Assembly: GCF_000058485.1 (NCBI RefSeq)
Contig: NC_008278.1
Coordinates: 62,001 to 126,000 of the forward strand
Reading direction: 5' to 3'
Source of the DNA: Frankia alni ACN14a
GTDB lineage: Bacteria > Actinomycetota > Actinomycetes > Frankiales > Frankiaceae
Length of the DNA: 64,000 nucleotides
Part shown: in pieces, positions 1 through 64,000 of the stretch
Layout: each line of letters opens with the position of its first letter
How positions within the stretch are numbered: position 1 is the first letter of the stretch
The notes under the pieces: generated by a model
Told to the model about the DNA's origin: nothing
What the model saw: the letters and a program-made list of their open reading frames with translations, nothing else
Databases searched by the model: none
Translations under genes and position numbers: made by a program

Positions 1-49
1 CGGGGCGGCGCGGCCGATCGGTTCGGCGAGCCCTGGCCCGGTCGGGTAG

Positions 50-1537
50 ATGGCCGCGATCCGCGTGCCGCGCCCCGCCGACCAGCGGACGGTCGTCGCC
101 GTCGTCTTCGTGGCGACGATGTTTCTCGCGATCATGGACGCGACGATCGTCAACGTGGCGCTGCCGTCGATCGCCACCGATCTGGGAACCGGCACCGACT
201 CCATCGACACGGTCGTGACCAGCTACCTGGTCAGCCTCGCGGTGGTCATCCCAGCGTCGGGCTGGCTCGCGGACCGTTTCGGCGCCCGGCGGGTCTTCCT
301 CGCCGCCCTGACCGTGTTCACCGTTGCGTCCGCGCTGTGCGCCACCGCGGGCGACGTCGGGCAGCTCGTCGGCTGGCGGATCCTGCAGGGCGTCGGCGGC
401 GGCCTGCTCACCCCGGTGGGCACGACGATGCTCTACCGGGTCTACCCGCCGCAGCAGCGCGCCCGCGCGGCCCGCGTCATGATGATCCCGACCGCGGTCG
501 CCCCGGCGCTCGGCCCGGTGCTCGGCGGCCTGCTCACCGACGGCCTGTCGTGGCACTGGGTGTTCCTCGTCAACGTGCCGCTCGGGCTGGCCACGCTGCT
601 GTACGGGCTGGTGTTCCTCGCCGACGTCCCCGCGACGGCGGCGCGCGGGTTCGACCTCGTCGGCTTCCTGCTCGCCGCGGGTGGGCTGGCCGGCATCCTG
701 TACGCCGTGTCGACCGGCCCGTCCCACGGATGGGGATCGCCCGCGGTGCTCCTCACCGGCGCCGCCGGCCTGGTGGCGACCGCCGCGATGATCTACTGGG
801 AGACGCGGGTGCCGCACCCCGTCCTCGCCCTGGAGATCATGAAGAACCGGATCTTCCGGATGAGCAACCTCGTCATGACCTTCGGCGTGATGGCCTTCAT
901 GGCCCTGCTCTACCTGGTGCCGCTGCTCGCCCAGGCGATCGAGGGCGCCAGCTCCACCAGGGCCGGGCTCCTGGTCTTTCCCGAGGCCGTCGGCGTCATG
1001 ATCGGTTCGCAGGTCGCCGGCTCGCTCTACCCTCGGATCGGGCCACGGCGACTGCTCGCCGGCGGTCTGGCCGCGGCCGCCGTGACCATCGGGCTGTTCG
1101 CCGCGGTGACCATCTCGGCGTCGCCGTGGACGCTGCGCACGCTGATGTTCCTCGCCGGTTTCGCCATGTCGTTCGTCTTCCTGTCGACCCAGACGGCAGC
1201 CTTCGCGACCATCACCCCGATGCGCACCGGCGACGCCTCGGCGCTGTTCAACGCCCAGCGGCAGCTCGCCTCCGCGTTCGGCGTCGCGCTCGTGGCCACC
1301 GTTCTGGCGCTGCCCGACGCGGGCTCCGCCGCAGCCGGCGCGTTCGCGCGACGTTGGGTCTTCCTCGTCCCCGCGACGCTCGCGTTGGTGGGTGCGGTGC
1401 TTGCGTTGTTCATCCGTGACGCGGATGCCTCCGCGACGATGCGCAGCGTTGCCCAACGGGTTCCCACCTCGCCGGGAACGGGCCCGGACGGCCCAGTTCC
1501 CGCCAAGTTGCCCCGGCGGGAGCGGGAGGCTACCTAA
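50..1537 (+). CDS. DHA2-family MFS multidrug exporter
   Basis: Predicted proton-coupled drug efflux pump in the cytoplasmic membrane (EmrB/QacA group). The 495-residue protein has the length and hydrophobic pattern of 14-helix transporters. It carries the helix-1 motif AIMDATIVNVALPSIA near residue 30, the loop motif GWLADRFGARRVF around residue 75, and motif C-like APALGPVLGGLLTDG around residue 150. The C-terminal 40 residues are hydrophilic. The start at 50 is the first available and no strong ribosome site precedes it, so a start just upstream of the window cannot be excluded. The substrate cannot be read from sequence. Confidence 0.9.
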   Translation: MAAIRVPRPADQRTVVAVVFVATMFLAIMDATIVNVALPSIATDLGTGTDSIDTVVTSYLVSLAVVIPASGWLADRFGARRVFLAALTVFTVASALCATAGDVGQLVGWRILQGVGGGLLTPVGTTMLYRVYPPQQRARAARVMMIPTAVAPALGPVLGGLLTDGLSWHWVFLVNVPLGLATLLYGLVFLADVPATAARGFDLVGFLLAAGGLAGILYAVSTGPSHGWGSPAVLLTGAAGLVATAAMIYWETRVPHPVLALEIMKNRIFRMSNLVMTFGVMAFMALLYLVPLLAQAIEGASSTRAGLLVFPEAVGVMIGSQVAGSLYPRIGPRRLLAGGLAAAAVTIGLFAAVTISASPWTLRTLMFLAGFAMSFVFLSTQTAAFATITPMRTGDASALFNAQRQLASAFGVALVATVLALPDAGSAAAGAFARRWVFLVPATLALVGAVLALFIRDADASATMRSVAQRVPTSPGTGPDGPVPAKLPRREREAT

Positions 1538-1614
1538 GCTGGACCGGGGGCCTTGGTCGGCCGGGCCCGAAACCGGGTATGACTCGGCTCCCGACCTGCG
1601 ACGGGAGGTTCGCC

Positions 1615-2469
1615 GTGAGTGGTGCGCAAGCACCGGGACGGCACGGGTCCGCCCGCCCGCGTCCGGGGTACGGCCGTCGGCCGCCACCCCGTTCGAGCTC
1701 GGGTCGGCTCGGTCTGGCCGTGATGGGCGGCCTGCTGCTCGCGGTTGTGGTCGGCTGCTCGGAGTCCTCCGGCTCGACGGGTGAGGGCGTCGCAGCCCGG
1801 TCGGACACCTCGGTCACGGCCAGCCCCTTCCCACCGGACCGGGGCACGTCGGCCGCGTCCACCGCGACCCCGGCGGCTGCCGGGGGCGCCACCGAGACGG
1901 CGAGCGCCGCGCCCGACGGCGTCACGTCCGGCGGTGGTTCGTCCGGCGCGTCCGGGGCTGCGGGCTCGGCTGGGGCCGGGGGCGCGGCTGGTTCTGGAGG
2001 TTCGGCTGGTTCTGGGGGCGCGGGTTCGGCCGGTGCGGGTGCGGGTGCGGCGCCGGCGGCGCCCGGGGCGAGCCCCGCCCCCGGCGCGGCCGGCGGGGGC
2101 GGCGGTGCTGCCGCGGCGACGATGGTCCCGACTCCGCAGCCGTCGGCGGTGTTCCTCGGTGAGGCGTGCGCGCCCGGCCGCAACAAGGCCCCGGCGACGG
2201 CCGTCAACGGTCTGGTGCTCTACTGCGTCCCGGATGATGGTGCAGGGTCCTCCGCCGGTGGTGCAGGGACCTCCGCCGGTGGTGCCGGGTCCTCCGCCGG
2301 TGGCCGGTGGTCCACCGAGCCGCCGACGTCGTCGGTCCAGCCGCCGCCGGAGGAGGGCGGGTCGTGCCAGCAGGCGGACGTCGGCCGGGTCCTGCGAGAC
2401 TCCGCCGGGCGGCCCGTGTCCTGCCTGCGGGACCCGAACGGCCTACTGAGCTGGTCGGACGTCTCCTGA
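1615..2469 (+). CDS. Ala/Gly/Ser-rich putative lipoprotein
   Basis: Secreted or membrane-anchored protein of unknown function. The GTG at 1615 is chosen because GGGAGG lies six bases upstream; an ATG at 1579 is in frame but has no such site. A hydrophobic stretch ending in a lipobox-like VVVGC is followed by a long low-complexity Gly/Ala/Ser segment. A short C-terminal part contains four cysteines (EACAPG, YCVPD, SCQQ, SCLRD), suggesting a small folded domain. Tandem GSSAGGAG units sit before the last third. The stop lies inside a 23-bp sequence repeated 98 bp downstream. Confidence 0.6.
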   Translation: MSGAQAPGRHGSARPRPGYGRRPPPRSSSGRLGLAVMGGLLLAVVVGCSESSGSTGEGVAARSDTSVTASPFPPDRGTSAASTATPAAAGGATETASAAPDGVTSGGGSSGASGAAGSAGAGGAAGSGGSAGSGGAGSAGAGAGAAPAAPGASPAPGAAGGGGGAAAATMVPTPQPSAVFLGEACAPGRNKAPATAVNGLVLYCVPDDGAGSSAGGAGTSAGGAGSSAGGRWSTEPPTSSVQPPPEEGGSCQQADVGRVLRDSAGRPVSCLRDPNGLLSWSDVS

Positions 2470-2566
2470 GCGGCTGGGCTTCGTGAGCGGCTGGGCTTCC
2501 TGAGCGGCTGAGGCCTTCTGAGCGGCCGGGGCCTCCTGGGCGGCTGAGCTGGTCGGACGTCTCCTG
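2446..2566 (+). repeat. Gene-end duplication and degenerate tandem repeats
   Basis: A 23-bp sequence covering the last codons and stop of the lipoprotein gene (2446-2468) recurs exactly at 2544-2566. Between the copies lie four degenerate copies of a unit resembling gagcggctgggcttcc. This fills the gap between the convergent lipoprotein and patatin genes. Confidence 0.8.
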
Positions 2567-2596
2567 CGACCGCGGCGGGGCCGGGTCGGCTCGCGC

Positions 2597-5500
2597 TCAG
2601 CGCCGGTGGCGGGCCCGGCGGGTGGTGAGGGCCTCCGCCAGCGACCAGGCGCCGGGCAGCACGAGCGCGGCGAACACGGTCGCCCACGCCCAGGGATGGT
2701 CGGCGAGGTAGGGAACCGCGTCGTCCTCCAGCCAGTCGAACAGCCGGTCGTGCAGCACCGGGAACACCCCCGCCGCCGCGATCACCGCGATCAGTCCGGC
2801 GGCGAGCACGGCCAGCCCGCCGGGCACCCGTCGCCAGCTCGTCAGTCCGACCATCAGCAGCCCGAGCAGGGCGATGAGGAGGCCCAGTCCCCCGACCGCG
2901 CCGGAACTGACCAGACCACCGGCGACCCCCAGGAGCACCAGCGCCGCCCCCAGCCCGATCACCACCCGCCGCCGACCGTGGGAGACGTCCCGGACCAGCT
3001 CGTAGGCCAGCCGCGCCGCCGTGCGCACCACGAACGCCGCCGGTCGCAGGGGCCGCGGCAGGATCCGCATCGTGGCAGTCCAGGCGGCGATCACGGCGAT
3101 GATCTGGACCAGGGCGGTGACGAGGATCGGGCCCTGTGCCCGGTCGGTGATGCGTTCCGCCGGGACCTGGCAGGCCCGTAGAACGCCGTCCACCTCTCGC
3201 GGCGCGAGCATTCCCGGTGCCACCGGCACCCCGCTGAGGCCCGGCGGCCGTGGCGGGGCTGACGGCCGCTGCGGGGGCGACGGCCCTGAGGCGGCGGGCA
3301 TGGCGGGTGGCGGCTCCTGCGTGGTTGCCGGCGCCGCCATGGCCCGCCGCCCTGTTGGAGACTGTTTCTCTGCCGTGGCCCGCTGTTCTGCCGTGGCCGT
3401 CTCTGCCGTGGCCGTCTCTGGTGTGGCCTGCTCTGCGGTGGTCCGCTGCGAGGCCGCGACCCGGGCGGCTGCGGCCGCCGCCAGCGAGATCACCTCCGCT
3501 CCGGTGGAGGCACCCGCCCTCGTTCCGTCGGTGCTTCCGGCCGGGGAGGGGCTGGTCGGTGGGGGGCTGGCGGGTGGGGGGCTGGCCGGTTCGGGGGCGA
3601 GAGCGAGGTCGACGGCGGCGAGGAAGTCGGCGGTGGGTCGCGGATCGAGGCCGGAGTCGTTGTCCTGGCGGACGGCCCGGGCAAGGCCGACGAGCTCCTT
3701 GGCCGCGATGTCCCGCTGGAGGCCGGCGGCCACCCAGGTGGCCGTGACCGGCAGGCTGGGCGGAACCGGCGCGTCCGGATCGGTGAGGAAGGCCAGTTCG
3801 TCGAGCGCGTCCTGGGGGACGGGGGTGCCCGCGACCTCGGCGAGGTCGTCGACGAGCGCGACCAGCCAGCCCCGCCGGGCGAGCGTCGCGGTGCCGGCGA
3901 GCCGCCCCTCGCCGGCACCGCCGCCCGGGTCGGCCGGGGGCCCGGGGGGGACGGCGAGGTCCCGGCGCAGCACGAGGCGGCGCGGGTCGAGCAGGATGCG
4001 CACGAGCCAGCCGGCGCCGTCGAGCCGACCCCACATCCAGTCGTTGGCCCGCCACGAAGATTTCGCGAAGGCGCCGAAGTTGCCCAGTTGCAGGCCCGTG
4101 ACCTTGTCTTCGGCGAGGCGGCGGGTGGGATCGAGGGCGGTCGGAAGGTCGGCGCTGATCTGGACGAGCTCGACCGGCTGGTCCAGCACGACGCCGGTCG
4201 TGGCGCGTTCGACCAGGTGCAGATCGAGCAGGGCGATCAGTGCGTCCGCACCGGTCGTCGGCAGGTAGTGGACGAAGTCGGTGAGCGTGCGGGCGGCGAG
4301 CGCCCGGCGCTGCCCGACGCTGAGCCCCGCCGGCTGGATCCTGGACCCCGCGGGGGGTGGCGTGTGCGGGGTCCAGCGACGGACGAGGGCGGCGATCTCG
4401 CCACGCAGCTCGGCGACGACCGGAGCGAGGGACGCCCACCCGGACCCCGGCTGGGCCGAGCCGCCGGGATCCGCTGGACCGCCGTGACCCGCCGGACCGC
4501 CGTGACCCGCCGGACCGCTCGGACCTGCTGCCTCTGCTGCATCGGCCGTTCCTGCGGGATCGGAGCGCAGCCACCGGCGGGTCGCCTCCTCGAGGACGTC
4601 GAGCAGCGGGGCCCCGGGCATCGCGGCGAGGGTCTCGCTGACCGTCGTGAACACCCCCGGGCGCGGCGATGAGGTGTAGAGCGATGCGGGCCCGCGCGCG
4701 TCCGCGATTCTCGACGCGGCCGCGCCCCCCTCTCCGCGGCCGGGTCCGGTGGGACTCGGCGGGCTGCCGCCGGACGCGGCCAGGGCGGCGTCGTGGACGG
4801 CGGCGGCGAGCTGGGCGAGGCGGGCCCGCTCGACCGGCTCGGGGCACAGCACGTACCCCTCGTTGATCATGGAGACGAGAATGCCCCGGACACCGTCGAG
4901 CGCGGGCTGGCCGAGCCGCCACAGCTCGTCGAGGTCCCCGACGCCCGGTAGCCGGCCGGGCAACGTCGTCAGGACGGCGCCGACGGCGGCGTTGGTCATC
5001 TGGGCCCGGCCCGCGGCGTCGGTGCGCAGCGCATCGGCGTCCGGCGGGCGCGGGAGGTCCGAGCGGTCGGTGAGCACGCGCAGCAGCGCCTCGATGACCG
5101 GCACCGCGATCTGTTCGGCCACCGCGCGCCGGTAGGCGTCGTAGACGCTGTCGTCGGCCAGCCGGGCCGAGCCCGCCGGAGCCAGCCGCAGCAGGCGCCG
5201 GCGGCCGGCCCGAGCTCCGCGGACGGCCTCGTTGTGCTCGCGCAGTGCGGCGAGGTCCGTGCCGATCGACTGGTTCAGGGCCGCGCCGAGCGCCCCCAGC
5301 AGGGTGCCGCTCACGGACGGCAGCGGCGGCGCCGGCGGGGCGTCGCTCGCCCGCTCCAGCTCGTGCCGTGTTCCGCGGAACAGTCGTGCTCCGCGGGCCG
5401 GTCGCGTCCCGCGGGCCGGTCGTGTTCCGCGGGCCGGTCGTGTTCCGCGGAACAGTCCAGGTCTGCGTGTCTCGTGCGTTCCGGGAGGCTGGTGCGTTCC

Positions 5501-6505
5501 GGGGAGCTGGTGCGTTCCGGGATGCTGGTGCGCCCCGGCTGTCTGGTGCACCGCGGTGAGCTGGCCCGTTCCGGGGGCGTGCCGACCGCCGGGGTGAGCG
5601 TCGGGCGTCGACGAGGTCGGGCGGGGGGACGGCACGACGTAGGTCAGCACCCGGCGGACCTGGCGTTCGGCGGGGCGGTCGAAGACGGCCGCCAGCGCCG
5701 GGCCGATCGGCCGGTTCACGAGGATCCCGCCGTCGGAGGCGTGGAAGGAGCGGGCGGCGTTGACGAAGCGCGCCATGTCGGGGTGGGCGTCGTCGACGGC
5801 GTGACCGACCGGCACGTAGGCCGGCTCGAACGCGCCCGGGAACGCGGAACTGGCCCGGGCGGAGAGCGCCAGGCGGGGGATCGCCGCGGGATCGGTGAGG
5901 TCCGGGGTGCCGAACACGAACAGGCCCCGGTAGTCGACGTCGTACATCGTGCCGCCGAGGGAGTCGGTGTGTTCGGCGACCTCGCCCCGAAGGATCGTCG
6001 TCGTCACGAACACCGAGGTCGGCCGGGCGGCGGCGGACTGCTGCGGCGCGGCCGTCCCGGCCACGGCGGCGAGGGCGGTGTGCAGGGCGGGCAGCACGGC
6101 GGCGTCCCCCCGCAGCAGCGACGGGTACGCCTTCTCGTTCGGGGTGCGCATGAGCGTGTCCAGCGAGCCCAGCGACAGCCACAGCTCGCGCAGTGGGGAG
6201 AGGTCGCCGTCACGGGCGTTCGCGAAGCCGAGCATGGTCGCGTTGATCCCACCGGCGGAGGCGCCGGCGAGCACGTCCACGCTGAGCTCGACATCCAGAA
6301 TGGCCGCGAGCCGTGCGTACCGGGCGGCGACCGCGGCGTCGGCATCGTCGGCGCGGCTGCGCCCGGGGCTGGTGGCCAGGTTGATCTCGGTGGCGACTCC
6401 ACCCATCCACACGGCGAGGCTGGCACCACCGGTCATGACGACCGCAAGCCGCACTTCCTGGGTCGCCTCGTCACGCATGGTGGCAAGGGTAGACGTGCCG
6501 GACAT
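2597..6505 (-). CDS. Giant patatin-like phospholipase, membrane-anchored
   Basis: Predicted lipid acyl hydrolase of 1302 residues. The patatin core is N-terminal: glycine-rich oxyanion loop [12 protein letters not shown] at 25-36, nucleophile elbow GASAGG with Ser83, and the DGG motif with Asp258, giving an intact Ser/Asp dyad. It resembles the actinobacterial patatin-like proteins with a long extra region (DUF3376-like). The C-terminal 200 residues hold about five hydrophobic segments, so it is probably membrane bound. Pro/Ala-rich linkers occur around residues 330-370 and 990-1080. The first linker is encoded by two 18-bp repeat arrays. It is divergent from the acyl-CoA dehydrogenase gene. 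The substrate is unknown. Confidence 0.85.
5367..5546 (-). repeat. Two 18-bp minisatellite arrays inside the patatin gene
   Basis: Five 18-bp units (cgtgttccgcggaacagt type) occupy 5367-5456 and four units (tgcgttccgggaggctgg type) occupy 5475-5546. Eighteen bp is six codons, so copy changes keep frame. They encode RGTRPA-type and GTHQPP-type repeats in a linker after the catalytic domain. Confidence 0.9.
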
Positions 6506-6568
6506 CGCCCGATCCGTGCTTGTCGCGGTCGGTGCGAATTGGTGGGGCCGTCTACCGCGTCGCCCTAC

Positions 6569-6618
6569 TTGTCAACGGGTTACTCGCGGGTAGCATGGGA
6601 ACACCGTACTCACGAGTA
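6569..6618 (+). promoter_or_regulatory. Promoter with paired palindromic operators for the acyl-CoA dehydrogenase
   Basis: A -35-like TTGTCA (6569-6574) and -10-like TAGCAT (6591-6596) are 16 bp apart. The near-palindrome TACTCGCGGGTA (6581-6592) covers the spacer and reaches the -10. A second, TACTCACGAGTA (6607-6618), lies 26 bp downstream, start to start. This looks like a repressor-controlled promoter, plausibly of a TetR-type fatty-acid regulator; the regulator is inferred. Confidence 0.6.
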
Positions 6619-6672
6619 GCAAGCCGGTCCCGGCCGTGCGCGCCGCCCGGCGCTCCCGGAAAGGAGCCGTTC

Positions 6673-8523
6673 ATGGGCCACTACCGGAGCAACCTGCGGG
6701 ATCTCGAGTTCAACCTTTTCGAGGTGTTCGGCGTCGATCGCACGCTCGGCACCGCTCCGTTCGAGGAGATGGACGCCGAGACCGCGCACGAGGTGCTCGC
6801 CGAGCTGGAGCACCTGGCCACCGGCCCGGTCGCGGAGTCGTTCGCCGACGCGGACCGTCATCCGCCGACGCTCGACCCGGCCACCGGCACGGTCACCCTG
6901 CCCGAGTCCTTCAAACGTTCCTACCTGACGGTCCAGGACGGCGAGTGGTGGCGGCTGTTCGTCCCGACGGACCTCGGCGGGCTCGGCGCCTCGCCGACGG
7001 TCGCGTGGGCCGCCGCGGAGCTGCTGCTCGGGGCGAACCCGGCCGTGTTCATGTACATGGCCGGCCCGACCTTCGCGGCGATCCTGCACCGGCTGGGCAA
7101 CGAGTGGCAGCGCACGCTCGCCGGTTACGCCATCGAGCGGCACTGGGGCGCGACGATGGTGCTCACCGAGCCGGACGCCGGGTCCGACGTCGGCGCCGGC
7201 CGGACCCGGGCGGTCGAGCAGCCCGACGGGACCTGGCACATCGAGGGCGTCAAGCGCTTCATCACCAGCGGCGACTGGGATGTTCCGGAGAACATCATCC
7301 ACCTCGTGCTCGCCCGGCCGGAGGGGCACGGCCCGGGCACCAAGGGCCTGTCGATGTTCGTCGTGCCGAAGTTCATGCCGGATCCGGCGACCGGAGAGCC
7401 CGGTGAGCGCAACGGCGTGTACGTCACCAACATCGAGAAGAAGATGGGCCTGAAGGTCTCCGCGACCTGCGAGCTGAGCTTCGGCGAGCGGACCCCGGCG
7501 GTCGGCTGGCTGGTCGGCGACGTGCACGAGGGCATCGCGCAGATGTTCCAGGTCATCGAGTACGCCCGGATGATGGTCGGCACGAAGGCCATCGCCACGC
7601 TGTCGTCGGGCTACCTCAACGCGCTCGACTTCGCCCGGACCCGGGTACAGGGCGCCGATCTCACCCGGTCCACCGACAAGACCGCACCCCGCGTGGAGAT
7701 CATCAACCATCCCGACGTCCGCCGGATGCTCATGCTGCAGAAGGCCTACGCCGAGGGCATGCGTTCGCTGGTGCTGTACACGGCGACGTTCCAGGACCGG
7801 GTGGCCCAGGCGGCGGCGCGCGGCGGGAACGACGAGCTCGCGGTCCGGATCAACGACCTGCTGTTGCCGATCGTCAAGGGCGTCGGCTCCGAGCGGTCCT
7901 ACGAGCTGCTCTCGACCTCGTTGCAGATCTTCGGGGGCTCCGGCTACCTGCAGGACTACCCGATCGAGCAGTACATCCGGGACGCCAAGATCGACACTCT
8001 CTACGAGGGCACCACCTCGATCCAGGGTCAGGACCTGTTCTTCCGGAAGATCGTCCGGGATCGCGGACAGGCGCTGACCGCCGTGCTGGGGGAGATCCAG
8101 ACCTTCGTGAAGGCGGAGGCCGGCAACGGCGCGCTGCAGTACGAGCGGGAGGTGCTCGGGGCGGCGCTGGACGACGTCCAGGCGATGGTGGGTTCGATGG
8201 TCGGCTACCTCACCGCCGCCGCCGACGACGCCCGGCAGGTCTACAAGGTGGGCCTGAACTCCACCCGCCTGCTGCTCAGCATCGGCGACGTGCTCATCGG
8301 CTGGCTGCTGCTGCGGGGTGCCGAGGCGGCGCTGCGCGCTCTCGACGAGGCGGGCACCGGCCAGGGCCCGGCCGGCGGCCACCAGGGCACGGCCTTCTAC
8401 CAGGGCAAGGTTGCTGCCGGTCGGTGGTTCGCGGCGAACGTGCTGCCCGAGCTCAAGGCGCGCCGGGCCGTGGCCGAGTCGACGGGGCTCGGGCTCATGG
8501 ATCTCCCGGCGGAGGCGTTCTGA
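6673..8523 (+). CDS. Acyl-CoA dehydrogenase
   Basis: FAD flavoenzyme catalysing alpha,beta-dehydrogenation of acyl-CoA in beta-oxidation or a related catabolic route. Start ATG 6673 follows GAAAGGAG and gives the family-typical opening [20 protein letters not shown]. The 616-residue length fits the long acyl-CoA dehydrogenases with an extra C-terminal domain. Visible motifs are [11 protein letters not shown] (flavin and substrate contact), QIFGGSGY and the C-terminal [17 protein letters not shown]. Substrate chain length cannot be told. The gene is monocistronic, with paired operators upstream and a perfect hairpin downstream. Confidence 0.93.
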
Positions 8524-8558
8524 TCCCCGGTCCTCCACCGGGCCCGGTCATCTGGGGG

Positions 8559-8598
8559 TTGCCACGGATCGCGGAAGGTCTCACGCGATCCGTGGCAA
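8559..8598 (+). terminator. Perfect 15-bp hairpin after the acyl-CoA dehydrogenase
   Basis: Arms 8559-8573 (TTGCCACGGATCGCG) and 8584-8598 are exact reverse complements with a 10-nt loop, 36 bp after the stop codon. No U-tract follows, as is common for actinobacterial hairpin terminators. Confidence 0.65.
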
Positions 8599-8650
8599 TT
8601 GCTGTCTCGGCGAGGTTGTATTGGGCGGATCCGCGGGTAGATGGGGCGGC

Positions 8651-9043
8651 ATGGGAATCCCGTTGAGCCTCGCCTTCTTCGCCCTCGGCGCCATCCTCGC
8701 CTTCGCCGTCCGCTCCGATCCCTCCGGCCTCGACCTCGACATGGTCGGCCTCATCATGATGCTCGTCAGCGCAGTCGGTCTCGGTATCACGCTGTACCAG
8801 AGCCAGTGGCGCCGCAAGATCGTCGAGGAGTCGGTGGAGAGCGGCGTGCCGACGCCGATCTCGGTCGACGACACGGTCCTGGTCGACCCGGTCACCCCGG
8901 TCGAGGCGCCGCGCCGGCGTGAGCCGGGCCTGACGCTCGAGGAGGACCGCAAGCTGAACTCCGCGCGCCACCCGGAGGCGGACCCCGAGCCGCAGCCTGT
9001 CGTGCACGTGGGCACCGAGGAGCGTTCCGCGTCGCGGCGGTGA
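8651..9043 (+). CDS. Small membrane protein (DUF6458-like)
   Basis: A 130-residue protein with two N-terminal transmembrane segments (about residues 3-20 and 30-48) separated by a short acidic loop, followed by the basic QWRRK and a hydrophilic cytoplasmic tail. The opening MGIPLSLAFFALGAILAFAV resembles DUF6458 proteins of actinobacteria. The function of that family is unknown. Confidence 0.75.
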   Translation: MGIPLSLAFFALGAILAFAVRSDPSGLDLDMVGLIMMLVSAVGLGITLYQSQWRRKIVEESVESGVPTPISVDDTVLVDPVTPVEAPRRREPGLTLEEDRKLNSARHPEADPEPQPVVHVGTEERSASRR

Positions 9044-9101
9044 GCTCCCACCCTCTGCCGGCCCGTCTGCCTGGCCGGCCGTCCGGCCGCCCGACCCGCC
9101 T

Positions 9102-9132
9102 CCCCGAACGACCCGTGAACCCGGGTTCGGGG
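9102..9132. terminator. Hairpin between convergent genes
   Basis: CCCCGAAC (9102-9109) pairs exactly with GTTCGGGG (9125-9132) around a 15-nt loop, in the gap between two convergent genes. It could end transcripts from both sides. Confidence 0.5.
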
Positions 9133-9169
9133 AACCGGGCTCCGGGCGGCCTGGTCGTCCGGGTCTGCG

Positions 9170-9406
9170 TCAGGACGTGCGCAGCGGGGGGAAGGCCTGA
9201 TCCAGCTCGTTGCGCATGTCCCGCTTCAGCAGGTCGTCGGTGTCCGAGGAGGACTGCCCCTCCAGGAGGAACCGGGCCACCCGGAGCGTGAGGTCGACCC
9301 GTTCGGCCAGGTTCAGCGTGCCGGTGAACCGGCCGCTGGAGTTGGCGGAGGTCAGAACCTTGGCGACGAACTCGTCCGCGGCCTGAAGTGCCTCCACTCG
9401 CGTCAT
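9170..9406 (-). CDS. Small conserved-type hypothetical protein (78 aa)
   Basis: Mostly helical, charged small protein with no signal or membrane segment. ATG 9406 is preceded by AGAGGTGG, a strong ribosome site. It lies downstream of the bkd genes on the same strand, about 120 bp after the E2 stop, and could be a tail gene of that operon. The function is not recognised. Confidence 0.65.
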   Translation of the reverse strand: MTRVEALQAADEFVAKVLTSANSSGRFTGTLNLAERVDLTLRVARFLLEGQSSSDTDDLLKRDMRNELDQAFPPLRTS

Positions 9407-9526
9407 GGTTCCACCTCTTTGTGCCGGAAGCCGGTCAGAGGCGCAACCGTACCAGGGGGCCGACTGTGCGCCGTTGTGCGCCCCTCTCGCGTGCTTTGTG
9501 GCGAGCTGGTGGATCCGATGAGTCGA

Positions 9527-11140
9527 TCACGACCAGGCGAGGGCGAGCGTGGGATCCGTCAGCACCGCGCCGACATCCGACAGCACCGCCGCACCCAGTT
9601 CCCCGTCGACGATGCGGTGATCGAAGGACAGGGCGAGCTGCACCACCGTACGGACCGTGAGCTGACCGTCGTGGACCCAGGGCGTGGGACGGATCGAACC
9701 CAGAGCAAGGATGGCGGCCTCCGGCGGGTTCAGGATCGGTGTTCCGACGTCGACGCCGAGCACCCCCACGTTGGTGATGGTGATGGTCCCGCCGCGAAGA
9801 TCCGCCGGGTCGAGCCGGTCCGCCCGCGCCGAGCCGGTGAGCCCCGCCAGCGCCCGCGCGAGGCCGACGAGATCGAGTCGGCCGGCGTCGGGGATGTTCG
9901 GCACGACGAGCCCGCGCGGCCCCGCCACGGCGATGCCCAGGTTCACCCGGTCTGGGACCTGGATCTCCGCCCGACCCGCGCCGCCGTCCTCGACCCAGCG
10001 GGAATTGATCATCGGATGCCGACGCACGGCGACGAGCAGGGCCTTGGCGACGAACAGCAGCGGGGTGACCTTGATGCCGTCGAACTCCGGCAGCGCCGCC
10101 ACGCGCTCGCGGGCGGCCATGGTGGCGGTCACGTCGACGCTGAGGAACTCGGTGACGTGCGGCGCGGCGGTGACGCTGGCCACCATGGCCTGCGCCATCG
10201 AGCGCCGCACCCCGACGACGGGCACGTGCCAGGCGCCGGTCGCGGGGGAGAAGGCCGCGTCGGCCGGGACCGCGCCGATCCGCCGGTGGCCGGGCGGCGC
10301 CGCCTTCGGCCCGGCGGGCAGGTCCGAGACGGTGCGCCAGTCCGGCGCGGTGGGCAGTCCCGGTGCGGTGGGCGCGTTCGGTGCGGTCGGCGACGCCGGG
10401 GTCGCCGTGGGTGCCCCTTGGGCGGTGGTGCGCACGGCGGCCTGGACGTCGTCCCGGCTGATCGTGCCGTCGGGGCCGGTGCCGGCGATCCCGGCGAGGT
10501 CGACACCGAGGTCGCGAGCCAGCTTGCGGACGGGTGGCTTGGCGAGCACCGAGGGCTTGGCGAGCGCGGCGGGCGTGGCGAGTGCCGCGGGCACGCCGGG
10601 CGTGGTGGGCGCAGCGGGCGTGGTGGGCGTGGCGAGAGCCGGGGGGGTGGTGAGCACCGCGTCGTCCACCCGTGGTGGTCCGCCTGCGCGGGCGGGTCCC
10701 GGGGCGGCCTGGCGGCGGGGGCTGCGGCGACGTTGCTGACCCTGGCGCGGCCCGTAGCCGACGAGCACCGGCATGCGTTCGCCGGCACCGCCGTCGCGGG
10801 AGGCCGGCAGCCGTCCACCGCCCGCCGCGCCGCCGGTGGATCCGGAGGCGGCCGCCGCCGGTTCGGGGGCCGCGTCCACGGGCTCGGGCTGCCCGCTATC
10901 GGCCGTCCGGACCGTCAGCAGCGGTGCGCCGACGGCCAGGGTGCTGCCCGCCTCGCCGTGGATCTCCACCAGGATCCCGGCAAACGGACTCGGGATCTCG
11001 ACGACCGCCTTGGCGGTCTCGACCTCCACGAGCGGCTGGTTCACCGTGACGGAGTCGCCGACCTGGACGAGCCAGCGGACGATGTCCGCGTCGGTCAGAC
11101 CCTCGCCCAGGTCAGGGAGCCGGAACTGTCGCTGCGCCAC
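9527..11140 (-). CDS. bkdC: Branched-chain 2-oxoacid dehydrogenase E2 (dihydrolipoyl acyltransferase)
   Basis: Core acyltransferase that moves the acyl group from E1 via lipoate to CoA. The start GTG 11140 gives MAQRQFRLPDLGEGLTDADI, the standard opening. Domains: lipoyl domain at 1-80 with Lys44 in VETAKAVVEIP; an Ala/Pro linker; a peripheral-subunit-binding domain (VRKLARDLGVDLAGIAGTGP); and a catalytic domain ending in FDHRIVDGE with His508 and Asp512. It is 31 bp downstream of the E1-beta stop. No E3 gene is in the window, so E3 is probably supplied from elsewhere. Branched-chain specificity is inferred from the split E1 and gene order. Confidence 0.9.
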   Translation of the reverse strand: MAQRQFRLPDLGEGLTDADIVRWLVQVGDSVTVNQPLVEVETAKAVVEIPSPFAGILVEIHGEAGSTLAVGAPLLTVRTADSGQPEPVDAAPEPAAAASGSTGGAAGGGRLPASRDGGAGERMPVLVGYGPRQGQQRRRSPRRQAAPGPARAGGPPRVDDAVLTTPPALATPTTPAAPTTPGVPAALATPAALAKPSVLAKPPVRKLARDLGVDLAGIAGTGPDGTISRDDVQAAVRTTAQGAPTATPASPTAPNAPTAPGLPTAPDWRTVSDLPAGPKAAPPGHRRIGAVPADAAFSPATGAWHVPVVGVRRSMAQAMVASVTAAPHVTEFLSVDVTATMAARERVAALPEFDGIKVTPLLFVAKALLVAVRRHPMINSRWVEDGGAGRAEIQVPDRVNLGIAVAGPRGLVVPNIPDAGRLDLVGLARALAGLTGSARADRLDPADLRGGTITITNVGVLGVDVGTPILNPPEAAILALGSIRPTPWVHDGQLTVRTVVQLALSFDHRIVDGELGAAVLSDVGAVLTDPTLALAWS

Positions 11141-11171
11141 GAGGAACCCCAGTTCGGATAGTGCGGGCGGG

Positions 11172-12245
11172 TCAGTAGCCGAAGGATCGGTCCACCGCGT
11201 CGAGGATGCGGTCGACGTCGGGCAGGTAGTGGTCCTCGAGGCGGGCGGGCGGGTAGGGGGTGTCGAACCCGGTGACCCGCAGCACCGGCGCCTCCAGCGA
11301 GTAGAACGCCTGCTCGGTGACGCGGGCGGCGACCTCCGCGGAGACCGAGACGTTCGACGGCGCCTCGTGCACCACGACCAGCCGCCCGGTCCGCCGCACG
11401 GAGGCGAGCACCGGCTCGAGGTCGAGGGGGGACAACGAGCGCAGGTCGACGACCTCCAGCGACCGGCCGTCGTCGGCCGCGCTGACCTCGGCGGCATCCA
11501 GGCAGGTCCGCACCGTCGGGCCGTAGCCGACCAGGGTCGCGTCGGTGCCCGCGCGCACCACCACGCTGCTGTGCAGGCCGAGGGTCCCGTCCGGGGACAC
11601 CTCGCCCGGTGGACGGGGGTCCACCACCGCCTTCTCCCAGTACCGTCGCTTCGGCTCCAGGAAGATGACCGGGTCGTCGGAGCGGATCGCCTGCTGGATC
11701 ATCTGGTGGGCGTCGACCGGGTTCGAGCAGGCGACGACCTTCAGCCCCGCGGTGTGGCAGAAGTACGCCTCCGGAGACTCGCTGTGGTGTTCGACGGCGC
11801 CGATGCCGCCGCCGAACGGGATGCGGATCGTCACCGGCAGCCTGATCCGCCCGCCGGAGCGATAGTGCAGCTTCGCGAGCTGGCTGACGATCTGGTCGAA
11901 CGCGGGATAGACGAAGCCGTCGAACTGGATCTCGCAGACGGGCCGGTAGCCGCGCATGGCCAGCCCGATCGCGGTCCCGACGATCGCCGACTCGGCCAGC
12001 GGCGTGTCGATGACCCGGGCCTCGCCGAACTCCTTCTGCAGGCCGTCGGTCACCCGGAAGACGCCGCCGAGGGTGCCCACGTCCTCGCCCATCACGACCA
12101 CCTTGGGGTCCGCCGCCATCGCCGAGCGCAGGCCCAGGTTCAACGCCCTCGCGAGCGTGATCGGCGCGGGGGCGGCGGGCTCGTCGGTCCGCTCCCCCCC
12201 GACCTCGGCGGGCTGCTCGCCGGTGATGACAGCCCCGCTGGTCAC
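11172..12245 (-). CDS. bkdB: Branched-chain 2-oxoacid dehydrogenase E1 beta
   Basis: Beta subunit of the thiamine-diphosphate decarboxylase. Recognisable segments are MGEDVGTLGGVFRVTDGL near the N-terminus, ETPLAES-like IDTPLAESAIVGTAIG, and a C-terminal transketolase domain with VVHEAPSNVSVSAEVAARV. Two adjacent in-frame GTG codons (12248, 12245) follow GGGGAGG; 12245 is better spaced and gives 357 residues, normal for the family. A much longer open frame upstream runs through repeats that overlap the E1-alpha C-terminus and is not used. Confidence 0.9.
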   Translation of the reverse strand: MTSGAVITGEQPAEVGGERTDEPAAPAPITLARALNLGLRSAMAADPKVVVMGEDVGTLGGVFRVTDGLQKEFGEARVIDTPLAESAIVGTAIGLAMRGYRPVCEIQFDGFVYPAFDQIVSQLAKLHYRSGGRIRLPVTIRIPFGGGIGAVEHHSESPEAYFCHTAGLKVVACSNPVDAHQMIQQAIRSDDPVIFLEPKRRYWEKAVVDPRPPGEVSPDGTLGLHSSVVVRAGTDATLVGYGPTVRTCLDAAEVSAADDGRSLEVVDLRSLSPLDLEPVLASVRRTGRLVVVHEAPSNVSVSAEVAARVTEQAFYSLEAPVLRVTGFDTPYPPARLEDHYLPDVDRILDAVDRSFGY

Positions 12246-12333
12246 CACGCCTCCCCGGACATGTGCGTTCCCTCTGGTGCGTGCGTTCCCTCTGGTCCGT
12301 GCGTATCGCCCGCCACGAGTCCACCCTTCATGT

Positions 12334-12428
12334 CGAGCCCATCCCTCACTCCGAGCCCATCCCTCACTCCGAGCCCATCCCGCGTGCGAGCCCTTCCCGC
12401 GTGCCGAGCCCGTCCCGCGTGCCGAGCC
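12334..12428 (-). repeat. 15-18 bp tandem repeats across the E1-alpha stop codon
   Basis: Two perfect 18-bp units (cgagcccatccctcactc, 12334-12351 and 12352-12369) are followed by degenerate 15-18 bp units up to about 12428. The E1-alpha stop codon (12364-12366) lies inside unit two. Units beyond it encode GTRDGL/GTREGL repeats at the E1-alpha C-terminus. Confidence 0.85.
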
Positions 12429-13638
12429 GATCCTGCCGGTCGGGCCGGTCGTCCGTCCCTCCGTCACTCGGATCGAGCGTCGCGGCGAACGCCGAACGCT
12501 GCTGCGCCACCAGCCCATTCTCGGTGACCTGCACATGGTCGAACAGGCTGGTCGGATCCGGGTCGAGCATCGCCGTGCAGCGGTTGCGCAGCTCATGGGC
12601 GAAGGCGTCGGCCTCGAGGGCCAGATGTCGGTCACGCTCCTCACCGAGCAGGCCACAGGCCGCGAGATGGGCCCGCATCCGGTCCAGGGGATCACGCCGA
12701 CTCCACGCCTCGAGCTCGACCGGCGACCTGTAACGGGTGGGGTCGTCGGCGGTCGTGTGCGCGCCCATCCGGTACGTCACCGCCTCGACGAGCACCGGCC
12801 CGCGGCCGGCCCGCGCGGTCGCCAGCGCCCACCGGGACACGGCGAGGCACGCCAGCACGTCGTTGCCGTCGACGCGCACGCTGGGGAAGCCGAATCCCGC
12901 CGCCCGGTGGAAGATCTCGGTCCGGGTCTGCCGGCGGGTCGGCTCCGAGATGGCCCACTGGTTGTTCTGGCAGAAGAACACCAGCGGGGCGCGGTACACG
13001 CTCGCCCAGCCGAACGCCTCGTTGACGTCGCCCTCGCTGGACGCACCGTCGCCGAAGTAGGCGATCGCGGCGCCGGCCGAGCGGTCCCAGGCCATCCCCA
13101 TCGCGTAGCCGGTGGCGTGCAGCGTCTGTGAACCGACGACGATCGAGTAGAGGGCGAAGCCATGCGTGGCCGGATCCCAGCCACCGAGGTTGACGCCGCG
13201 GAAGATGGCCAGGACCGCCGCCGGGTCGACGCCGCGGCACCAGGCCACCCCGTGCTCGCGGTAGGACGGGAAGGCCATGTCGTCGGGTCCGAGCGCCCGC
13301 CCGGACCCGACCTGCGCGGCTTCCTGGCCGCGCAGGCTCGCCCACAACCCGAGCTCGCCCTGGCGCTGCAGGCTGGTTGCCTCCTCGTCCATGCGCCGGA
13401 CCAGCACCATGTCCCGGTACAGGCCGAACAGCTCGTCGTCGGTGAGGTCGGCGACGTACGCGGGCAGGTCGATGTCGACGGCGGTGAGCTCCCCGTCAAG
13501 CGACCCGGCTTCCGGGCCCGCTGCCGACGGTGCGTCTGCCAGCCGGTCGAGCGCCGCGGCGGGCGGCGCGTCCGGTTCGGGAGTCCTGGCCCGGGACGCG
13601 ACGGTGATCCGATGACCGGTCGGAGTGAGTAGCTGCAT
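12364..13638 (-). CDS. bkdA: Branched-chain 2-oxoacid dehydrogenase E1 alpha
   Basis: Thiamine-diphosphate-dependent alpha subunit that decarboxylates branched-chain 2-oxoacids. The TPP signature GDGASSEGDVNEAFG through CQNNQWAIS lies at about residues 196-230. YRMGAHTTADDPTRYR matches the phosphorylatable-loop region of the family. ATG 13638 is chosen (GGAG just upstream); GTG 13650 and TTG 13659 are in-frame alternatives adding four or seven residues. The first 60 residues are a non-conserved Ala/Pro extension. The C-terminus ends in a short repeat written by the minisatellite. It is first gene of the operon and divergent from an oxidoreductase gene. Confidence 0.9.
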   Translation of the reverse strand: MQLLTPTGHRITVASRARTPEPDAPPAAALDRLADAPSAAGPEAGSLDGELTAVDIDLPAYVADLTDDELFGLYRDMVLVRRMDEEATSLQRQGELGLWASLRGQEAAQVGSGRALGPDDMAFPSYREHGVAWCRGVDPAAVLAIFRGVNLGGWDPATHGFALYSIVVGSQTLHATGYAMGMAWDRSAGAAIAYFGDGASSEGDVNEAFGWASVYRAPLVFFCQNNQWAISEPTRRQTRTEIFHRAAGFGFPSVRVDGNDVLACLAVSRWALATARAGRGPVLVEAVTYRMGAHTTADDPTRYRSPVELEAWSRRDPLDRMRAHLAACGLLGEERDRHLALEADAFAHELRNRCTAMLDPDPTSLFDHVQVTENGLVAQQRSAFAATLDPSDGGTDDRPDRQDRLGTRDGLGTREGLARGMGSE

Positions 13639-13764
13639 GAGCTCCGTCACACTCGGCAACGATAGACCTCAGACGGAGGCCGGCAACCCGATCTGCGAGT
13701 CCGCCGCGCGGATGGTCCGGCCGCCCCGCTCAGTGCCGGGGTTCCGGGTCGGTACGGTGTCGCG

Positions 13765-14694
13765 GTGACGAGTGCGCAGGACGTGCCCCGCCCGCCGGCC
13801 CGCCGCGACATCGGGAAGGTCGGCGTCTGGAGCGGGCAGTTCGACTTCTCTCCGGCCGGCGTCGTCCGGGAGGCCATCGCCGAGCTGGACGAGCTCGGCT
13901 ACCCCACCCTGTGGACGGGTGAGGTCAAGGGCCGGGAGGTCCTGGTCACCGCGAGCCTCGCCCTCGCAGCCACCTCGCGGATCACGATCGCGACCGGGAT
14001 CGCGCAGATCCTCGCCCGCAATCCGCTGACGATGACCGCCGCCCAGCTCGCCCTCGCGGAGGCGTTCCCCGGCCGCTTCCTGCTCGGGCTGGGCGTCTCC
14101 CACGCCGAGCTGATGCACATCCGAGGCGCCCCCTACACCCGCCCGCTCGCGCAGATGGCGGCCTACCTCGACGAGATGGACCTGATGGCCGCCGAGCAGT
14201 ACCGGGCGGTGGCGCCGGTCGAGCCCCCGCCGCGGGTCCTCGCCGCGCTGGGGCCGAAGATGCTGGGTCTCGCCCGCGATCGCGCCGACGGCGCGCACAC
14301 CTACTTCGTCCCGCCGGAGCACACCGCGGCGGCTCGCGAGATCCTCGGCCCGGACAAGCTGCTCGTCCCCGAGCAGGCGTTCGTCCTGCACGACGACCCC
14401 GAACAGGCCCGGGAGCTGGCACGCCGGCACACCGGGTCCTACCTGCGGCTGCCGAACTACACCTCGAACCTGCGCCGGTTCGGGTTCGACGACGACGATC
14501 TCGCCGGCGCGGGCTCCGACCGCCTGGTCGACACGATCGTCCCCTGGGGCGACGCCGACGTCCTGCTCGGCCGGATCTCCGAGCATCTCGACGCCGGGGC
14601 CGACCAGGTCGCCGTGCAGGTCCTGGACTTCGACCGGCGCGGGCTACCCCGTCGGCAGTGGCGCGAGCTGGCCCCGGCGCTGTCGACCCTGTGA
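13765..14694 (+). CDS. F420-dependent LLM-class oxidoreductase
   Basis: Luciferase-like TIM-barrel oxidoreductase, probably coenzyme F420-dependent. It begins RRDIGKVGVWSGQFDF, and has ELGYPTLWTGE, ATSRITIATGIAQILARNPLTMA-type strand and loop residues, and LGLGVSHAE, all typical of the TIGR03620-type actinobacterial F420 family. The 309-residue length is normal. GTG 13765 is used. It shares a 126-bp divergent promoter region with bkdA. The substrate is unknown. Confidence 0.85.
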   Translation: MTSAQDVPRPPARRDIGKVGVWSGQFDFSPAGVVREAIAELDELGYPTLWTGEVKGREVLVTASLALAATSRITIATGIAQILARNPLTMTAAQLALAEAFPGRFLLGLGVSHAELMHIRGAPYTRPLAQMAAYLDEMDLMAAEQYRAVAPVEPPPRVLAALGPKMLGLARDRADGAHTYFVPPEHTAAAREILGPDKLLVPEQAFVLHDDPEQARELARRHTGSYLRLPNYTSNLRRFGFDDDDLAGAGSDRLVDTIVPWGDADVLLGRISEHLDAGADQVAVQVLDFDRRGLPRRQWRELAPALSTL

Positions 14695-14872
14695 CTGCTG
14701 CCAGCCTCCGACTACCACCAGCCTCCGACCGCTGCCGGTGGTGTGACCGCCGTCAGCTCCCGGTCTCGGCTGGTTACCCTGTCCCGGCTGTCGGTCCGGT
14801 GACGTCCGCTGGCCCGGCGCGGCGAGGTCGGCGAGGCTTGCCGGACGGGGTCGTCGGACGGAGGAACGCGGC

Positions 14873-16090
14873 ATGGGCGGGCGTGGGGCGTTCGCGCGGC
14901 GGTTGACCGGGCACCGGTCGGGAGCCGCGGGGCTGGCCCTCGGCACGGCCGGAGTCCTGCTGGTCGGGCTCGTCGCCTGCTCGATGCCCTACGGCCACGA
15001 CGCGGATCGGACTCCCGCGCCGAGCGGGGCGACGGCCGCGGCCGCCCGTCCGGGTGGGAGCGGTTCTCCGGCGGCCTCGGGGGCGACGGCCGGGGGCAGC
15101 GGTTCGGCCGGCGGCTCCGGCCCGGTCGGCAACGGCCCGCGCCGGCCGACGGGGCAGCCCATCACGATCGCGTTCGGCGGTGACATCCACTTCGCCGGCA
15201 CGCCCGGCCAGCGTCTCGCGGCCGATCCGGCCACGGCGATCGGGCCGATCTCGGCGACGCTGTCCGCCGCGGACCTCGCCGTCGCGAACCTGGAAACCGC
15301 GGTGACCGACGGCGGCACCCCGGCGCCGAAGGAGTTCACCTTCCGTGCCCCGCCCACCGCGTTCGACGCGGTGCGCGCCGCCGGCATCGACGTCGTGACC
15401 ATGGCGAACAACCACGGCATGGACTACGGCCTGGCCGGGCTGCAGGACTCGCTGCGCAACGCCCGTAACGCCCATTTCCCGGTCATCGGCATCGGCGAGG
15501 ACGACACAAGCGCCTTCACCCCGTACACGACGACGGTGAAGGGGCAGCGTATCGCCGTCATCGGGGCGACCCAGGTACTCGACGACCAGCTCGTCCCCGC
15601 CTGGACCGCCGGGCCGCACAAGCCCGGCCTCGCCTCGGCGAAGGAGGTCGACAAACTGGTCGCCGCCGTGCGGGCGGCGCGGGCGCGGGCCGACACGGTC
15701 GTCGTGTTCCTGCACTGGGGGGTCGAACAGCAGCAGTGCCCGAGCGACGCGCAGCGATCCCTGGTCCCCCGGCTCACCGCGGCCGGGGCGGACGTCGTCG
15801 TCGGCAGCCACGCCCACGTCCTGCTCGGGGCGGGGTGGACCAGCGACGGCGTCTACGTCGACTACGGCCTGGGAAACTTCGTCTTCTACTCCTCCGGGAC
15901 CGGCCGCAACACCGAGTCCGGGGTGCTGCGCCTGACCGTGGCCGGCCGGGCGGTCACCGACGCAACCTGGGTGCCCGCCCGGATCGTGGGGGGCGCGCCG
16001 CGGCCGCTGAGCGGCGGCGCCGGCAGTCAGGCACTCGCCGCCTGGAACGCCCTGCGCGCCTGCACCGGCCTCGCGGCCACCGCCCCCTGA
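14873..16090 (+). CDS. CapA-family lipoprotein (metallophosphatase fold)
   Basis: Extracytoplasmic protein of the CapA/PgsA family, associated with poly-gamma-glutamate or other envelope polymers. ATG 14873 follows GGAGGAAC. A hydrophobic stretch ends in LVGLVAC (lipobox), then a Gly/Ser linker. The family core includes ITIAFGGDIHF, VANLETAVTDGG, MANNHGMDYG, VVVFLHWGVE and VVVGSHAHVL, which supply the metal-binding Asp, Asn and His residues. No capB/capC partners are nearby, so polymer synthesis is not implied. Confidence 0.87.
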   Translation: MGGRGAFARRLTGHRSGAAGLALGTAGVLLVGLVACSMPYGHDADRTPAPSGATAAAARPGGSGSPAASGATAGGSGSAGGSGPVGNGPRRPTGQPITIAFGGDIHFAGTPGQRLAADPATAIGPISATLSAADLAVANLETAVTDGGTPAPKEFTFRAPPTAFDAVRAAGIDVVTMANNHGMDYGLAGLQDSLRNARNAHFPVIGIGEDDTSAFTPYTTTVKGQRIAVIGATQVLDDQLVPAWTAGPHKPGLASAKEVDKLVAAVRAARARADTVVVFLHWGVEQQQCPSDAQRSLVPRLTAAGADVVVGSHAHVLLGAGWTSDGVYVDYGLGNFVFYSSGTGRNTESGVLRLTVAGRAVTDATWVPARIVGGAPRPLSGGAGSQALAAWNALRACTGLAATAP

Positions 16091-16099
16091 GGCTTCGCC

Positions 16100-16155
16100 C
16101 CTCGTCGGCTCGCCCGTCAATGGCTCGCCGATCGATGGCTCGCCGATCGATGGCC
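16100..16155 (+). repeat. Short tandem repeats downstream of the capA-like gene
   Basis: Three imperfect 15-bp units (ggctcgccgatcgat type) lie in the gap between the convergent capA-like and zur genes. Confidence 0.7.
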
Positions 16156-16199
16156 CGACCCGAGCTGGATCGAGTCCTGCCAGTTCGGTCCGTGCTGGT

Positions 16200-16721
16200 T
16201 CAGGAAGCGGCCGAGGCTGCGGCACAGCCGGCGCACGTGCCGTAGATCTCGACGGTGTGCTCGACGTCGACAAAGCCCTCGGCGTCGGCGATGGCGGCGG
16301 TCCACGCCTCGATCTCCGGACCGGCGATCTCCACGGTCCGCCCGCAGAGCCGGCAGACGAGGTGGTGGTGGTGCGCCTCGGTGGCGCAGCGCCGGTAGAC
16401 CGTCTCGCCATCGTCGCGGCGGATCATGTCGACCTCACCGCGGTCCACCAGCACCTGGAGATGGCGGTACACGGTGGTCAACCCGACCCCGGCGCCCCGT
16501 GAGCGCAGTAGGGCATGCAGCTCCTGAGCGCTGGTGAAGGCGTCGGTCTCGGTGAGGGCGGCGCACACCGCGTCGCCCTGCCGGGTGGCGCGCACCGCCG
16601 TGCCGCGGCCGGGTGCGCCGCGCGCCGCCGCGCCGCCACGGCCGGTCACGGGTGCCGCCGGATCCCGCCGCGAGGACGGGTCCGCGTCAGCCGAGCTGGA
16701 CTCGTCCCTCGTGATGTTCAC
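16200..16721 (-). CDS. zur: Fur-family regulator, probably Zur
   Basis: Metal-responsive repressor. GTG 16721 is preceded by AAGGGAG; a GTG at 16739 would add six residues. After about 30 disordered residues comes the winged helix (TSAQELHALLRSRGAGVGLTTVYRHLQVL), then the metal-binding dimer domain with HHHHLVCRLC and CAGC, giving the two CxxC pairs of the structural zinc site. Assignment as Zur rather than Fur or PerR rests on the histidine-rich segment and on the zinc transporter genes with Zur-type boxes 7 kb away. Confidence 0.8.
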   Translation of the reverse strand: MNITRDESSSADADPSSRRDPAAPVTGRGGAAARGAPGRGTAVRATRQGDAVCAALTETDAFTSAQELHALLRSRGAGVGLTTVYRHLQVLVDRGEVDMIRRDDGETVYRRCATEAHHHHLVCRLCGRTVEIAGPEIEAWTAAIADAEGFVDVEHTVEIYGTCAGCAAASAAS

Positions 16722-16744
16722 CGCCACTCCCTTCGCCACGTCCG

Positions 16745-16870
16745 TGCTCTGGTCCGGGACGCCCTTGAGGTCCCGGACGCCCTTGAGATCCGAGACGCTC
16801 CGAGGTCCGAGACGCCTCCGAGGTCCGGGAGGTCCCGAGGCCCAAGGCGTTCCGAGGTTGAGGCGCCGTC
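16745..16870 (-). repeat. Degenerate repeat tract upstream of zur
   Basis: Imperfect units of roughly 11-20 bp resembling gtccgggacgcccttgag. They lie in the 353-bp gap between zur and the divergent conserved gene. No open reading frame is supported here. Confidence 0.6.
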
Positions 16871-16990
16871 AACCCCGGCCGAGCCGCGACGTTCCTCGCG
16901 GCTCGGGTCGAGGGTCGAGGGACTCACCGTCTCATTTTCTCACCTTCGCGCGCTGTCAGGGCCGTCCGGCCGACCCTGATGGCACTCCGA

Positions 16991-17023
16991 TGGCAATATT
17001 ATTGACAATGAAATCCGTTTCCG
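16991..17023 (+). promoter_or_regulatory. AT-rich palindrome and Zur-like box in the zur divergent region
   Basis: TGGCAATATTATTGACA (16991-17007) is a palindrome with seven of eight arm pairs matched and contains a -35-like TTGACA (17002-17007). Directly after it, TGAAATCCGTTTCCG (17009-17023) resembles the actinobacterial Zur box (TGAAAATGATTTTCA) and shares 10 of 15 positions with the znuC box when reversed. The sites lie 52-84 bp upstream of the start at 17075 and 270-302 bp from zur. Confidence 0.5.
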
Positions 17024-17074
17024 AAAGAGTGGATCACGGCGGGAACAGGCTCGCCACCACCCATGGAGGTTTCA

Positions 17075-17476
17075 ATGTCACTGACGGTCACTCCACAGCT
17101 CGTCGAGGCAGCCAGCGCCGGCGAACTGACCGACGAGGCGTTCCTGGACTGCGTCCGCACCTCGCTGCCGTTCGCCTACGAGCTGGTCGAGCGGCTCGCG
17201 GCCGAGCTCGGGCCGGCCCGCGCCGCAGGGTCGGACTTCACCGCCTTCGACGGCACGCCCCCCACCGACTCGGCGGGCGGCCAACTACTGCGGGCGATGG
17301 CCAGCACCTCCATCCGCTCGGCGTTGGAGCGGCATTTCGGCGTGGCCCTGGTGTTCCAGAACTGCCACCGGGTCGGGATGTTCGGCCTCGACGCGGTCGG
17401 TGGGGAGCAGTACCGGCAGTTCGTCTCCCGCGAGGCGCAGGTTCTCCATCAGAAGCCCGAGCTGGTCAACTGCTGA
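17075..17476 (+). CDS. Conserved actinobacterial protein (SCO5389-like)
   Basis: A 133-residue cytosolic protein. ATG 17075 is chosen over 17063 because GGAGG lies just before it. It starts MSLTVTPQLVEAA and contains a GQLLRAMASTSIRSALERHFGVALVFQNCHRVGMF core that I recall from a conserved actinobacterial family represented by Streptomyces SCO5389; the label is from memory. Its biochemical role is unknown. Position behind a Zur-like box and divergent from zur suggests a link to metal homeostasis. Confidence 0.7.
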   Translation: MSLTVTPQLVEAASAGELTDEAFLDCVRTSLPFAYELVERLAAELGPARAAGSDFTAFDGTPPTDSAGGQLLRAMASTSIRSALERHFGVALVFQNCHRVGMFGLDAVGGEQYRQFVSREAQVLHQKPELVNC

Positions 17477-17565
17477 GCTCCCCCGGCGCCTGCCGGCCAC
17501 TGTCCGCGGCATAACCTTTGCGCTGCGTCGGGGTGTCAGGGCCGGATGGGCGGAGGAGGATCGGC

Positions 17566-18222
17566 ATGGCGCGGCAGGGCGGCCGGCCGGGTTGGCTGCG
17601 CGAGCCAGACCCGTTGCAGAATCCGGTCGGGAGCCGGCTTGCCATCCTGGGCGTGATCGCGCTGATCATCGGTGGCACGGTGGCCATCGCGAGCGGAGAC
17701 GAGCAGCCCGCGTCCGGTCTGCCCGCCGGGGGCCCGCACGCGAGTACCACCGCTGCCGTCCCGTCGGCTCCGGTCCTGTCCGCGCCGGTCCCGTCGGCCT
17801 CCGTCTCCGCCGTCCCGGTGTCCACCGAGAACGACGCCGCGGAGCTGGCGTCCTGGTACCACGGGAGTGAGGGCCTACGGATCCGGGTGGCCACCGACGT
17901 GGCCACCGTCCGTTCCCAGCTCGCCGCGCAGAACGGCGCCGCCCTGAAACCCGCGTGTGCCACGCTCGGGACCGACATCGCGGCGGCGATCACCGCCCCG
18001 GTACCACCCACCACTGCGGCGCGGGCCCGCTATGACGCAGGAGGCCGCGGCTATACCGCGGCAGCGGCCTCCTGCGCCCAGCTGTTCGACGGCACCCGCA
18101 TCGAGGTCGGCATCCTGCAGCAGCGCATCGTCACCTCGCTGGCCGACGGTGACCGCGAGTGGGCGGCGCTGGCGGCGATCATCGGCCAGCCGATGGCGAC
18201 GGCGGCCCCCGCCGCTCCGTGA
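17566..18222 (+). CDS. Secreted or membrane-anchored hypothetical protein
   Basis: A 218-residue protein. ATG 17566 follows GGAGGAT. One transmembrane segment (RLAILGVIALIIGGTVAIA, about residues 24-42) is followed by a Pro/Ser/Val linker and a predominantly helical domain with two cysteines. No family is recognised. Its 3' end overlaps the convergent glycosyltransferase gene by 44 bp. Confidence 0.6.
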   Translation: MARQGGRPGWLREPDPLQNPVGSRLAILGVIALIIGGTVAIASGDEQPASGLPAGGPHASTTAAVPSAPVLSAPVPSASVSAVPVSTENDAAELASWYHGSEGLRIRVATDVATVRSQLAAQNGAALKPACATLGTDIAAAITAPVPPTTAARARYDAGGRGYTAAAASCAQLFDGTRIEVGILQQRIVTSLADGDREWAALAAIIGQPMATAAPAAP

Positions 18223-19798
18223 CCGGGCAGCGGTCGAGCTCGTGCAGCGTCCCGGTCAGCGGGAACGAGCGGACGCCGCGGTTGCACCACCCGCCGCCGC
18301 GCAGGGTGGCGAGCTCCGCCGCCGTACCCCGGCGGTCGTAGGCGAGGACGAACAGCAGGACGCGCTGCGGGGGATGCTGGCGGGTCCGCACGGCTCGCTC
18401 CGCCCCGCCGCGACCGATCCCGGTCAGGAACGTCGTCGCCGAGCGCGGTACCCGTGCGCCTGGCCGCCGCGGGCCGTCGGCGCTGAGCTCCATCCCGTAC
18501 AGCCAGCCCGCCCGGGCGAGGCGGCCGCCGACGATGACGGCGTCACCCGGCCGGTACTGCTCCCGCACGGCCAGCGTGGCATCCACCATGCCCTCGATCG
18601 GGCGCACCTCGTGACGCTCCCGCCACAGGGTGCCGATCCCGGCGGCCGCGCAGACCGGCGTCGCCGCGATGCCCGCGAGGCAGAGCACGCTGGCCGCGCT
18701 GATGACGTGACCGCGCCTGCCCCTGCCGCCGCCATCTCCACCGACGCGGTGCCGACGGGCCGCGGCTGCCAGCTCGCCCGCGCCGACCGCCGCGACGATG
18801 GTCAGCAGCGGGACCAGGAACAGGTTCGGCCGGCATGCCCCGAAGGGCCAGTAACGCCCGCCGCTCGCCGCGAGCTGGAGAAGCTCGGCGCCGATCAGGC
18901 TCCACAGCAGCGTCGCGCCGTCGGCCCGGCGGCGCAGCGTCCGGGCGCCCGCGAGCATGGCGACGGCCGTCGCGGTCCCCACGGCGATCGTGGCGAGTCG
19001 GTGACCCTCGAGCAGGGAGTGCACCAGATTGGGGTCGTAGCGATCGATGCCGGGTGGCGCGCCGCCCAGCACCGCGATCACCTGGTCGGCGGTGAAGCGC
19101 AGCCCGCCGAGAACGCCTCGCCCGGCGAGGAACTGATCGTCCCAGAAATGGCTCGCGCGCTGGCTGGACTGGTGGGAGACGAACAGCAGCGTGTGCCCGG
19201 CGGCCAGCAGCAGCGCCGGCGCGGCGCGCCAGCTGGTCCGGCGGTCGCGGACGAGGTCGCCCACGGCCAGCGGCACCAGCAGGAACACGGCGGGCAGCGA
19301 GACCGCGGCCAGGGCGCCGGCGACGGTCCGTTTCCGCAGCGGCGCGCCGGGCGACGTCCACAGGGCGAAGATCGCGAGGGAGACGACCGCCTCGAGGACG
19401 TAGGGCTTGAGCTGGGTGCCGGAGTCGACGACGGTGCCGCTCAGCGCCACCGCGACCGCGCCGCCCGCCGCCGGCAGGACGCCGGTGAAGCGCCGCGCGG
19501 ACAGGAACGTAGCCACCGCCAGCACCGGCAGCCAGACTCCGGCCGTCACGGTGCGCAGCGCCCAGGCGTGCCAGCCCAGCACGTCGCCGGTCACCCGGGT
19601 CAGCGCGATCGACCCCAGCGACGACGGCGCGTTCGCCGACCTGAGCTCCGACCAGAACGTTGGCCACGGCTCGCCCGCGAAGTGCGGGCGCCACAGCTCG
19701 TCGTACCAGAGCGGCCGCCCGATCCGAGCGTGCAGCGCGATCTCCACCGCGACGGCGGCGACGGCGAGCAGGAGTGCGACCCGCAGGTCGCGGCGCAT
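18179..19798 (-). CDS. GT-C type membrane glycosyltransferase-like protein
   Basis: Polytopic membrane protein of about 539 residues. The first helix is followed by PLWYDELWRPHFAGE, the Asp-Glu pair in the first external loop typical of GT-C (PMT/ArnT) transferases that use lipid-linked sugars. About ten further hydrophobic helices and a soluble C-terminal region follow. ATG 19798 is preferred; GTG 19807 would add three residues but lies in a DnaA box. No good ribosome site is visible. Donor and acceptor are unknown. Confidence 0.7.
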   Translation of the reverse strand: MRRDLRVALLLAVAAVAVEIALHARIGRPLWYDELWRPHFAGEPWPTFWSELRSANAPSSLGSIALTRVTGDVLGWHAWALRTVTAGVWLPVLAVATFLSARRFTGVLPAAGGAVAVALSGTVVDSGTQLKPYVLEAVVSLAIFALWTSPGAPLRKRTVAGALAAVSLPAVFLLVPLAVGDLVRDRRTSWRAAPALLLAAGHTLLFVSHQSSQRASHFWDDQFLAGRGVLGGLRFTADQVIAVLGGAPPGIDRYDPNLVHSLLEGHRLATIAVGTATAVAMLAGARTLRRRADGATLLWSLIGAELLQLAASGGRYWPFGACRPNLFLVPLLTIVAAVGAGELAAAARRHRVGGDGGGRGRRGHVISAASVLCLAGIAATPVCAAAGIGTLWRERHEVRPIEGMVDATLAVREQYRPGDAVIVGGRLARAGWLYGMELSADGPRRPGARVPRSATTFLTGIGRGGAERAVRTRQHPPQRVLLFVLAYDRRGTAAELATLRGGGWCNRGVRSFPLTGTLHELDRCPVTERRGPPSPSAGR

Positions 19799-19799
19799 G

Positions 19800-19842
19800 T
19801 TATCCACAGGTTGTCCACAAGACCCCGCCTGCCTGTGGACAA
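19800..19842. promoter_or_regulatory. Cluster of three DnaA boxes
   Basis: TTATCCACA (19800-19808), TTGTCCACA (19811-19819) and the reverse-strand TTGTCCACA (19842-19834) fall within 43 bp. All match the DnaA-box consensus. The first two are 11 bp apart and the third 23 bp further, close to whole helical turns. They fill the 67-bp gap between the glycosyltransferase start and the aminotransferase stop. Confidence 0.75.
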
Positions 19843-19865
19843 CCTCGTCGATGGTGTCGATAGGA

Positions 19866-21080
19866 CTAGTTCTGCTTGTACCGGGCCAGGAACCGGTCGA
19901 TCCGCCCGACGGCGTCGGTGAGATCGTCCACCGAGGGCAGCGTGACGATCCGGACGTGGTCGGGATGCGGCCAGTTGAAGCCCGTGCCCTGAACGAGAAG
20001 TATCTTCTCGGCTGCCAGCAGGTCGAAGACGAACCGCTCGTCGTCCACGATCGGGTAGACCTCGGGATCGAGCCTCGGGAACGCGTACAGCGCGCCTCGC
20101 GGTGGCACGCAGGACACCCCAGGGATGTCGTTGAGCAGCTTCACGACCGTGTCCCGCTGTTCCCGCAGCCGGCCGCCGGGCAGGACGAGATCGCCCGCAC
20201 CGCCGTCCTCGGCGAGGGCGGCGAGCGTCGCGAACTGCCCGGGCACGTTCGCGCACAGCCGCATGTTCGCGAGGATGTTCAGCCCCTCGATGTAGGACGA
20301 GGCGTGTCCGCGCGGGCCCGACAGGACCATCCAGCCGGAGCGGAACCCCGCCAGCCGGTAGGCCTTCGACAGGCCGTTGAAGGTCATACAGACCAGGTCC
20401 GGGGCCAGCGACGCGGTCGCGACGTGCTCGGCGTCGTCGTAGAGGATCCGGTCGTAGATCTCGTCGGACAGCAGCATCAGATGATGGCGCCGCGCGACCT
20501 CGACGATGTCCTCCAGCACCCGCCGCTCGTAGACGGCGCCGGTGGGGTTGTTCGGGTTGATGATGACGATCGCCCTGGTCCGCGGAGTGACCTTGCGGGC
20601 GATGTCCGCCACGTCCGGCGCCCACCCGGCGGTCTCGTCACAGAGGTAGTGCACCGGCCGCCCGCCGCAGAGGCTCACCACGGCCGTCCACAGCGGGTAG
20701 TCGGGCGCCGGTAGCAGCACCTCGTCGCCGTTGTTGAGCAGCGCCTGCAACGACATCATGATCATCTCGGAGACGCCGTTGCCCAGATACACGCTCTCGG
20801 GCGTGATTCCGGCGATGCCCTTGCGGTTGTGGTAGCCAACGACCGCCTCGCGCGCGGCGCGCAGTCCCTTGGAGTCGCTGTACCCCTGTGCGCCCGCCAG
20901 GTTTGCCACGACGGCCTCAAGTACCTCCGGCGGTGCGGAGAAGCCGAACGGCGCCGGGTTGCCGATGTTCAGCTTGAGGATGCGCGCGCCCGCGGCTTCC
21001 AGCCGGGTCGCTTCGTCGAGGACAGGCCCACGGACGTCGTAACAGACGTCGGCGAGCTTGTCGGACTGGGTGAACTCCAT
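19866..21080 (-). CDS. alaA: Alanine aminotransferase-type PLP enzyme
   Basis: Fold-type I aminotransferase of 404 residues, closest in style to bacterial glutamate-pyruvate transaminases (AlaA/AlaT). Visible features: KLNIGNPAPFGF at the N-terminus, INPNNPTGAVY around 174-184, LSDEIYDRILYD around 204-214, and the PLP lysine Lys239 in SKAYRLAGFRSGW. ATG 21080 directly abuts the stop codon of the upstream permease gene, so it is probably translated by coupling as the last gene of the znu operon. Substrate assignment is by family resemblance. Confidence 0.85.
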   Translation of the reverse strand: MEFTQSDKLADVCYDVRGPVLDEATRLEAAGARILKLNIGNPAPFGFSAPPEVLEAVVANLAGAQGYSDSKGLRAAREAVVGYHNRKGIAGITPESVYLGNGVSEMIMMSLQALLNNGDEVLLPAPDYPLWTAVVSLCGGRPVHYLCDETAGWAPDVADIARKVTPRTRAIVIINPNNPTGAVYERRVLEDIVEVARRHHLMLLSDEIYDRILYDDAEHVATASLAPDLVCMTFNGLSKAYRLAGFRSGWMVLSGPRGHASSYIEGLNILANMRLCANVPGQFATLAALAEDGGAGDLVLPGGRLREQRDTVVKLLNDIPGVSCVPPRGALYAFPRLDPEVYPIVDDERFVFDLLAAEKILLVQGTGFNWPHPDHVRIVTLPSVDDLTDAVGRIDRFLARYKQN

Positions 21081-21965
21081 CTACCCAGAGTAGGTGGGGC
21101 GTCCAGCGGATTTCCGGCGGCCCGCGGCCGCGACGGCCAGTTCACCCCACGGGAGTGACCGCAACACCAGCGAGACCATGAAGAACGCGGCGACGGACAG
21201 GACGATCGCGCCGCCGGCCGCGACGTTCCACTGCTCGCTGACAGCAAGTCCGATCACCCCGGAGGCGACGCCGAGACCCATGGCCACGGCGGTCATCGTG
21301 GAGGTCCGCGAGCACCAGAGCCGGGCCGTCGCTGCCGGACCCACGATCAGAGCGACCGCCATGATCGTGCCGACCGCGGGCAGGGAGGTCACCACCGTCG
21401 CCTCGAGCGCCAGCAGCAGGACAAGATCAAGCCGGCGGGCCGGATAGCCCGCGGCGGCGAGGGCGTCCGGATCGAAGGCGGCGAGGTGCAGCTCCTTGCG
21501 CAGCGCCGCCAGCCCCCCCAGCACGACCGCTGTCGTCGCCGCGCTGACGACCAGATCGCTCGACTGGACGGTGAGCACCGAACCGACCAGGAAGGCGGTG
21601 AGGTCCCGGCTGAAGCCCTCCTGCGTCGACATCAGCGCCATTCCCAGGGCGAAGCCGCCGGAGAGCACTACGGCGGTGACGCTGGTGGTCTCCCGCCCGT
21701 GCTCGGCGCCGCGCGGGCCCGTCAGCGCCGCCACGACACCCACGAGAAGCACGCCGAAGACCCCCGCGCCGAGGACGAGACCCAGGCCGAGCAGCGTCGC
21801 GATCACCACCCCGGGGAAGGTCGCGTGGGTCAACGCCATGGTCAGGAAGCTCAGCCGGCGCAGCACGACATGGACGCCGACCGCCCCGCAGAGCACCCCG
21901 ACGATCACGACCTCCAGCAGCGCGCGCCGCACGTAGCCGTCGCCGAGGGAGGAGAACAGGATCAT
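21081..21965 (-). CDS. Metal ABC transporter permease 2 (ZnuB type)
   Basis: Inner-membrane permease of the ABC-3 family for zinc or manganese. The 294-residue protein has eight or nine hydrophobic helices and the family segments GAVGVHVVLRRLSFLTMALTH and LVVGPAATARL-like LIVGPAATARL. ATG 21965 overlaps the preceding stop as ATGA. It is paralogous to the permease just upstream, so the transporter is probably a heterodimer. Confidence 0.88.
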   Translation of the reverse strand: MILFSSLGDGYVRRALLEVVIVGVLCGAVGVHVVLRRLSFLTMALTHATFPGVVIATLLGLGLVLGAGVFGVLLVGVVAALTGPRGAEHGRETTSVTAVVLSGGFALGMALMSTQEGFSRDLTAFLVGSVLTVQSSDLVVSAATTAVVLGGLAALRKELHLAAFDPDALAAAGYPARRLDLVLLLALEATVVTSLPAVGTIMAVALIVGPAATARLWCSRTSTMTAVAMGLGVASGVIGLAVSEQWNVAAGGAIVLSVAAFFMVSLVLRSLPWGELAVAAAGRRKSAGRPTYSG

Positions 21966-22813
21966 CGCCGCACCAGCCGCCGGGTGGCCTGGCCGAGCGC
22001 CGCCAGGGCGTAGAACGCGACGAGGACGAGCACGATGGTGGCCCCGGCGGCGAGCCGCAGGTCATGACCAACCGACGCCTCGTAGCTGGTGGCGAGCCCC
22101 AGCCAGGCGCCGATCATGCCGAGGAGCACCGCCACGGCGACGATGACGCCGAGCCGCGCGGACAGCAGCCGCGCCGCCGCGGCCGGCACGACGAGCATCG
22201 CGATCACGAGCACGGTGCCGACAGCCTGGACCGAGGCGACCACGACCAGCGCGATCATCATGTTGCTGACCAGGTCGAGCGCGGTGATCCGGTAGCCCGC
22301 CGCCCGGGCCCACTCGGGGTCGAAGGCCCGCAGCAGCAGCTCCTTGCCCAGCCCGAGCAGGACCAGGCCGGCCAGCGCGGTCACCACCGCGGTGAACACG
22401 ATGTCCGTGATGTCGATGGTCAGCACGTGGCCGAACAGGAAGGCGGTGAGATCGGCGGTGTACGAGTGCTGCCGCGAGATGAGGATCACCCCCACCGCGA
22501 AGAAGGCCGTCAGCAGCACGGCCAGGGTCGCGTCCTCGTTTACCCGCCGGGTCGCCGCGATCGCCGTGAACAGGGCGGCGGCGGCCACCGCGCAGACGAG
22601 CGCACCCGGCACGATGCCGGACCGGCCCGAGACCAGAAACCCGACGACGACCCCGGGAAAGACGGTGTGGGTGACGGCGTCGGTCAGGAACGCCAGTCGT
22701 CGTAGCAGCACATACACGCCGACCGCGCCGCAGAGTGCACCGAGGAGCAGCGCCTCGATGAGAGCCCGGGTCATGTACGGCCGGTCAAACGGGGTGATCA
22801 GAATGTCGATCAT
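21962..22813 (-). CDS. znuB: Metal ABC transporter permease 1 (ZnuB type)
   Basis: 283-residue ABC-3 family permease with about nine helices. ATG 22813 is chosen because it overlaps the ATPase stop as ATGA and gives the family-typical start MIDILITPFDRPYMTRALIE; the open frame extends 43 residues further without support. GAVGVYVLLRRLAFLTDAVTH and VVPAAAARLLSARL are conserved family segments. No substrate-binding protein gene is adjacent, which is unusual for a complete znu system. Confidence 0.9.
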   Translation of the reverse strand: MIDILITPFDRPYMTRALIEALLLGALCGAVGVYVLLRRLAFLTDAVTHTVFPGVVVGFLVSGRSGIVPGALVCAVAAAALFTAIAATRRVNEDATLAVLLTAFFAVGVILISRQHSYTADLTAFLFGHVLTIDITDIVFTAVVTALAGLVLLGLGKELLLRAFDPEWARAAGYRITALDLVSNMMIALVVVASVQAVGTVLVIAMLVVPAAAARLLSARLGVIVAVAVLLGMIGAWLGLATSYEASVGHDLRLAAGATIVLVLVAFYALAALGQATRRLVRR

Positions 22814-23568
22814 GAGCGGGCGACGATCAGCCCGCGATCGCCCAGCTCCAGTGCCGCCCCGCCATAGGCGGCGCGCAGCAGATCGGGGGTGAGCACGTCC
22901 CCCGGCGGCCCGAAGCCGAACTGATGCCGGTTGAGCAGGCAAATGCCGTCGCAGGTCAACTGTGCAAGGCCCAGGTCGTGGGTGGACACGACGACCGCGG
23001 CGCCGCCGGCGGCGAGAGTCTTGATCGTGGCCAGCAGAGCCTCCTGGGAGACCGCGTCGACCCCGTTGAAGGGCTCGTCGAGCAGCAGCGCCTGTGGTTG
23101 TGCCGCGATCGCCCGCGCGAGCAGCACCCGCTGGCGCTGCCCCCCGGACAGCGTGCCGAACCGGTCCGCCGCCCGGTGCGCGAGGCCCACCGCCGCCAGC
23201 GCCTCGGCGGCCGCGTCCCGATCAGCCCGCCCGGGCGGCCGCAGCCAGCCGATCCGCCGGTAGCGGCCCATCAGGACGACCTGCGCCACCGAGACCGGGA
23301 AGTCCGGGTCGAGCGTGTCCGCCTGCGGCACGTAGGCGACCAGCCGGCGCGCCTGCGCGGGTGGCAGGCCGAGGACGGTGATCGAACCCGACGCGACCGG
23401 CACCAGGCCGAGCAGCGCCTTGATCAGGGTCGACTTGCCGGCACCGTTCGGCCCGACGAGCGCGACGATCTCCCCTTGGCGCACCGTGCCGTGGACCTGC
23501 TCCAACGCAGGCACCCGCCCATAGGCGATGCTCGCCTGGTCGAAGACGATCGCGGCGGGTCGGGACAT
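22810..23568 (-). CDS. znuC: Zinc/manganese ABC transporter ATPase
   Basis: ATP-binding subunit driving metal uptake. The 252-residue protein has Walker A GPNGAGKST, Q-loop YVPQAD, signature LSGGQRQR, Walker B ALLLDEP and switch His in STHDLGLAQ. It is first in a tightly coupled operon with two permeases and the aminotransferase. ATG 23568 is six bases after a predicted -10, so the mRNA is probably leaderless. A Zur-type box overlaps the -10. Confidence 0.92.
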   Translation of the reverse strand: MSRPAAIVFDQASIAYGRVPALEQVHGTVRQGEIVALVGPNGAGKSTLIKALLGLVPVASGSITVLGLPPAQARRLVAYVPQADTLDPDFPVSVAQVVLMGRYRRIGWLRPPGRADRDAAAEALAAVGLAHRAADRFGTLSGGQRQRVLLARAIAAQPQALLLDEPFNGVDAVSQEALLATIKTLAAGGAAVVVSTHDLGLAQLTCDGICLLNRHQFGFGPPGDVLTPDLLRAAYGGAALELGDRGLIVARS

Positions 23569-23574
23569 GACCTA

Positions 23575-23604
23575 ATTGGAAACGATTGTCGATGCCGATG
23601 TCAA
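23575..23604 (-). promoter_or_regulatory. znuC promoter with Zur box
   Basis: On the minus strand, -35 TTGACA (23604-23599) and -10 TCCAAT (23580-23575) are 18 bp apart, six bases before the znuC ATG. TGGAAACGATTGTCG (23577-23591) overlaps the -10 and matches 11 of 15 positions of the actinobacterial Zur box TGAAAATGATTTTCA. Zinc-dependent repression is the expected outcome. Confidence 0.72.
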
Positions 23605-23611
23605 ATTGGAC

Positions 23612-24193
23612 TCACTGGCCGCCGTACGTGATTGTCACTCGGCGGTTGATCGCTCGTCCGGCCGGGTCGTCCGAGCCGTCGGGCAGGGTGTCATGGGCGA
23701 TCGGATCGGCGGATCCATGGCCCCTGGCGGAGACGAGAAACCCGGCCGGCGCCGCGGGACGCAGGAGATCGGCGACGGCGCTGGCGCGCCGTTGGGACAG
23801 GATCACGTTGTAGGCCGGAGTGCCGAAGCTGTCGGTGTATCCGTCCACCCGGATCGGCGCGGCGGACCCGGCGAGCCGACCCGCCACGTCGGCGATCTGG
23901 CGACGCGCGGTCGCGGTGAGCTCGGCCGAGTCGAAGGCGAACAACACGTCTGCGCTCAGGACGAGCGTGGTCTCGGCGCCGCGATGTTCCTCGGTGCGAA
24001 GCTCGACGACGCTCCTGTCGAGGTCGATCGGGCGGACCGCGTCGTCGGTCCGCAGCGTGTGCACCGCGGCGCGCACCTCGTCGTCCGGCACAGGGGCCGC
24101 GGCGACGAGCGCCAGCACGGCGACCAGCGCCACCATCGCTCGGGGCCCACCGCTCACGAGGCGAGGGCTACTCGCGAGGCGAGGGCTACTCAC
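23612..24193 (-). CDS. OmpA-family peptidoglycan-binding protein
   Basis: 193-residue exported protein. An N-terminal hydrophobic segment (AMVALVAVLALVAAAPV) is probably a signal peptide. The C-terminal OmpA-like domain contains VLFAFDSAELTATAR, VDGYTDSFGTPAYN and LSQRRASAVADLL, with the Asp and Arg expected to grip diaminopimelate in peptidoglycan. GTG 24193 overlaps the stop of the upstream lipoprotein gene as GTGA, so the two are translationally coupled and probably function together at the cell wall. Confidence 0.82.
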   Translation of the reverse strand: MSSPRLASSPRLVSGGPRAMVALVAVLALVAAAPVPDDEVRAAVHTLRTDDAVRPIDLDRSVVELRTEEHRGAETTLVLSADVLFAFDSAELTATARRQIADVAGRLAGSAAPIRVDGYTDSFGTPAYNVILSQRRASAVADLLRPAAPAGFLVSARGHGSADPIAHDTLPDGSDDPAGRAINRRVTITYGGQ

Positions 24194-24753
24194 GAAGCGA
24201 TGTCCGCACCGTCGAAGACGATCTGATCGTCCAGATAGACATCGATCTTCTTGACCTCCGCCGGTGGCGCGGCGAACGTGAAGGTCAGGTTGAGCGGGCG
24301 ATCGTTGGCGGTGCGGACGACGCCCGGGATCGGACCGAGCGGCTCATTGTGGCTGTCGCGGACGACCAGGTAGCGGCGCAGGTTCTCCGTGTCGACCAGG
24401 CTCACGCTGCCGCCTCGACCACCCGCCATGTCCAGCAGGGAGATGCCGCCGGGGCGGTCGGTGCGCAGGTGCGGTGTGAAGGTCAGCCGCAGGATGGCGA
24501 GTCTGCCGCTGATCCGCAGGTCGACGAGCCCGATCTCGACCGGGCCGTTCTCGCCGGCGGTGAGCCGAGCGGTGCGGGCGACCTCCGGGCTCTCGCTCCT
24601 CGGCGACGCCGGACCCGCCGGCCGCGCGGACTCGGCGGCCGGACCGGGTCTGTCGATGCTGTCCGATCCGCCGGAACAGGATGCGGCGGTCAGTGCCGCG
24701 AGCGTGGCCAGTGCCATGACGACACAACTCAGTCGGTGACGCGATCGCGGCAT
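24190..24753 (-). CDS. Putative lipoprotein coupled to the OmpA-like protein
   Basis: 187-residue protein with a signal sequence ending in the lipobox LTAASC near residue 26, then an acidic linker and a beta-rich domain of unknown family. It starts 48 bp after the stop of the haem-degradation gene on the same strand and may be read from the same iron-regulated promoter. Translation of the OmpA-like gene is coupled to its stop. Confidence 0.7.
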   Translation of the reverse strand: MPRSRHRLSCVVMALATLAALTAASCSGGSDSIDRPGPAAESARPAGPASPRSESPEVARTARLTAGENGPVEIGLVDLRISGRLAILRLTFTPHLRTDRPGGISLLDMAGGRGGSVSLVDTENLRRYLVVRDSHNEPLGPIPGVVRTANDRPLNLTFTFAAPPAEVKKIDVYLDDQIVFDGADIAS

Positions 24754-24801
24754 CTGAGCCTCCGGGCGCGGGGCAGAAACGTCCGGAGCCGATTATGGGC
24801 G

Positions 24802-25575
24802 TCATTCGGAGGTGTTGGCCGACTGGTCGAGCAATCGGCGAAGTTCGCGGCCGAGGGAGCGCGGCTCGACGAGGGGCTGCCGGAATGCGACCCGCACCTG
24901 CTCGGCTCCGGCGCTGTCCACCCGCCACAGATCCAAGCCGTACCGATCCAGGCCACTGACCTGGACGCCGGCGATGTCGCCCTCGGTCTCCGCCGGCCGA
25001 GCGTGTCGGGCGAGCTGGCGCATCTGGTCAGCATGTCCCACGTTGAGATGCTCGATGAGCTCCGGCGCGTAGGCGCTGATCAGATCCGGCTCGGCAAACG
25101 CATAGGACGTCAGGTCGATGCGCCGGTCCACCGTGGCGGAGGGCCATCGGCGTGGACGACCGTCCATGATCACTGTGGGTAGGCAGAGCACCACGTCGTC
25201 GACTGAGAGCGCCAGCACGGAAAGGCCATCGGTGACGCCGTCCTCCGTGCTGACGGTGCGACCCAGATCGGCGAGCCGGCTCAGGATCTGCTCCGTGGTG
25301 CCCGGCACCAAGCGCAGGGGACCAGTCAGGATCAGACGCTCGCCGGCGTGTCCCGGCACCTCGACCCAGCTCCGCCTCCCGCTCCTGGCGGCGCTGGCCA
25401 GTCGACCGTCAGCGCTCGCCATCAGTACCGGCTCACCTCCGTCGTCGATCACTCCCACCCAGCCCCGTGCCTGCTCACAGGGGAGAGTCAGTAGTGCCGT
25501 GCGGCCACCGGCGAGGACCGTCCTCGCCCGTCGAGCCATCGCGATCATGTCGTGAGTGTGGGCTGGTGACGACAC
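24802..25575 (-). CDS. HugZ/DUF2470-type haem-associated protein
   Basis: 257-residue protein. The N-terminal part has a split-barrel flavin-binding style (ARTVLAGGRTALLTLP, VLMASADGRLASAARSGR, RLILTGPLRLV). The C-terminal DUF2470 part contains LIEHLNVGHADQMRQLARH and DIAGVQVSGLDRYGLDL. This pairing is seen in HugZ-like haem-degrading proteins. GTG 25575 is four bases after GGAGG. A near-consensus iron box lies 16-34 bp upstream, supporting a role in iron release from haem. Catalysis itself is inferred. Confidence 0.75.
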   Translation of the reverse strand: MSSPAHTHDMIAMARRARTVLAGGRTALLTLPCEQARGWVGVIDDGGEPVLMASADGRLASAARSGRRSWVEVPGHAGERLILTGPLRLVPGTTEQILSRLADLGRTVSTEDGVTDGLSVLALSVDDVVLCLPTVIMDGRPRRWPSATVDRRIDLTSYAFAEPDLISAYAPELIEHLNVGHADQMRQLARHARPAETEGDIAGVQVSGLDRYGLDLWRVDSAGAEQVRVAFRQPLVEPRSLGRELRRLLDQSANTSE

Positions 25576-25590
25576 TGGACCTCCATGTAT

Positions 25591-25609
25591 TCAGGTTAGG
25601 CTTACTTAA
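25591..25609 (-). promoter_or_regulatory. IdeR/DmdR iron box
   Basis: TCAGGTTAGGCTTACTTAA matches 16 of 19 positions of the actinobacterial iron-box consensus TTAGGTTAGGCTAACCTAA. It lies just upstream of the HugZ-like gene, where an iron-loaded DtxR-family repressor would block transcription. Confidence 0.8.
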
Positions 25610-25786
25610 GCCAGGCCGGGCGTGGAGGTCAAGAGATACTCAGGCCCGATGTGGGGATCCGCCACGCGGCCGTGGTCCTGATGTCCACCCGGTTCCCGCT
25701 CCGGGCCGACCGGGGTCTTATAGACGGGGCGGGGATTCTAGGCTGTCGTAGTCGACGGAAGTCTCGCCCTCGAGGAGGAGGTGCCG

Positions 25787-26122
25787 GTGATCTTCAAGTT
25801 GGTCGGAGACGGTCGCCCGTACCCCGAGCACGGCCTTGGCCAGCGGGACTGGGCGGCCATTCCCCCTCGCCAGGTCCGGCTCGATCAGCTCGTCACGACG
25901 AAGCGGGTGCTGGCGCTCGATGTGCTGCTCGATGAGGACTCGACCTTCTATGGAGACCTCTTCCCGCATGTGATCGAGTGGGGTGGCGCTCTCTACCTCG
26001 AGGATGGGTTGCATCGGGCGGTCCGCGCGGCGCTGCAGCAGCGCACATCGATACACGCTCGGGTGTACGTGCTCACTGGACCGGCGTTGAGTGACTCCGC
26101 TCAGTCTTCGGTGGCGCGGTAG
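25787..26122 (+). CDS. Small ParB/sulfiredoxin-fold-like protein
   Basis: 111-residue protein. GTG 25787 is preceded by AGGAGG; GTG 25781 would add two residues. It begins VIFKLVGDGRPYPEHG. The segment LYLEDGLHRAVRAALQQRTSIHARV resembles the ParB N-terminal/sulfiredoxin motif DGxHRxxAxxxxxxxxxxxRV. I recall similar sequences in other actinobacteria, but no proven function. Its last 22 bp overlap the convergent neighbour. Confidence 0.72.
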   Translation: MIFKLVGDGRPYPEHGLGQRDWAAIPPRQVRLDQLVTTKRVLALDVLLDEDSTFYGDLFPHVIEWGGALYLEDGLHRAVRAALQQRTSIHARVYVLTGPALSDSAQSSVAR

Positions 26123-26457
26123 GTCACGTAGACGTCCTTGCCAACCTTGGCGAACAGATACTGCGGGCAGGTCGAGGACGGACGGTAGGCGGTGATCGGC
26201 CGAAAGACCGGTGACCGCATCACTGGCTTGAGGTTTCCGCCGGCGGTCCTCCTGGCCTGTCGGCCAGTGACGTCTGGCGCGTCGGCGCGCTCGTACCATC
26301 CGCCGCAGTAGCGGATGTCATGCGGCCGCGACGTCCAGGCCGGAGTGTGGAAGAACCACAGGAGGTAGGCCGTCCGCATCATCAGAACGAGCAGAAGAAT
26401 GATCAAGACAGATCGGAGAAAGTTCCCAGCTCGTCCGGACGCGAGGATGGGGCTCAC
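26101..26457 (-). CDS. Small membrane-anchored hypothetical protein
   Basis: 118 residues with one transmembrane helix (FLRSVLIILLLVLMMRTAYLL region, about 13-34) and an external domain with two cysteines (RYCGGWYE, STCPQYLF) that could form a disulfide. The start at 26457 (GTG) lacks a clear ribosome site, so the true start may be later. No family is recognised. Base composition is less GC-rich than its neighbours. Confidence 0.5.
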   Translation of the reverse strand: MSPILASGRAGNFLRSVLIILLLVLMMRTAYLLWFFHTPAWTSRPHDIRYCGGWYERADAPDVTGRQARRTAGGNLKPVMRSPVFRPITAYRPSSTCPQYLFAKVGKDVYVTYRATED

Positions 26458-26595
26458 AAGACCGGGAGCCTACGGGCATCGCCTCACGTAGCCAGGCAAC
26501 CGACCGCGTGTCACACCAGACTAGGTCAGGAGACTGGAGGTCTGGTCGGGTGCGACGTGTGCTGATCGACCGGAACTCGGCCAGCGGGGAGGCGC

Positions 26596-27921
26596 TCACG
26601 CCGCCTGTCCGGCCGAGGACCCGTGGCCTGGCCCAGGGGACGCGGGGGAGTGGAAGAAGCGCACCGGGTCAGGCTCGATGCTGACCGGTGGCGCCTCCTG
26701 CATGACCGTTCCGTCCGGATGGAAGACCAGCAGCTCGCCGGTCGGTCGCCGCTTGAGAGTCAGGCTCCTGTCGTGCACCAGCCGGTGATGGAGTGAACAG
26801 AGCAGAACCAGATTCGCGGGGTCCGTCAACCCGTTCTCGACTCCCCATTCCTGCAAGTGATGGATCTGCAACCATTGGGTGTGTCGGCAGCCGGGGTAAC
26901 GGCAGACGCCCTTATCCCGCGCGTAGACTGCCCTCCGCAGCTTGGTGGACGGGCTCCGCCGGGTGCGGCCGAGTGCGAGCGGATTTCCCTTCGGGTCGGT
27001 CAGAAACGCGCGGAGAAGACTGTTGCAGGACAGCCGGCGAACGACGCTTGGCGGGAGCGTGCCACCGCCCTCGATCTCGCAGGTCCGACCGCTCAACTCA
27101 TCCTTCTCTGCTCTCGGGGCACGGTCGTCTTGACGATCTTGGTCCCCGCCGATCAGAGTGTCGACATCGACATGCACGTTGACGGTGAAGGAATTCGGAT
27201 CGGTCAGCCCCGGCGCGCCGTGGGTAAGGAAGGATTCCGCGACTCCCGCGAGCGCGTCGACTCGCAGGGCCCGTGACACCGCCTTCTCCTGGCCGCCGTC
27301 CGGGAAATCGGTCGTACTCCTTCCGTCGTCACGGGGTCTGGCCGACTGGTCGAGAGTCGACGCGGCCATCGCGAGGGCCTTGGCGACCACCGCGCCACGC
27401 TCCGCATCGAGATGAGCGATCAGGAAGAAAGTGCCATCCTCGTTCCAGTGCCAGGAACAGCGCACGGAGTCCTTTTTGTCGCCGCTTTTCTCACGGTCGT
27501 TCCGGCTGTCCGCCTTGATCTTCAATTGGAGGGAGACGAGTCGCTCGAGTTCGCGGGCTGAGCATCGCGCCGCGTCGTGAGCCCACCCGCCCTCCGTCTC
27601 CGGGGTTGCGACGCGTGTGATGGCTCGAACCTTGGAGTAGGAGATTTCGCCTCGGGCGAAGGTTGCACTGATCTGTGGGAGCGTCTGGAGTGCGCGAGCG
27701 ACGCGCAGATACTCGTAGCTTGCGCGCAGGCCGATCCCGCAGCGCCAGGCCAGCCAGTGCGCACAGGTCGGCAGCCCGGTTGCGGACCAGCCCTTCCGGC
27801 GGTCGAAGGCGGCGAGCAAGGTCAGCCAGCGGCAGGTTGCGGCCGAGATGCGACCAGCCCAGCCGCAGACTTCCACCTCAAGGTCAGGGAGGGGGACGAC
27901 GTCGGGGTCTCGATCGAACAT
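26596..27921 (-). CDS. DUF222-HNH endonuclease-like protein (13E12 repeat family type)
   Basis: 441-residue protein. DUF222 helical domain occupies residues 15-300; the HNH domain follows (RRAVYARDKGVCRYPGCRHT, LQIHHLQEWG, NLVLLCSLHHRLVHD), with zinc ligands and catalytic His intact. It resembles the mycobacterial 13E12 family, some of whose members are known to be DNA-damage induced. ATG 27921 is chosen over the open frame to 28182 because it matches family starts (MFDRDP), sits in a perfect LexA box and follows a well-spaced promoter. Base composition is less GC-rich than neighbours, suggesting mobility. Confidence 0.85.
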   Translation of the reverse strand: MFDRDPDVVPLPDLEVEVCGWAGRISAATCRWLTLLAAFDRRKGWSATGLPTCAHWLAWRCGIGLRASYEYLRVARALQTLPQISATFARGEISYSKVRAITRVATPETEGGWAHDAARCSARELERLVSLQLKIKADSRNDREKSGDKKDSVRCSWHWNEDGTFFLIAHLDAERGAVVAKALAMAASTLDQSARPRDDGRSTTDFPDGGQEKAVSRALRVDALAGVAESFLTHGAPGLTDPNSFTVNVHVDVDTLIGGDQDRQDDRAPRAEKDELSGRTCEIEGGGTLPPSVVRRLSCNSLLRAFLTDPKGNPLALGRTRRSPSTKLRRAVYARDKGVCRYPGCRHTQWLQIHHLQEWGVENGLTDPANLVLLCSLHHRLVHDRSLTLKRRPTGELLVFHPDGTVMQEAPPVSIEPDPVRFFHSPASPGPGHGSSAGQAA

Positions 27922-27957
27922 GGGTTCGATTGTGCGTCGAGTCGGCGCCCTCGTCAA
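27914..27957 (-). promoter_or_regulatory. SOS promoter with perfect LexA box over the HNH gene start
   Basis: On the minus strand, -35 TTGACG (27957-27952) and -10 CACAAT (27934-27929) are 17 bp apart. TCGAACATGGGTTCGA (27914-27929) is an exact match to the actinobacterial SOS box TCGAAC-N4-GTTCGA and contains the ATG (27921-27919). The transcript is therefore probably leaderless and LexA-repressed. Confidence 0.8.
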
Positions 27958-28156
27958 GCGGCACTGACGCCATTCTCGCCGAGGAGACCGTCTGTCATGG
28001 CAGTCGGTCGCGGTGGCCCCTTCTGGGGCTGCGGCGGCCACCGTCCATGCCTCTCTGCTCCGCGGTGCGTATTTGCCTTGTGGTCGCCGGCGCGTCCACA
28101 ACAGCGCCCTGGGCGGCCAGGCGGTTGTGGGCTGATCTGCTGGTGGGTGCCGGGTC

Positions 28157-28200
28157 TTGACGGAGGTGTGCCGGTGCTGCATAATCGATCATATGTTCGA
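28157..28200 (+). promoter_or_regulatory. Second SOS-type promoter, opposite strand
   Basis: TTGACG (28157-28162), 17 bp, CATAAT (28180-28185), then TCGATCATATGTTCGA (28185-28200), one mismatch from the LexA box, with an ATG at 28193. Distances from -35 to -10, to the box and to the ATG are identical to those of the HNH gene promoter. It reads rightward into the 3' end of the response regulator gene. Confidence 0.65.
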
Positions 28201-28235
28201 ATCCAGAAAGGGGGGTGAGTCGGCGACCAGGCCGG
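28193..28235 (+). other. Possible remnant 5' end of a second 13E12-type gene
   Basis: The ATG inside the second LexA-like box opens MFESRKGG, echoing the MFDRDP start of the HNH gene. The frame continues to 28405, but from about 28236 it is antisense to the response regulator and shows no recognisable domain. It could be a truncated gene start or a short antisense transcript. Confidence 0.35.
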
Positions 28236-28880
28236 TCAGCTCCGCAGATAGGCGAGGACGGCCAGGACCCGGCGATGGTCCTTCGTGGTCGGCTCTAGTC
28301 CGAGTTTCGAGAAGACGTTTGATATGTGTTTCTCGACGGCGCCACTGCTCACGACCAGGTGGGAGGCGATTGCGGTGTTCGACCGGCCTTCCGCCATCAG
28401 AGTGAGGACCTCTCGTTCCCGAGGTGTCAACGCGGACATGGGGTCGTTGCGACGATTTCGAACGAGGAGCTGTGCCACCACTTCCGGATCCATGACGGTG
28501 CCGCCTGCAGCGACCCGACGTACTGCGTCAACGAATTCACGCACATCGGCGACGCGGTCCTTCAATAGATAGCCGACGGCACCGGCACCGTCAGCGAGAA
28601 GCTCCGCCGCGTACTGTTTTTCGACGTACTGGCTCAGGACGAGAATCGGTGATCCGGTGACTTCGGAACGGGCCCTGATCGCCGCTCGCAGTCCTTCGTC
28701 GCGGTGGGACGGAGGCATCCGGACGTCCACGACGGAGACGTCGGGCTGGTGCGTCACCACCGCATCGACCAGGCCGGGCCCGTCTCCGACCGTGGCGACC
28801 ACCTCGCAACCGGCGTCGGTGAGAAGGCGGCGCAACCCTTCACGGAGCAGTACCGAATCCTCGGCGATGACCACCCGCAC
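28236..28880 (-). CDS. NarL/LuxR-family response regulator (orphan)
   Basis: 214-residue two-component regulator. The receiver has the acidic pocket (AEDS), phospho-acceptor Asp52 in VVDVRMPP and Lys in YLLKDR. The C-terminal LuxR HTH is LTPREREVLTLMAEGRSNTAIASHLVVSSGAVEKHISNVFSKLG in outline. No histidine kinase is adjacent. Its neighbour across a short divergent gap is the copper gene cluster, which makes a role there possible but unproven. It resembles the regulator at 52.3 kb. Confidence 0.88.
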   Translation of the reverse strand: MRVVIAEDSVLLREGLRRLLTDAGCEVVATVGDGPGLVDAVVTHQPDVSVVDVRMPPSHRDEGLRAAIRARSEVTGSPILVLSQYVEKQYAAELLADGAGAVGYLLKDRVADVREFVDAVRRVAAGGTVMDPEVVAQLLVRNRRNDPMSALTPREREVLTLMAEGRSNTAIASHLVVSSGAVEKHISNVFSKLGLEPTTKDHRRVLAVLAYLRS

Positions 28881-29029
28881 GATGCATCAGCCCTTCTTCG
28901 GGGTCCTGGTTCCGGCGTCGGAGTACGCCGACGCTACCCGTGGACAGGTGTTGACCGTCCGAGGTTGACGGATGTCGGCGGCGGTGCCGGCAGCACAACT
29001 GACGGCTTGACGACGCTGCGGGAGGGGGT

Positions 29030-29689
29030 GTGGCGGTGAGCGGGCCCGACATGGCAGTCTTGGTCCCTGTGAGCACAGGGTGGTCGGCGAGTGGAGGGAC
29101 GGCTCGCCTTGGACGAGCTGCCACCTTCGCGTCGTCCTCTGTGTGTCTGGCGTGGGCGGCGCACGTGGCCGGTGGTGCCCAGCGGTCGCCGGCCACAACG
29201 ATGATCATCGCCTTTCTTCTTCTCACCAGGATCGCCTACGGCCTCGGCGGCCGGGAGCGACGCCTTCCGATGCTCGTGGCAGGCATCGCGGGGACCCAGG
29301 TTCTGCTCCACATCACCTTCGCTCTCGCGCACCCGCACGCCCACCGAGCGGGCGGCTACCCGATCGAGATGCGGATGGTGTTCGCGCACGGTCTGGCGGC
29401 GGTGTGTGTCGCCGTGCTGCTGCGCCGCGCGGAGCGTGTGCTGTGGTCGGCATCCGGGCTCCGTCCCCACGCGGTCCTGTTCCGCCTCTTCCGGCCAGTG
29501 GCAGATCGGGCCGTGCCCTCGATTCCGCCAGTACCACGCGTCGATGTCCGACGACGGGCTCCCCGCCCCCACACCCGGCCGCTCGGTCCATCTGCCCGCA
29601 GACGTGGTCCACCGCCGGGACAGCCGGAGTTCGGTCGGACGGGACGGTGTGCTGTGGACTGCTCACCGCCGCTTTTTGCCATGGCCTGA
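29030..29689 (+). CDS. Multi-pass membrane protein of the copper cluster
   Basis: 219-residue protein with four or five hydrophobic segments in the first 140 residues, including RLPMLVAGIAGTQVLLHITF followed by ALAHPHAHRAGGYPIEMRMVFAHG, a His/Met-rich loop suitable for copper binding. The C-terminal 75 residues are basic and Pro/Arg-rich. GTG 29030 and GTG 29036 both follow GGGAGGGG. It is first in a same-strand series with ycnI and copCD. The family is not firmly recognised. Confidence 0.65.
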   Translation: MAVSGPDMAVLVPVSTGWSASGGTARLGRAATFASSSVCLAWAAHVAGGAQRSPATTMIIAFLLLTRIAYGLGGRERRLPMLVAGIAGTQVLLHITFALAHPHAHRAGGYPIEMRMVFAHGLAAVCVAVLLRRAERVLWSASGLRPHAVLFRLFRPVADRAVPSIPPVPRVDVRRRAPRPHTRPLGPSARRRGPPPGQPEFGRTGRCAVDCSPPLFAMA

Positions 29690-29767
29690 CGAACGACACT
29701 CCGGCGCCCGAGAGACACGGATTCTCTGTGTTCCCGCTGCGCTGTGGGACCGTTCGGAAGGATTTTT

Positions 29768-30493
29768 ATGACTTGCCTCTTCAGGCGTGCGGGCATACTC
29801 GGCGTGATTGCCGGCGCGGCCGTACTCGCCATGACCATGCCGGCCTCCGCGCACGTCACCCTGCAGCCGTCCACGGCGTCCGCAGGGAGTTACGCCACGC
29901 TCTCGTTCAAGGTGCCGACCGAAGAGGACAACGCGTCCACCACCGGTATCGATGTTCAGTTCCCCGTGGACACACCGCTCGCGTCGGTGTCGGTGCAGCC
30001 CAAGGCCGGCTGGAGCTACAAGGTCGAGAAGGCGGCGCCGGCGAAGCCCCTGACTACCGACGACGGCAAGGTGAGCGAGGTGGTCACCCGCATCACCTGG
30101 ACTGCGGACGGGAGCCAGGGGATCAAGCCCGGGGAGTTCGACACGTTCACCGTCTCCGCCGGTCCGTTGCCGGACAAGGTCGGACAGCTCACGTTCAAGA
30201 CGCTGCAGACCTATTCCAACGGGGACGTGGTGCGGTGGGTCGATGTCGCGGAGCCCGGAGCCGGCGAACCGGAGAAGCCGGCGCCATCGCTGACGGTAAC
30301 GGCAGCCGGGGCGGCTGCGGACTCATCCACCGGTGCCCACGACGCGGCGTCGACGCAGAACGCCGCCGCGTCCTCGCAGTCGGATGGCAGTGACGGGACC
30401 GCCCGCTGGCTCGGGACAGTCGGGGTGGTCCTGGGCGCAATCGGTCTACTGACCGGCGCCTTTGCACTGGTGACCGCCCGGCGGCGGGCGTAG
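29768..30493 (+). CDS. ycnI: YcnI-like copper-binding protein (DUF1775)
   Basis: 241-residue exported, C-terminally anchored protein. ATG 29768 follows GGAAGGAT. The signal peptide ends PASA and mature residue one is His29 (HVTLQPS), the position used by YcnI proteins for a single-histidine copper site. The DUF1775 beta domain continues to about residue 165. A Ser/Ala/Asp linker and a transmembrane helix (LGTVGVVLGAIGLLTGAFAL) end in an Arg-rich cytoplasmic tail. It is four bases upstream of the CopC-CopD gene, so co-expressed. Confidence 0.88.
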   Translation: MTCLFRRAGILGVIAGAAVLAMTMPASAHVTLQPSTASAGSYATLSFKVPTEEDNASTTGIDVQFPVDTPLASVSVQPKAGWSYKVEKAAPAKPLTTDDGKVSEVVTRITWTADGSQGIKPGEFDTFTVSAGPLPDKVGQLTFKTLQTYSNGDVVRWVDVAEPGAGEPEKPAPSLTVTAAGAAADSSTGAHDAASTQNAAASSQSDGSDGTARWLGTVGVVLGAIGLLTGAFALVTARRRA

Positions 30494-30497
30494 CTTC

Positions 30498-32207
30498 GTG
30501 CGAAGAGTGATGGTGGTGACCATGGCCCTTCTGGCCATGGTCACCACCTCGATCGGGCTTGGGCTCGGCGTAGCGCCGGCGTCTGCTCACGCCCTGCTGA
30601 CGGGTACCAGTCCGGCGGACGGCGCGGCGCTCGCCGCGGCGCCAACTCGCATTGTGATCAGCTACAGCGAGTCGGTTCGAGTCTCACGGGATTCCATTCG
30701 CGTGCTTGATTCGGCCGGTGCCCGGGTCGACGACGGACAGGCGCGCTCGGGGCAGAAAGCCTCCCAGGCGATGGTCGCGCTGCGACCCAATCTGCCCAGG
30801 GGCACCTATGTGGCCAGCTGGCGGGTCATCTCTGCGGACAGTCACCCGATCTCCGGTGCCTTCGCCTTCGGCGTGGGCGGACCGCCGGAGGCCGGGGCTG
30901 CCAGTGCGGAGGCGGACACCTCCGGTTCGCGGGCGGTCGGATTCCTGTTCGGTGTCGCGCGGTTCGCTGGTTACGCCGGAACCGGCGTTCTGCTGGGGGC
31001 CTGCTTCTTTCTGCTGATGCTGTGGCCGCAGGGGCTGCGGACGGGCGGTGCAGGCCCACTCGTGGCGGGGGCATGGGGACTGTCGGCGCTCGCGGGGCTG
31101 GGGCAGCTACTCCTCCAGGGGCCGTACGCCGCCGGACTCGGGCTGAGCGGGCTTGGCCGGTGGTCGGTGCTGTCGACGACCCTGGAGGAGCGGTTCGGCC
31201 ACCTGTTGCTGATCCGACTGCTGGCGCTCTGCCTTGCGGTTCCGCTGCTGCGCCGGATGTTCCGTGTCGGCTCGCTGGACGTGTGGCGCACCTGCGAGCT
31301 GGCGGCTCTCGGGCTCGTGGTGGCGGTGACCCTGGCGGCGATCGGCCACGGCAGCGCGGGGGATCTGGTGTGGCTCGCGACGGCCAGCCTGACGGTGCAT
31401 GTGCTCGGCATGTCCGTGTGGATCGGCGGGCTGGTCGTCATCGCGTTCTTCCTGGTCCGCCGGGCGGCAGCGGTGGAGCTGGCGGAGGTGCTTCCGCGTT
31501 GGTCGCGGGTGGCAGCCGTGGCCGTCGCCGTGATCGTGATCAGTGGCCTGTTCCAGAGCTGGCGGGAGATCGGAACGCTCCGGGCGGTTATTGACACGGG
31601 CTACGGGCGATTGCTGCTTTACAAGGTGTGGTTTGTCCTCGGCATGATCGCTCTCGGCGCTCTCGCGCAGCGATGGGTGCGCCGCCACTATGCAGGTGTT
31701 CGTGCCGATGCCCGCTCTGGTTCGGGTGGGACGGGGACGGGAACTGGGACTTGGACTCCACCCAGCGTCGCCGCGTTGACCGGGTTGCGGCGTGGTGTCG
31801 CTTCGGAGCTGGTCGTCGGGGCGGTGGTACTGGGGCTCACCGCGACCCTCGTGAACATGGTTCCGGCGCGTACCAGCTATGCACCGCCGTTCACCGGCAC
31901 GGCGTTTGCCGGCCCGATGACGGTGAAGGTGCGGGTCGCCCCGACCAGGATCGGAGCCGAGTCGCTCGACGTGTACACGTGGGCGCCGAGCGGCAAGCCG
32001 CAGAAGCTGGTTCAGGCGAGCGCGGCGCTGTCCCTGCCGACCGCGGATCTTGGGCCGTTCGAGGTGCCGCTCGACCTGGCTGAGCAGGGGCACGCACGCA
32101 GTGACCGGGTCCAGGCACCTCTGGCGGGTAAGTGGCAGCTCCGGCTGACCCTGCGGATCAACGACTTCGATCAGTACGTGACGACGCTGTTCTACACCGT
32201 CCGCTGA
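30498..32207 (+). CDS. CopC-CopD fusion, copper import/handling protein
   Basis: 569-residue fusion. After a signal peptide ending ASA, the CopC domain starts with His31 (HALLTGTSP) and contains SADSHPISGAF with Asp114 and His116, giving the N-terminal His plus Asp/His Cu(II) site. From about residue 145 come eight or so transmembrane helices of CopD. The C-terminal 100 residues form an extracellular beta domain (MTVKVRVAP, GKWQLRLTLR) of FixH/YtkA style. GTG 30498 is used; ATG 30510 is also possible. With YcnI it forms a typical actinobacterial copper-uptake unit. Confidence 0.88.
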   Translation: MRRVMVVTMALLAMVTTSIGLGLGVAPASAHALLTGTSPADGAALAAAPTRIVISYSESVRVSRDSIRVLDSAGARVDDGQARSGQKASQAMVALRPNLPRGTYVASWRVISADSHPISGAFAFGVGGPPEAGAASAEADTSGSRAVGFLFGVARFAGYAGTGVLLGACFFLLMLWPQGLRTGGAGPLVAGAWGLSALAGLGQLLLQGPYAAGLGLSGLGRWSVLSTTLEERFGHLLLIRLLALCLAVPLLRRMFRVGSLDVWRTCELAALGLVVAVTLAAIGHGSAGDLVWLATASLTVHVLGMSVWIGGLVVIAFFLVRRAAAVELAEVLPRWSRVAAVAVAVIVISGLFQSWREIGTLRAVIDTGYGRLLLYKVWFVLGMIALGALAQRWVRRHYAGVRADARSGSGGTGTGTGTWTPPSVAALTGLRRGVASELVVGAVVLGLTATLVNMVPARTSYAPPFTGTAFAGPMTVKVRVAPTRIGAESLDVYTWAPSGKPQKLVQASAALSLPTADLGPFEVPLDLAEQGHARSDRVQAPLAGKWQLRLTLRINDFDQYVTTLFYTVR

Positions 32208-32217
32208 CAGAAGTCGG

Positions 32218-33675
32218 TTAGACGGAGACCGGTACCGGCGCGGTGACGGGGCCGACGATGCGGTCGTCGGACTCCGACGGGCCGGCGCCGGTCGGGCTGC
32301 TGGTGCTTTCGGTAGCGGCGGTACCGCCAGGACTGGTGGTACCGCCGCTACCGCCGGTGCCCTCGGTACTGCGGGTGCCTCCAGTACTGCCGGTGCTCTT
32401 GCCCGCCGACGGCCGAGCGGACCGTTGTTGCGGGCTGGAGCTGGACGGGTCGGCCGGCGCGGACGGGGCTTTTCCGCCCGGCGGCGTCGAGGGGGGTGCC
32501 GTGGCACTGCCTGGTGGCACGCTCACCGATGGCGGGATGGTGGCTGTCGGCTGTGGCGCCCGTGCCTTCGGCGGGGTGGTCGATGCAGAGCTCCCGGAGC
32601 TCCCGGAGCTCCCGGGGGTCACCGGGGGCGCAGCCGTCGTGGACGCCGCGGTGCTGGTCGGGAGCTTCGGCGGAGTGGTGCGCGGCGCCGTGGTCGAGGG
32701 CGCCGCCGAGGTCGCGTGGGGGCGGTTGGTGCTTGGCGTGGCAGTTGGCTCGGACCTGTGCACGTCTCGAGCGATCGGCTCCACGAGGCGTGGCCGCACT
32801 TCCCTTGGCGCCGCGGCGCGGCTGGTGAAGGCGCCGGCCACCGTCGGGACGACGGTGGGGGCGACCGCGGTGCCTCCGCTGGGCGCGGCGGGCGCGGTGG
32901 CGGGGCGAACCACGTCGAGGGATGGTGGCGGACTCACCACCGCGACACCGTTCTCCGACATCAGGCGGGGATCGGACGACGGCCAGTTCATCGCCGCGGT
33001 GAGACCGACCACGGCGACGACGACCGCTGCCGCGGCGGCCATCGCCGGCCGGCTGCGCCAGTCCACGGTCCCCCGGCCGGGTGCCGCAGCGGCGGCGGTG
33101 GGTTCGACCTCGGCGTCCATCCGCATCAGCGGCAACGCGCGCGCGGTGGCGGGGGCGATCAACGTCTCGGCGGCGTCCGCGGCGGGGGCGGCCGCGGGCC
33201 CGGTCGGCGTCTTGACGAGGTTGATCTCTCGGGGCGCGGGGGCGGCGGGTGGGGCGACTCGGCGGCTGGCGGCGGCAGCCTCCGCGACGGCGGCGGCGCG
33301 GTCGAAGGTACGGGCGAGACCCACCCGCAGGCTGGCGGGCGCCGGCACCACGGAGCCGACCAGGAGTTCCTCTGGCGGCACACCGTGGGGCACGGGGATG
33401 CTGCGGGCCTGCGGAGACCCCGACCAGGCCAGGGCGCTGCCGCGGGCGAGTTCCAACAGCCAGGATCGCAGCCGGGCCGGGTCGCTCAGCGGGTTGAGGC
33501 GGGTGCGGGCGACCAGGGCGAACGCCGTACCGGCGGCCGCCCGGGCCACCGTGGGATCACCCAGGATCAGCAGACACATGGAGAAGACATCGTCCGCGTA
33601 GAGATCGTAGAGGTCGTCGAACGCCTGCCGATCACCGCGTCGGACACGGGCCGCCAGGTCCGCGTCGTCGTCCAT
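32218..33675 (-). CDS. Sigma-70-like membrane-anchored protein
   Basis: 485 residues. The first 85 residues resemble region 2 of ECF sigma factors (LAARVRRGDRQAFDDLYDLYADDVFSMCLLILGD), but no region 4 HTH follows. A single transmembrane helix (AMAAAAAVVVAVVGLTAAM, about 212-230) separates it from a long Pro/Ser/Thr/Gly-rich outer tail. Whether it binds RNA polymerase is unknown; a membrane-held sigma-like or decoy protein is possible. It ends 10 bp from the convergent copper gene. Confidence 0.65.
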   Translation of the reverse strand: MDDDADLAARVRRGDRQAFDDLYDLYADDVFSMCLLILGDPTVARAAAGTAFALVARTRLNPLSDPARLRSWLLELARGSALAWSGSPQARSIPVPHGVPPEELLVGSVVPAPASLRVGLARTFDRAAAVAEAAAASRRVAPPAAPAPREINLVKTPTGPAAAPAADAAETLIAPATARALPLMRMDAEVEPTAAAAAPGRGTVDWRSRPAMAAAAAVVVAVVGLTAAMNWPSSDPRLMSENGVAVVSPPPSLDVVRPATAPAAPSGGTAVAPTVVPTVAGAFTSRAAAPREVRPRLVEPIARDVHRSEPTATPSTNRPHATSAAPSTTAPRTTPPKLPTSTAASTTAAPPVTPGSSGSSGSSASTTPPKARAPQPTATIPPSVSVPPGSATAPPSTPPGGKAPSAPADPSSSSPQQRSARPSAGKSTGSTGGTRSTEGTGGSGGTTSPGGTAATESTSSPTGAGPSESDDRIVGPVTAPVPVSV

Positions 33676-34155
33676 ACTTTAGCTTCTCCCCGGTCGACTA
33701 ACCGCGAGCCCGGAACGCATGACGGAGCCAATGCTAGGAGGCGGGCCTCCCTAACGGGTGAACGTTGTGCGGATTTTGTTGTCGTCGATTCGACAGCCCG
33801 AATCACTTGACCCGCACGCCGGTAGCGCTTTGATAGCTTTTGCCTACCTGTAGTTACTATTTTGGGTGTCGACGCGCGGCCGAGGTTGCCATGTCCCGCC
33901 GGCGGACTAGTCAGAAAGACGTGCGGACGAATAGTCCGCCGGCGGCCTTGCCTCGAATTCCACAACCGATTGGACCCAGCGGGGACCTTCCACGCCGGCT
34001 CGGCCATTCGCGACCGTCCGCCGGATTGCCCCACGATTACTGCGTGATCGGTATGTCGGCTCCGAAGCGGCATGACGGCGACGATCAGGGCGTTCCACGG
34101 GCCGCGACCAGAGCCGCGACCAGAGTTGTGATCACGGTTGTGATCACGGCTGTGA
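33676..34155. other. 480-bp intergenic region with short repeats
   Basis: No gene is supported. It holds an AT-richer patch at 33770-33865, an inverted repeat GATTCG-N6-CGAATC at 33785-33802, and a tandem tract at 34105-34160 with repeated gttgtgatcacg-type units that contain the palindrome TGATCA. Confidence 0.6.
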
Positions 34156-35910
34156 TCAGGAGGTCGGTGGCTGCTGGGCGAGCCGGGTCTTCACGGTGCC
34201 GGTCTGGCCGTTGCGGGTGTACGTCACCTCGACCTCGTCCCCGATGGCGTGCGAGCGCACCGCCGCGATCAGAGAGTCGACGTCGCTGACGGCTCGGTTG
34301 CCGACCTTGGTGATCACATCGCCGGTGCGCAGACCGGCGCCTGCCGCGGGGCCGCCGGAGACCATCGACCGGATCTGCGCACCGGTTCCGCTGGACGCCG
34401 TCGACCGGGTGTTCTCCGCTGCGGTCGACGCGGTGACGCCCAGGTAGGGATGTTGCGCGCGCCCGGTGGTGATGAGCTGAGTGGCCACCGATTCGGCGTA
34501 GTTGCCGGGGATCGCGAATCCGACGCCGATGTTGCCGGACTGCTGGCTACCACCGAAGGGGCTGCCTCCGCCGCCCCCGACGGTCGCGATCGCGCTGTTC
34601 ACCCCGATGATCTCACCGCGACTGTTGACCAGTGGGCCGCCGGAGTTACCCGGGTTGATCGGCGCGTCGGTCTGGATCGCGTCGAGGACGGTGTTCTGCT
34701 GGTCCTGCACGGTCGAGTCGCCGGTGCGGACCGGACGGTGCACGGCGCTGACGATGCCGGAGGTCACCGTGCCGTTCAGGCCGAGCGGGCTGCCGACCGC
34801 CACCACCAGCTCGCCGATGCTCAACGAGTCGGAGTTGCCGAAGGTCGCTGCGGTCAGCCCCGAAGCGTTGATCTTGATGATGGCGAGATCGGAACTGGGG
34901 TCCGTGCCCACGACCTGCGCGTCGAAGGTGCGGCCGTCCTGCAGGGTCACCGTGAGCGTGCCGCCGTCGGAGGCCCCCGACACGACGTGGTTGTTCGTCA
35001 GGATGTGGCCATCCGAGCGGATGATCGTCCCCGAGCCGGTGCCCGCCTCGCTGCTCGACTCCTCGGAGATCGTCACCACACTGGGGAGGATCTTCTGCGC
35101 CGCCGCGGCGACGGTGCCGGAGGCCGCCGGGGATGTCCCGCCGGAGCTGTCGCTGCTGCGTTCGAGCCCGGCGTTGGTCACGACCGTGTTCCCACTGTCG
35201 TTGTCGGCGACCAGGGCGCCGACGCCACCTCCGATGCCGGCGGCGACGAGGGCGATGGCGAGCCCCGCGGCCACCAGTCGGCGTCGCCGCCAGGGTGGCG
35301 GGGAGGCCGTCGCCGTGGCGAGCTGGTTGCCGTGGATGTCATACGTGGTAGGGGGAATGCCCCCGCCGGGAGCGCCCCACTGGCCGCCCCACGGCTGCCC
35401 CCCCGGCGGTGGGCCGGGCGGCAGGCCAGAACCGTCCTGCCCACCCGGCCCACCGACCCCCGGGGCACCCGGAGTGCCCGGGCCATACGGACCGCTCAAC
35501 CCGCCCGGCCCGGCGTTCGCCCTGACCACGCCCTGCCCCGGACCGCCCTGCCCCGGACCGCCCTGCCCTGGACCGCCCTGCCCTGGACCCGGGCTGGGCT
35601 GGCCCCAGGGCCCGGACGCGAGCCCGCCCGTGTTGAACGGTGCCGTCTGAGCGGGGCCGGTGGCTGGGTGGAACGGCACGGGAGCGCCGTAGGGCGCCCC
35701 GGGCGGGCCGGGGGGCGAGGACGTCACAGGACGGTCGGGCGCGGAGCCGACGGGGCCGGCCGGGTGGGGCTGTTCTGCCCGGGACCCGAATGCGCCATCG
35801 GCGGGTGGGGCCCAGGGGGACGGCGAGTCGTGCCCGGCGCCGGACTCCTCCCGGCCGCTGTCCGCCTGAGCGTCCTCGGCGCCGCTGCTGAAGGGGAGAC
35901 GCGGTGTCAT
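34156..35910 (-). CDS. HtrA/DegP-type membrane serine protease with PDZ domain
   Basis: 584-residue envelope protease for misfolded proteins. Gly/Pro-rich cytoplasmic N-terminus (about 1-200), one transmembrane helix (RLVAAGLAIALVAAGIGGGV), then a trypsin-like domain with the His (TNNHVVSG), Asp (SDLAIIK) and Ser (NPGNSGGPLV) triad intact, and one C-terminal PDZ domain (GLRTGDVITKVGNRAV). ATG 35910 has AAGGGAA ten bases upstream; GTG 35919 is the alternative. The N-terminus carries GPGQG tandem repeats. It follows mscL on the same strand, fitting a cell-envelope stress grouping. Confidence 0.9.
   Translation of the reverse strand: MTPRLPFSSGAEDAQADSGREESGAGHDSPSPWAPPADGAFGSRAEQPHPAGPVGSAPDRPVTSSPPGPPGAPYGAPVPFHPATGPAQTAPFNTGGLASGPWGQPSPGPGQGGPGQGGPGQGGPGQGVVRANAGPGGLSGPYGPGTPGAPGVGGPGGQDGSGLPPGPPPGGQPWGGQWGAPGGGIPPTTYDIHGNQLATATASPPPWRRRRLVAAGLAIALVAAGIGGGVGALVADNDSGNTVVTNAGLERSSDSSGGTSPAASGTVAAAAQKILPSVVTISEESSSEAGTGSGTIIRSDGHILTNNHVVSGASDGGTLTVTLQDGRTFDAQVVGTDPSSDLAIIKINASGLTAATFGNSDSLSIGELVVAVGSPLGLNGTVTSGIVSAVHRPVRTGDSTVQDQQNTVLDAIQTDAPINPGNSGGPLVNSRGEIIGVNSAIATVGGGGGSPFGGSQQSGNIGVGFAIPGNYAESVATQLITTGRAQHPYLGVTASTAAENTRSTASSGTGAQIRSMVSGGPAAGAGLRTGDVITKVGNRAVSDVDSLIAAVRSHAIGDEVEVTYTRNGQTGTVKTRLAQQPPTS
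35530..35590 (-). repeat. 12-bp tandem repeats in the htrA N-terminal region
   Basis: Four near-identical 15-bp ccctgccccggaccg units encode repeated GPGQG in the cytoplasmic segment. Confidence 0.75.
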
Positions 35911-36017
35911 GGTAGGCACTTTCCCTTGCGAGCCTGAGCGATTCCTGAATGCCGACCAACGTTCGGGTAAGCGATCGACAGGATGGTTCGGTGTGGAGTC
36001 CCTCCCGGTCGACCGGG

Positions 36018-36413
36018 TCAGGAGGTGGGGCGACGTTCCGCCAGTAGATCACGAATCTCGGTGAGCAGACGTGCCTCATCGGTCAGCACCGGGTCCTCCT
36101 CGGGCGGGATCTGGCCCCGGGCGCGCCGGTCGTTGATGGTCTTCAGGGGGAGCACCACGACGAAGTAGATCACAACCGCCACGGAGAGGAAGGCGATGAC
36201 ACTGTTGATGAACTCTCCGTAGCGAAACACGCTGCCGTTTAGCGTGAACGTGAGGGCGGAGAAGTCCGGTTTGCCGAAGATCGCCGCGATCAACGGGGTG
36301 AAGATGGTCTTCACCAGGGACGTGACGACCGCGGTGAAGGCGGTACCGACCACCACGGCGACCGCAAGGTCGACCACGTTCCCCCGCATCAGGAACTGCT
36401 TGAAGCCCTTCAA
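36018..36413 (-). CDS. mscL: Large-conductance mechanosensitive channel
   Basis: 131-residue pore protein that opens under hypo-osmotic shock. TTG 36413 preceded by GGGGGGAT gives the family-typical KGFKQFLMRGNVVDLAVAVVVGTAF start; ATG 36428 would add five residues. TM1 contains the conserved pore-lining stretch, FINSVIAFLSVAVVIYFVVV is TM2, and a charged C-terminal helix follows (LLTEIRDLLAERR). Length and motifs are complete. Confidence 0.93.
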   Translation of the reverse strand: MKGFKQFLMRGNVVDLAVAVVVGTAFTAVVTSLVKTIFTPLIAAIFGKPDFSALTFTLNGSVFRYGEFINSVIAFLSVAVVIYFVVVLPLKTINDRRARGQIPPEEDPVLTDEARLLTEIRDLLAERRPTS

Positions 36414-36601
36414 CGACGATCCCCCCATCGGGCGCCCGGTGCGCCCTGGGAGGATATCGCCCCAGGTCGGTGGCAACCGGCCCGGCCCCTATGCCCCCGG
36501 CGGCCTGTTGTCAACTAGGCGCGCGCTGCCTGTCGGCAACTCCGTGGTACACCGGTGGGACGAACGAATGCGTGCGGGGGCTCGGGATCGGAGGTCGTCT
36601 G

Positions 36602-38632
36602 GTGACGGACGGTGCGCGACGGGCCCAGTGGGACGACGATCGCCAGCCCGCCCACCGTCGGCCCGGGGAAGACCTCCCGCCGCGTGGGCCCTATCCCCCG
36701 GCCGAGCCAGCACCTCGCCCGACCACGGCCGCGGGATATGGCGGGCACCCTCCCCGCGGTGATCACGGTGGTGCGCCCGCCACCGGCGGCTATGGCAGTC
36801 GGCCCGCCGCCGGTGGCCATGGCGGCCCGCCTGTTTCCGACGGCTACGGCGATCGGCCCGCTCCCGGTGGTTACGGGGGCCCGCCCGGCGGCGGTGGCCA
36901 TGGCGGTCCGCCCACCTCCGGCGGTTATGGTCATCAGCCGTCGGTCGCCGGCTACGGGACGAGCACCGGCTCCTACGACCTGGGCGGTCCGCCGACCGGT
37001 TCCTACCTCCCCGGGGGCGCTGGCGGCGAACTCGGGCCCGTGGACGGCGCGCGAGAGGATCCGAACGTTCGAGGCCGCCGTCCGCAGGGCCGCGCCGACG
37101 GCCCGGGCTCGGCCGGCGCCGGAACCTCCATGCGCAGGGCGCTCGTCCCACCGGTCGGCGGCCGGCGCGTGGCGGGCGAGCCCGGGGGCCCGACGGCGCG
37201 GTCGGGTACCTCCACCGGGACGACGGGCCGACACGCGGTCGTGCGGGCGCGGCCGGTCCCCACGCCCGGAGCGGACGATCCGGCCACCGACGTGGAATCG
37301 GCCGGGCGGCCCGGTCGCTCGAAACACGCCGGCCGGCGGGATCGGACGATCCCGCCGGGGTTCGGGCCCGACGGCGGCCCGACCCACGATGCCTCAGGCC
37401 GCGACGCCTCAGGCCGCGACGCCTCAGCTCGCGACGCCTCAGCGCACCGCGCCTCAGCCCCCGGCGCTTCGCCGCCTGAGGCTGGTAGGCGCGCGGGTCG
37501 ACCCGGGACCGGGGGCAGGCCCGGCGGCGCCGACGCGCGGGCACGCTTCGCGGCACCCGAGGGCGTCGAGGACACCCGCCTCGACCGGACGGGCTCCCGC
37601 CGGCCGGCGCCGGGCTTCGGCGACCACACCGATCCTGGACGCTCCGACCGGCCCGCGGGCGCGGCACGACCGTCCCGGTCGCAGCGCTCTGGCGGCCCAG
37701 GACGAGCCGGCGCCGCCGGCCCCACCGCCGGTCGGGACCTCGAGCGGCCGGACTCGCCGCCCACCATGATCAGGAACCGCACGGGGCCGCATCGTGCTGG
37801 TGGCGATCGGACGGCCGGGCAGCGCCGCTCGGGTGGTCCCCGCACGGCGGCGATGGAGCGCGACTTCCCCGAGGCCGACGACGTCAACGACCTCGACGAG
37901 GCCGACGAACTCGACGATCGCCGCGACGGTGGCGGTGGCGACTCCATGTCCTTCCTGCACCGCCTCGGCGTCGCGCTGGTGGTGCTGGCGGTCGCGCTCG
38001 GGGTGGGGGTCGGTGCCGGCGTCGTGTGGGAGAAGGTGCGCCCCAGCGGCCGCACCGCCACGGACGCGCCCCTGGCGCCATCTCCGTCAGCCTCCGCCGC
38101 CGCCAGCGGACCGGCGGCGACCGGGCCGGGTGCGTCCGCCGCGGCGAGCACCGGCGGCCCACCGGCCGCGGGGCAGATCGCCGTGCCGGCGGACTGGGCC
38201 CCCTACACGGACCCGCTGCAGAAGGCGACCTTCTCCCACCCGCCGGTGTGGAAGCAGCGTCGCGACAACACCGGGATCTTCTACGGTGAGCCCGGCACCG
38301 TCTCGGACTACGGCCCGCAGATGATCGGGGTCGCCCGGATCGCCGGCACCGACCCGACGGCGGCGCTCACGCGCGTCCAGGCGGGCGAGTTCGACGCCGT
38401 CTCGGGGCTGACGAAGGAGCGGTCCGGCCCGACGACGGACACCAGCGGCCAACCGACCCAGGAGCTGGCCGGTTCCTACGACCGCGAGGGCCAGCGGGTG
38501 TCCTACCTGATGCGGACGGTCGCCGCGGACGGCGCCGTCTACGTGCTCATCGCGAGGGTCTCGACCAGCGCGGCCGCCACGCTGAACACGCTGATGGGTG
38601 CCTTGCGGGCGTCGTTCTCCCCGGTGGCCTGA
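36602..38632 (+). CDS. Gly/Tyr-rich membrane protein with external domain
   Basis: 676 residues. GTG 36602 is preceded by GGAGG. The cytoplasmic part (1-455) is disordered: Gly/Tyr/His/Pro repeats (GGYG, GGHGGPP), then basic and DASGRDAS-type repeats. One transmembrane helix (LGVALVVLAVALGVGVGAGVVW) follows an acidic stretch. The outer C-terminal 170 residues form a folded domain (WAPYTDPLQKATFSHPPVW, GPQMIGVARIAG) similar in style to extracellular parts of actinobacterial kinase-like membrane proteins. No catalytic motif is seen. Confidence 0.65.
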   Translation: MTDGARRAQWDDDRQPAHRRPGEDLPPRGPYPPAEPAPRPTTAAGYGGHPPRGDHGGAPATGGYGSRPAAGGHGGPPVSDGYGDRPAPGGYGGPPGGGGHGGPPTSGGYGHQPSVAGYGTSTGSYDLGGPPTGSYLPGGAGGELGPVDGAREDPNVRGRRPQGRADGPGSAGAGTSMRRALVPPVGGRRVAGEPGGPTARSGTSTGTTGRHAVVRARPVPTPGADDPATDVESAGRPGRSKHAGRRDRTIPPGFGPDGGPTHDASGRDASGRDASARDASAHRASAPGASPPEAGRRAGRPGTGGRPGGADARARFAAPEGVEDTRLDRTGSRRPAPGFGDHTDPGRSDRPAGAARPSRSQRSGGPGRAGAAGPTAGRDLERPDSPPTMIRNRTGPHRAGGDRTAGQRRSGGPRTAAMERDFPEADDVNDLDEADELDDRRDGGGGDSMSFLHRLGVALVVLAVALGVGVGAGVVWEKVRPSGRTATDAPLAPSPSASAAASGPAATGPGASAAASTGGPPAAGQIAVPADWAPYTDPLQKATFSHPPVWKQRRDNTGIFYGEPGTVSDYGPQMIGVARIAGTDPTAALTRVQAGEFDAVSGLTKERSGPTTDTSGQPTQELAGSYDREGQRVSYLMRTVAADGAVYVLIARVSTSAAATLNTLMGALRASFSPVA

Positions 38633-38645
38633 CCGGCGTCCGCCG

Positions 38646-39806
38646 TCACATCCGGGGCCCGGGGTGGGCCGACCGGGCCGGCGCCAGCAGGTTCCAGATC
38701 ACCCCGGTCGTGGCGAAGGAGTTCGGTCCGGTGGCAGGCGGCCAGCCGTGAGCCATCGAGGGCAACAGGTACTGGACGACCCGGGCCGAGGACGCGCACC
38801 GGGTTTCGCGGCGGACGGCCACCGGCCCCGTCGTCGTCGGCACGGCCGGGGGACCGGCGGTGGCGGCCAGACCGTCGGGCAGCGGTGTTGGCGCCCCGGC
38901 GGGCGGTGTCGGCGCCGCGGGCGAGCCGGTGGCCACCCCGGGCTGCTGCCCGGCGGACAGGGCGAGGGGCGATTCCGGGGCGTGCCAGGGCACCCCGGTG
39001 GAGTCGGTGAGGATCGTGTCGCCGGGCTGGCTGGGCAGCGGGCACTGGTCCACCGCGCGGAACGGCGCCATGCTCTCCTCGACCGGCGTGATCGCCGTCA
39101 GCAACACCGGTGACCACTGCGAGCCGAGGTAGGGGACGTGACCGTCTGCTCCGCCGTGCACGACGACGACGGTCAGCGGAGCCGCCGGCTGGCACTGCGC
39201 CACCTGCCGGCTCGCCGCCACCACGGCGATGCCGGCGAGCTCGTCGCCGTGCTCGCAGGCGTACCGGTAGGCGAGCATCCCGCCGTTGGACAGGCCGATC
39301 AGGCTGACCCGCGTGCGGTCGATCGGATAGTTCTCACTCAGGTGGGCGATCAGGGCACGCAGCCAGCCGACGTCGTCCGTATTGTTGATCTTTGCGGTGT
39401 CGCAGCAGGTCCCGGCGTTCCAGGCCTTGCCGATGCCGTCCGGGTAGACGACGGCGAGGCCCGCGGTCCGGGCGAGGCCGTCGAGATCCCAGTGAGCCTT
39501 GGGGTCGGTGCCGTCGTAGTGCAGGCTGTGCAGCGCCACTATCAGCGGGTAGGGCCGGGGGGTGCCGGGTGGCGGCAGTGTGATGCGGATCGGCGTGCCG
39601 CGGCCGGACCGTTCGAACGCGTCCGGCCCGGTGGTCGGCGTCGCGCTCGGAGTGGCCCCGGGGACCACACCGCCGCGGCGGGTCCCGCTCAACCCGCTAC
39701 AGCCAGTTACGACCAGTAGCACGGGGAGCAGGAAGGTGAGGAGCCAGACCGCGGTGACGCGGCGGCGACGAACGGCCGGCACGGTGGCCATTCTGACCCG
39801 CCGCAC
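38646..39806 (-). CDS. Secreted PHB-depolymerase-like esterase lipoprotein
   Basis: 386-residue alpha/beta hydrolase. The N-terminal hydrophobic segment ends in lipobox VVTGC (Cys36). Oxyanion-side LIVALHSLHYDG, nucleophile elbow GLSNGG with Ser173, and a late SMAHGWP that supplies the likely His match the esterase/PHB depolymerase (LpqC-like) family. A Pro/Ala-rich insertion of about 60 residues precedes the His. GTG 39806 or ATG 39791 may be the start. The natural substrate is probably an ester polymer or oligomer; unproven. Confidence 0.82.
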   Translation of the reverse strand: MRRVRMATVPAVRRRRVTAVWLLTFLLPVLLVVTGCSGLSGTRRGGVVPGATPSATPTTGPDAFERSGRGTPIRITLPPPGTPRPYPLIVALHSLHYDGTDPKAHWDLDGLARTAGLAVVYPDGIGKAWNAGTCCDTAKINNTDDVGWLRALIAHLSENYPIDRTRVSLIGLSNGGMLAYRYACEHGDELAGIAVVAASRQVAQCQPAAPLTVVVVHGGADGHVPYLGSQWSPVLLTAITPVEESMAPFRAVDQCPLPSQPGDTILTDSTGVPWHAPESPLALSAGQQPGVATGSPAAPTPPAGAPTPLPDGLAATAGPPAVPTTTGPVAVRRETRCASSARVVQYLLPSMAHGWPPATGPNSFATTGVIWNLLAPARSAHPGPRM

Positions 39807-39818
39807 GCGGGCTGGGCG

Positions 39819-40166
39819 TCACCGGTGCCGGTGATTACTCTTCGTGTTGGAACTACTACGAGCGAGGTCGCCCTCCGGGGCGCGGACCACATTGAGGCGG
39901 GGGCGCTCCGCCGCGGCCGGAGGTGACCACCGGCCGGTGGGGCGCGGCGGGGGAGCCGGGGTGTTCTCCGCGGCGGTGCGATAGCGGTCGAACGCCTCCT
40001 GGGCGCGACTCTCCAGGTCGTCGACGAGCGCCAGCGACTCGCGCACCCGACGTTCTCCCGCGGGACCGGCGGCGAGCAGGTCCGACAGACAGTTGTCCAC
40101 CGCGCGCCGCGCCGCCAGCCAGCCGAGGAGCAGTCGGGAACGCTCCATGTCCGAAAGCTCCTCCAC
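39819..40166 (-). CDS. Small helical hypothetical protein (115 aa)
   Basis: N-terminal 65 residues are predicted helices rich in Leu, Arg and Glu (ERSRLLLGWLAARRAVDNCLS, RRVRESLALVDDLESRAQ), possibly a coiled coil; the remainder is Pro-rich and disordered. GTG 40166 follows GGAGGG. No family is recognised. It lies 12 bp upstream of the esterase start and is probably co-transcribed with it. Confidence 0.55.
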   Translation of the reverse strand: MEELSDMERSRLLLGWLAARRAVDNCLSDLLAAGPAGERRVRESLALVDDLESRAQEAFDRYRTAAENTPAPPPRPTGRWSPPAAAERPRLNVVRAPEGDLARSSSNTKSNHRHR

Positions 40167-40451
40167 CGAGATGTCCCTCCGCTCGCCACTCGTGACGTTG
40201 ATGAGGTTCCTGCCGCGAAGATCGGTCGTGGGGAGATCGATCGGCGGGTCTCCTGGCTGGGTCAGGTGTCCGGGTCAGGTGTCGAGATCAGGTGTCCGGG
40301 TCCGGGCGGAATGGGGGGTTCAGGTCCGCGACCGGCGCTGACATCCCGTCCTCTCCCAGAGTGCCCCACCCAGGGGCCGAACGCGCCGTAGTTCGCCTAA
40401 CGCACATCCACTGGTCCCTGCGTGACGGTAGAGGCGGGAGCGTGCCACAGG

Positions 40452-41693
40452 CTACGGGGGTCCCTCCGCTCGGGGCCGGTCGGCGGGCCGCGACGGGGCG
40501 TTCGACCGTGGCGGCGAGGCGGAGGCCGAGGTCCGGTCGGGCCCGGCGGGGTCGAAGGGCACCTGTTCGCCCGGCGGTGGGATCGACGGGCGGGGCGCGG
40601 TGGCGGCGGCCGCTCCTGAGGCCGGGGCCGGGATCGACGGCGCCACCGGGCCGGCGGCCGGATCGGGTTCGACCGGCACGTCCGGGTCGTTGGACAGCTC
40701 CCCGGGCCTCGGTCCGCCGCCTCCCGGCTCGCCGCCTTTCGGTCCGCCGCCTCCCGGCCCGGGGGCATCGGCATCGGCATCGGCGTCGGTCAGGTCTGGG
40801 CCGACGCGGTCGGTACTGCCAGGGTCGGCGGCACCGGGGCCGGCGGTGCGGGCGTTGGGGTCGGTCGAGCTGGGATCGGCTGTGTCGGGGTCGCCGGTGC
40901 CGGGGCTCGCGACGCTGGGGCTGGCGGTGCTGGAGCTGGCGGTGCTGGGGTCCAGGTCGGCGCCATCGGGGTCGGGGTGGCGTGCGCGCCAGGTCAGCCG
41001 AGCCTGGGCGGCGGTGTCCTCGGCATGTTCGAGGATCTCCTCCCAGCGAAGCTGCATGGGACGGACGAGGCCCCCGCCGACGCCGACCACGATCACCCCG
41101 GTCAGGGCGGCGAGGACGGCCCAGAGCACGGGGGTCGTGACCGAGGTCGCGAGGCCCACCTCGTCGAGCCCGGCCTTGCCGAACGCGATCACGAGGACGG
41201 CGGCCACCGTGTTGCCGGCCGCGCGTGCGTAGCTGAGTTCCCGCAGCGCCTCGCGCACGAAGGTCCGAGCGAGGCGGGCGAGGCTGACCCCAATCGCGAT
41301 GATCACGGTGGCGAGCATGGTGTGCAGCAGCAGCGCGAGCAGCTCGGTGACGGTGTCCTCGGCGGCGCTCGGGCCGAAGACCCCCACGGCGACGCGCAGC
41401 ACCGCGAGCAGGCCGAGGCCGGTGAGCACCCGCACCGCGCCCGCGCGAACGTCCGCGGCCGGCCGACGCAGCAGGGCCGGCAGGCCGCACCGGTCGAGGA
41501 CCCCGTCGAATTCCAGCCGGGCCGCCAGGGCGGTCAGCAGCCGTGCCCCGGCCCGGACCAGCAGGCCGCCGAGCAGGCAGATCGCGAGGAAGACCCCGAT
41601 CTTCGGCCCGGTTTCCGCGATGCGGGACCAGGCGTCCGAGAAGCCGCGATCCCACGCGATGGCGACGGTCTCCTGCACCGGCCGATTGTACAC
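40452..41693 (-). CDS. Mechanosensitive-channel-like membrane protein with TM-helix repeats
   Basis: 413 residues. Four hydrophobic helices (GVFLAICLLGGLLVRAGARLL; VLTGLGLLAVLRVAVGVFG; MLATVIIAIGVSLARLAR; LWAVLAALTGVIVVGVGGGL) with repeated helix-Arg patterns resemble the conserved TM-helix family related to MscS, but there is no MscS beta domain. The C-terminal 170 residues are a low-complexity Ser/Asp/Pro/Ala tail. The start (GTG 41693) has no clear ribosome site; GTG 41678 is an alternative. Confidence 0.7.
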   Translation of the reverse strand: MYNRPVQETVAIAWDRGFSDAWSRIAETGPKIGVFLAICLLGGLLVRAGARLLTALAARLEFDGVLDRCGLPALLRRPAADVRAGAVRVLTGLGLLAVLRVAVGVFGPSAAEDTVTELLALLLHTMLATVIIAIGVSLARLARTFVREALRELSYARAAGNTVAAVLVIAFGKAGLDEVGLATSVTTPVLWAVLAALTGVIVVGVGGGLVRPMQLRWEEILEHAEDTAAQARLTWRARHPDPDGADLDPSTASSSTASPSVASPGTGDPDTADPSSTDPNARTAGPGAADPGSTDRVGPDLTDADADADAPGPGGGGPKGGEPGGGGPRPGELSNDPDVPVEPDPAAGPVAPSIPAPASGAAAATAPRPSIPPPGEQVPFDPAGPDRTSASASPPRSNAPSRPADRPRAEGPP

Positions 41694-41798
41694 TCACAGT
41701 AGTTTTTCGATGACGCACAGCTATAGATCGGCGGGTCCTCCGGGCGTCGTCCCGCGCTGCCACGGCGCGGGCCGGGCGTCGGTCTAACGTCCGGTCGC

Positions 41799-43154
41799 AT
41801 GACGGTGTCGGTCTGCTGGCTGCGGCGGGATCTGCGACTGAGCGACAGTCCGGCGCTGTGCGCGGCGGTGGACGGGGCCGACGATGTGCTGGTGCTGTTC
41901 GTCCTCGACGACGCGCTGCGCCGCCCGGCCGGGCCGGTTCGGCTCGCGTTCCTGTACCGCTGCCTGCGCGAGCTGGACGACCGGCTGGGCGGCCGGCTGT
42001 GCGTGCGCCGCGGCGACCCGGTGGACGTCGTACCCGAGGTCGCGCGGGCCGTCGACGCGCGCCGGGTGCACATATCCGCGGACTACGGGCCCTACGGGCG
42101 GCGTCGCGACGGCGAGGTCGAGCAGGCGCTGCGCGCCGGCGGCCGGGAGCTCGTCCGGACCGGGTCGCCGTACGCGGTCGCGCCGGGCCGGCTGGCCACG
42201 GCGGGCGGCACGCCGTTCCGCGTCTTCACGCCGTTCTACCGGGCGTGGAAGGAGCATGGCTGGCGCCGCCCGGTCGCCGAGCCGGTCGGCGCGCGCTGGG
42301 CGCTGCTGGCCTCGGACGGTATCCCGGCCGATCCGGACCTCGGGGGTACCCGGCTGCCCGCGGCGGGCGAACGGGCCGCGCGCGAGCGGCTGGCCGAGTT
42401 CCTGGCCGGGTCGCTGACCGGCTACGCCGAGCGGCGTGACGTGCCCGGCCAGGACACCACCTCGCGGCTGTCGCCCTACCTGAAGTACGGCTGCATCCAT
42501 CCGCGGACCGTCCTTGCCGAGCTCGACCGAGCCACCTCTCCCCGTGACGCCGAGAAGTTCCGGTCGGAGCTGGCCTGGCGGGAGTTCTACGCCGAGGTGC
42601 TCGCGGCGAATCCGGCGTCGGCCCGGGCGGATCTGACCGGTGCACTGGCCGACATGGCATACGACCCGCCGGAGGGCGGATTCGAGGCCTGGAAGTGGGG
42701 ACGGACGGGGTTCCCCATCGTCGATGCGGGCATGCGCCAGCTGCTCGCCGAGGGCTGGGTGCCCAACCGGGTGCGCATGATCGAGGCGTCGTTCGTGTGC
42801 AAGGACCTGCACGTCCACTGGACGCACGGGGCGCGGTGGTTCCTCGACCATCTCGTCGACGGCGACCTGGCGTCGAACCATCACGGCTGGCAGTGGACGG
42901 CCGGCACGGGGACGGACGCCGCACCGTACTTCCGGGTGTTCAACCCGGTGTCGCAGGGCCACCGGTACGACCCGGACGGGACCTACGTGCGCCGCTGGAT
43001 ACCGCAGCTTCGTGACGTACCGGCGGCGAAGGTGCACGAGCCGTGGACGCTGCCCGGCGGTCCGCCCGCGGGGTATCCGGCGCCGGTGGTCGACCATGCC
43101 ACCGAGCGGCGGGAGTCGCTGGCCCGCTACGAGGCGGCCCGTCGCCGCGGCTGA
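41799..43154 (+). CDS. phr: Deoxyribodipyrimidine photolyase
   Basis: Light-driven repair of cyclobutane pyrimidine dimers. 451 residues, class I length. N-terminal antenna-binding Rossmann domain (VCWLRRDLRLSDSPAL), then the FAD-binding helical domain with SPYLKYGCIHPRTV, ELAWREFYAEVL, GRTGFPIVDAGMRQL, GWVPNRVRMIEASFVCKDL, DLASNHHGWQWTAGTGTDAAPYFRVFNP in outline, all standard CPD photolyase signatures. It is followed after 380 bp by a uracil-DNA glycosylase gene on the same strand. Confidence 0.93.
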   Translation: MTVSVCWLRRDLRLSDSPALCAAVDGADDVLVLFVLDDALRRPAGPVRLAFLYRCLRELDDRLGGRLCVRRGDPVDVVPEVARAVDARRVHISADYGPYGRRRDGEVEQALRAGGRELVRTGSPYAVAPGRLATAGGTPFRVFTPFYRAWKEHGWRRPVAEPVGARWALLASDGIPADPDLGGTRLPAAGERAARERLAEFLAGSLTGYAERRDVPGQDTTSRLSPYLKYGCIHPRTVLAELDRATSPRDAEKFRSELAWREFYAEVLAANPASARADLTGALADMAYDPPEGGFEAWKWGRTGFPIVDAGMRQLLAEGWVPNRVRMIEASFVCKDLHVHWTHGARWFLDHLVDGDLASNHHGWQWTAGTGTDAAPYFRVFNPVSQGHRYDPDGTYVRRWIPQLRDVPAAKVHEPWTLPGGPPAGYPAPVVDHATERRESLARYEAARRRG

Positions 43155-43537
43155 GCCGGCCCGAGCAGCTCCGAACTCGGGAGACGGAGCGACACGGAGC
43201 GACACGGAGAGGTACGGAGAGGTACGAAGAGGTACGAAACCGGGCATCGGCGGGGATCGTCTAGCGGATCGATGGCTTGCTCGCAAGCGTGACACGTGTC
43301 GCGCATCCGACACGCGGGTTGTGCGGTCCGCTGGGTACGGCGGGCGGGGATTGGCCACCCTTGTTCCAGGGCAGGGAGTGTGTGGGCAGGGATCTCCCGC
43401 TCGAAGCCCGGTGGAGAAGTGACGGGCTCCGCCGGAGGTGGTCGCGCCCGCGTGGGGTGTGGAGGGCAACCCACGTGCGGCGCGCCACGCCCACCCCGGC
43501 GGGGTCGCGGGCCGGCGCGTCCGCTTGAATCGTCAGG
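43155..43537. other. Intergenic region between photolyase and udgX
   Basis: No supported gene. At 43180-43240 there are tandem 10-bp units (cacggagcga, gtacggagag, gtacgaagag types). The rest is GC-rich with no clear promoter or hairpin. Confidence 0.6.
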
Positions 43538-44200
43538 GTGAACATGCAGCCTGTCGTGGTGCCCCCCGGCGCGGACCTGCCGGCGCTGGCAGCGGCGGCG
43601 GCGAGCTGTCGGGGCTGTGACCTTGCCGAACTGCCCGGCACCCGGACCGTCTTCGGCGCGGGCCCCGGGCGCGCATGGCTGGTGGTGGTCGGCGAGCAGC
43701 CCGGAGACGTCGAGGACCGTCGTGGTCAGCCCTTCGTCGGACCCGCCGGCAAGCTGCTCGACCGGGCGCTCGGCGAGGCGGGGCTGGATCGGGCCGAGGT
43801 GTACGCGACGAACGCCGTGAAGCACTTCGGCTACCGCACGGGCAACGGACCCCGGCGCATCCACCAGACGCCGCAGGCGCGGCACGTCACCGCCTGCCGT
43901 CCCTGGCTCGCCGCCGAGCTGAACGTCATTCGGCCGTCGTTGGTCGTCGTGCTGGGCGCGACGGCGGGTGCGTCCCTGCTCGGGCCGTCGTTCCGGGTGA
44001 CCCGGATGCGCGGGCGGCTGCTGCCCGGGCCGCCCGGGTCGAACGCCCAGCTGCTTGCCACGCTGCACCCCAGCGCCGTGCTGCGGGCCGATCCGGCGAG
44101 CCGGGACGAGGTGTACGGCGGGTTCGTCGCCGACCTGCGGATCGCCGCCGCGGCCCGCCCGGCCCCGGTCGGCGGCGAGCAGGGTTTCCCGCCGGCCTGA
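43538..44200 (+). CDS. udgX: UdgX-type uracil-DNA glycosylase
   Basis: Excises uracil and, in the characterised mycobacterial enzyme, stays covalently bound to the DNA through His109. Here GEQPGDVED (52-60), FVGPAGKLLDRAL, NAVKHF (92-97), RRIHQTP with His109 and HPSAVL with His177 are present. Iron-sulphur ligands include Cys24, Cys27 and Cys120. The usual KRRIH loop reads PRRIH here. 220 residues is normal. GTG 43538 or ATG 43544 may be the start. It neighbours the photolyase gene, so this is a small repair locus. Confidence 0.88.
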   Translation: MNMQPVVVPPGADLPALAAAAASCRGCDLAELPGTRTVFGAGPGRAWLVVVGEQPGDVEDRRGQPFVGPAGKLLDRALGEAGLDRAEVYATNAVKHFGYRTGNGPRRIHQTPQARHVTACRPWLAAELNVIRPSLVVVLGATAGASLLGPSFRVTRMRGRLLPGPPGSNAQLLATLHPSAVLRADPASRDEVYGGFVADLRIAAAARPAPVGGEQGFPPA

Positions 44201-44260
44201 CCGGCGGGTCGGTGCCTGCGGGTCGGTGCCTGCGGCTCGGCGGGCGCCTGCGAGTCGGCG

Positions 44261-45028
44261 TCAGGCGACGATGTCGACCGGAGTGCCGAGCGGGACGGTC
44301 TGGGCGAGGCGGGTGATCGCGTCGTTGCTCAGCCGGATGCAGCCATGGCTGACATCCTTGCCGATCATCTTCGGTTCGTTGGTGCCATGCAGACCGATCA
44401 CCGGCTTGCGGCCGTCGAACGAGCTCAGCGAGGTGGAGAAGCCGTTCAGGCCGAAGGCGTACGGGCCGTACGGGCCGTTCGGGTTGCGCGGCCGAAGCAG
44501 CTCCATCAGGTAGAAGCGGCCACCCGGGGTCGGGGTGTCGGTGGTGCCGATGGCCACCGGTTCCTGCGCGATCTGCTTGCCGTCGCTGAACACCTGCAGC
44601 AGGTGGTGACCGCGGGACACGACCAGCCGGAAGGGCGTCTCCGACGCGCTGACCTGGTCGGCCTTGACCCAGCCGGTGCTGCCGTTGGGCTGGACGGGCA
44701 GCATCACCTGCCACCAGCCGGGCATCTTGGCCTGGACCAGGAAGACCCGCTTGACGCCGTTCTCGTTCGGGCTCGCGAGCGTGGACGACGGCTGGGTGTC
44801 CGTGGGGGCGCTGTAGATGTCCACGCTGGTGCCGACGGCGGTGACCACCGTGCTCTTGTTCTGCCCGAGGCCCGCGATCGCGGCGAGCTGGTTACGGACC
44901 TGCGGCGAGAGGTTGGTGGCGGCGTCGTGGCTGCCGTCGCCGCCGCCGCACCCGGTGAGCACCACGCCGCCGAGGACGGCCGCGAGGATTCCCGTGGCCG
45001 TCCGGGAACCGAGTCGGCTGATGGTCAT
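44261..45028 (-). CDS. L,D-transpeptidase lipoprotein (YkuD)
   Basis: 255-residue cell-wall enzyme forming 3-3 peptidoglycan cross-links or attaching proteins. Lipobox LTGC ends the signal sequence, a middle SH3-like region (GWVKADQVSASETPF) follows, and the YkuD domain has GLHGTNEP and SHGCIRLSN with catalytic Cys230. ATG 45028 overlaps the stop of the upstream secreted-protein gene as ATGA, so the two are translationally coupled. Confidence 0.92.
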   Translation of the reverse strand: MTISRLGSRTATGILAAVLGGVVLTGCGGGDGSHDAATNLSPQVRNQLAAIAGLGQNKSTVVTAVGTSVDIYSAPTDTQPSSTLASPNENGVKRVFLVQAKMPGWWQVMLPVQPNGSTGWVKADQVSASETPFRLVVSRGHHLLQVFSDGKQIAQEPVAIGTTDTPTPGGRFYLMELLRPRNPNGPYGPYAFGLNGFSTSLSSFDGRKPVIGLHGTNEPKMIGKDVSHGCIRLSNDAITRLAQTVPLGTPVDIVA

Positions 45029-45822
45029 CCGGTGTAGTACGGCTCGGCCGTGACGGAGCTGCCGGCGGCGGGCGCGGCGATCGGCAGCGCCGCGGGCACG
45101 GGGATCGCCGGCGGTGCGCTCGTCGCGCCGCCGCAGTTCGACACCCCGACGGTGGGCACGGTCACGAGCAGGAGCTTCGTCTCGGCGTCCCAGGGGGAGC
45201 CGACGACGGCGAGGGCCTTCGACGGGAGGTCGACGGTCTGCGTCGGACCGATGTCGAGGATGCCGCCGCCCAGGTTGGTGTCGAACCAGCCGAAGCCGAA
45301 GCTCTTGTCGCTGGTGTTCTTCAGCTTCCAGGCGGGCTCGCCGCCGTTGCAGGTGAAGGTGAGGACGAGGGGGTTGACGTCGATGTCCTCGATGCCGTTG
45401 ATCTCCCTGTCCAGCGGCACCTTGAACGGCAGCAGGTCGAGGAACCCGTCGAGGGTCGGGTCACCGGTGCCGCCGGTCGAGGCCGCCGCGCCGGCCGGAG
45501 TGGCCGACGCCGAGGCCGAGGCGCTCGGGTCGGCGCTCGCCGTGGCGCCGGCCACCGGGCTCGGCGTGGCGCTCGGGTCGACGCTCGGGGTCGCGCTCGG
45601 GTCGGCGGACGGGCTGGTCGCGGCGAGCGCGGCGGCGGTCGGGCTCGGCGACGCGCTGGCAGACGCGCCGGCCGCCGCGGGAGCCGTCGGAGTCGGTGTG
45701 CTGACGGCGGCGGTCTCGGTAGGTGTGGGTGACGGCGTTGTGGCGGACGCCGGCGAGGCCAGCGCGATCGCCGCCACGCCGAGAACGCCGGCCACCACGA
45801 CCCGCATTCGCGTGCTGCGCAT
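45025..45822 (-). CDS. Secreted Ser/Thr/Pro-rich protein coupled to the transpeptidase
   Basis: 265 residues. ATG 45822 follows GGGAGA. Signal peptide MRSTRMRVVVAGVLGVAAIA ends at PASA. A 95-residue linker of DPSATPS/ASPSPT repeats, which could span the wall, leads to a beta-rich domain of about 110 residues with two cysteines (LTFTCNGGEP, VSNCGGA) and no known family. Overlap with the L,D-transpeptidase gene suggests it may be its partner or substrate. Confidence 0.72.
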   Translation of the reverse strand: MRSTRMRVVVAGVLGVAAIALASPASATTPSPTPTETAAVSTPTPTAPAAAGASASASPSPTAAALAATSPSADPSATPSVDPSATPSPVAGATASADPSASASASATPAGAAASTGGTGDPTLDGFLDLLPFKVPLDREINGIEDIDVNPLVLTFTCNGGEPAWKLKNTSDKSFGFGWFDTNLGGGILDIGPTQTVDLPSKALAVVGSPWDAETKLLLVTVPTVGVSNCGGATSAPPAIPVPAALPIAAPAAGSSVTAEPYYTG

Positions 45823-46691
45823 GAATCCGTCTCCCTCGACATCTGCCGGGTCAGGAAACCTCGACGGGAAGCTTTGATCGGGAAGAAGGTAGCAACGCGG
45901 CGGACGTCCCGCTACGTCCGGGTCGGTCGTAGCGGGACCGTTGGGTGAACTTCGCGATGATTCGTGGTCATCCCGTGCTGTTCGCCGCAACCAAGTGGCG
46001 TCCGGATGAACGCCGACGCTGAACGACACCGAACCGCGAACAGCGATCGGTCCGGATGCGCGATCGGTTCGATGCGGCGATCGGTCCGATGCGGCGATCG
46101 GTCCGATGCAGTGAGCGGTCCGGATGAACGGGTGACCGCGCCGCCGCGGCAATGGTGCCGCCGGCGGCGCGGTTGCTGACGGCCTCGTCCCCCTCTCGGC
46201 CGCCCCCGTCCGAGTCGCCCCTGTCCGCGCCGTCCCGCCTGGGCTCGCCCGTTTCGGCCGTCCGCCCTACCCCGTCGGTACGGGTTGGCGCGCTGTCGGC
46301 CGGCGCGGGTTGGGGCGCCGGCCCGGCCCGTCGCCGCCGCGGATACCGAAGCGCGTGTTTCGTGGCGGGAGCCCGACTGAATCCGCCGGGCTGTACCTGT
46401 TTTCCTTTCGCCGGCCTCGCCGTGGGCGCCCGGTCGGATTTCTCCTGTGCCGCCGGTGGCAATGGAGGCAGGTCCGCCGCCATCACGCGCAGCACGTGGT
46501 CGGCGGGTTGTCCGGGCGGGTTGTCCGGCGGGCGTGCGCCGCGAGAATGCGAGCGGGGACCGGCGGTATCGAACGGTGTCGTCCGGACGACCGGGTCCGG
46601 CGGACGGACCGGGTTCGGCGAGGCGATTCCTGTGCGGTGTGTGAGGTGTGAGGTGAGCATCCGCTGCCGGTACCCGGGCGAGGGCCGGGTG
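45823..46691. other. 870-bp region without a supported gene
   Basis: Open frames exist on both strands because of the GC content, but none has a ribosome site with recognisable protein. At 46043-46130 there are four or five copies of a 17-19 bp unit (gcgatcggtccgatgcg type). Confidence 0.55.
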
Positions 46692-47417
46692 TCACGGGGA
46701 GAGCCGCTCGACGGCCCAGCGGTCCGCGGTGCAGACGCGGCGGTAGCGCAGCCGGTCGTGCAGCCGGTTCGTCCGCCCCTGCCAGAACTCGACGGTGTCG
46801 GGCACGAGGCGCAGCCCGCCCCAGAACGGCGGGGTGGGCACCGGGGTTCCCGCGGGCCAGCGGGCCGCGAGCTCGGCAGCTCGGGCGTCCAGGACGTCTC
46901 GGGACTCGATGATCTGCGACTGGTGGCTGGCCCAGGCACCGAGCTGGGACCCGCGGGGCCGGGAGGCGAAGTACTGCTCGGTCTCGGTCCTGCTGACGCG
47001 CTCCACCGCGCCGATGGCCACCACCTGCCGTTCCAGGGTGTACCAGGGGAAGACCAGCGAGCCGAAGGGATTCTCGGCGCTCTCTCGACCCTTGCGGGAG
47101 GTGTAGTTCGTGTAGATCACGAAGCCGCGGTGGTCGAAGCCCTTGAGCAGTACCGTCCGCGCGCTCGGTCGGCCGTCCGCGGACGCGGTGGCGAAGACGG
47201 CCGCGTTGGCTTCGGGGACGCCCGCGCCCGCGGTGCTCGCGTCGGCGAACCAGCGGGCGAACTGTTCGACCCAGGTCGTCGCAAGCTGCTCCGGTTCCAA
47301 CCGACCGGCGTGGTAGCTCTGCCGCTGCCCGGCCGGATCGGGACCGTCCGGGCGGTCTGCACCGGGGGAGACGGCTGTGCGTCGGGGGGATGCGGCGGAC
47401 GGCGGGTTGGAGGCCAT
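46692..47417 (-). CDS. pdxH: Pyridoxamine 5'-phosphate oxidase
   Basis: FMN enzyme that oxidises pyridoxine or pyridoxamine phosphate to pyridoxal phosphate. 241 residues including about 30 extra disordered residues at the N-terminus. Motifs: RPSARTVLLKGFDHRGFVIYTNY (FMN/PLP binding), SRKGRE, LVFPWYTLERQV, FASRPRGSQLGAWASHQS, and the C-terminal signature FWQGRTNRLHDRLRYRR. PLP made here is used by serC and alaA products in this window. Confidence 0.93.
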   Translation of the reverse strand: MASNPPSAASPRRTAVSPGADRPDGPDPAGQRQSYHAGRLEPEQLATTWVEQFARWFADASTAGAGVPEANAAVFATASADGRPSARTVLLKGFDHRGFVIYTNYTSRKGRESAENPFGSLVFPWYTLERQVVAIGAVERVSRTETEQYFASRPRGSQLGAWASHQSQIIESRDVLDARAAELAARWPAGTPVPTPPFWGGLRLVPDTVEFWQGRTNRLHDRLRYRRVCTADRWAVERLSP

Positions 47418-47447
47418 CGGAGGATGGTGCCAGTCGCGCCCCGGCGC

Positions 47448-47834
47448 TCAGCCGAGCTCGCGCAGGACCGTGGCCACGCCGCGATCCCAGTGGGTGGTCA
47501 GGTCGAGGCAGGGCCGCCCGCCGAGCCGGCTGGGGGCCTCGGTGCCGGAGAGGATCACGGGCAGCATGACGATCCCGCGGGACGACAGGTCCGCGGCGAG
47601 CGCCGGCAGAAATTCCTGCGCCACCCACGGCGCGTGAATTCCCAGGGTGGAGTGGCCCAGCACGAGAAAATCCGCGGTGGCGAGCGTGTCATTCATGAAC
47701 ATGGGCACGGTGTCGCCGATGCGCACCTCCCAACGGTCCAGGTGCACCGCGTGACCCACCGCGTTGACCGCCCGCCCCAGCCGTTCGGCGCTGGCGATGT
47801 CCGCCGCGCGATGACTGATGAAGACGAACGCCAT
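47448..47834 (-). CDS. Stand-alone TIR-domain protein
   Basis: 128 residues, essentially one TIR domain. ATG 47834 follows GGGAGA. It has AFVFISHRAAD (first strand and box 1), the loop GDTVPMFMNDTLATADFLVLGHS, and HAPWVAQEF with Glu74 where NADase-type TIR proteins keep the catalytic glutamate. It could cleave NAD or act as a signalling adaptor. No partner (SAVED, STING, sirtuin, Argonaute) is adjacent. It ends 30 bp upstream of pdxH, on the same strand. Confidence 0.75.
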   Translation of the reverse strand: MAFVFISHRAADIASAERLGRAVNAVGHAVHLDRWEVRIGDTVPMFMNDTLATADFLVLGHSTLGIHAPWVAQEFLPALAADLSSRGIVMLPVILSGTEAPSRLGGRPCLDLTTHWDRGVATVLRELG

Positions 47835-48276
47835 GATCTCCCGAGCTCCCGATCCGGTTTCCGCGCAGCGTGACCGCCGGTCAGGCGGGCCATTTCCTCC
47901 TGCCGACCGTAGCGCGGCGCGATCTCCGCTGGTCGGCCGTCCCTGGCGTCCCTTCCGGCAGCTTGTTGCAAATAGCCGCACAAACGGACAAAGCGCCTGT
48001 GAGGGATCTCATAAATTGTCGGATGAGTGTGGCAGGGTTGGCGATGTGTGAGGCCGCTGCGTCCGTCGGCGGGCCGGATCGAACGGCGCGAAGTGGCGGC
48101 GCTCTGGCGCGTCCGGATGTCGCGGGGCAGGATCGGATGGAGCAGGACCGACGAGGCAGGCACGACGGGCCGCCGGTCGACGTGCGCGCGGGGGCGCGAC
48201 AGAGCGCCGGTCGAACCACCCCCGGTCGAACCAGTCGCCGGTCGAACCAACAGACAGAAGCGGAGATCCGGACTCG
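47835..48276. other. Divergent upstream region of the TIR and citA genes
   Basis: 442 bp. An AT-richer island at 47960-48030 is the most promoter-like part. Close to citA there are three ccggtcgaacca units (48207-48250). No gene is supported. Confidence 0.55.
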
Positions 48277-50503
<2,227 letters not shown>

Positions 50504-50524
50504 CGGGGTCGATCCGCAGCCGGA

Positions 50525-50573
50525 GACGACGACGGCCCGTGGGGAGGGATACTCCTCGCGGGCCGTCGTCGTC
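50525..50573. terminator. Bidirectional hairpin between serC and gltA
   Basis: Arms GACGACGACGGCCCG (50525-50539) and its exact reverse complement (50559-50573) flank a 19-nt loop that itself can pair in part. It sits between convergent genes and could end both transcripts. Confidence 0.8.
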
Positions 50574-50622
50574 GGCGTCGCAGCCGACGGGGACCGGGTT
50601 CGCCGGCGGCGGTGTCCGCCGT

Positions 50623-51990
<1,368 letters not shown>

Positions 51991-52261
51991 GCCGGGCTCC
52001 TCTCGCGGTGGCGATGCCGCTGGTGACGGCTCTGGCCCCAGCCGGGGCGCGCATCCGGGTACGGAGCGCTCACGCCGGTTTGCTGGCTCACATGGTTCTT
52101 CCCAAGTCTGGCCGTTCGCGGCTGCACATGCGCGTGATCGGTGAGCCTCATCCCACGTGTGCTGCGCCACCCCTTGGCGGGGAACGCATCCCCTGCCTGC
52201 GGTGATGGGGTACGGCACGCTCGGTGAGCATGCGGACGGCCGCCGGGTCGGTGGATTGCAC

Positions 52262-53032
52262 CTACCCGAACGGGGAGAAGCCACTCTGGTGCCCGGAGCC
52301 ACTCGTCGAGCGGGTTCCCGGTGTGATACCGGAAGAGGGGCCGGCCGGCGCTGCGGCGACGGCACCCGGCTCACCCGGCCCGGCGGCGGCACTGCGCAGC
52401 CAGGTGAGCACAGCGAGCACCCGGCGGTTGTCGTCCGCGGACGCCGGCATACCGAGCTTGCTGAAGACCCCGGCGATGTGGTTCTCCACGGTCTTGGGCG
52501 CCAGGTGCAGGCGAGCGCCGATGCCCTGGTTGGACCGCCCCTCGGCCATGTGCGCGAGCACCGTGCGCTCCCGCGGGGTGAGCCGGGCCAGCTCGTCGGC
52601 GCGCCGCCGGTGGGCCAACAGGCCTGCGACGATCTCCTCGTCGAGCACGAGGCGTCCGTCGATCACCCGCCGCAGCGCGTCCTGCAGCGCGCCGACGTCG
52701 TCGACCCGGTCCTTGAGCAGGTAGCCGAGGCCGCCGCTGCCGTCGCCGAGCAGGCGCAGCGCGTAGGGCGTCTCGGCGTAGGTCGACAGGACGAGCACGG
52801 CGATCGTGCGGTGCTGGGCGCGGATCCGCTCGGCCGCGACCAGGCCCTCGTCGGTGTACGTGGGCGGCATCCGGATGTCCAGGATCACCGCGTCCGGCCG
52901 GCTGCGCCCGAGCCCCTGCAGGAGATCCTCGGCGGTGGAGGCCTGCGCCACGACCTCGGCGCCCGCGGCGGTCAGCAGCATCGCCAGCCCCTCGCGGAAC
53001 AGGGTCGAGTCGTCCGCGATCGCTACCCGCAC
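52262..53032 (-). CDS. NarL/LuxR-family response regulator
   Basis: 256 residues. Receiver with ADDS, Asp52 in ILDIRMPP and Lys in YLLKDR; LuxR HTH (LTPRERTVLAHMAEGRSNQGIG). GTG 53032 gives the usual MRVAIADDS start and has GGAG nearby; the frame stays open to 53131 through a 15-bp repeat array. A Pro/Gly/Ser tail of about 45 residues follows the HTH. It lies directly downstream of its probable kinase. Confidence 0.9.
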   Translation of the reverse strand: MRVAIADDSTLFREGLAMLLTAAGAEVVAQASTAEDLLQGLGRSRPDAVILDIRMPPTYTDEGLVAAERIRAQHRTIAVLVLSTYAETPYALRLLGDGSGGLGYLLKDRVDDVGALQDALRRVIDGRLVLDEEIVAGLLAHRRRADELARLTPRERTVLAHMAEGRSNQGIGARLHLAPKTVENHIAGVFSKLGMPASADDNRRVLAVLTWLRSAAAGPGEPGAVAAAPAGPSSGITPGTRSTSGSGHQSGFSPFG

Positions 53033-53080
53033 GGGTCCGTTCTCCTCGTCTCGCTGCTGGCTGGTCGGCCCGGTGCTGGT

Positions 53081-53140
53081 CGTCACGCTGTTGGTCGTCA
53101 CGCTGTTGGTCGTCACGTTGTTGGTCGTCACGCTGTTGGT
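53081..53140 (-). repeat. Four 15-bp tandem repeats upstream of the response regulator
   Basis: Units cgtcacgctgttggt at 53081, 53096, 53111 (one mismatch) and 53126. They are in frame with the regulator and each contains a GTG on the minus strand, so copy number could change both spacing and the choice of start. Confidence 0.9.
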
Positions 53141-53165
53141 CGGCGGGACGGTGCCGGCCGAACGG

Positions 53166-54932
53166 TCAGCACGGGATGCTCGCCGTCAGCCGGGTTCCGC
53201 CGCCGGACGGGCTGACGATCACCAGTGCGCCGCCGAGCGCCCGGACGCGGTCGGTGAGGCCGGCCAGCCCCCCACCCTCGACCGCGGTGGCGCCGCCCTT
53301 GCCGTCGTCGCTGACGTCGATGCGCACGACGCTGCCGTCGTGGCGCACCGCGACCCGGGCCCGGCTGGCCCCGGCGTGCTTGACCGTGTTCGTGAGCGCC
53401 TCGCAGATCGTGTAGTAGGCGCCCGCCTCGAGGACCGCCTCGAACCGCGCCGCGGGCACGTCCAGCTCGACCTCCACCGGTAGCGCGGCCGTGACGACCT
53501 CCAGGGCCGGCAGCAGCCCACCCTGGCTGAGCACGGCCGGATGAATCCCCCGCGCGAGGCTGCGCAGGTCCGCGAGGGCGTGGCGCAGGTCCTCCCGGGC
53601 GGCCTCGATGGCGGAGATCGTATCGGGATCGGTGGCCTTCGTCCGGGCAAGCCCGAGTCTGGTGGCCAGCGCCAGCAGCCGCTGCTGGGCGCCGTCGTGC
53701 AGGTCGCGCTCCAGTCGGCGCCGCTCGTGCAGGCCGGCCTCGACCAGCCGGGCCCGGGAGGCCCGCACGGCGTCAAGCTGGGCGGCCACCGTGGCGTGCA
53801 GCTGGGCGTTCTCCAGGGCCATGGCGCTCGCGCGCACGGCCGCCTCGACCAGGTCGCGGTTGCGGCGCATGGCCGGTGCGGCGGCGATCACCGCCAGCGG
53901 CGCCCCGACCGCGGTCCGCACCGCCATGATCAGCTCCGGCGCGCCGGGTGGTGGTGGGGGCCGGACCGCCCCGTCGGCGTCGACGTGGTGGTCCTCCCCG
54001 GGCAGCCACAGGTGGATCTCGGCGGATCCGTCGTGCAGCGCCGCCCGCAGCGCCGCGCGGACCGCGCGCACGTCCGGCGGGGTGGGCAGCGTCGCGAGGA
54101 GCTGAGCGATGCGGGCCCGGACGAACACCCGGCGCAGCACCGCCGCCGCGAACGCCAGGGGGATCGTCAGCAGGGTGAGGGAGATGACGACGAACTCGGG
54201 CCCGACGTCGCCGTTGCTCGGGTTGTAGACGAAGAAGTTCACCGTCGCCGCGAGGACGAACGCCAGCAGCAACGCGAGCGCCACCGGCCGGAAGACCCGC
54301 CGGTCCAGCTCGGAGTACCGCCGCAGCCGCCCGCGGACGACGAGCAGGAAGGCGCCGGCGAGCACGAGGGTCAGGCCGTCGAGGATCCAGACCACCGTGT
54401 CGAACGCTCCGTGGCCGATCGGCTCGCCATACCACCAGACGTCGGGGTGCCCGGAGTAGCCGAACCACTCCGGCCGCCCGATGCCGATCAGCCCGAGGTT
54501 CGCCAGCGGAATGACGAGCACCGCGCTGCCCAGCAGCGCCCGTTCACCGTTGTTCTGCAGCCGCCCGGTCGGGTAGCGCAGCACGCCCCAGCCGAGGCAG
54601 ACCCAGAAATGGGTGTAGGCGAACGTCGACACGAGCGCGGACGGGCCGGCGTCCCAGCTTGCCGTCCACGACAGCGGCCACAGCAGCCCGCCCAGGACCA
54701 GCGCCGCGGTGACGCTGCCCAGCGACTCCTCGCCGTTGAGCATGGCGGCGGTGAGCACGAACGCGAGCGCCACGAAGACGTTGAGGGTCGCGAAGAGCGG
54801 GCTGTGGCCGAAGGAGGGCCACTGGCACGCGATCGCACCAGCGGTGGTGGCGGAGCCGCCGATCGCCAGACACCACTGGCGGTGGCGGGCGGCGCACGCG
54901 GACAGTCGACCGGGCAGACGCGGATGCGGCAC
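53166..54932 (-). CDS. NarX-type sensor histidine kinase
   Basis: 588 residues. The N-terminal 300 residues contain seven or eight transmembrane helices; a GAF-like region follows. The HisKA_3 domain has phospho-acceptor His412 in ERDLHDGAQQRL, and the HATPase domain has EALTNTVKHAG (N box), VSDDGKGG (G1) and GGGLAGLTDRV. It ends 134 bp before its response regulator gene. The signal is unknown. Confidence 0.9.
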   Translation of the reverse strand: MPHPRLPGRLSACAARHRQWCLAIGGSATTAGAIACQWPSFGHSPLFATLNVFVALAFVLTAAMLNGEESLGSVTAALVLGGLLWPLSWTASWDAGPSALVSTFAYTHFWVCLGWGVLRYPTGRLQNNGERALLGSAVLVIPLANLGLIGIGRPEWFGYSGHPDVWWYGEPIGHGAFDTVVWILDGLTLVLAGAFLLVVRGRLRRYSELDRRVFRPVALALLLAFVLAATVNFFVYNPSNGDVGPEFVVISLTLLTIPLAFAAAVLRRVFVRARIAQLLATLPTPPDVRAVRAALRAALHDGSAEIHLWLPGEDHHVDADGAVRPPPPPGAPELIMAVRTAVGAPLAVIAAAPAMRRNRDLVEAAVRASAMALENAQLHATVAAQLDAVRASRARLVEAGLHERRRLERDLHDGAQQRLLALATRLGLARTKATDPDTISAIEAAREDLRHALADLRSLARGIHPAVLSQGGLLPALEVVTAALPVEVELDVPAARFEAVLEAGAYYTICEALTNTVKHAGASRARVAVRHDGSVVRIDVSDDGKGGATAVEGGGLAGLTDRVRALGGALVIVSPSGGGTRLTASIPC

Positions 54933-55248
54933 GTCAGTCGACGTTATGTAGCCAGGATCTCACCCGGCAAGCGTCGCACACGCCCATTGTCGGATTGCGG
55001 GTTACCCCCCACTCCCTGCCAGGAGATCCCCCGATGAACTGTGGAGATCTCCCCGAAGTCAGCGCGTGCGCGGCGGTGGAACCTGGTGGCACGGATCGGT
55101 GTCGTCGGTGATCGCATCCGGATGCAGGACACCGTGCCGTGCGGGGGTCGGCTGCCGCCGGGGGGCGGCCGGCCCCTTTTCGTCCTCTTGGCGACGCATC
55201 CCCCGAAATCACCCTTTCTTCGGTCCCCCGGACGAGTACCGTCAGAAG

Positions 55249-55680
55249 ATGGAGACCGAGACGGCGAGCGACGCCGAACTCGCGTCCGCGCTGCGGCTGT
55301 CGGTGATGCGCCTTTCCCGACGAATGCGCCAGGAGCGGTCGAGTCAGCTCACCCCCACGCAGACCTCCGCGCTGGCATCGCTGGAGCGCCACGGCCCGAT
55401 GACGCTCGGGGAGATCGCGGCGCACGAGCGCGTGCAGCCGCCGTCGATGACGCGTGTCATCGCGCATCTCGCGGTCGCCGGGCTGGTCGAGCGCCGCCCG
55501 CACCCCACCGACGGGCGGCAGGTGATCGCCGAGGTCACCGCGAAGGGGCGGTCGCTGCTCAGTGACGATCGCCGGCGCCGGGACGAGTGGCTGACCGACC
55601 GGCTCGCGGCGCTGTCGGCGGAGGAGATCGCCGCCCTGACCCGGGCTGCGCCGATCCTGGACGCCCTCGCCGGCTCGTAG
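55249..55680 (+). CDS. MarR-family transcriptional regulator
   Basis: 143-residue winged-helix regulator. ATG 55249 is chosen because residues before it do not resemble the family. The DNA-binding core is LTPTQTSALASLERHGPMTLGEIAAHERVQPPSMTRVIAHL, with wing residues RRPHPTDGRQVIAEVTAKG, both listed in part. It is divergent from the kinase gene and convergent with an oxidoreductase gene, so its target is not evident; it may regulate itself. Confidence 0.87.
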   Translation: METETASDAELASALRLSVMRLSRRMRQERSSQLTPTQTSALASLERHGPMTLGEIAAHERVQPPSMTRVIAHLAVAGLVERRPHPTDGRQVIAEVTAKGRSLLSDDRRRRDEWLTDRLAALSAEEIAALTRAAPILDALAGS

Positions 55681-55727
55681 CCGCGTCACGGTGGGACCCG
55701 GCTGCCTCACAGGTCGACCCGGCCACC

Positions 55728-56741
55728 TCACAGCTCGACCCAGCCGCCCCGCCGGCGGGAGGTGCCGGCCGCGGCGATGAGCCGGTTCGCGGTGAGCAGG
55801 TCGTGGAAGGTGGCGCCCCGCACCAGCCGCGCATCGTCGAGTTCGGTGGCCCGCACGACGTCGTAGGTGGCCTCCATCAGCCCGGGCCGGGCGGTCGGCG
55901 GGGTGGGCATCAGCAGGTCACGCACGCCGGCGTCGTCCTGGCGGCGGACGCGGCGGCCCTGGACGACGATGCGGCCGGCGTCTCCGCACACCGTGATGGT
56001 GGCGGTGTCCAGATTGCCGCCCATCCGTTCGTTGATCAGCACGGTGGCGCCGCTGGCGGAGAGCAGGGCCAGGGTCACGGGCGCGTCGGGCGTCAGCGTG
56101 GCGGCGGGCATCGCGGCGGGATCGGCGCAGACCGCGAGGATCTCCCCGCACCAGCGCATCGCGAGATCGATGATCTCGACTCGGCCGGTCGAGCCGGTCG
56201 GCGCGCCGACAACGGTCATCTGGGTGAGCCGGCCCAGCGACGCAACCGTGGCCGCGACGTGGGTCGCCGCCGGCCAGGCCCGCCCGTCCAGGGCCACCAC
56301 GTGGGCGAGATCGCCCTCCTCGGCCAGGTCGGCGACGGCCCGCAGCGTCTCCGCCTCGGCGGTGGCGGGGCCGGCGAGCAGCACGTGCAGGCCGATCTCG
56401 GCCGCCCGCCGGGCGACGATGTCCGAGCCGGGCGGTGGGGTCTCCACGCAGACGGCCTCGATGTCGTCCGAGAGCAGGGCGAGCAGGTCGGCGTAGGCGC
56501 GGGGGACCCCCGCCTCGGCCGCCCAGGCCAGCGATTCCAGCGGCTCCGGGGCGAGCAGGCCGACGACCGCGACCCCGGCGTCGCGCAGGACCTCGGCCGT
56601 CGTGCTGTCGGAGCCGTCGGTGACCAGGGCCATCGCGAGCGGCAGGTCGGGCTGGCGGCGGCGGACGAGCCGCCGCAGTTCCCGCCAGCTCGCGGACAGT
56701 GCCGGATCACGCGGTGGCACCAGCTCGGGGAGCGTCGTCAC
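55728..56741 (-). CDS. Gfo/Idh/MocA-like oxidoreductase family protein
   Basis: 337 residues. The first half is Rossmann-like (AGVAVVGLLAPEPLESLAWAA, AYADLLALLSDDIEAVCVETPP, GLHVLLAGPATAEAETLRAVADLAEE) in the layout of NAD(P)-dependent Gfo/Idh enzymes; the second half is a beta-rich domain. The usual EKP motif reads LLAGPA, so the catalytic lysine is missing and it may be non-catalytic. GTG 56741 is a probable start; upstream extensions are possible. Confidence 0.6.
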   Translation of the reverse strand: MTTLPELVPPRDPALSASWRELRRLVRRRQPDLPLAMALVTDGSDSTTAEVLRDAGVAVVGLLAPEPLESLAWAAEAGVPRAYADLLALLSDDIEAVCVETPPPGSDIVARRAAEIGLHVLLAGPATAEAETLRAVADLAEEGDLAHVVALDGRAWPAATHVAATVASLGRLTQMTVVGAPTGSTGRVEIIDLAMRWCGEILAVCADPAAMPAATLTPDAPVTLALLSASGATVLINERMGGNLDTATITVCGDAGRIVVQGRRVRRQDDAGVRDLLMPTPPTARPGLMEATYDVVRATELDDARLVRGATFHDLLTANRLIAAAGTSRRRGGWVEL

Positions 56742-56821
56742 GGCTCTGATAGTGCCCCCGGGCCGCCCGTGGTGGTCGGCGATGGCCGCGATTGCCGCGG
56801 AGAGCGGACAGCGTTGCCGCG

Positions 56822-56867
56822 TGTCAATCAGGGTTGACACCGCTTCATGTGTCAACGTAGGTTGACG
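56822..56867 (+). promoter_or_regulatory. Twin palindromic operators and leaderless promoter
   Basis: TGTCAATCAGGGTTGACA (56822-56839) and TGTCAACGTAGGTTGACG (56850-56867) share the form TGTCAA-N6-TTGAC and are 28 bp apart. TTGACA at 56834-56839 can be the -35 and TAGGTT (56858-56863) the -10, 18 bp apart and seven bases before the ATG at 56871. Confidence 0.72.
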
Positions 56868-56870
56868 GCC

Positions 56871-57098
56871 ATGAACATGACCGCCACGAAGCTCGCCGGG
56901 GCGGCCTCCGACGACGACCCCCGGGTGGGTCTCGCCGCCGTCGCCTCGTTGCGAGCCCTGTTGGAGTCACTCGAGGAGCTCCAGGTCGCCAGCGCCCGGC
57001 ACAAGGGCTGGTCCTGGCAGGAGATCGCCGACGTGCTCGGCGTGAGCCGGCAGGCCGCGCACAAGAAGTACGGGCGCCGATTCGGAAAGGGGAGGTAA
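56871..57098 (+). CDS. Small HTH DNA-binding protein
   Basis: 75 residues. The C-terminal half is a helix-turn-helix (WSWQEIADVLGVSRQAAHKKYGRRF). The N-terminal half is helical (LRALLESLEELQVASARH). ATG 56871 fits a leaderless transcript. Twin palindromes in its promoter are probably its own operator. It is followed four bases later by a Clp-N protein gene, a pairing I recall from other actinobacteria. Confidence 0.82.
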   Translation: MNMTATKLAGAASDDDPRVGLAAVASLRALLESLEELQVASARHKGWSWQEIADVLGVSRQAAHKKYGRRFGKGR

Positions 57099-57101
57099 GC
57101 G

Positions 57102-57701
57102 GTGTTCGAGAAGTTCACGCCGCAGTCCCGCGAGGTCGTGCGCGCCGCGACCCGGGTCGCGGCGGCCTTCGACCACGACCGGGTGCACAGCGGCCACCTG
57201 CTGTTCGCCATCGTCACCGAGGGCGGTGCCGTCGGGCGTGCCCTGACCGGCCTCGGGCTCGACGAACCGTCGCTGCGGACCGAGCTGCACGGATCCCGGG
57301 TGCTCTCCCGTGGCGGCCGGGAGGTGGACACCGACGCGCTCGCGGCGATCGGGGTGGACTACGAGGCCATCCGGGCCGCCGCCGACGAGCGGTTCGGCGC
57401 CGGCGTGCTGGGACTGACGATGGTCCGTAAGGTCCCCCGGCGGTCGTGGTGGCGGCGGCGCCCACGGGCGCGCGGTCCGCGCTTCTCCGCCGAGGCGGCG
57501 CGGGCGTTGGAACGCGCCGTGCGGTTCGCGGCTGCCCGCGGCGACGGGGATCTCACGCCGCTGCACCTGCTGCTGGGGATGCTCGCCGACCAGTTCTCGC
57601 TGGCCGCCGGGATCATCGTGCGCCGCGGGACGAGCCTGGACCAGGTCCGGTTCGCGGCGACGGAGGCGGCGGACGGCGCCGACCCGGGAGCGCGGGGCTG
57701 A
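57102..57701 (+). CDS. Clp N-terminal domain protein
   Basis: 199 residues with the double Clp-N repeat found at the front of ClpC/ClpA but without AAA+ ATPase modules. Repeat one begins MFEKFTPQSREVVRAATRVA and HSGHLLFAIV; repeat two is FSAEAARALERAVRFAAARGDGDLTPLHLLLGML in outline. A basic linker (RRSWWRRRPRARG) joins them. GTG 57102 follows GGGGAGG. It may bind Clp substrates or adaptors and is co-expressed with the HTH protein. Confidence 0.85.
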   Translation: MFEKFTPQSREVVRAATRVAAAFDHDRVHSGHLLFAIVTEGGAVGRALTGLGLDEPSLRTELHGSRVLSRGGREVDTDALAAIGVDYEAIRAAADERFGAGVLGLTMVRKVPRRSWWRRRPRARGPRFSAEAARALERAVRFAAARGDGDLTPLHLLLGMLADQFSLAAGIIVRRGTSLDQVRFAATEAADGADPGARG

Positions 57702-58345
57702 CCGCCCGGCTGTTCGTGGCCGCCGTGCCGCCGGCGGCGGTGACCGACGCGTTGTGCACCGCGGTGCACCGGGCCCGCGCGGCCGCCCCCGAGCTGCGCT
57801 GGTCGGCGCCCGACCGGTGGCACGTCACCCTCGCCTTCCTCGGCCAGGTGCCGGACGATCGGCGCGGCGACCTGGACGCCCGGCTCGCGCGGGTGGCCCG
57901 GCGGCACGGCCCGATCGCCGTCGAGACCGTCGGCGGCGGTCACTTCGGTGACCGGGTGCTGTGGACGGCGGTGCGGCCCCGATCCACGACGGCAGCTCCT
58001 GGTCCCACGACGGCAGCGCCCGGGCCCACGATGACCCGGTCTGGGCCCGCGACGGCGCCGGCCGGGGCGCTTGGGGCGCTTGCGGCCGGCGTGCGGCGGG
58101 CAGCCGAGCGGGCCGGCGCCGCCGCCGGGGCGGACGACCGGCCGCTGCGGGCGCACCTGACGCTCGCCCGGGTGCCCGACCGCAGCCACCGTGGGCTCGG
58201 TCCGCTGGTCGAGCTGCTGCGGGCCGACGTGGAGCCGCTGCCGTGGACCGTCGACCGGCTGGTGCTGATGCGCAGCGTCGACGGCGGCCCGGGCGCCGCC
58301 CCGGTCTACCGGGAGGAGGCGTCCTGGGCGCTCACCGGCCGATGA
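57698..58345 (+). CDS. thpR: RNA 2',3'-cyclic phosphodiesterase
   Basis: 2H phosphoesterase (2'-5' RNA ligase-like) of about 215 residues. The two HxT motifs are HVTLAF (His42) and HLTLAR (His153). RLFVAAVPP is the usual first strand, so the start must precede it; the only candidate is CTG 57698, which overlaps the Clp-N stop as CTGA and has GGGAG upstream. GTG 57716 would remove the first strand. A 30-residue Thr/Ala/Pro/Gly insertion (about 95-123) lies in a loop. Confidence 0.8.
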   Translation: MTARLFVAAVPPAAVTDALCTAVHRARAAAPELRWSAPDRWHVTLAFLGQVPDDRRGDLDARLARVARRHGPIAVETVGGGHFGDRVLWTAVRPRSTTAAPGPTTAAPGPTMTRSGPATAPAGALGALAAGVRRAAERAGAAAGADDRPLRAHLTLARVPDRSHRGLGPLVELLRADVEPLPWTVDRLVLMRSVDGGPGAAPVYREEASWALTGR

Positions 58346-58354
58346 GGGCCGGCC

Positions 58355-58846
58355 TCAGGACGCCACGGCCGGGTCGAGCGGGCGGTAACGGTAGCCCACC
58401 CGGCGGACCGTCTCGATCCGGTACCGGTGCTCGGGGCCGAGCTTGCGCCGCAGCCGGGTCACGAGGACGTCGACCGTGCGCACGTCCGGGGAGGTCTCGT
58501 CGTCGGCCTGGTGTCCCCAGACCGACGACAGCAGCGCCTGCCGGCTGTGCGCCTGCCCGGGGTGGTGGACGAAGAAGTCCAGCACCTCGAACTCGAGGTA
58601 GGTCAGCTGCAGCGCCCGCCCGTCCACGGTCGCGAGCCAGGCGGTCCGGTCGATCCACACCCCCGAGCGGGGCGGGGCCTGGACGGGCGCGTGGTGGTCG
58701 GGCCGAGCCGGCGCCGCGCTCGCCCGGACGTGAACCGGGGCGGGCGCGGGCTGCCGGGGGAGGGTCGCCGCCGTCCCGACGGGCGTGCGCGGCGGCGTGG
58801 TCACCAGGCGCGGCCGGTACGGGAGGGTGGTCGTCTGCGGGGGCAT
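58355..58846 (-). CDS. OmpR-type winged-helix DNA-binding protein without receiver
   Basis: 163 residues. The C-terminal 95 residues form a transcriptional-regulator winged helix (LTYLEFEVLDFFVHHPGQAHSRQALLSSVWG; RTVDVLVTRLRRKLG; IETVRRVGYRY in outline). The N-terminal 65 residues are Pro/Ala/Thr-rich and replace the receiver domain. ATG 58846 follows GAAAGG. Target genes are unknown. Confidence 0.85.
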   Translation of the reverse strand: MPPQTTTLPYRPRLVTTPPRTPVGTAATLPRQPAPAPVHVRASAAPARPDHHAPVQAPPRSGVWIDRTAWLATVDGRALQLTYLEFEVLDFFVHHPGQAHSRQALLSSVWGHQADDETSPDVRTVDVLVTRLRRKLGPEHRYRIETVRRVGYRYRPLDPAVAS

Positions 58847-58934
58847 CGCTGGCCTTTCGGTCAGTGGTTCTCCCGGTCGCCGGGAGCTGTGGGCGCGGGG
58901 CCGGGTGGGCTTGTGGAGCCGGGTGGGCCGTGGA

Positions 58935-59024
58935 CCCTGGAGCCGTATCGGGCCTTGGAGTCGGGTCGGGCCTTGGAGCCGTATCGGGCCCTGGAGTCGG
59001 GTCGGGCCCTGGAGTCGGGTCGGG
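58935..59024. repeat. Five 18-bp tandem repeats
   Basis: Five adjacent units of ccctggagtcgggtcggg / ccttggagccgtatcggg type in the upstream region of the winged-helix gene. No gene is supported across them. Confidence 0.9.
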
Positions 59025-59775
59025 CCCTGGGCCGGGGCGGAAATCCTGAGCGGGCGGTGGCGGCGGGGCTGGTCCCGGCCTCGCTTTCGGCGGGCGCGGG
59101 CCAGGGGCCGGACAGCGCTCGGGCACCGCGACGATGGGGCGGCCGAGCTGGGGTGGACCGGGGCGCGACGTCGACGGTGCCGGGCGTCCTCGCCGGTGGC
59201 GTGAAGGGATGTGATGCCATCGCGACGACGGGTGCGCCTGATCGACTACGGGCCCGTGGCGAGGACGGCGGGCCCAGGCAGGCGGGGCCGGCGCACCGGG
59301 CCGGGAACCGGAGCCCTTGCGGCGCCGGCCGGCCCGCAGGCGCGGATGCCGGGTGGTGCGGCTGGTGGCTGCCTGTCAGACAGCCGGACAGGCAGCCGAG
59401 GCGACGCGGAGCAGATCGATATGGCTCCGGGTGACCAGGATCAGCCGCTTCAACACAAGAGCAACGGAAGCACACTGCTCCGGTCGCCGCCAAGAGAATA
59501 AAAGTGTGACTTGCTTCACATGGTGTTATGGGATGGATCGAACGGGTGGCAGCGAAGGCCTGGAACGGCGGGTCCGCGCGGATGCTCGGCGAGGGTCTCC
59601 GGGCGGGCGGCGGGGTCCGCGTCCATCCGATTCGGACCAGTTCGTCCGGAATCTGGCGCGTCGTGCCGCCGGCCCGAGCGAAGTCGATTTTTCCGGTGGG
59701 GAAGGCGGAATATACTGGTGGATCGTTCGGCATCCGCTGGTCGGGGACGCGACGCGGCCGAGAACAGGAGATCTC
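59025..59775. other. Upstream region of the sulfotransferase-like gene
   Basis: No gene is supported, though open frames exist. It contains a CRP-type site at 59505-59520 in an AT-richer patch, and the ribosome site for the gene at 59776. Confidence 0.5.
59505..59520. promoter_or_regulatory. Perfect CRP/GlxR-type binding site
   Basis: TGTGACTTGCTTCACA is an exact TGTGA-N6-TCACA palindrome, the consensus for CRP-family regulators including actinobacterial GlxR/Cmr. It is 255 bp upstream of the sulfotransferase-like start. Confidence 0.6.
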
Positions 59776-60726
59776 ATGGCGCTGCCTGATTTCCTCGTGA
59801 TCGGCGCGCCGGACGCGGGCATGGAGATCCTCCTCGCTGACCTGCGACGCTGCCCGGCCGTCTTCCTCCCCGCCACCGAGCTGACTCCGCCTACCGAGCT
59901 GACTCCGCCTACCGGGCTGACTCCGCCTACCGAGCCCACTCCGCCCGCCGAGCGAGCCTTGGGTACCGGGCTCACTGCGCCTGCCGCTCTCGCCCCGCCC
60001 GCCGAGCGAGCCTCGGGTGCCGCAACGCCACAGGGCGGTGCGGGGGCGTGGGGCCCGGAGGCGGCGCGGCGCCGGGCGCGGTTCGAGGCCCTGGTCGACC
60101 CGGCGCCCGCGGGCGTCCTACGCGGCGTCAGCGCTCCCTACCACCTGGCGGACTTCACGGCCCTGCGGCACCTGCACGAGGTGCTGCCCTACGTGCGGCT
60201 CATCGCCCTGCTGCGGGATCCGGCGGCGCGGGCCCACGCGCACTGGCTGCGCATGCGCGCGTCCGGCCTGGAGCCCATCGTCGACTTCGAGGCAGCCCTG
60301 GCGGCGGAGGCGGAGCGGGCCTGCACCCTCTCGTCCTGGCCGTGGCGGTATCTGGCCCTTGGCCGATACGGGGCCCAGGTGCAGCGCCTGTACACCCTCT
60401 TCGCACGCCAGCAGGTGCTGCTCGTGCCCTACCCCGAGCTGAGCACGGATCCGGCGAGGGCACTGGGTCACGTCCACCGCTTCCTCGGTCTCGGCCGCCA
60501 CCGCGATCCCGCCGGTGTCGATCGTGCGTACCGTCCCGCCGAGGTCCCGGTCGAGAGGTGTGGCGACCTGGTCGCCCCGGGGTGCGCCGAGCCGGCGGTG
60601 GCGGCCGCTGCGCGGCGGCTCGATCCGGCCGTGGCCGCGCGGCTGCACGCCGGCTTCGGCGCCGATCTCGACCTGCTCGACCAGGTGACGGGACGGCGCT
60701 GGGCGCTCCGTCCGGCCCCGGACTGA
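59776..60726 (+). CDS. Sulfotransferase-family protein with altered PAPS loop
   Basis: 316 residues. ATG 59776 follows ACAGGAG. It opens with DFLVIGAPDAGMEILLADL where active sulfotransferases have GxxKxGTT, so the phosphosulfate-binding Lys and Thr are missing. The 3'-phosphate motif is partly kept (LLRDPAARAHAHWLR), and LYTLFARQQVLLVPYPELSTDPARAL matches the family. Tandem ELTPPT repeats follow the first helix. It may be inactive, use another donor, or bind only. Confidence 0.72.
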   Translation: MALPDFLVIGAPDAGMEILLADLRRCPAVFLPATELTPPTELTPPTGLTPPTEPTPPAERALGTGLTAPAALAPPAERASGAATPQGGAGAWGPEAARRRARFEALVDPAPAGVLRGVSAPYHLADFTALRHLHEVLPYVRLIALLRDPAARAHAHWLRMRASGLEPIVDFEAALAAEAERACTLSSWPWRYLALGRYGAQVQRLYTLFARQQVLLVPYPELSTDPARALGHVHRFLGLGRHRDPAGVDRAYRPAEVPVERCGDLVAPGCAEPAVAAAARRLDPAVAARLHAGFGADLDLLDQVTGRRWALRPAPD

Positions 60727-60887
60727 TCGCCGCACGGCTCTCTCGCCGGCCGAGTCGCCTGACGCCCAGCGCCGCCGGGTCAGCGGAAACCCTGGTGAGA
60801 GCGACCGAATCGGGCGCTCGGACGGCCTCGGGCACGGTGCGGGGGAGGACGCCCTGGATCTGCCCGGCCACGTGACTCGTGACTGGT

Positions 60888-60959
60888 GACTGGTATCCGT
60901 TTGTCGACTGGTGTCTGTTTGTGGGCTGGTGCCTTTTTGTGGGCTGGTGCCTGTTCGGC
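60888..60959. repeat. Four 18-bp tandem repeats
   Basis: Units gactggtatccgtttgtc, gactggtgtctgtttgtg, ggctggtgcctttttgtg and ggctggtgcctgttcggc fill part of the 310-bp gap between the convergent sulfotransferase and AA10 genes. Nothing else is evident there. Confidence 0.9.
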
Positions 60960-61036
60960 GACTGGTGGTCGTCGGTGGTCGTGACCCGGCCTGTCCCGTC
61001 CGCCGACCTGGGTCGGCCGACGGACGGGACCCGGCG

Positions 61037-61621
61037 TCACCCGGTGAAACTGAGGTCGATGACCTGGTAGAAGCCCTTGGGGGTGTCGGCGACCTCCCAG
61101 ACGCTGAGCAGGACGTGATAGCCCTGCCGCTGCGGTAGCTCGATCGTGTGCCGGGTCGGGTTCGCCGGAACGAGGTCGTCGGCCGACCAGTAGGGCTGGC
61201 CGCTGTTCTGGACCTGATGGAAGGGGTTCGGCTCGAACTGGGCTCGGCTCAGCGGGGCGTTCGGATCCCAGCCCTCGCGGGTCAGGAAGTAGTTCCACCG
61301 TCGCGTCTTGTGCGGGGCGTGGAAGCTCCAGGTGATGGTGAGCTGCTGGCCGGCGGCGACGGAGTGCTTCTGCCAGTCCGATCCCGGCTTGTCCAGTTCG
61401 GCGGCAAAATCCTGGCCGGCGCTGGCAATCTTCCCGTCGGCGGGCGGGGAGTCGTTGCGGACATCGTCGGCCGCGAACGGATCGGCCAGCCCGGCCTGCG
61501 TGGCCGGGAAGAACTTCCCTGATTCCAGGCCTGCGGACTGCCATTCGGCCAGATAGATGTGCGCGCGGGAGGCCGGCTCGGAGACGGTACCGTGCCGCGG
61601 CGCCACTTTACTCTGAGTCAT
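61037..61621 (-). CDS. AA10-type lytic polysaccharide monooxygenase domain protein
   Basis: 194 residues matching chitin/cellulose-active AA10 copper monooxygenases: HGTVSEPASRA with His10, the second brace His in SFHAPHKTRRWNYFLTREGWDP (His104), and VWEVADTPKGFYQVIDLSF with axial Phe184. In normal AA10 enzymes the first His becomes the mature N-terminus after signal cleavage; here only nine polar residues (MTQSKVAPR) precede it and no signal peptide is visible on either side of ATG 61621. Activity therefore depends on unusual processing or export. Confidence 0.85.
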   Translation of the reverse strand: MTQSKVAPRHGTVSEPASRAHIYLAEWQSAGLESGKFFPATQAGLADPFAADDVRNDSPPADGKIASAGQDFAAELDKPGSDWQKHSVAAGQQLTITWSFHAPHKTRRWNYFLTREGWDPNAPLSRAQFEPNPFHQVQNSGQPYWSADDLVPANPTRHTIELPQRQGYHVLLSVWEVADTPKGFYQVIDLSFTG

Positions 61622-61827
61622 GGTGTAACGGTAGCGTCGGACCTCTTGTTTTGCATTCCTGGAACATGGGAAGCAGATGGCTTCCACGGTGATTTTCCTG
61701 GAAACTCGCCCGAGCCATTTCCGGCGTTTCCGCGGAATGCCCAGGACCGGGCTCGGGTGCCGCGTTCCGGTCGAGCGGGGGCGTCCCGGCGGTTCCGGCC
61801 CACGGGCGCCGGGTACCGTCGGGCGGG

Positions 61828-62115
61828 ATGAGTGCGTCAGCGAACAGCGACCCCGCCGCGGGCATCGCCGCCGGGCCGGCCTCGACCGACCCGCCGGCGC
61901 CCCAGCCCCTGCCCTACGACGGCGTCGTCTCCGTCGCCGTCGGCACGGTGCTGTGGGCCGTCGCCGCGCTGGTCATGCTGGTGTTCCTCGGCGATCTGCG
62001 CGACGACGGCCATCTGTGGTGGCTGGCCACCGCGATCTGCGGCTTCGGGCTCGGGCTCGCCGGGCTGTGGATCGTGATCCGCCGCCGCAACCGGCTGCGG
62101 GGCCGGCAGGGATAG
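61828..62115 (+). CDS. DUF2530 membrane protein
   Basis: 95 residues. A disordered Pro/Ala N-terminus, then two transmembrane helices (VSVAVGTVLWAVAALVMLVF; WWLATAICGFGLGLAGLWIVI) and a basic end (RRRNRLRGRQG). This is the DUF2530 pattern. The function is unknown. It is convergent with, and 14 bp from, the large ATPase-like protein gene, an arrangement I recall from other actinobacteria. Confidence 0.8.
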   Translation: MSASANSDPAAGIAAGPASTDPPAPQPLPYDGVVSVAVGTVLWAVAALVMLVFLGDLRDDGHLWWLATAICGFGLGLAGLWIVIRRRNRLRGRQG

Positions 62116-62129
62116 CCGGCCCTCGCCGC

Positions 62130-64000
62130 TCACGTCTCGTCGAGATCGTCCTCCGCCGCGCGGAAGGCCGCGCCCGCCGGGTCGCGCAGCTCCGCGGCGA
62201 GCGCGTGCCGCCGGTCCCACTGGCCGCCCCGCCAGGCCAACGCCCGGGCCAGCGCGTCCGGGCCGGCATCGGCATCGACGTGCACCTCGCCGCCGATCCC
62301 GCCGAGCACGCGCCACGGCACCCTCGTCGACCGGCCGGTCAGGTCCTCGACCAGCAGCGGGCGGTGCACGCGGTACGGGGTGCCGTCCGGCGCCCGCCGC
62401 GGCTCGCCGTCCGGTCCGTCCGGGCCCCACCCGGCCCCGTCGGCTCCAGCCCCGTCGGCTCCAGCTTCGTCGGCTCCAGCTTCGTCGGCGTCGGCCTCGT
62501 CGGCCGCGATCTCGCAGGGCGCGATCTCCGTGGCCAGCGGCACCCCGAGGACGTGGGCGACCTCGGCCGCACGGTCCAGCGGCAGCCGCAGCGCGCCCCG
62601 ACCGGTACCCAGCAGGCCCAGCAGGTCGGGCGCGTCCACGACGACGGCCTGCCCACTCGGCACGACCCCCTCGGGGGTTCGCACGGTCAGCGGCGGGTCG
62701 AACCGCTCGCCGCCCGCGGACCGGTCCGGTGTCGCGAGCACCTGGGCCACGGCGTCGACCGCGGCGATGTAGAGCGTCCGCGCCGCCGGCCAGGGAACGT
62801 CCCGGTCGGCGTCGCCCAGCCGGTCGAGCAGGTCCATGACCGCGCCGAGGTCGCCGAGGACGTCGTCGAGGGTGAGCCGGGCGCCGAGGTGGCGCAGGAA
62901 CTCGTCGTCGACGCCGGCCAGCGGGGCGGCGGGCGCGAACAGGCCGGCGAGCAGCGGATCTGCGGCGGGCAGCAGCAGCTCGCGCGGCGGCAGCACCCGG
63001 CCGGTGCCCGCCACGGGCAGCACCGCGTGGCGCGCCAGCCACCACCGGGTGTACGACGGTTCGGGGGCGAACACGGCCTCGCGCAGCGGCGGACGGGCCA
63101 GCTCGACGAGCGCCTCGGGCCAGGCCGCCGGGTCGACGAGTTCGAGGTCGCGCACCGCGACGAAAACGCCGATCATGGCTGGTGCGGGTGGCCCTCCCGC
63201 CGGTGGTCGGCGCAGGTTCGCCGATCCCCCCGGCGCGCCGCCGTGATCGTCCGCCGCGACGTCGTCGACCCAGACGTCGCTGTCGTCGAGATCGAGCAGG
63301 ATCTGCTCGTCGGCGTCGAGCGGCAGGTCATAGGTGCGCAGCACGCCGAACGAGTGCAGCACGCCGACCCGCTCCAGCACCTGCGCGGGCCACGCGCGGG
63401 CGACCTCGGGCGACAGCGTCGAGAACGGAGCGTCCTGCGCCAGCACCCGGTCCAGCGGACCCCCCTCGACGAGCAGCTCCCCGGCGGGGGTGAACTCGCC
63501 GTCGGCGGCCGGCAGCAGCAGGTCCTCCAGCCAGCCGAGCTCCGCCGGATGCTCCTCACCCGCGTCGCGGACCAGGGCGAGCACGGCGGCGGCCAGCGCC
63601 AACAGGTCGTCGGGGTGGTCGTCCGGATCGGCGTCGAGTACCGCTTCGCGCACGGCCGGATCGCGCAGCACCCCGGCCGGCGTGCCCTCCAGGGCGCCCA
63701 GGGTGCGCAGCGCGTCGCGGGCGCTGCCGGCACAGGCGTCGGGATGGACCACCCGCAGCGGCAGCCCCGAGCGCACCAGGGCGACGATGTCCAGATCGGC
63801 GGTGGGCAGCAGGGTGCCGCGCGGGCCGGTGACCATGCGGGTCCGCAGGCCGTCGCCGGTCGGCCCCGCCGACGCGGGGGCGGCGAGCGCGTCGGCCGCG
63901 TCGGGCCCGTCCGTGCCGATCTCGGCAAGCGGCACCGGCAGTGCCCCCAGGGCGTCCCGGTCCGGTGCCGCGACCAGCAGCGGGTAGAGCCGTCCCCACC
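62130..64000 (-). CDS. Large sacsin/Hsp90-ATPase-like protein, C-terminal part (truncated by window)
   Basis: The frame is open through the right edge: codons beyond the GTG at 63935 continue as WGRLYPLLVAAPDRDALG, so the true start is outside. The visible 620 residues have TRMVTGPRGTLLPTADL and long Leu/Asp/Ala-rich segments, matching the C-terminal part of the roughly 1000-residue actinobacterial proteins with an N-terminal sacsin/HATPase-like domain found beside DUF2530 genes. The ATPase part is not in the window, so this name is inferred from context. A short tandem EAGAD repeat lies near 62450-62490. Confidence 0.65.
   Translation of the reverse strand, partial: WGRLYPLLVAAPDRDALGALPVPLAEIGTDGPDAADALAAPASAGPTGDGLRTRMVTGPRGTLLPTADLDIVALVRSGLPLRVVHPDACAGSARDALRTLGALEGTPAGVLRDPAVREAVLDADPDDHPDDLLALAAAVLALVRDAGEEHPAELGWLEDLLLPAADGEFTPAGELLVEGGPLDRVLAQDAPFSTLSPEVARAWPAQVLERVGVLHSFGVLRTYDLPLDADEQILLDLDDSDVWVDDVAADDHGGAPGGSANLRRPPAGGPPAPAMIGVFVAVRDLELVDPAAWPEALVELARPPLREAVFAPEPSYTRWWLARHAVLPVAGTGRVLPPRELLLPAADPLLAGLFAPAAPLAGVDDEFLRHLGARLTLDDVLGDLGAVMDLLDRLGDADRDVPWPAARTLYIAAVDAVAQVLATPDRSAGGERFDPPLTVRTPEGVVPSGQAVVVDAPDLLGLLGTGRGALRLPLDRAAEVAHVLGVPLATEIAPCEIAADEADADEAGADEAGADGAGADGAGWGPDGPDGEPRRAPDGTPYRVHRPLLVEDLTGRSTRVPWRVLGGIGGEVHVDADAGPDALARALAWRGGQWDRRHALAAELRDPAGAAFRAAEDDLDET

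Follow-up and report, generated by a model that had tools for sequence, protein, structure and literature searches.

Which gene, if any, is served by the second of two LexA-type promoters that point apart beside a DUF222-HNH gene of Frankia alni ACN14a? One promoter (P1) reads into the DUF222-HNH gene; the other (P2) reads away from it. The initial annotation, made from the letters of the window (the whole 64,000-nucleotide stretch analyzed, positions 62001-126000 of one 7,497,934-bp contig), had taken P2 for a second damage-inducible start, of either a remnant 13E12-type gene or a short leaderless or antisense RNA.

The locus was compared across 13 Frankia genomes, in which Frankia torreyi CpI1, Frankia sp. 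AiPs1, and Frankia gtarii are each counted once; the named records of these three hold close orthologues of the HNH gene. The DNA search gave 7 of the 13 genomes, without G002, which was recovered by a protein search and a box search. One match each was found for LexA and RecA in the F. alni genome, with three SOS boxes preceding lexA and one preceding recA, each at one mismatch to TCGAACN4GTTCGA. The three at lexA (L187), two of which abut, precede the LexA domain match by ~290-360 bp.

P1 and the DUF222-HNH gene

26596-27921, minus strand: DUF222-HNH (13E12-type) protein gene, 441 aa, assigned by Pfam; ATG within SOS box 1
27914-27929, minus strand: SOS box 1, perfect TCGAACN4GTTCGA, spanning the HNH start codon
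27929-27957, minus strand: promoter P1, TTGACG (27957-27952), 17-bp spacer, CACAAT (27934-27929)

The protein carries DUF222 followed by HNH, the order of the 13E12/DUF222-HNH family. DUF222 scored over the Pfam cut-off (E 5.3e-22; 79 bits vs 24.4), and the HNH domain is weak, slightly below its cut-off (E 6.6e-4; 20.2 bits vs 21.4), with the HH...N...H residues legible in the sequence. No NCBIfam family fitted the 441-aa protein at E 1e-5, and a solved-structure search gave no match. Orthologues were found at 74-82% in five Frankia genomes, at 54% in G002, and as two pieces in G001. The G001 gene (L123, G001:C122) is apparently broken, its two matching pieces being accompanied by a 199-aa ORF from the start.

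Motif and promoter scans both confirmed that the HNH start codon lies within a perfect SOS box preceded by TTGACG-17-CACAAT, as the initial annotation had it. Judged by its sequence, P1 is best explained as a LexA-repressed promoter of the DUF222-HNH gene, with a probable leaderless start at ATG 27921 (-).

Such an arrangement is common. DUF222 gave 24 match rows in this genome (L022 and L023 share one reading frame), and 15 of these 24 loci carry a perfect or one-mismatch box in the 800 bp preceding the domain. A phylum-wide search beyond Frankia covered 149 genomes, 55 of them with a DUF222 match. Among 29 loci fetched from other genomes, 13 had a perfect or one-mismatch box in the 600 bp preceding the domain, compared with a mean of 0.04 and a maximum of 1 locus for 179 permuted motifs. 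In Mycobacterium tuberculosis, the available text of PMC4181829 gives the SOS box as TCGAAC(N)4GTTCGA, with an extended motif, MKWMTCGAAMRYWTGTTCGA, that contains WTGTTCGA, and that of PMC5005354 names Rv0515, Rv1702c, Rv3074, and Rv3776 as probable 13E12 members of the LexA regulon. Five putative HNH endonucleases, whose family is not named in the text available, respond to mitomycin C via RecA (PMC8151990). The mycobacterial precedent to which the annotation had appealed is thus right in outline as far as these sources extend (PMC4181829, PMC5005354), and the frequency of LexA-type boxes at DUF222 genes is consistent with it. Since such boxes are common, P1 is ordinary, and P2 is the new element.

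Two further arrangements were seen at DUF222 loci. In a second promoter class (own-genome loci such as L005-L009 and L024), the box lies further upstream, closer to the -35 element than to the start, and in several loci a TACCGTTGA-like stretch and then CATG come after it. Another locus (L067, G007:C110) has two tandem one-mismatch boxes at ~1250-1360, one of which, TCGATCATATGTTCGA, is identical to box 2 of the window.

P2 has the same geometry as P1

28157-28185, plus strand: promoter P2, TTGACG (28157-28162), 17-bp spacer, CATAAT (28180-28185)
28185-28200, plus strand: SOS box 2, with a single mismatch that falls in the left half-site

P1 (27957-27914, -) and P2 (28157-28200, +) both consist of TTGACG-17-CAYAAT with a 16-bp SOS box (TCGAACN4GTTCGA) within the promoter, laid across the -10 element and the start. 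The final T of the -10 element is the first base of the box in each. The ATGs, at 27921 (-) and 28193 (+), both stand 36 bp from where their own -35 element begins. The two -35 elements are ~200 bp apart. The claim of two promoters of one geometry pointing apart was therefore borne out, including the TTGACG-17-CATAAT, one-mismatch box, and equally spaced ATG on the opposite strand.

When two mismatches were allowed, the window contained 5 box matches vs 2.29 expected, and 10 of 100 shuffles reached 5, so the boxes alone are unimpressive at this threshold. When no more than one mismatch is tolerated, the 64 kb contain two sites of the true motif, 271 bp apart; only 1 of 179 other half-site permutations places two sites within 300 bp. 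A consensus promoter scan of 27800-29100 returned two sites, exactly P1 (-) and P2 (+), against a shuffle mean of 0.1. The composite TTGAC-N19-ANNATCGA-N6-GTTCG had 3 matches in the 7.5-Mb genome and 24 in the 13 Frankia genomes, whereas its reversed control had 0 in all 13. These 24 comprise 8 P1, 8 P2, 1 DUF222 paralogue (L113/L194, G005), and 7 members of a small-protein family.

The start string that the initial annotation had seen at both promoters, ATGTTCGA, is indeed present at P1 and P2. It is explained by the operator, because the right half-site GTTCGA after AT yields ATG-TTC-GA. The same string also begins DUF222 genes and the unrelated small-protein family elsewhere.

Promoter elements of P2 are conserved while spacer and leader drift

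Mean pairwise identity was calculated in an alignment of the eight genomes with the module. At P2, the -35 element (0.91), the -10 element (0.84), and the box (0.83) scored well above the spacer (0.46), the leader (0.43), and the intergenic DNA (0.47); the spacer is nevertheless 17 bp long in all eight. The corresponding values at P1 were 0.96 (-35), 0.72 (-10), 0.91 (box), and 0.57 (spacer). Taken as a 44-column block, P2 reached 0.70, whereas intergenic windows of 44 columns, sampled every 4 columns, had a mean of 0.47 and a maximum of 0.59. Conserved promoter elements and box beside a variable spacer and leader are what selection on a working promoter would produce, and this pattern is best explained by a second functional LexA-repressed promoter of the sigma-70 type. 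Box 1 is perfect in seven of the eight genomes (all but G002) and box 2 in none, so that of the two LexA sites the one at P2 may be the weaker, with earlier firing or more leakage.

One further intergenic stretch was conserved.

28051-28068: conserved mid-intergenic stretch holding CTGYTCCGMGGTGC, identity 0.72 vs 0.47 for intergenic DNA

It sits near the middle of the interval from P1 to P2, about 125-147 bp before either predicted start, and CTGYTCCGMGGTGC is exact at the same place in six of the eight genomes. Considered as a wider element, CTGYTCCGMGGTGC was rejected: it had 27 matches in the 13 genomes, 6 at the site and 21 elsewhere, and the latter are not clearly above the 12 of the reversed control.

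P2 is linked to the HNH gene

26481-28235: block of HNH gene, P1, intergenic DNA, and P2, absent from the five genomes without the HNH gene

P2 was present in all eight genomes that carry the HNH gene here and in none of the five that have the site without the gene, absence meaning no box with at most one mismatch and no composite match there. The latter five have ~56-134 bp in place of the block, and flank homology in them stops near 26475-26483 and restarts at 28228-28236. Because homology breaks at the block ends, the HNH gene, P1, intergenic DNA, and P2 appear to have been gained or lost as one block, and the best reading is that P2 is inherited together with the HNH gene. No target-site duplications were seen at the block ends by eye. 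A tree of the flanks (890 bases) requires at least two changes for the module, and 39% of bootstrap trees need one; it fits either a single gain with losses or more than one change.

P2 was also considered as a general part of DUF222 loci, and this was rejected: among L001-L024, a further perfect or one-mismatch box, or any composite match, was found at the window locus (L013) alone, within flanks of 1500 bases.

P2 faces the 3′ end of a response-regulator gene

28236-28880, minus strand: NarL/LuxR-type response-regulator (RR) gene, Pfam Response_reg and GerE

The RR gene, with orthologues at 90-98% in 11 other genomes, presents its 3′ end to P2 in antisense orientation. P2 is thus a promoter on the opposite strand aimed into a gene, the arrangement expected of a cis-antisense RNA. 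Its predicted start lies 42-44 nt past the RR stop in six of the seven genomes with an intact RR gene and 32 nt past it in G001. Of the products that the initial annotation had proposed, an antisense RNA reaching into the RR gene, still putative, is the best fit, given that the ORFs after P2 are not conserved, as detailed below. On removal of LexA by damage, P2 would fire toward the convergent RR gene, and the predicted noncoding RNA, starting ~42-44 nt beyond the RR stop codon, would be complementary to the 3′ end of the RR mRNA. The likely effect during SOS would be lower RR output and less RR read-through toward the HNH gene. We give roughly an even chance to P2 being a LexA-type promoter of a noncoding RNA that is antisense to the RR 3′ end and lowers RR under SOS. 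The wider proposal, that SOS derepression both activates the nuclease and, through an outward LexA promoter, silences a highly conserved neighboring RR, is put forward only tentatively.

Synonymous variation at the RR 3′ end was not reduced in the seven P2 genomes (0.305 for codons 196-210, with windows across the gene at 0.20-0.44). This lends an antisense RNA no support, although a fully complementary one needs no such constraint. A consensus fold of seven leaders (window row from 28194) gave hardly any sign of a covarying RNA structure, with two-sided change at 1 of 38 pairs. No T-tailed terminator was found on the plus strand between 27800 and 29100.

G002 counts against a purely RR-directed role: its RR gene is degraded to weak fragments and P2 has been kept, with two mismatches in box 2, unless the decay is recent. 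A box 2 with two mismatches occurs among the eight genomes only in G002 and in G001, where the HNH gene appears broken; two cases are no proof.

The main alternative to the antisense reading is an effect on the HNH side, in which divergent transcription from P2 or a second LexA dimer tunes P1, whether by supercoiling coupling, cooperative repression, or a roadblock or insulator against RR read-through. The persistence of P2 in G002 despite the degraded RR gene keeps this alternative in play, and the tracking of the HNH gene by P2 (8/8 vs 0/5) is in its favor. However, an operator alone would make the conserved -35, -10, and 17-bp spacing superfluous, and the box-to-box distance varies from 225 to 292 bp over the eight genomes with no fixed helical phase. 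We consider such a role rather unlikely, though it deserves consideration.

If the antisense RNA were much longer, an excludon-like arrangement could result, with P2 RNA running through the whole RR gene into divergent plus-strand ORFs at 29030 and 29744, the latter of which we take to be YcnI-like. The lack of a T-tailed plus-strand terminator up to 29100 would allow this, and the 29030 ORF was matched in 11 of 12 loci examined, G002 being the exception. However, many actinobacterial terminators lack U-tracts, the 29030 ORF is present also in the five genomes without P2, and nothing in the data speaks for so long a transcript. We regard this extension as improbable.

The ORF that starts at P2 is not conserved

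In all eight genomes, the DNA downstream of P2 is the RR gene (seven genomes) or weak RR fragments (G002). A tblastn search of 12 loci with the window HNH protein as the query found the P1-side gene only, so that in them no match to this protein follows P2. The remnant 13E12-type gene postulated behind P2 was therefore not supported, and the check proposed with it, a search of related genomes for a full gene downstream of P2, yielded no such gene and no conserved ORF. These results bear on the idea that P2 is the functionless vestige of a head-to-head pair whose second DUF222 gene was lost. The composite is common to DUF222 gene starts, as this idea would expect, but the promoter elements are conserved while spacer and leader drift, and no P2-side copy was found; a vestigial P2 thus has little probability. 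P2 may have originated by duplication of P1.

28193-28405, plus strand: 70-aa ORF after P2, not conserved and judged noncoding

The codon at the position of the P2 ATG is ATG in five of the eight genomes, ACG in two, and GTG in one. The ORFs that open with ATG are 70, 42, 68, 68, and 14 aa long, and the GTG opens one of 28 aa. The distance from the P2 start to the RR stop takes all three phases across the seven genomes with an intact RR gene. As a positive control, the seven-member small-protein family behind the same composite keeps its ATG in 7/7 and its protein body in 6/7. Because the coding cases of the composite show conservation and P2 shows none, P2 probably yields no protein. The translated leaderless product suggested earlier was not borne out, and a coding product after P2 was rejected on the unconserved start codon, frame, and ORF length. 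A leaderless microprotein (70 aa here) is accordingly highly improbable: ATG or GTG at most predicted starts and the 68-aa ORFs in two other genomes would suit it, but ACG in 2/8, the shifting phase relative to the RR stop, and ORF lengths scattered from 70 to 14 aa do not.

The small-protein family is possibly a new SOS small protein of Frankia. Its member in this genome is L207, from 1501 (G000:C1:3320035+), with orthologues L208, L192, L195, L210, L197, and L198. The proteins begin MFDLxGVRP..., are 113-140 aa long in six members and 41 aa in L192, lie behind a leaderless LexA-type composite promoter, and share the block LPPSVARVAxRxRLSAELLAAxLxVxGRSRATLDDMERADAxAD. In the one member scanned, no Pfam family exceeded its cut-off, and a weak Xre-like HTH was seen (E 0.013).

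Comparison with known systems

The LexA-regulated 13E12/HNH genes of M. tuberculosis are the same kind of gene with the same SOS box; the available text on them mentions no second outward promoter, whereas the Frankia locus has P2. SymE/SymR of Escherichia coli is a LexA-controlled locus with a cis-antisense RNA, as far as the text of PMC1891008 was available. There the antisense RNA, SymR, lies opposite the SOS gene, whereas the Frankia LexA-type promoter would drive an antisense RNA against the neighboring RR gene. At whiB2/fbiA of M. tuberculosis, a LexA site lies between divergently transcribed genes (available text of PMC4181829); that arrangement has one box and two coding genes, and the Frankia locus has two boxes, with one of its arms lacking a conserved ORF. 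The main text of a Streptomyces venezuelae LexA paper (PMC9380542), in the form available, contains neither "HNH" nor "antisense." In the literature searched, no LexA promoter in antisense orientation was described next to a DUF222 gene.

Significance of the outward promoter

A practical consequence is that a ATGTTCGA start at an SOS box may be a by-product of the operator and needs a conservation test before a gene is called. In actinobacteria, a LexA-type box is frequent at DUF222-HNH genes, whose function is not settled; one paper, in its available text, has proposed a role in mismatch repair (PMC4181829). P2 offers a concrete, testable case of putative damage-controlled antisense transcription, and it hints that DUF222-HNH genes may act on adjoining genes. 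If true, DNA damage would be linked to two-component signaling through antisense transcription, and a nuclease gene would possess a damage-triggered antisense arm.
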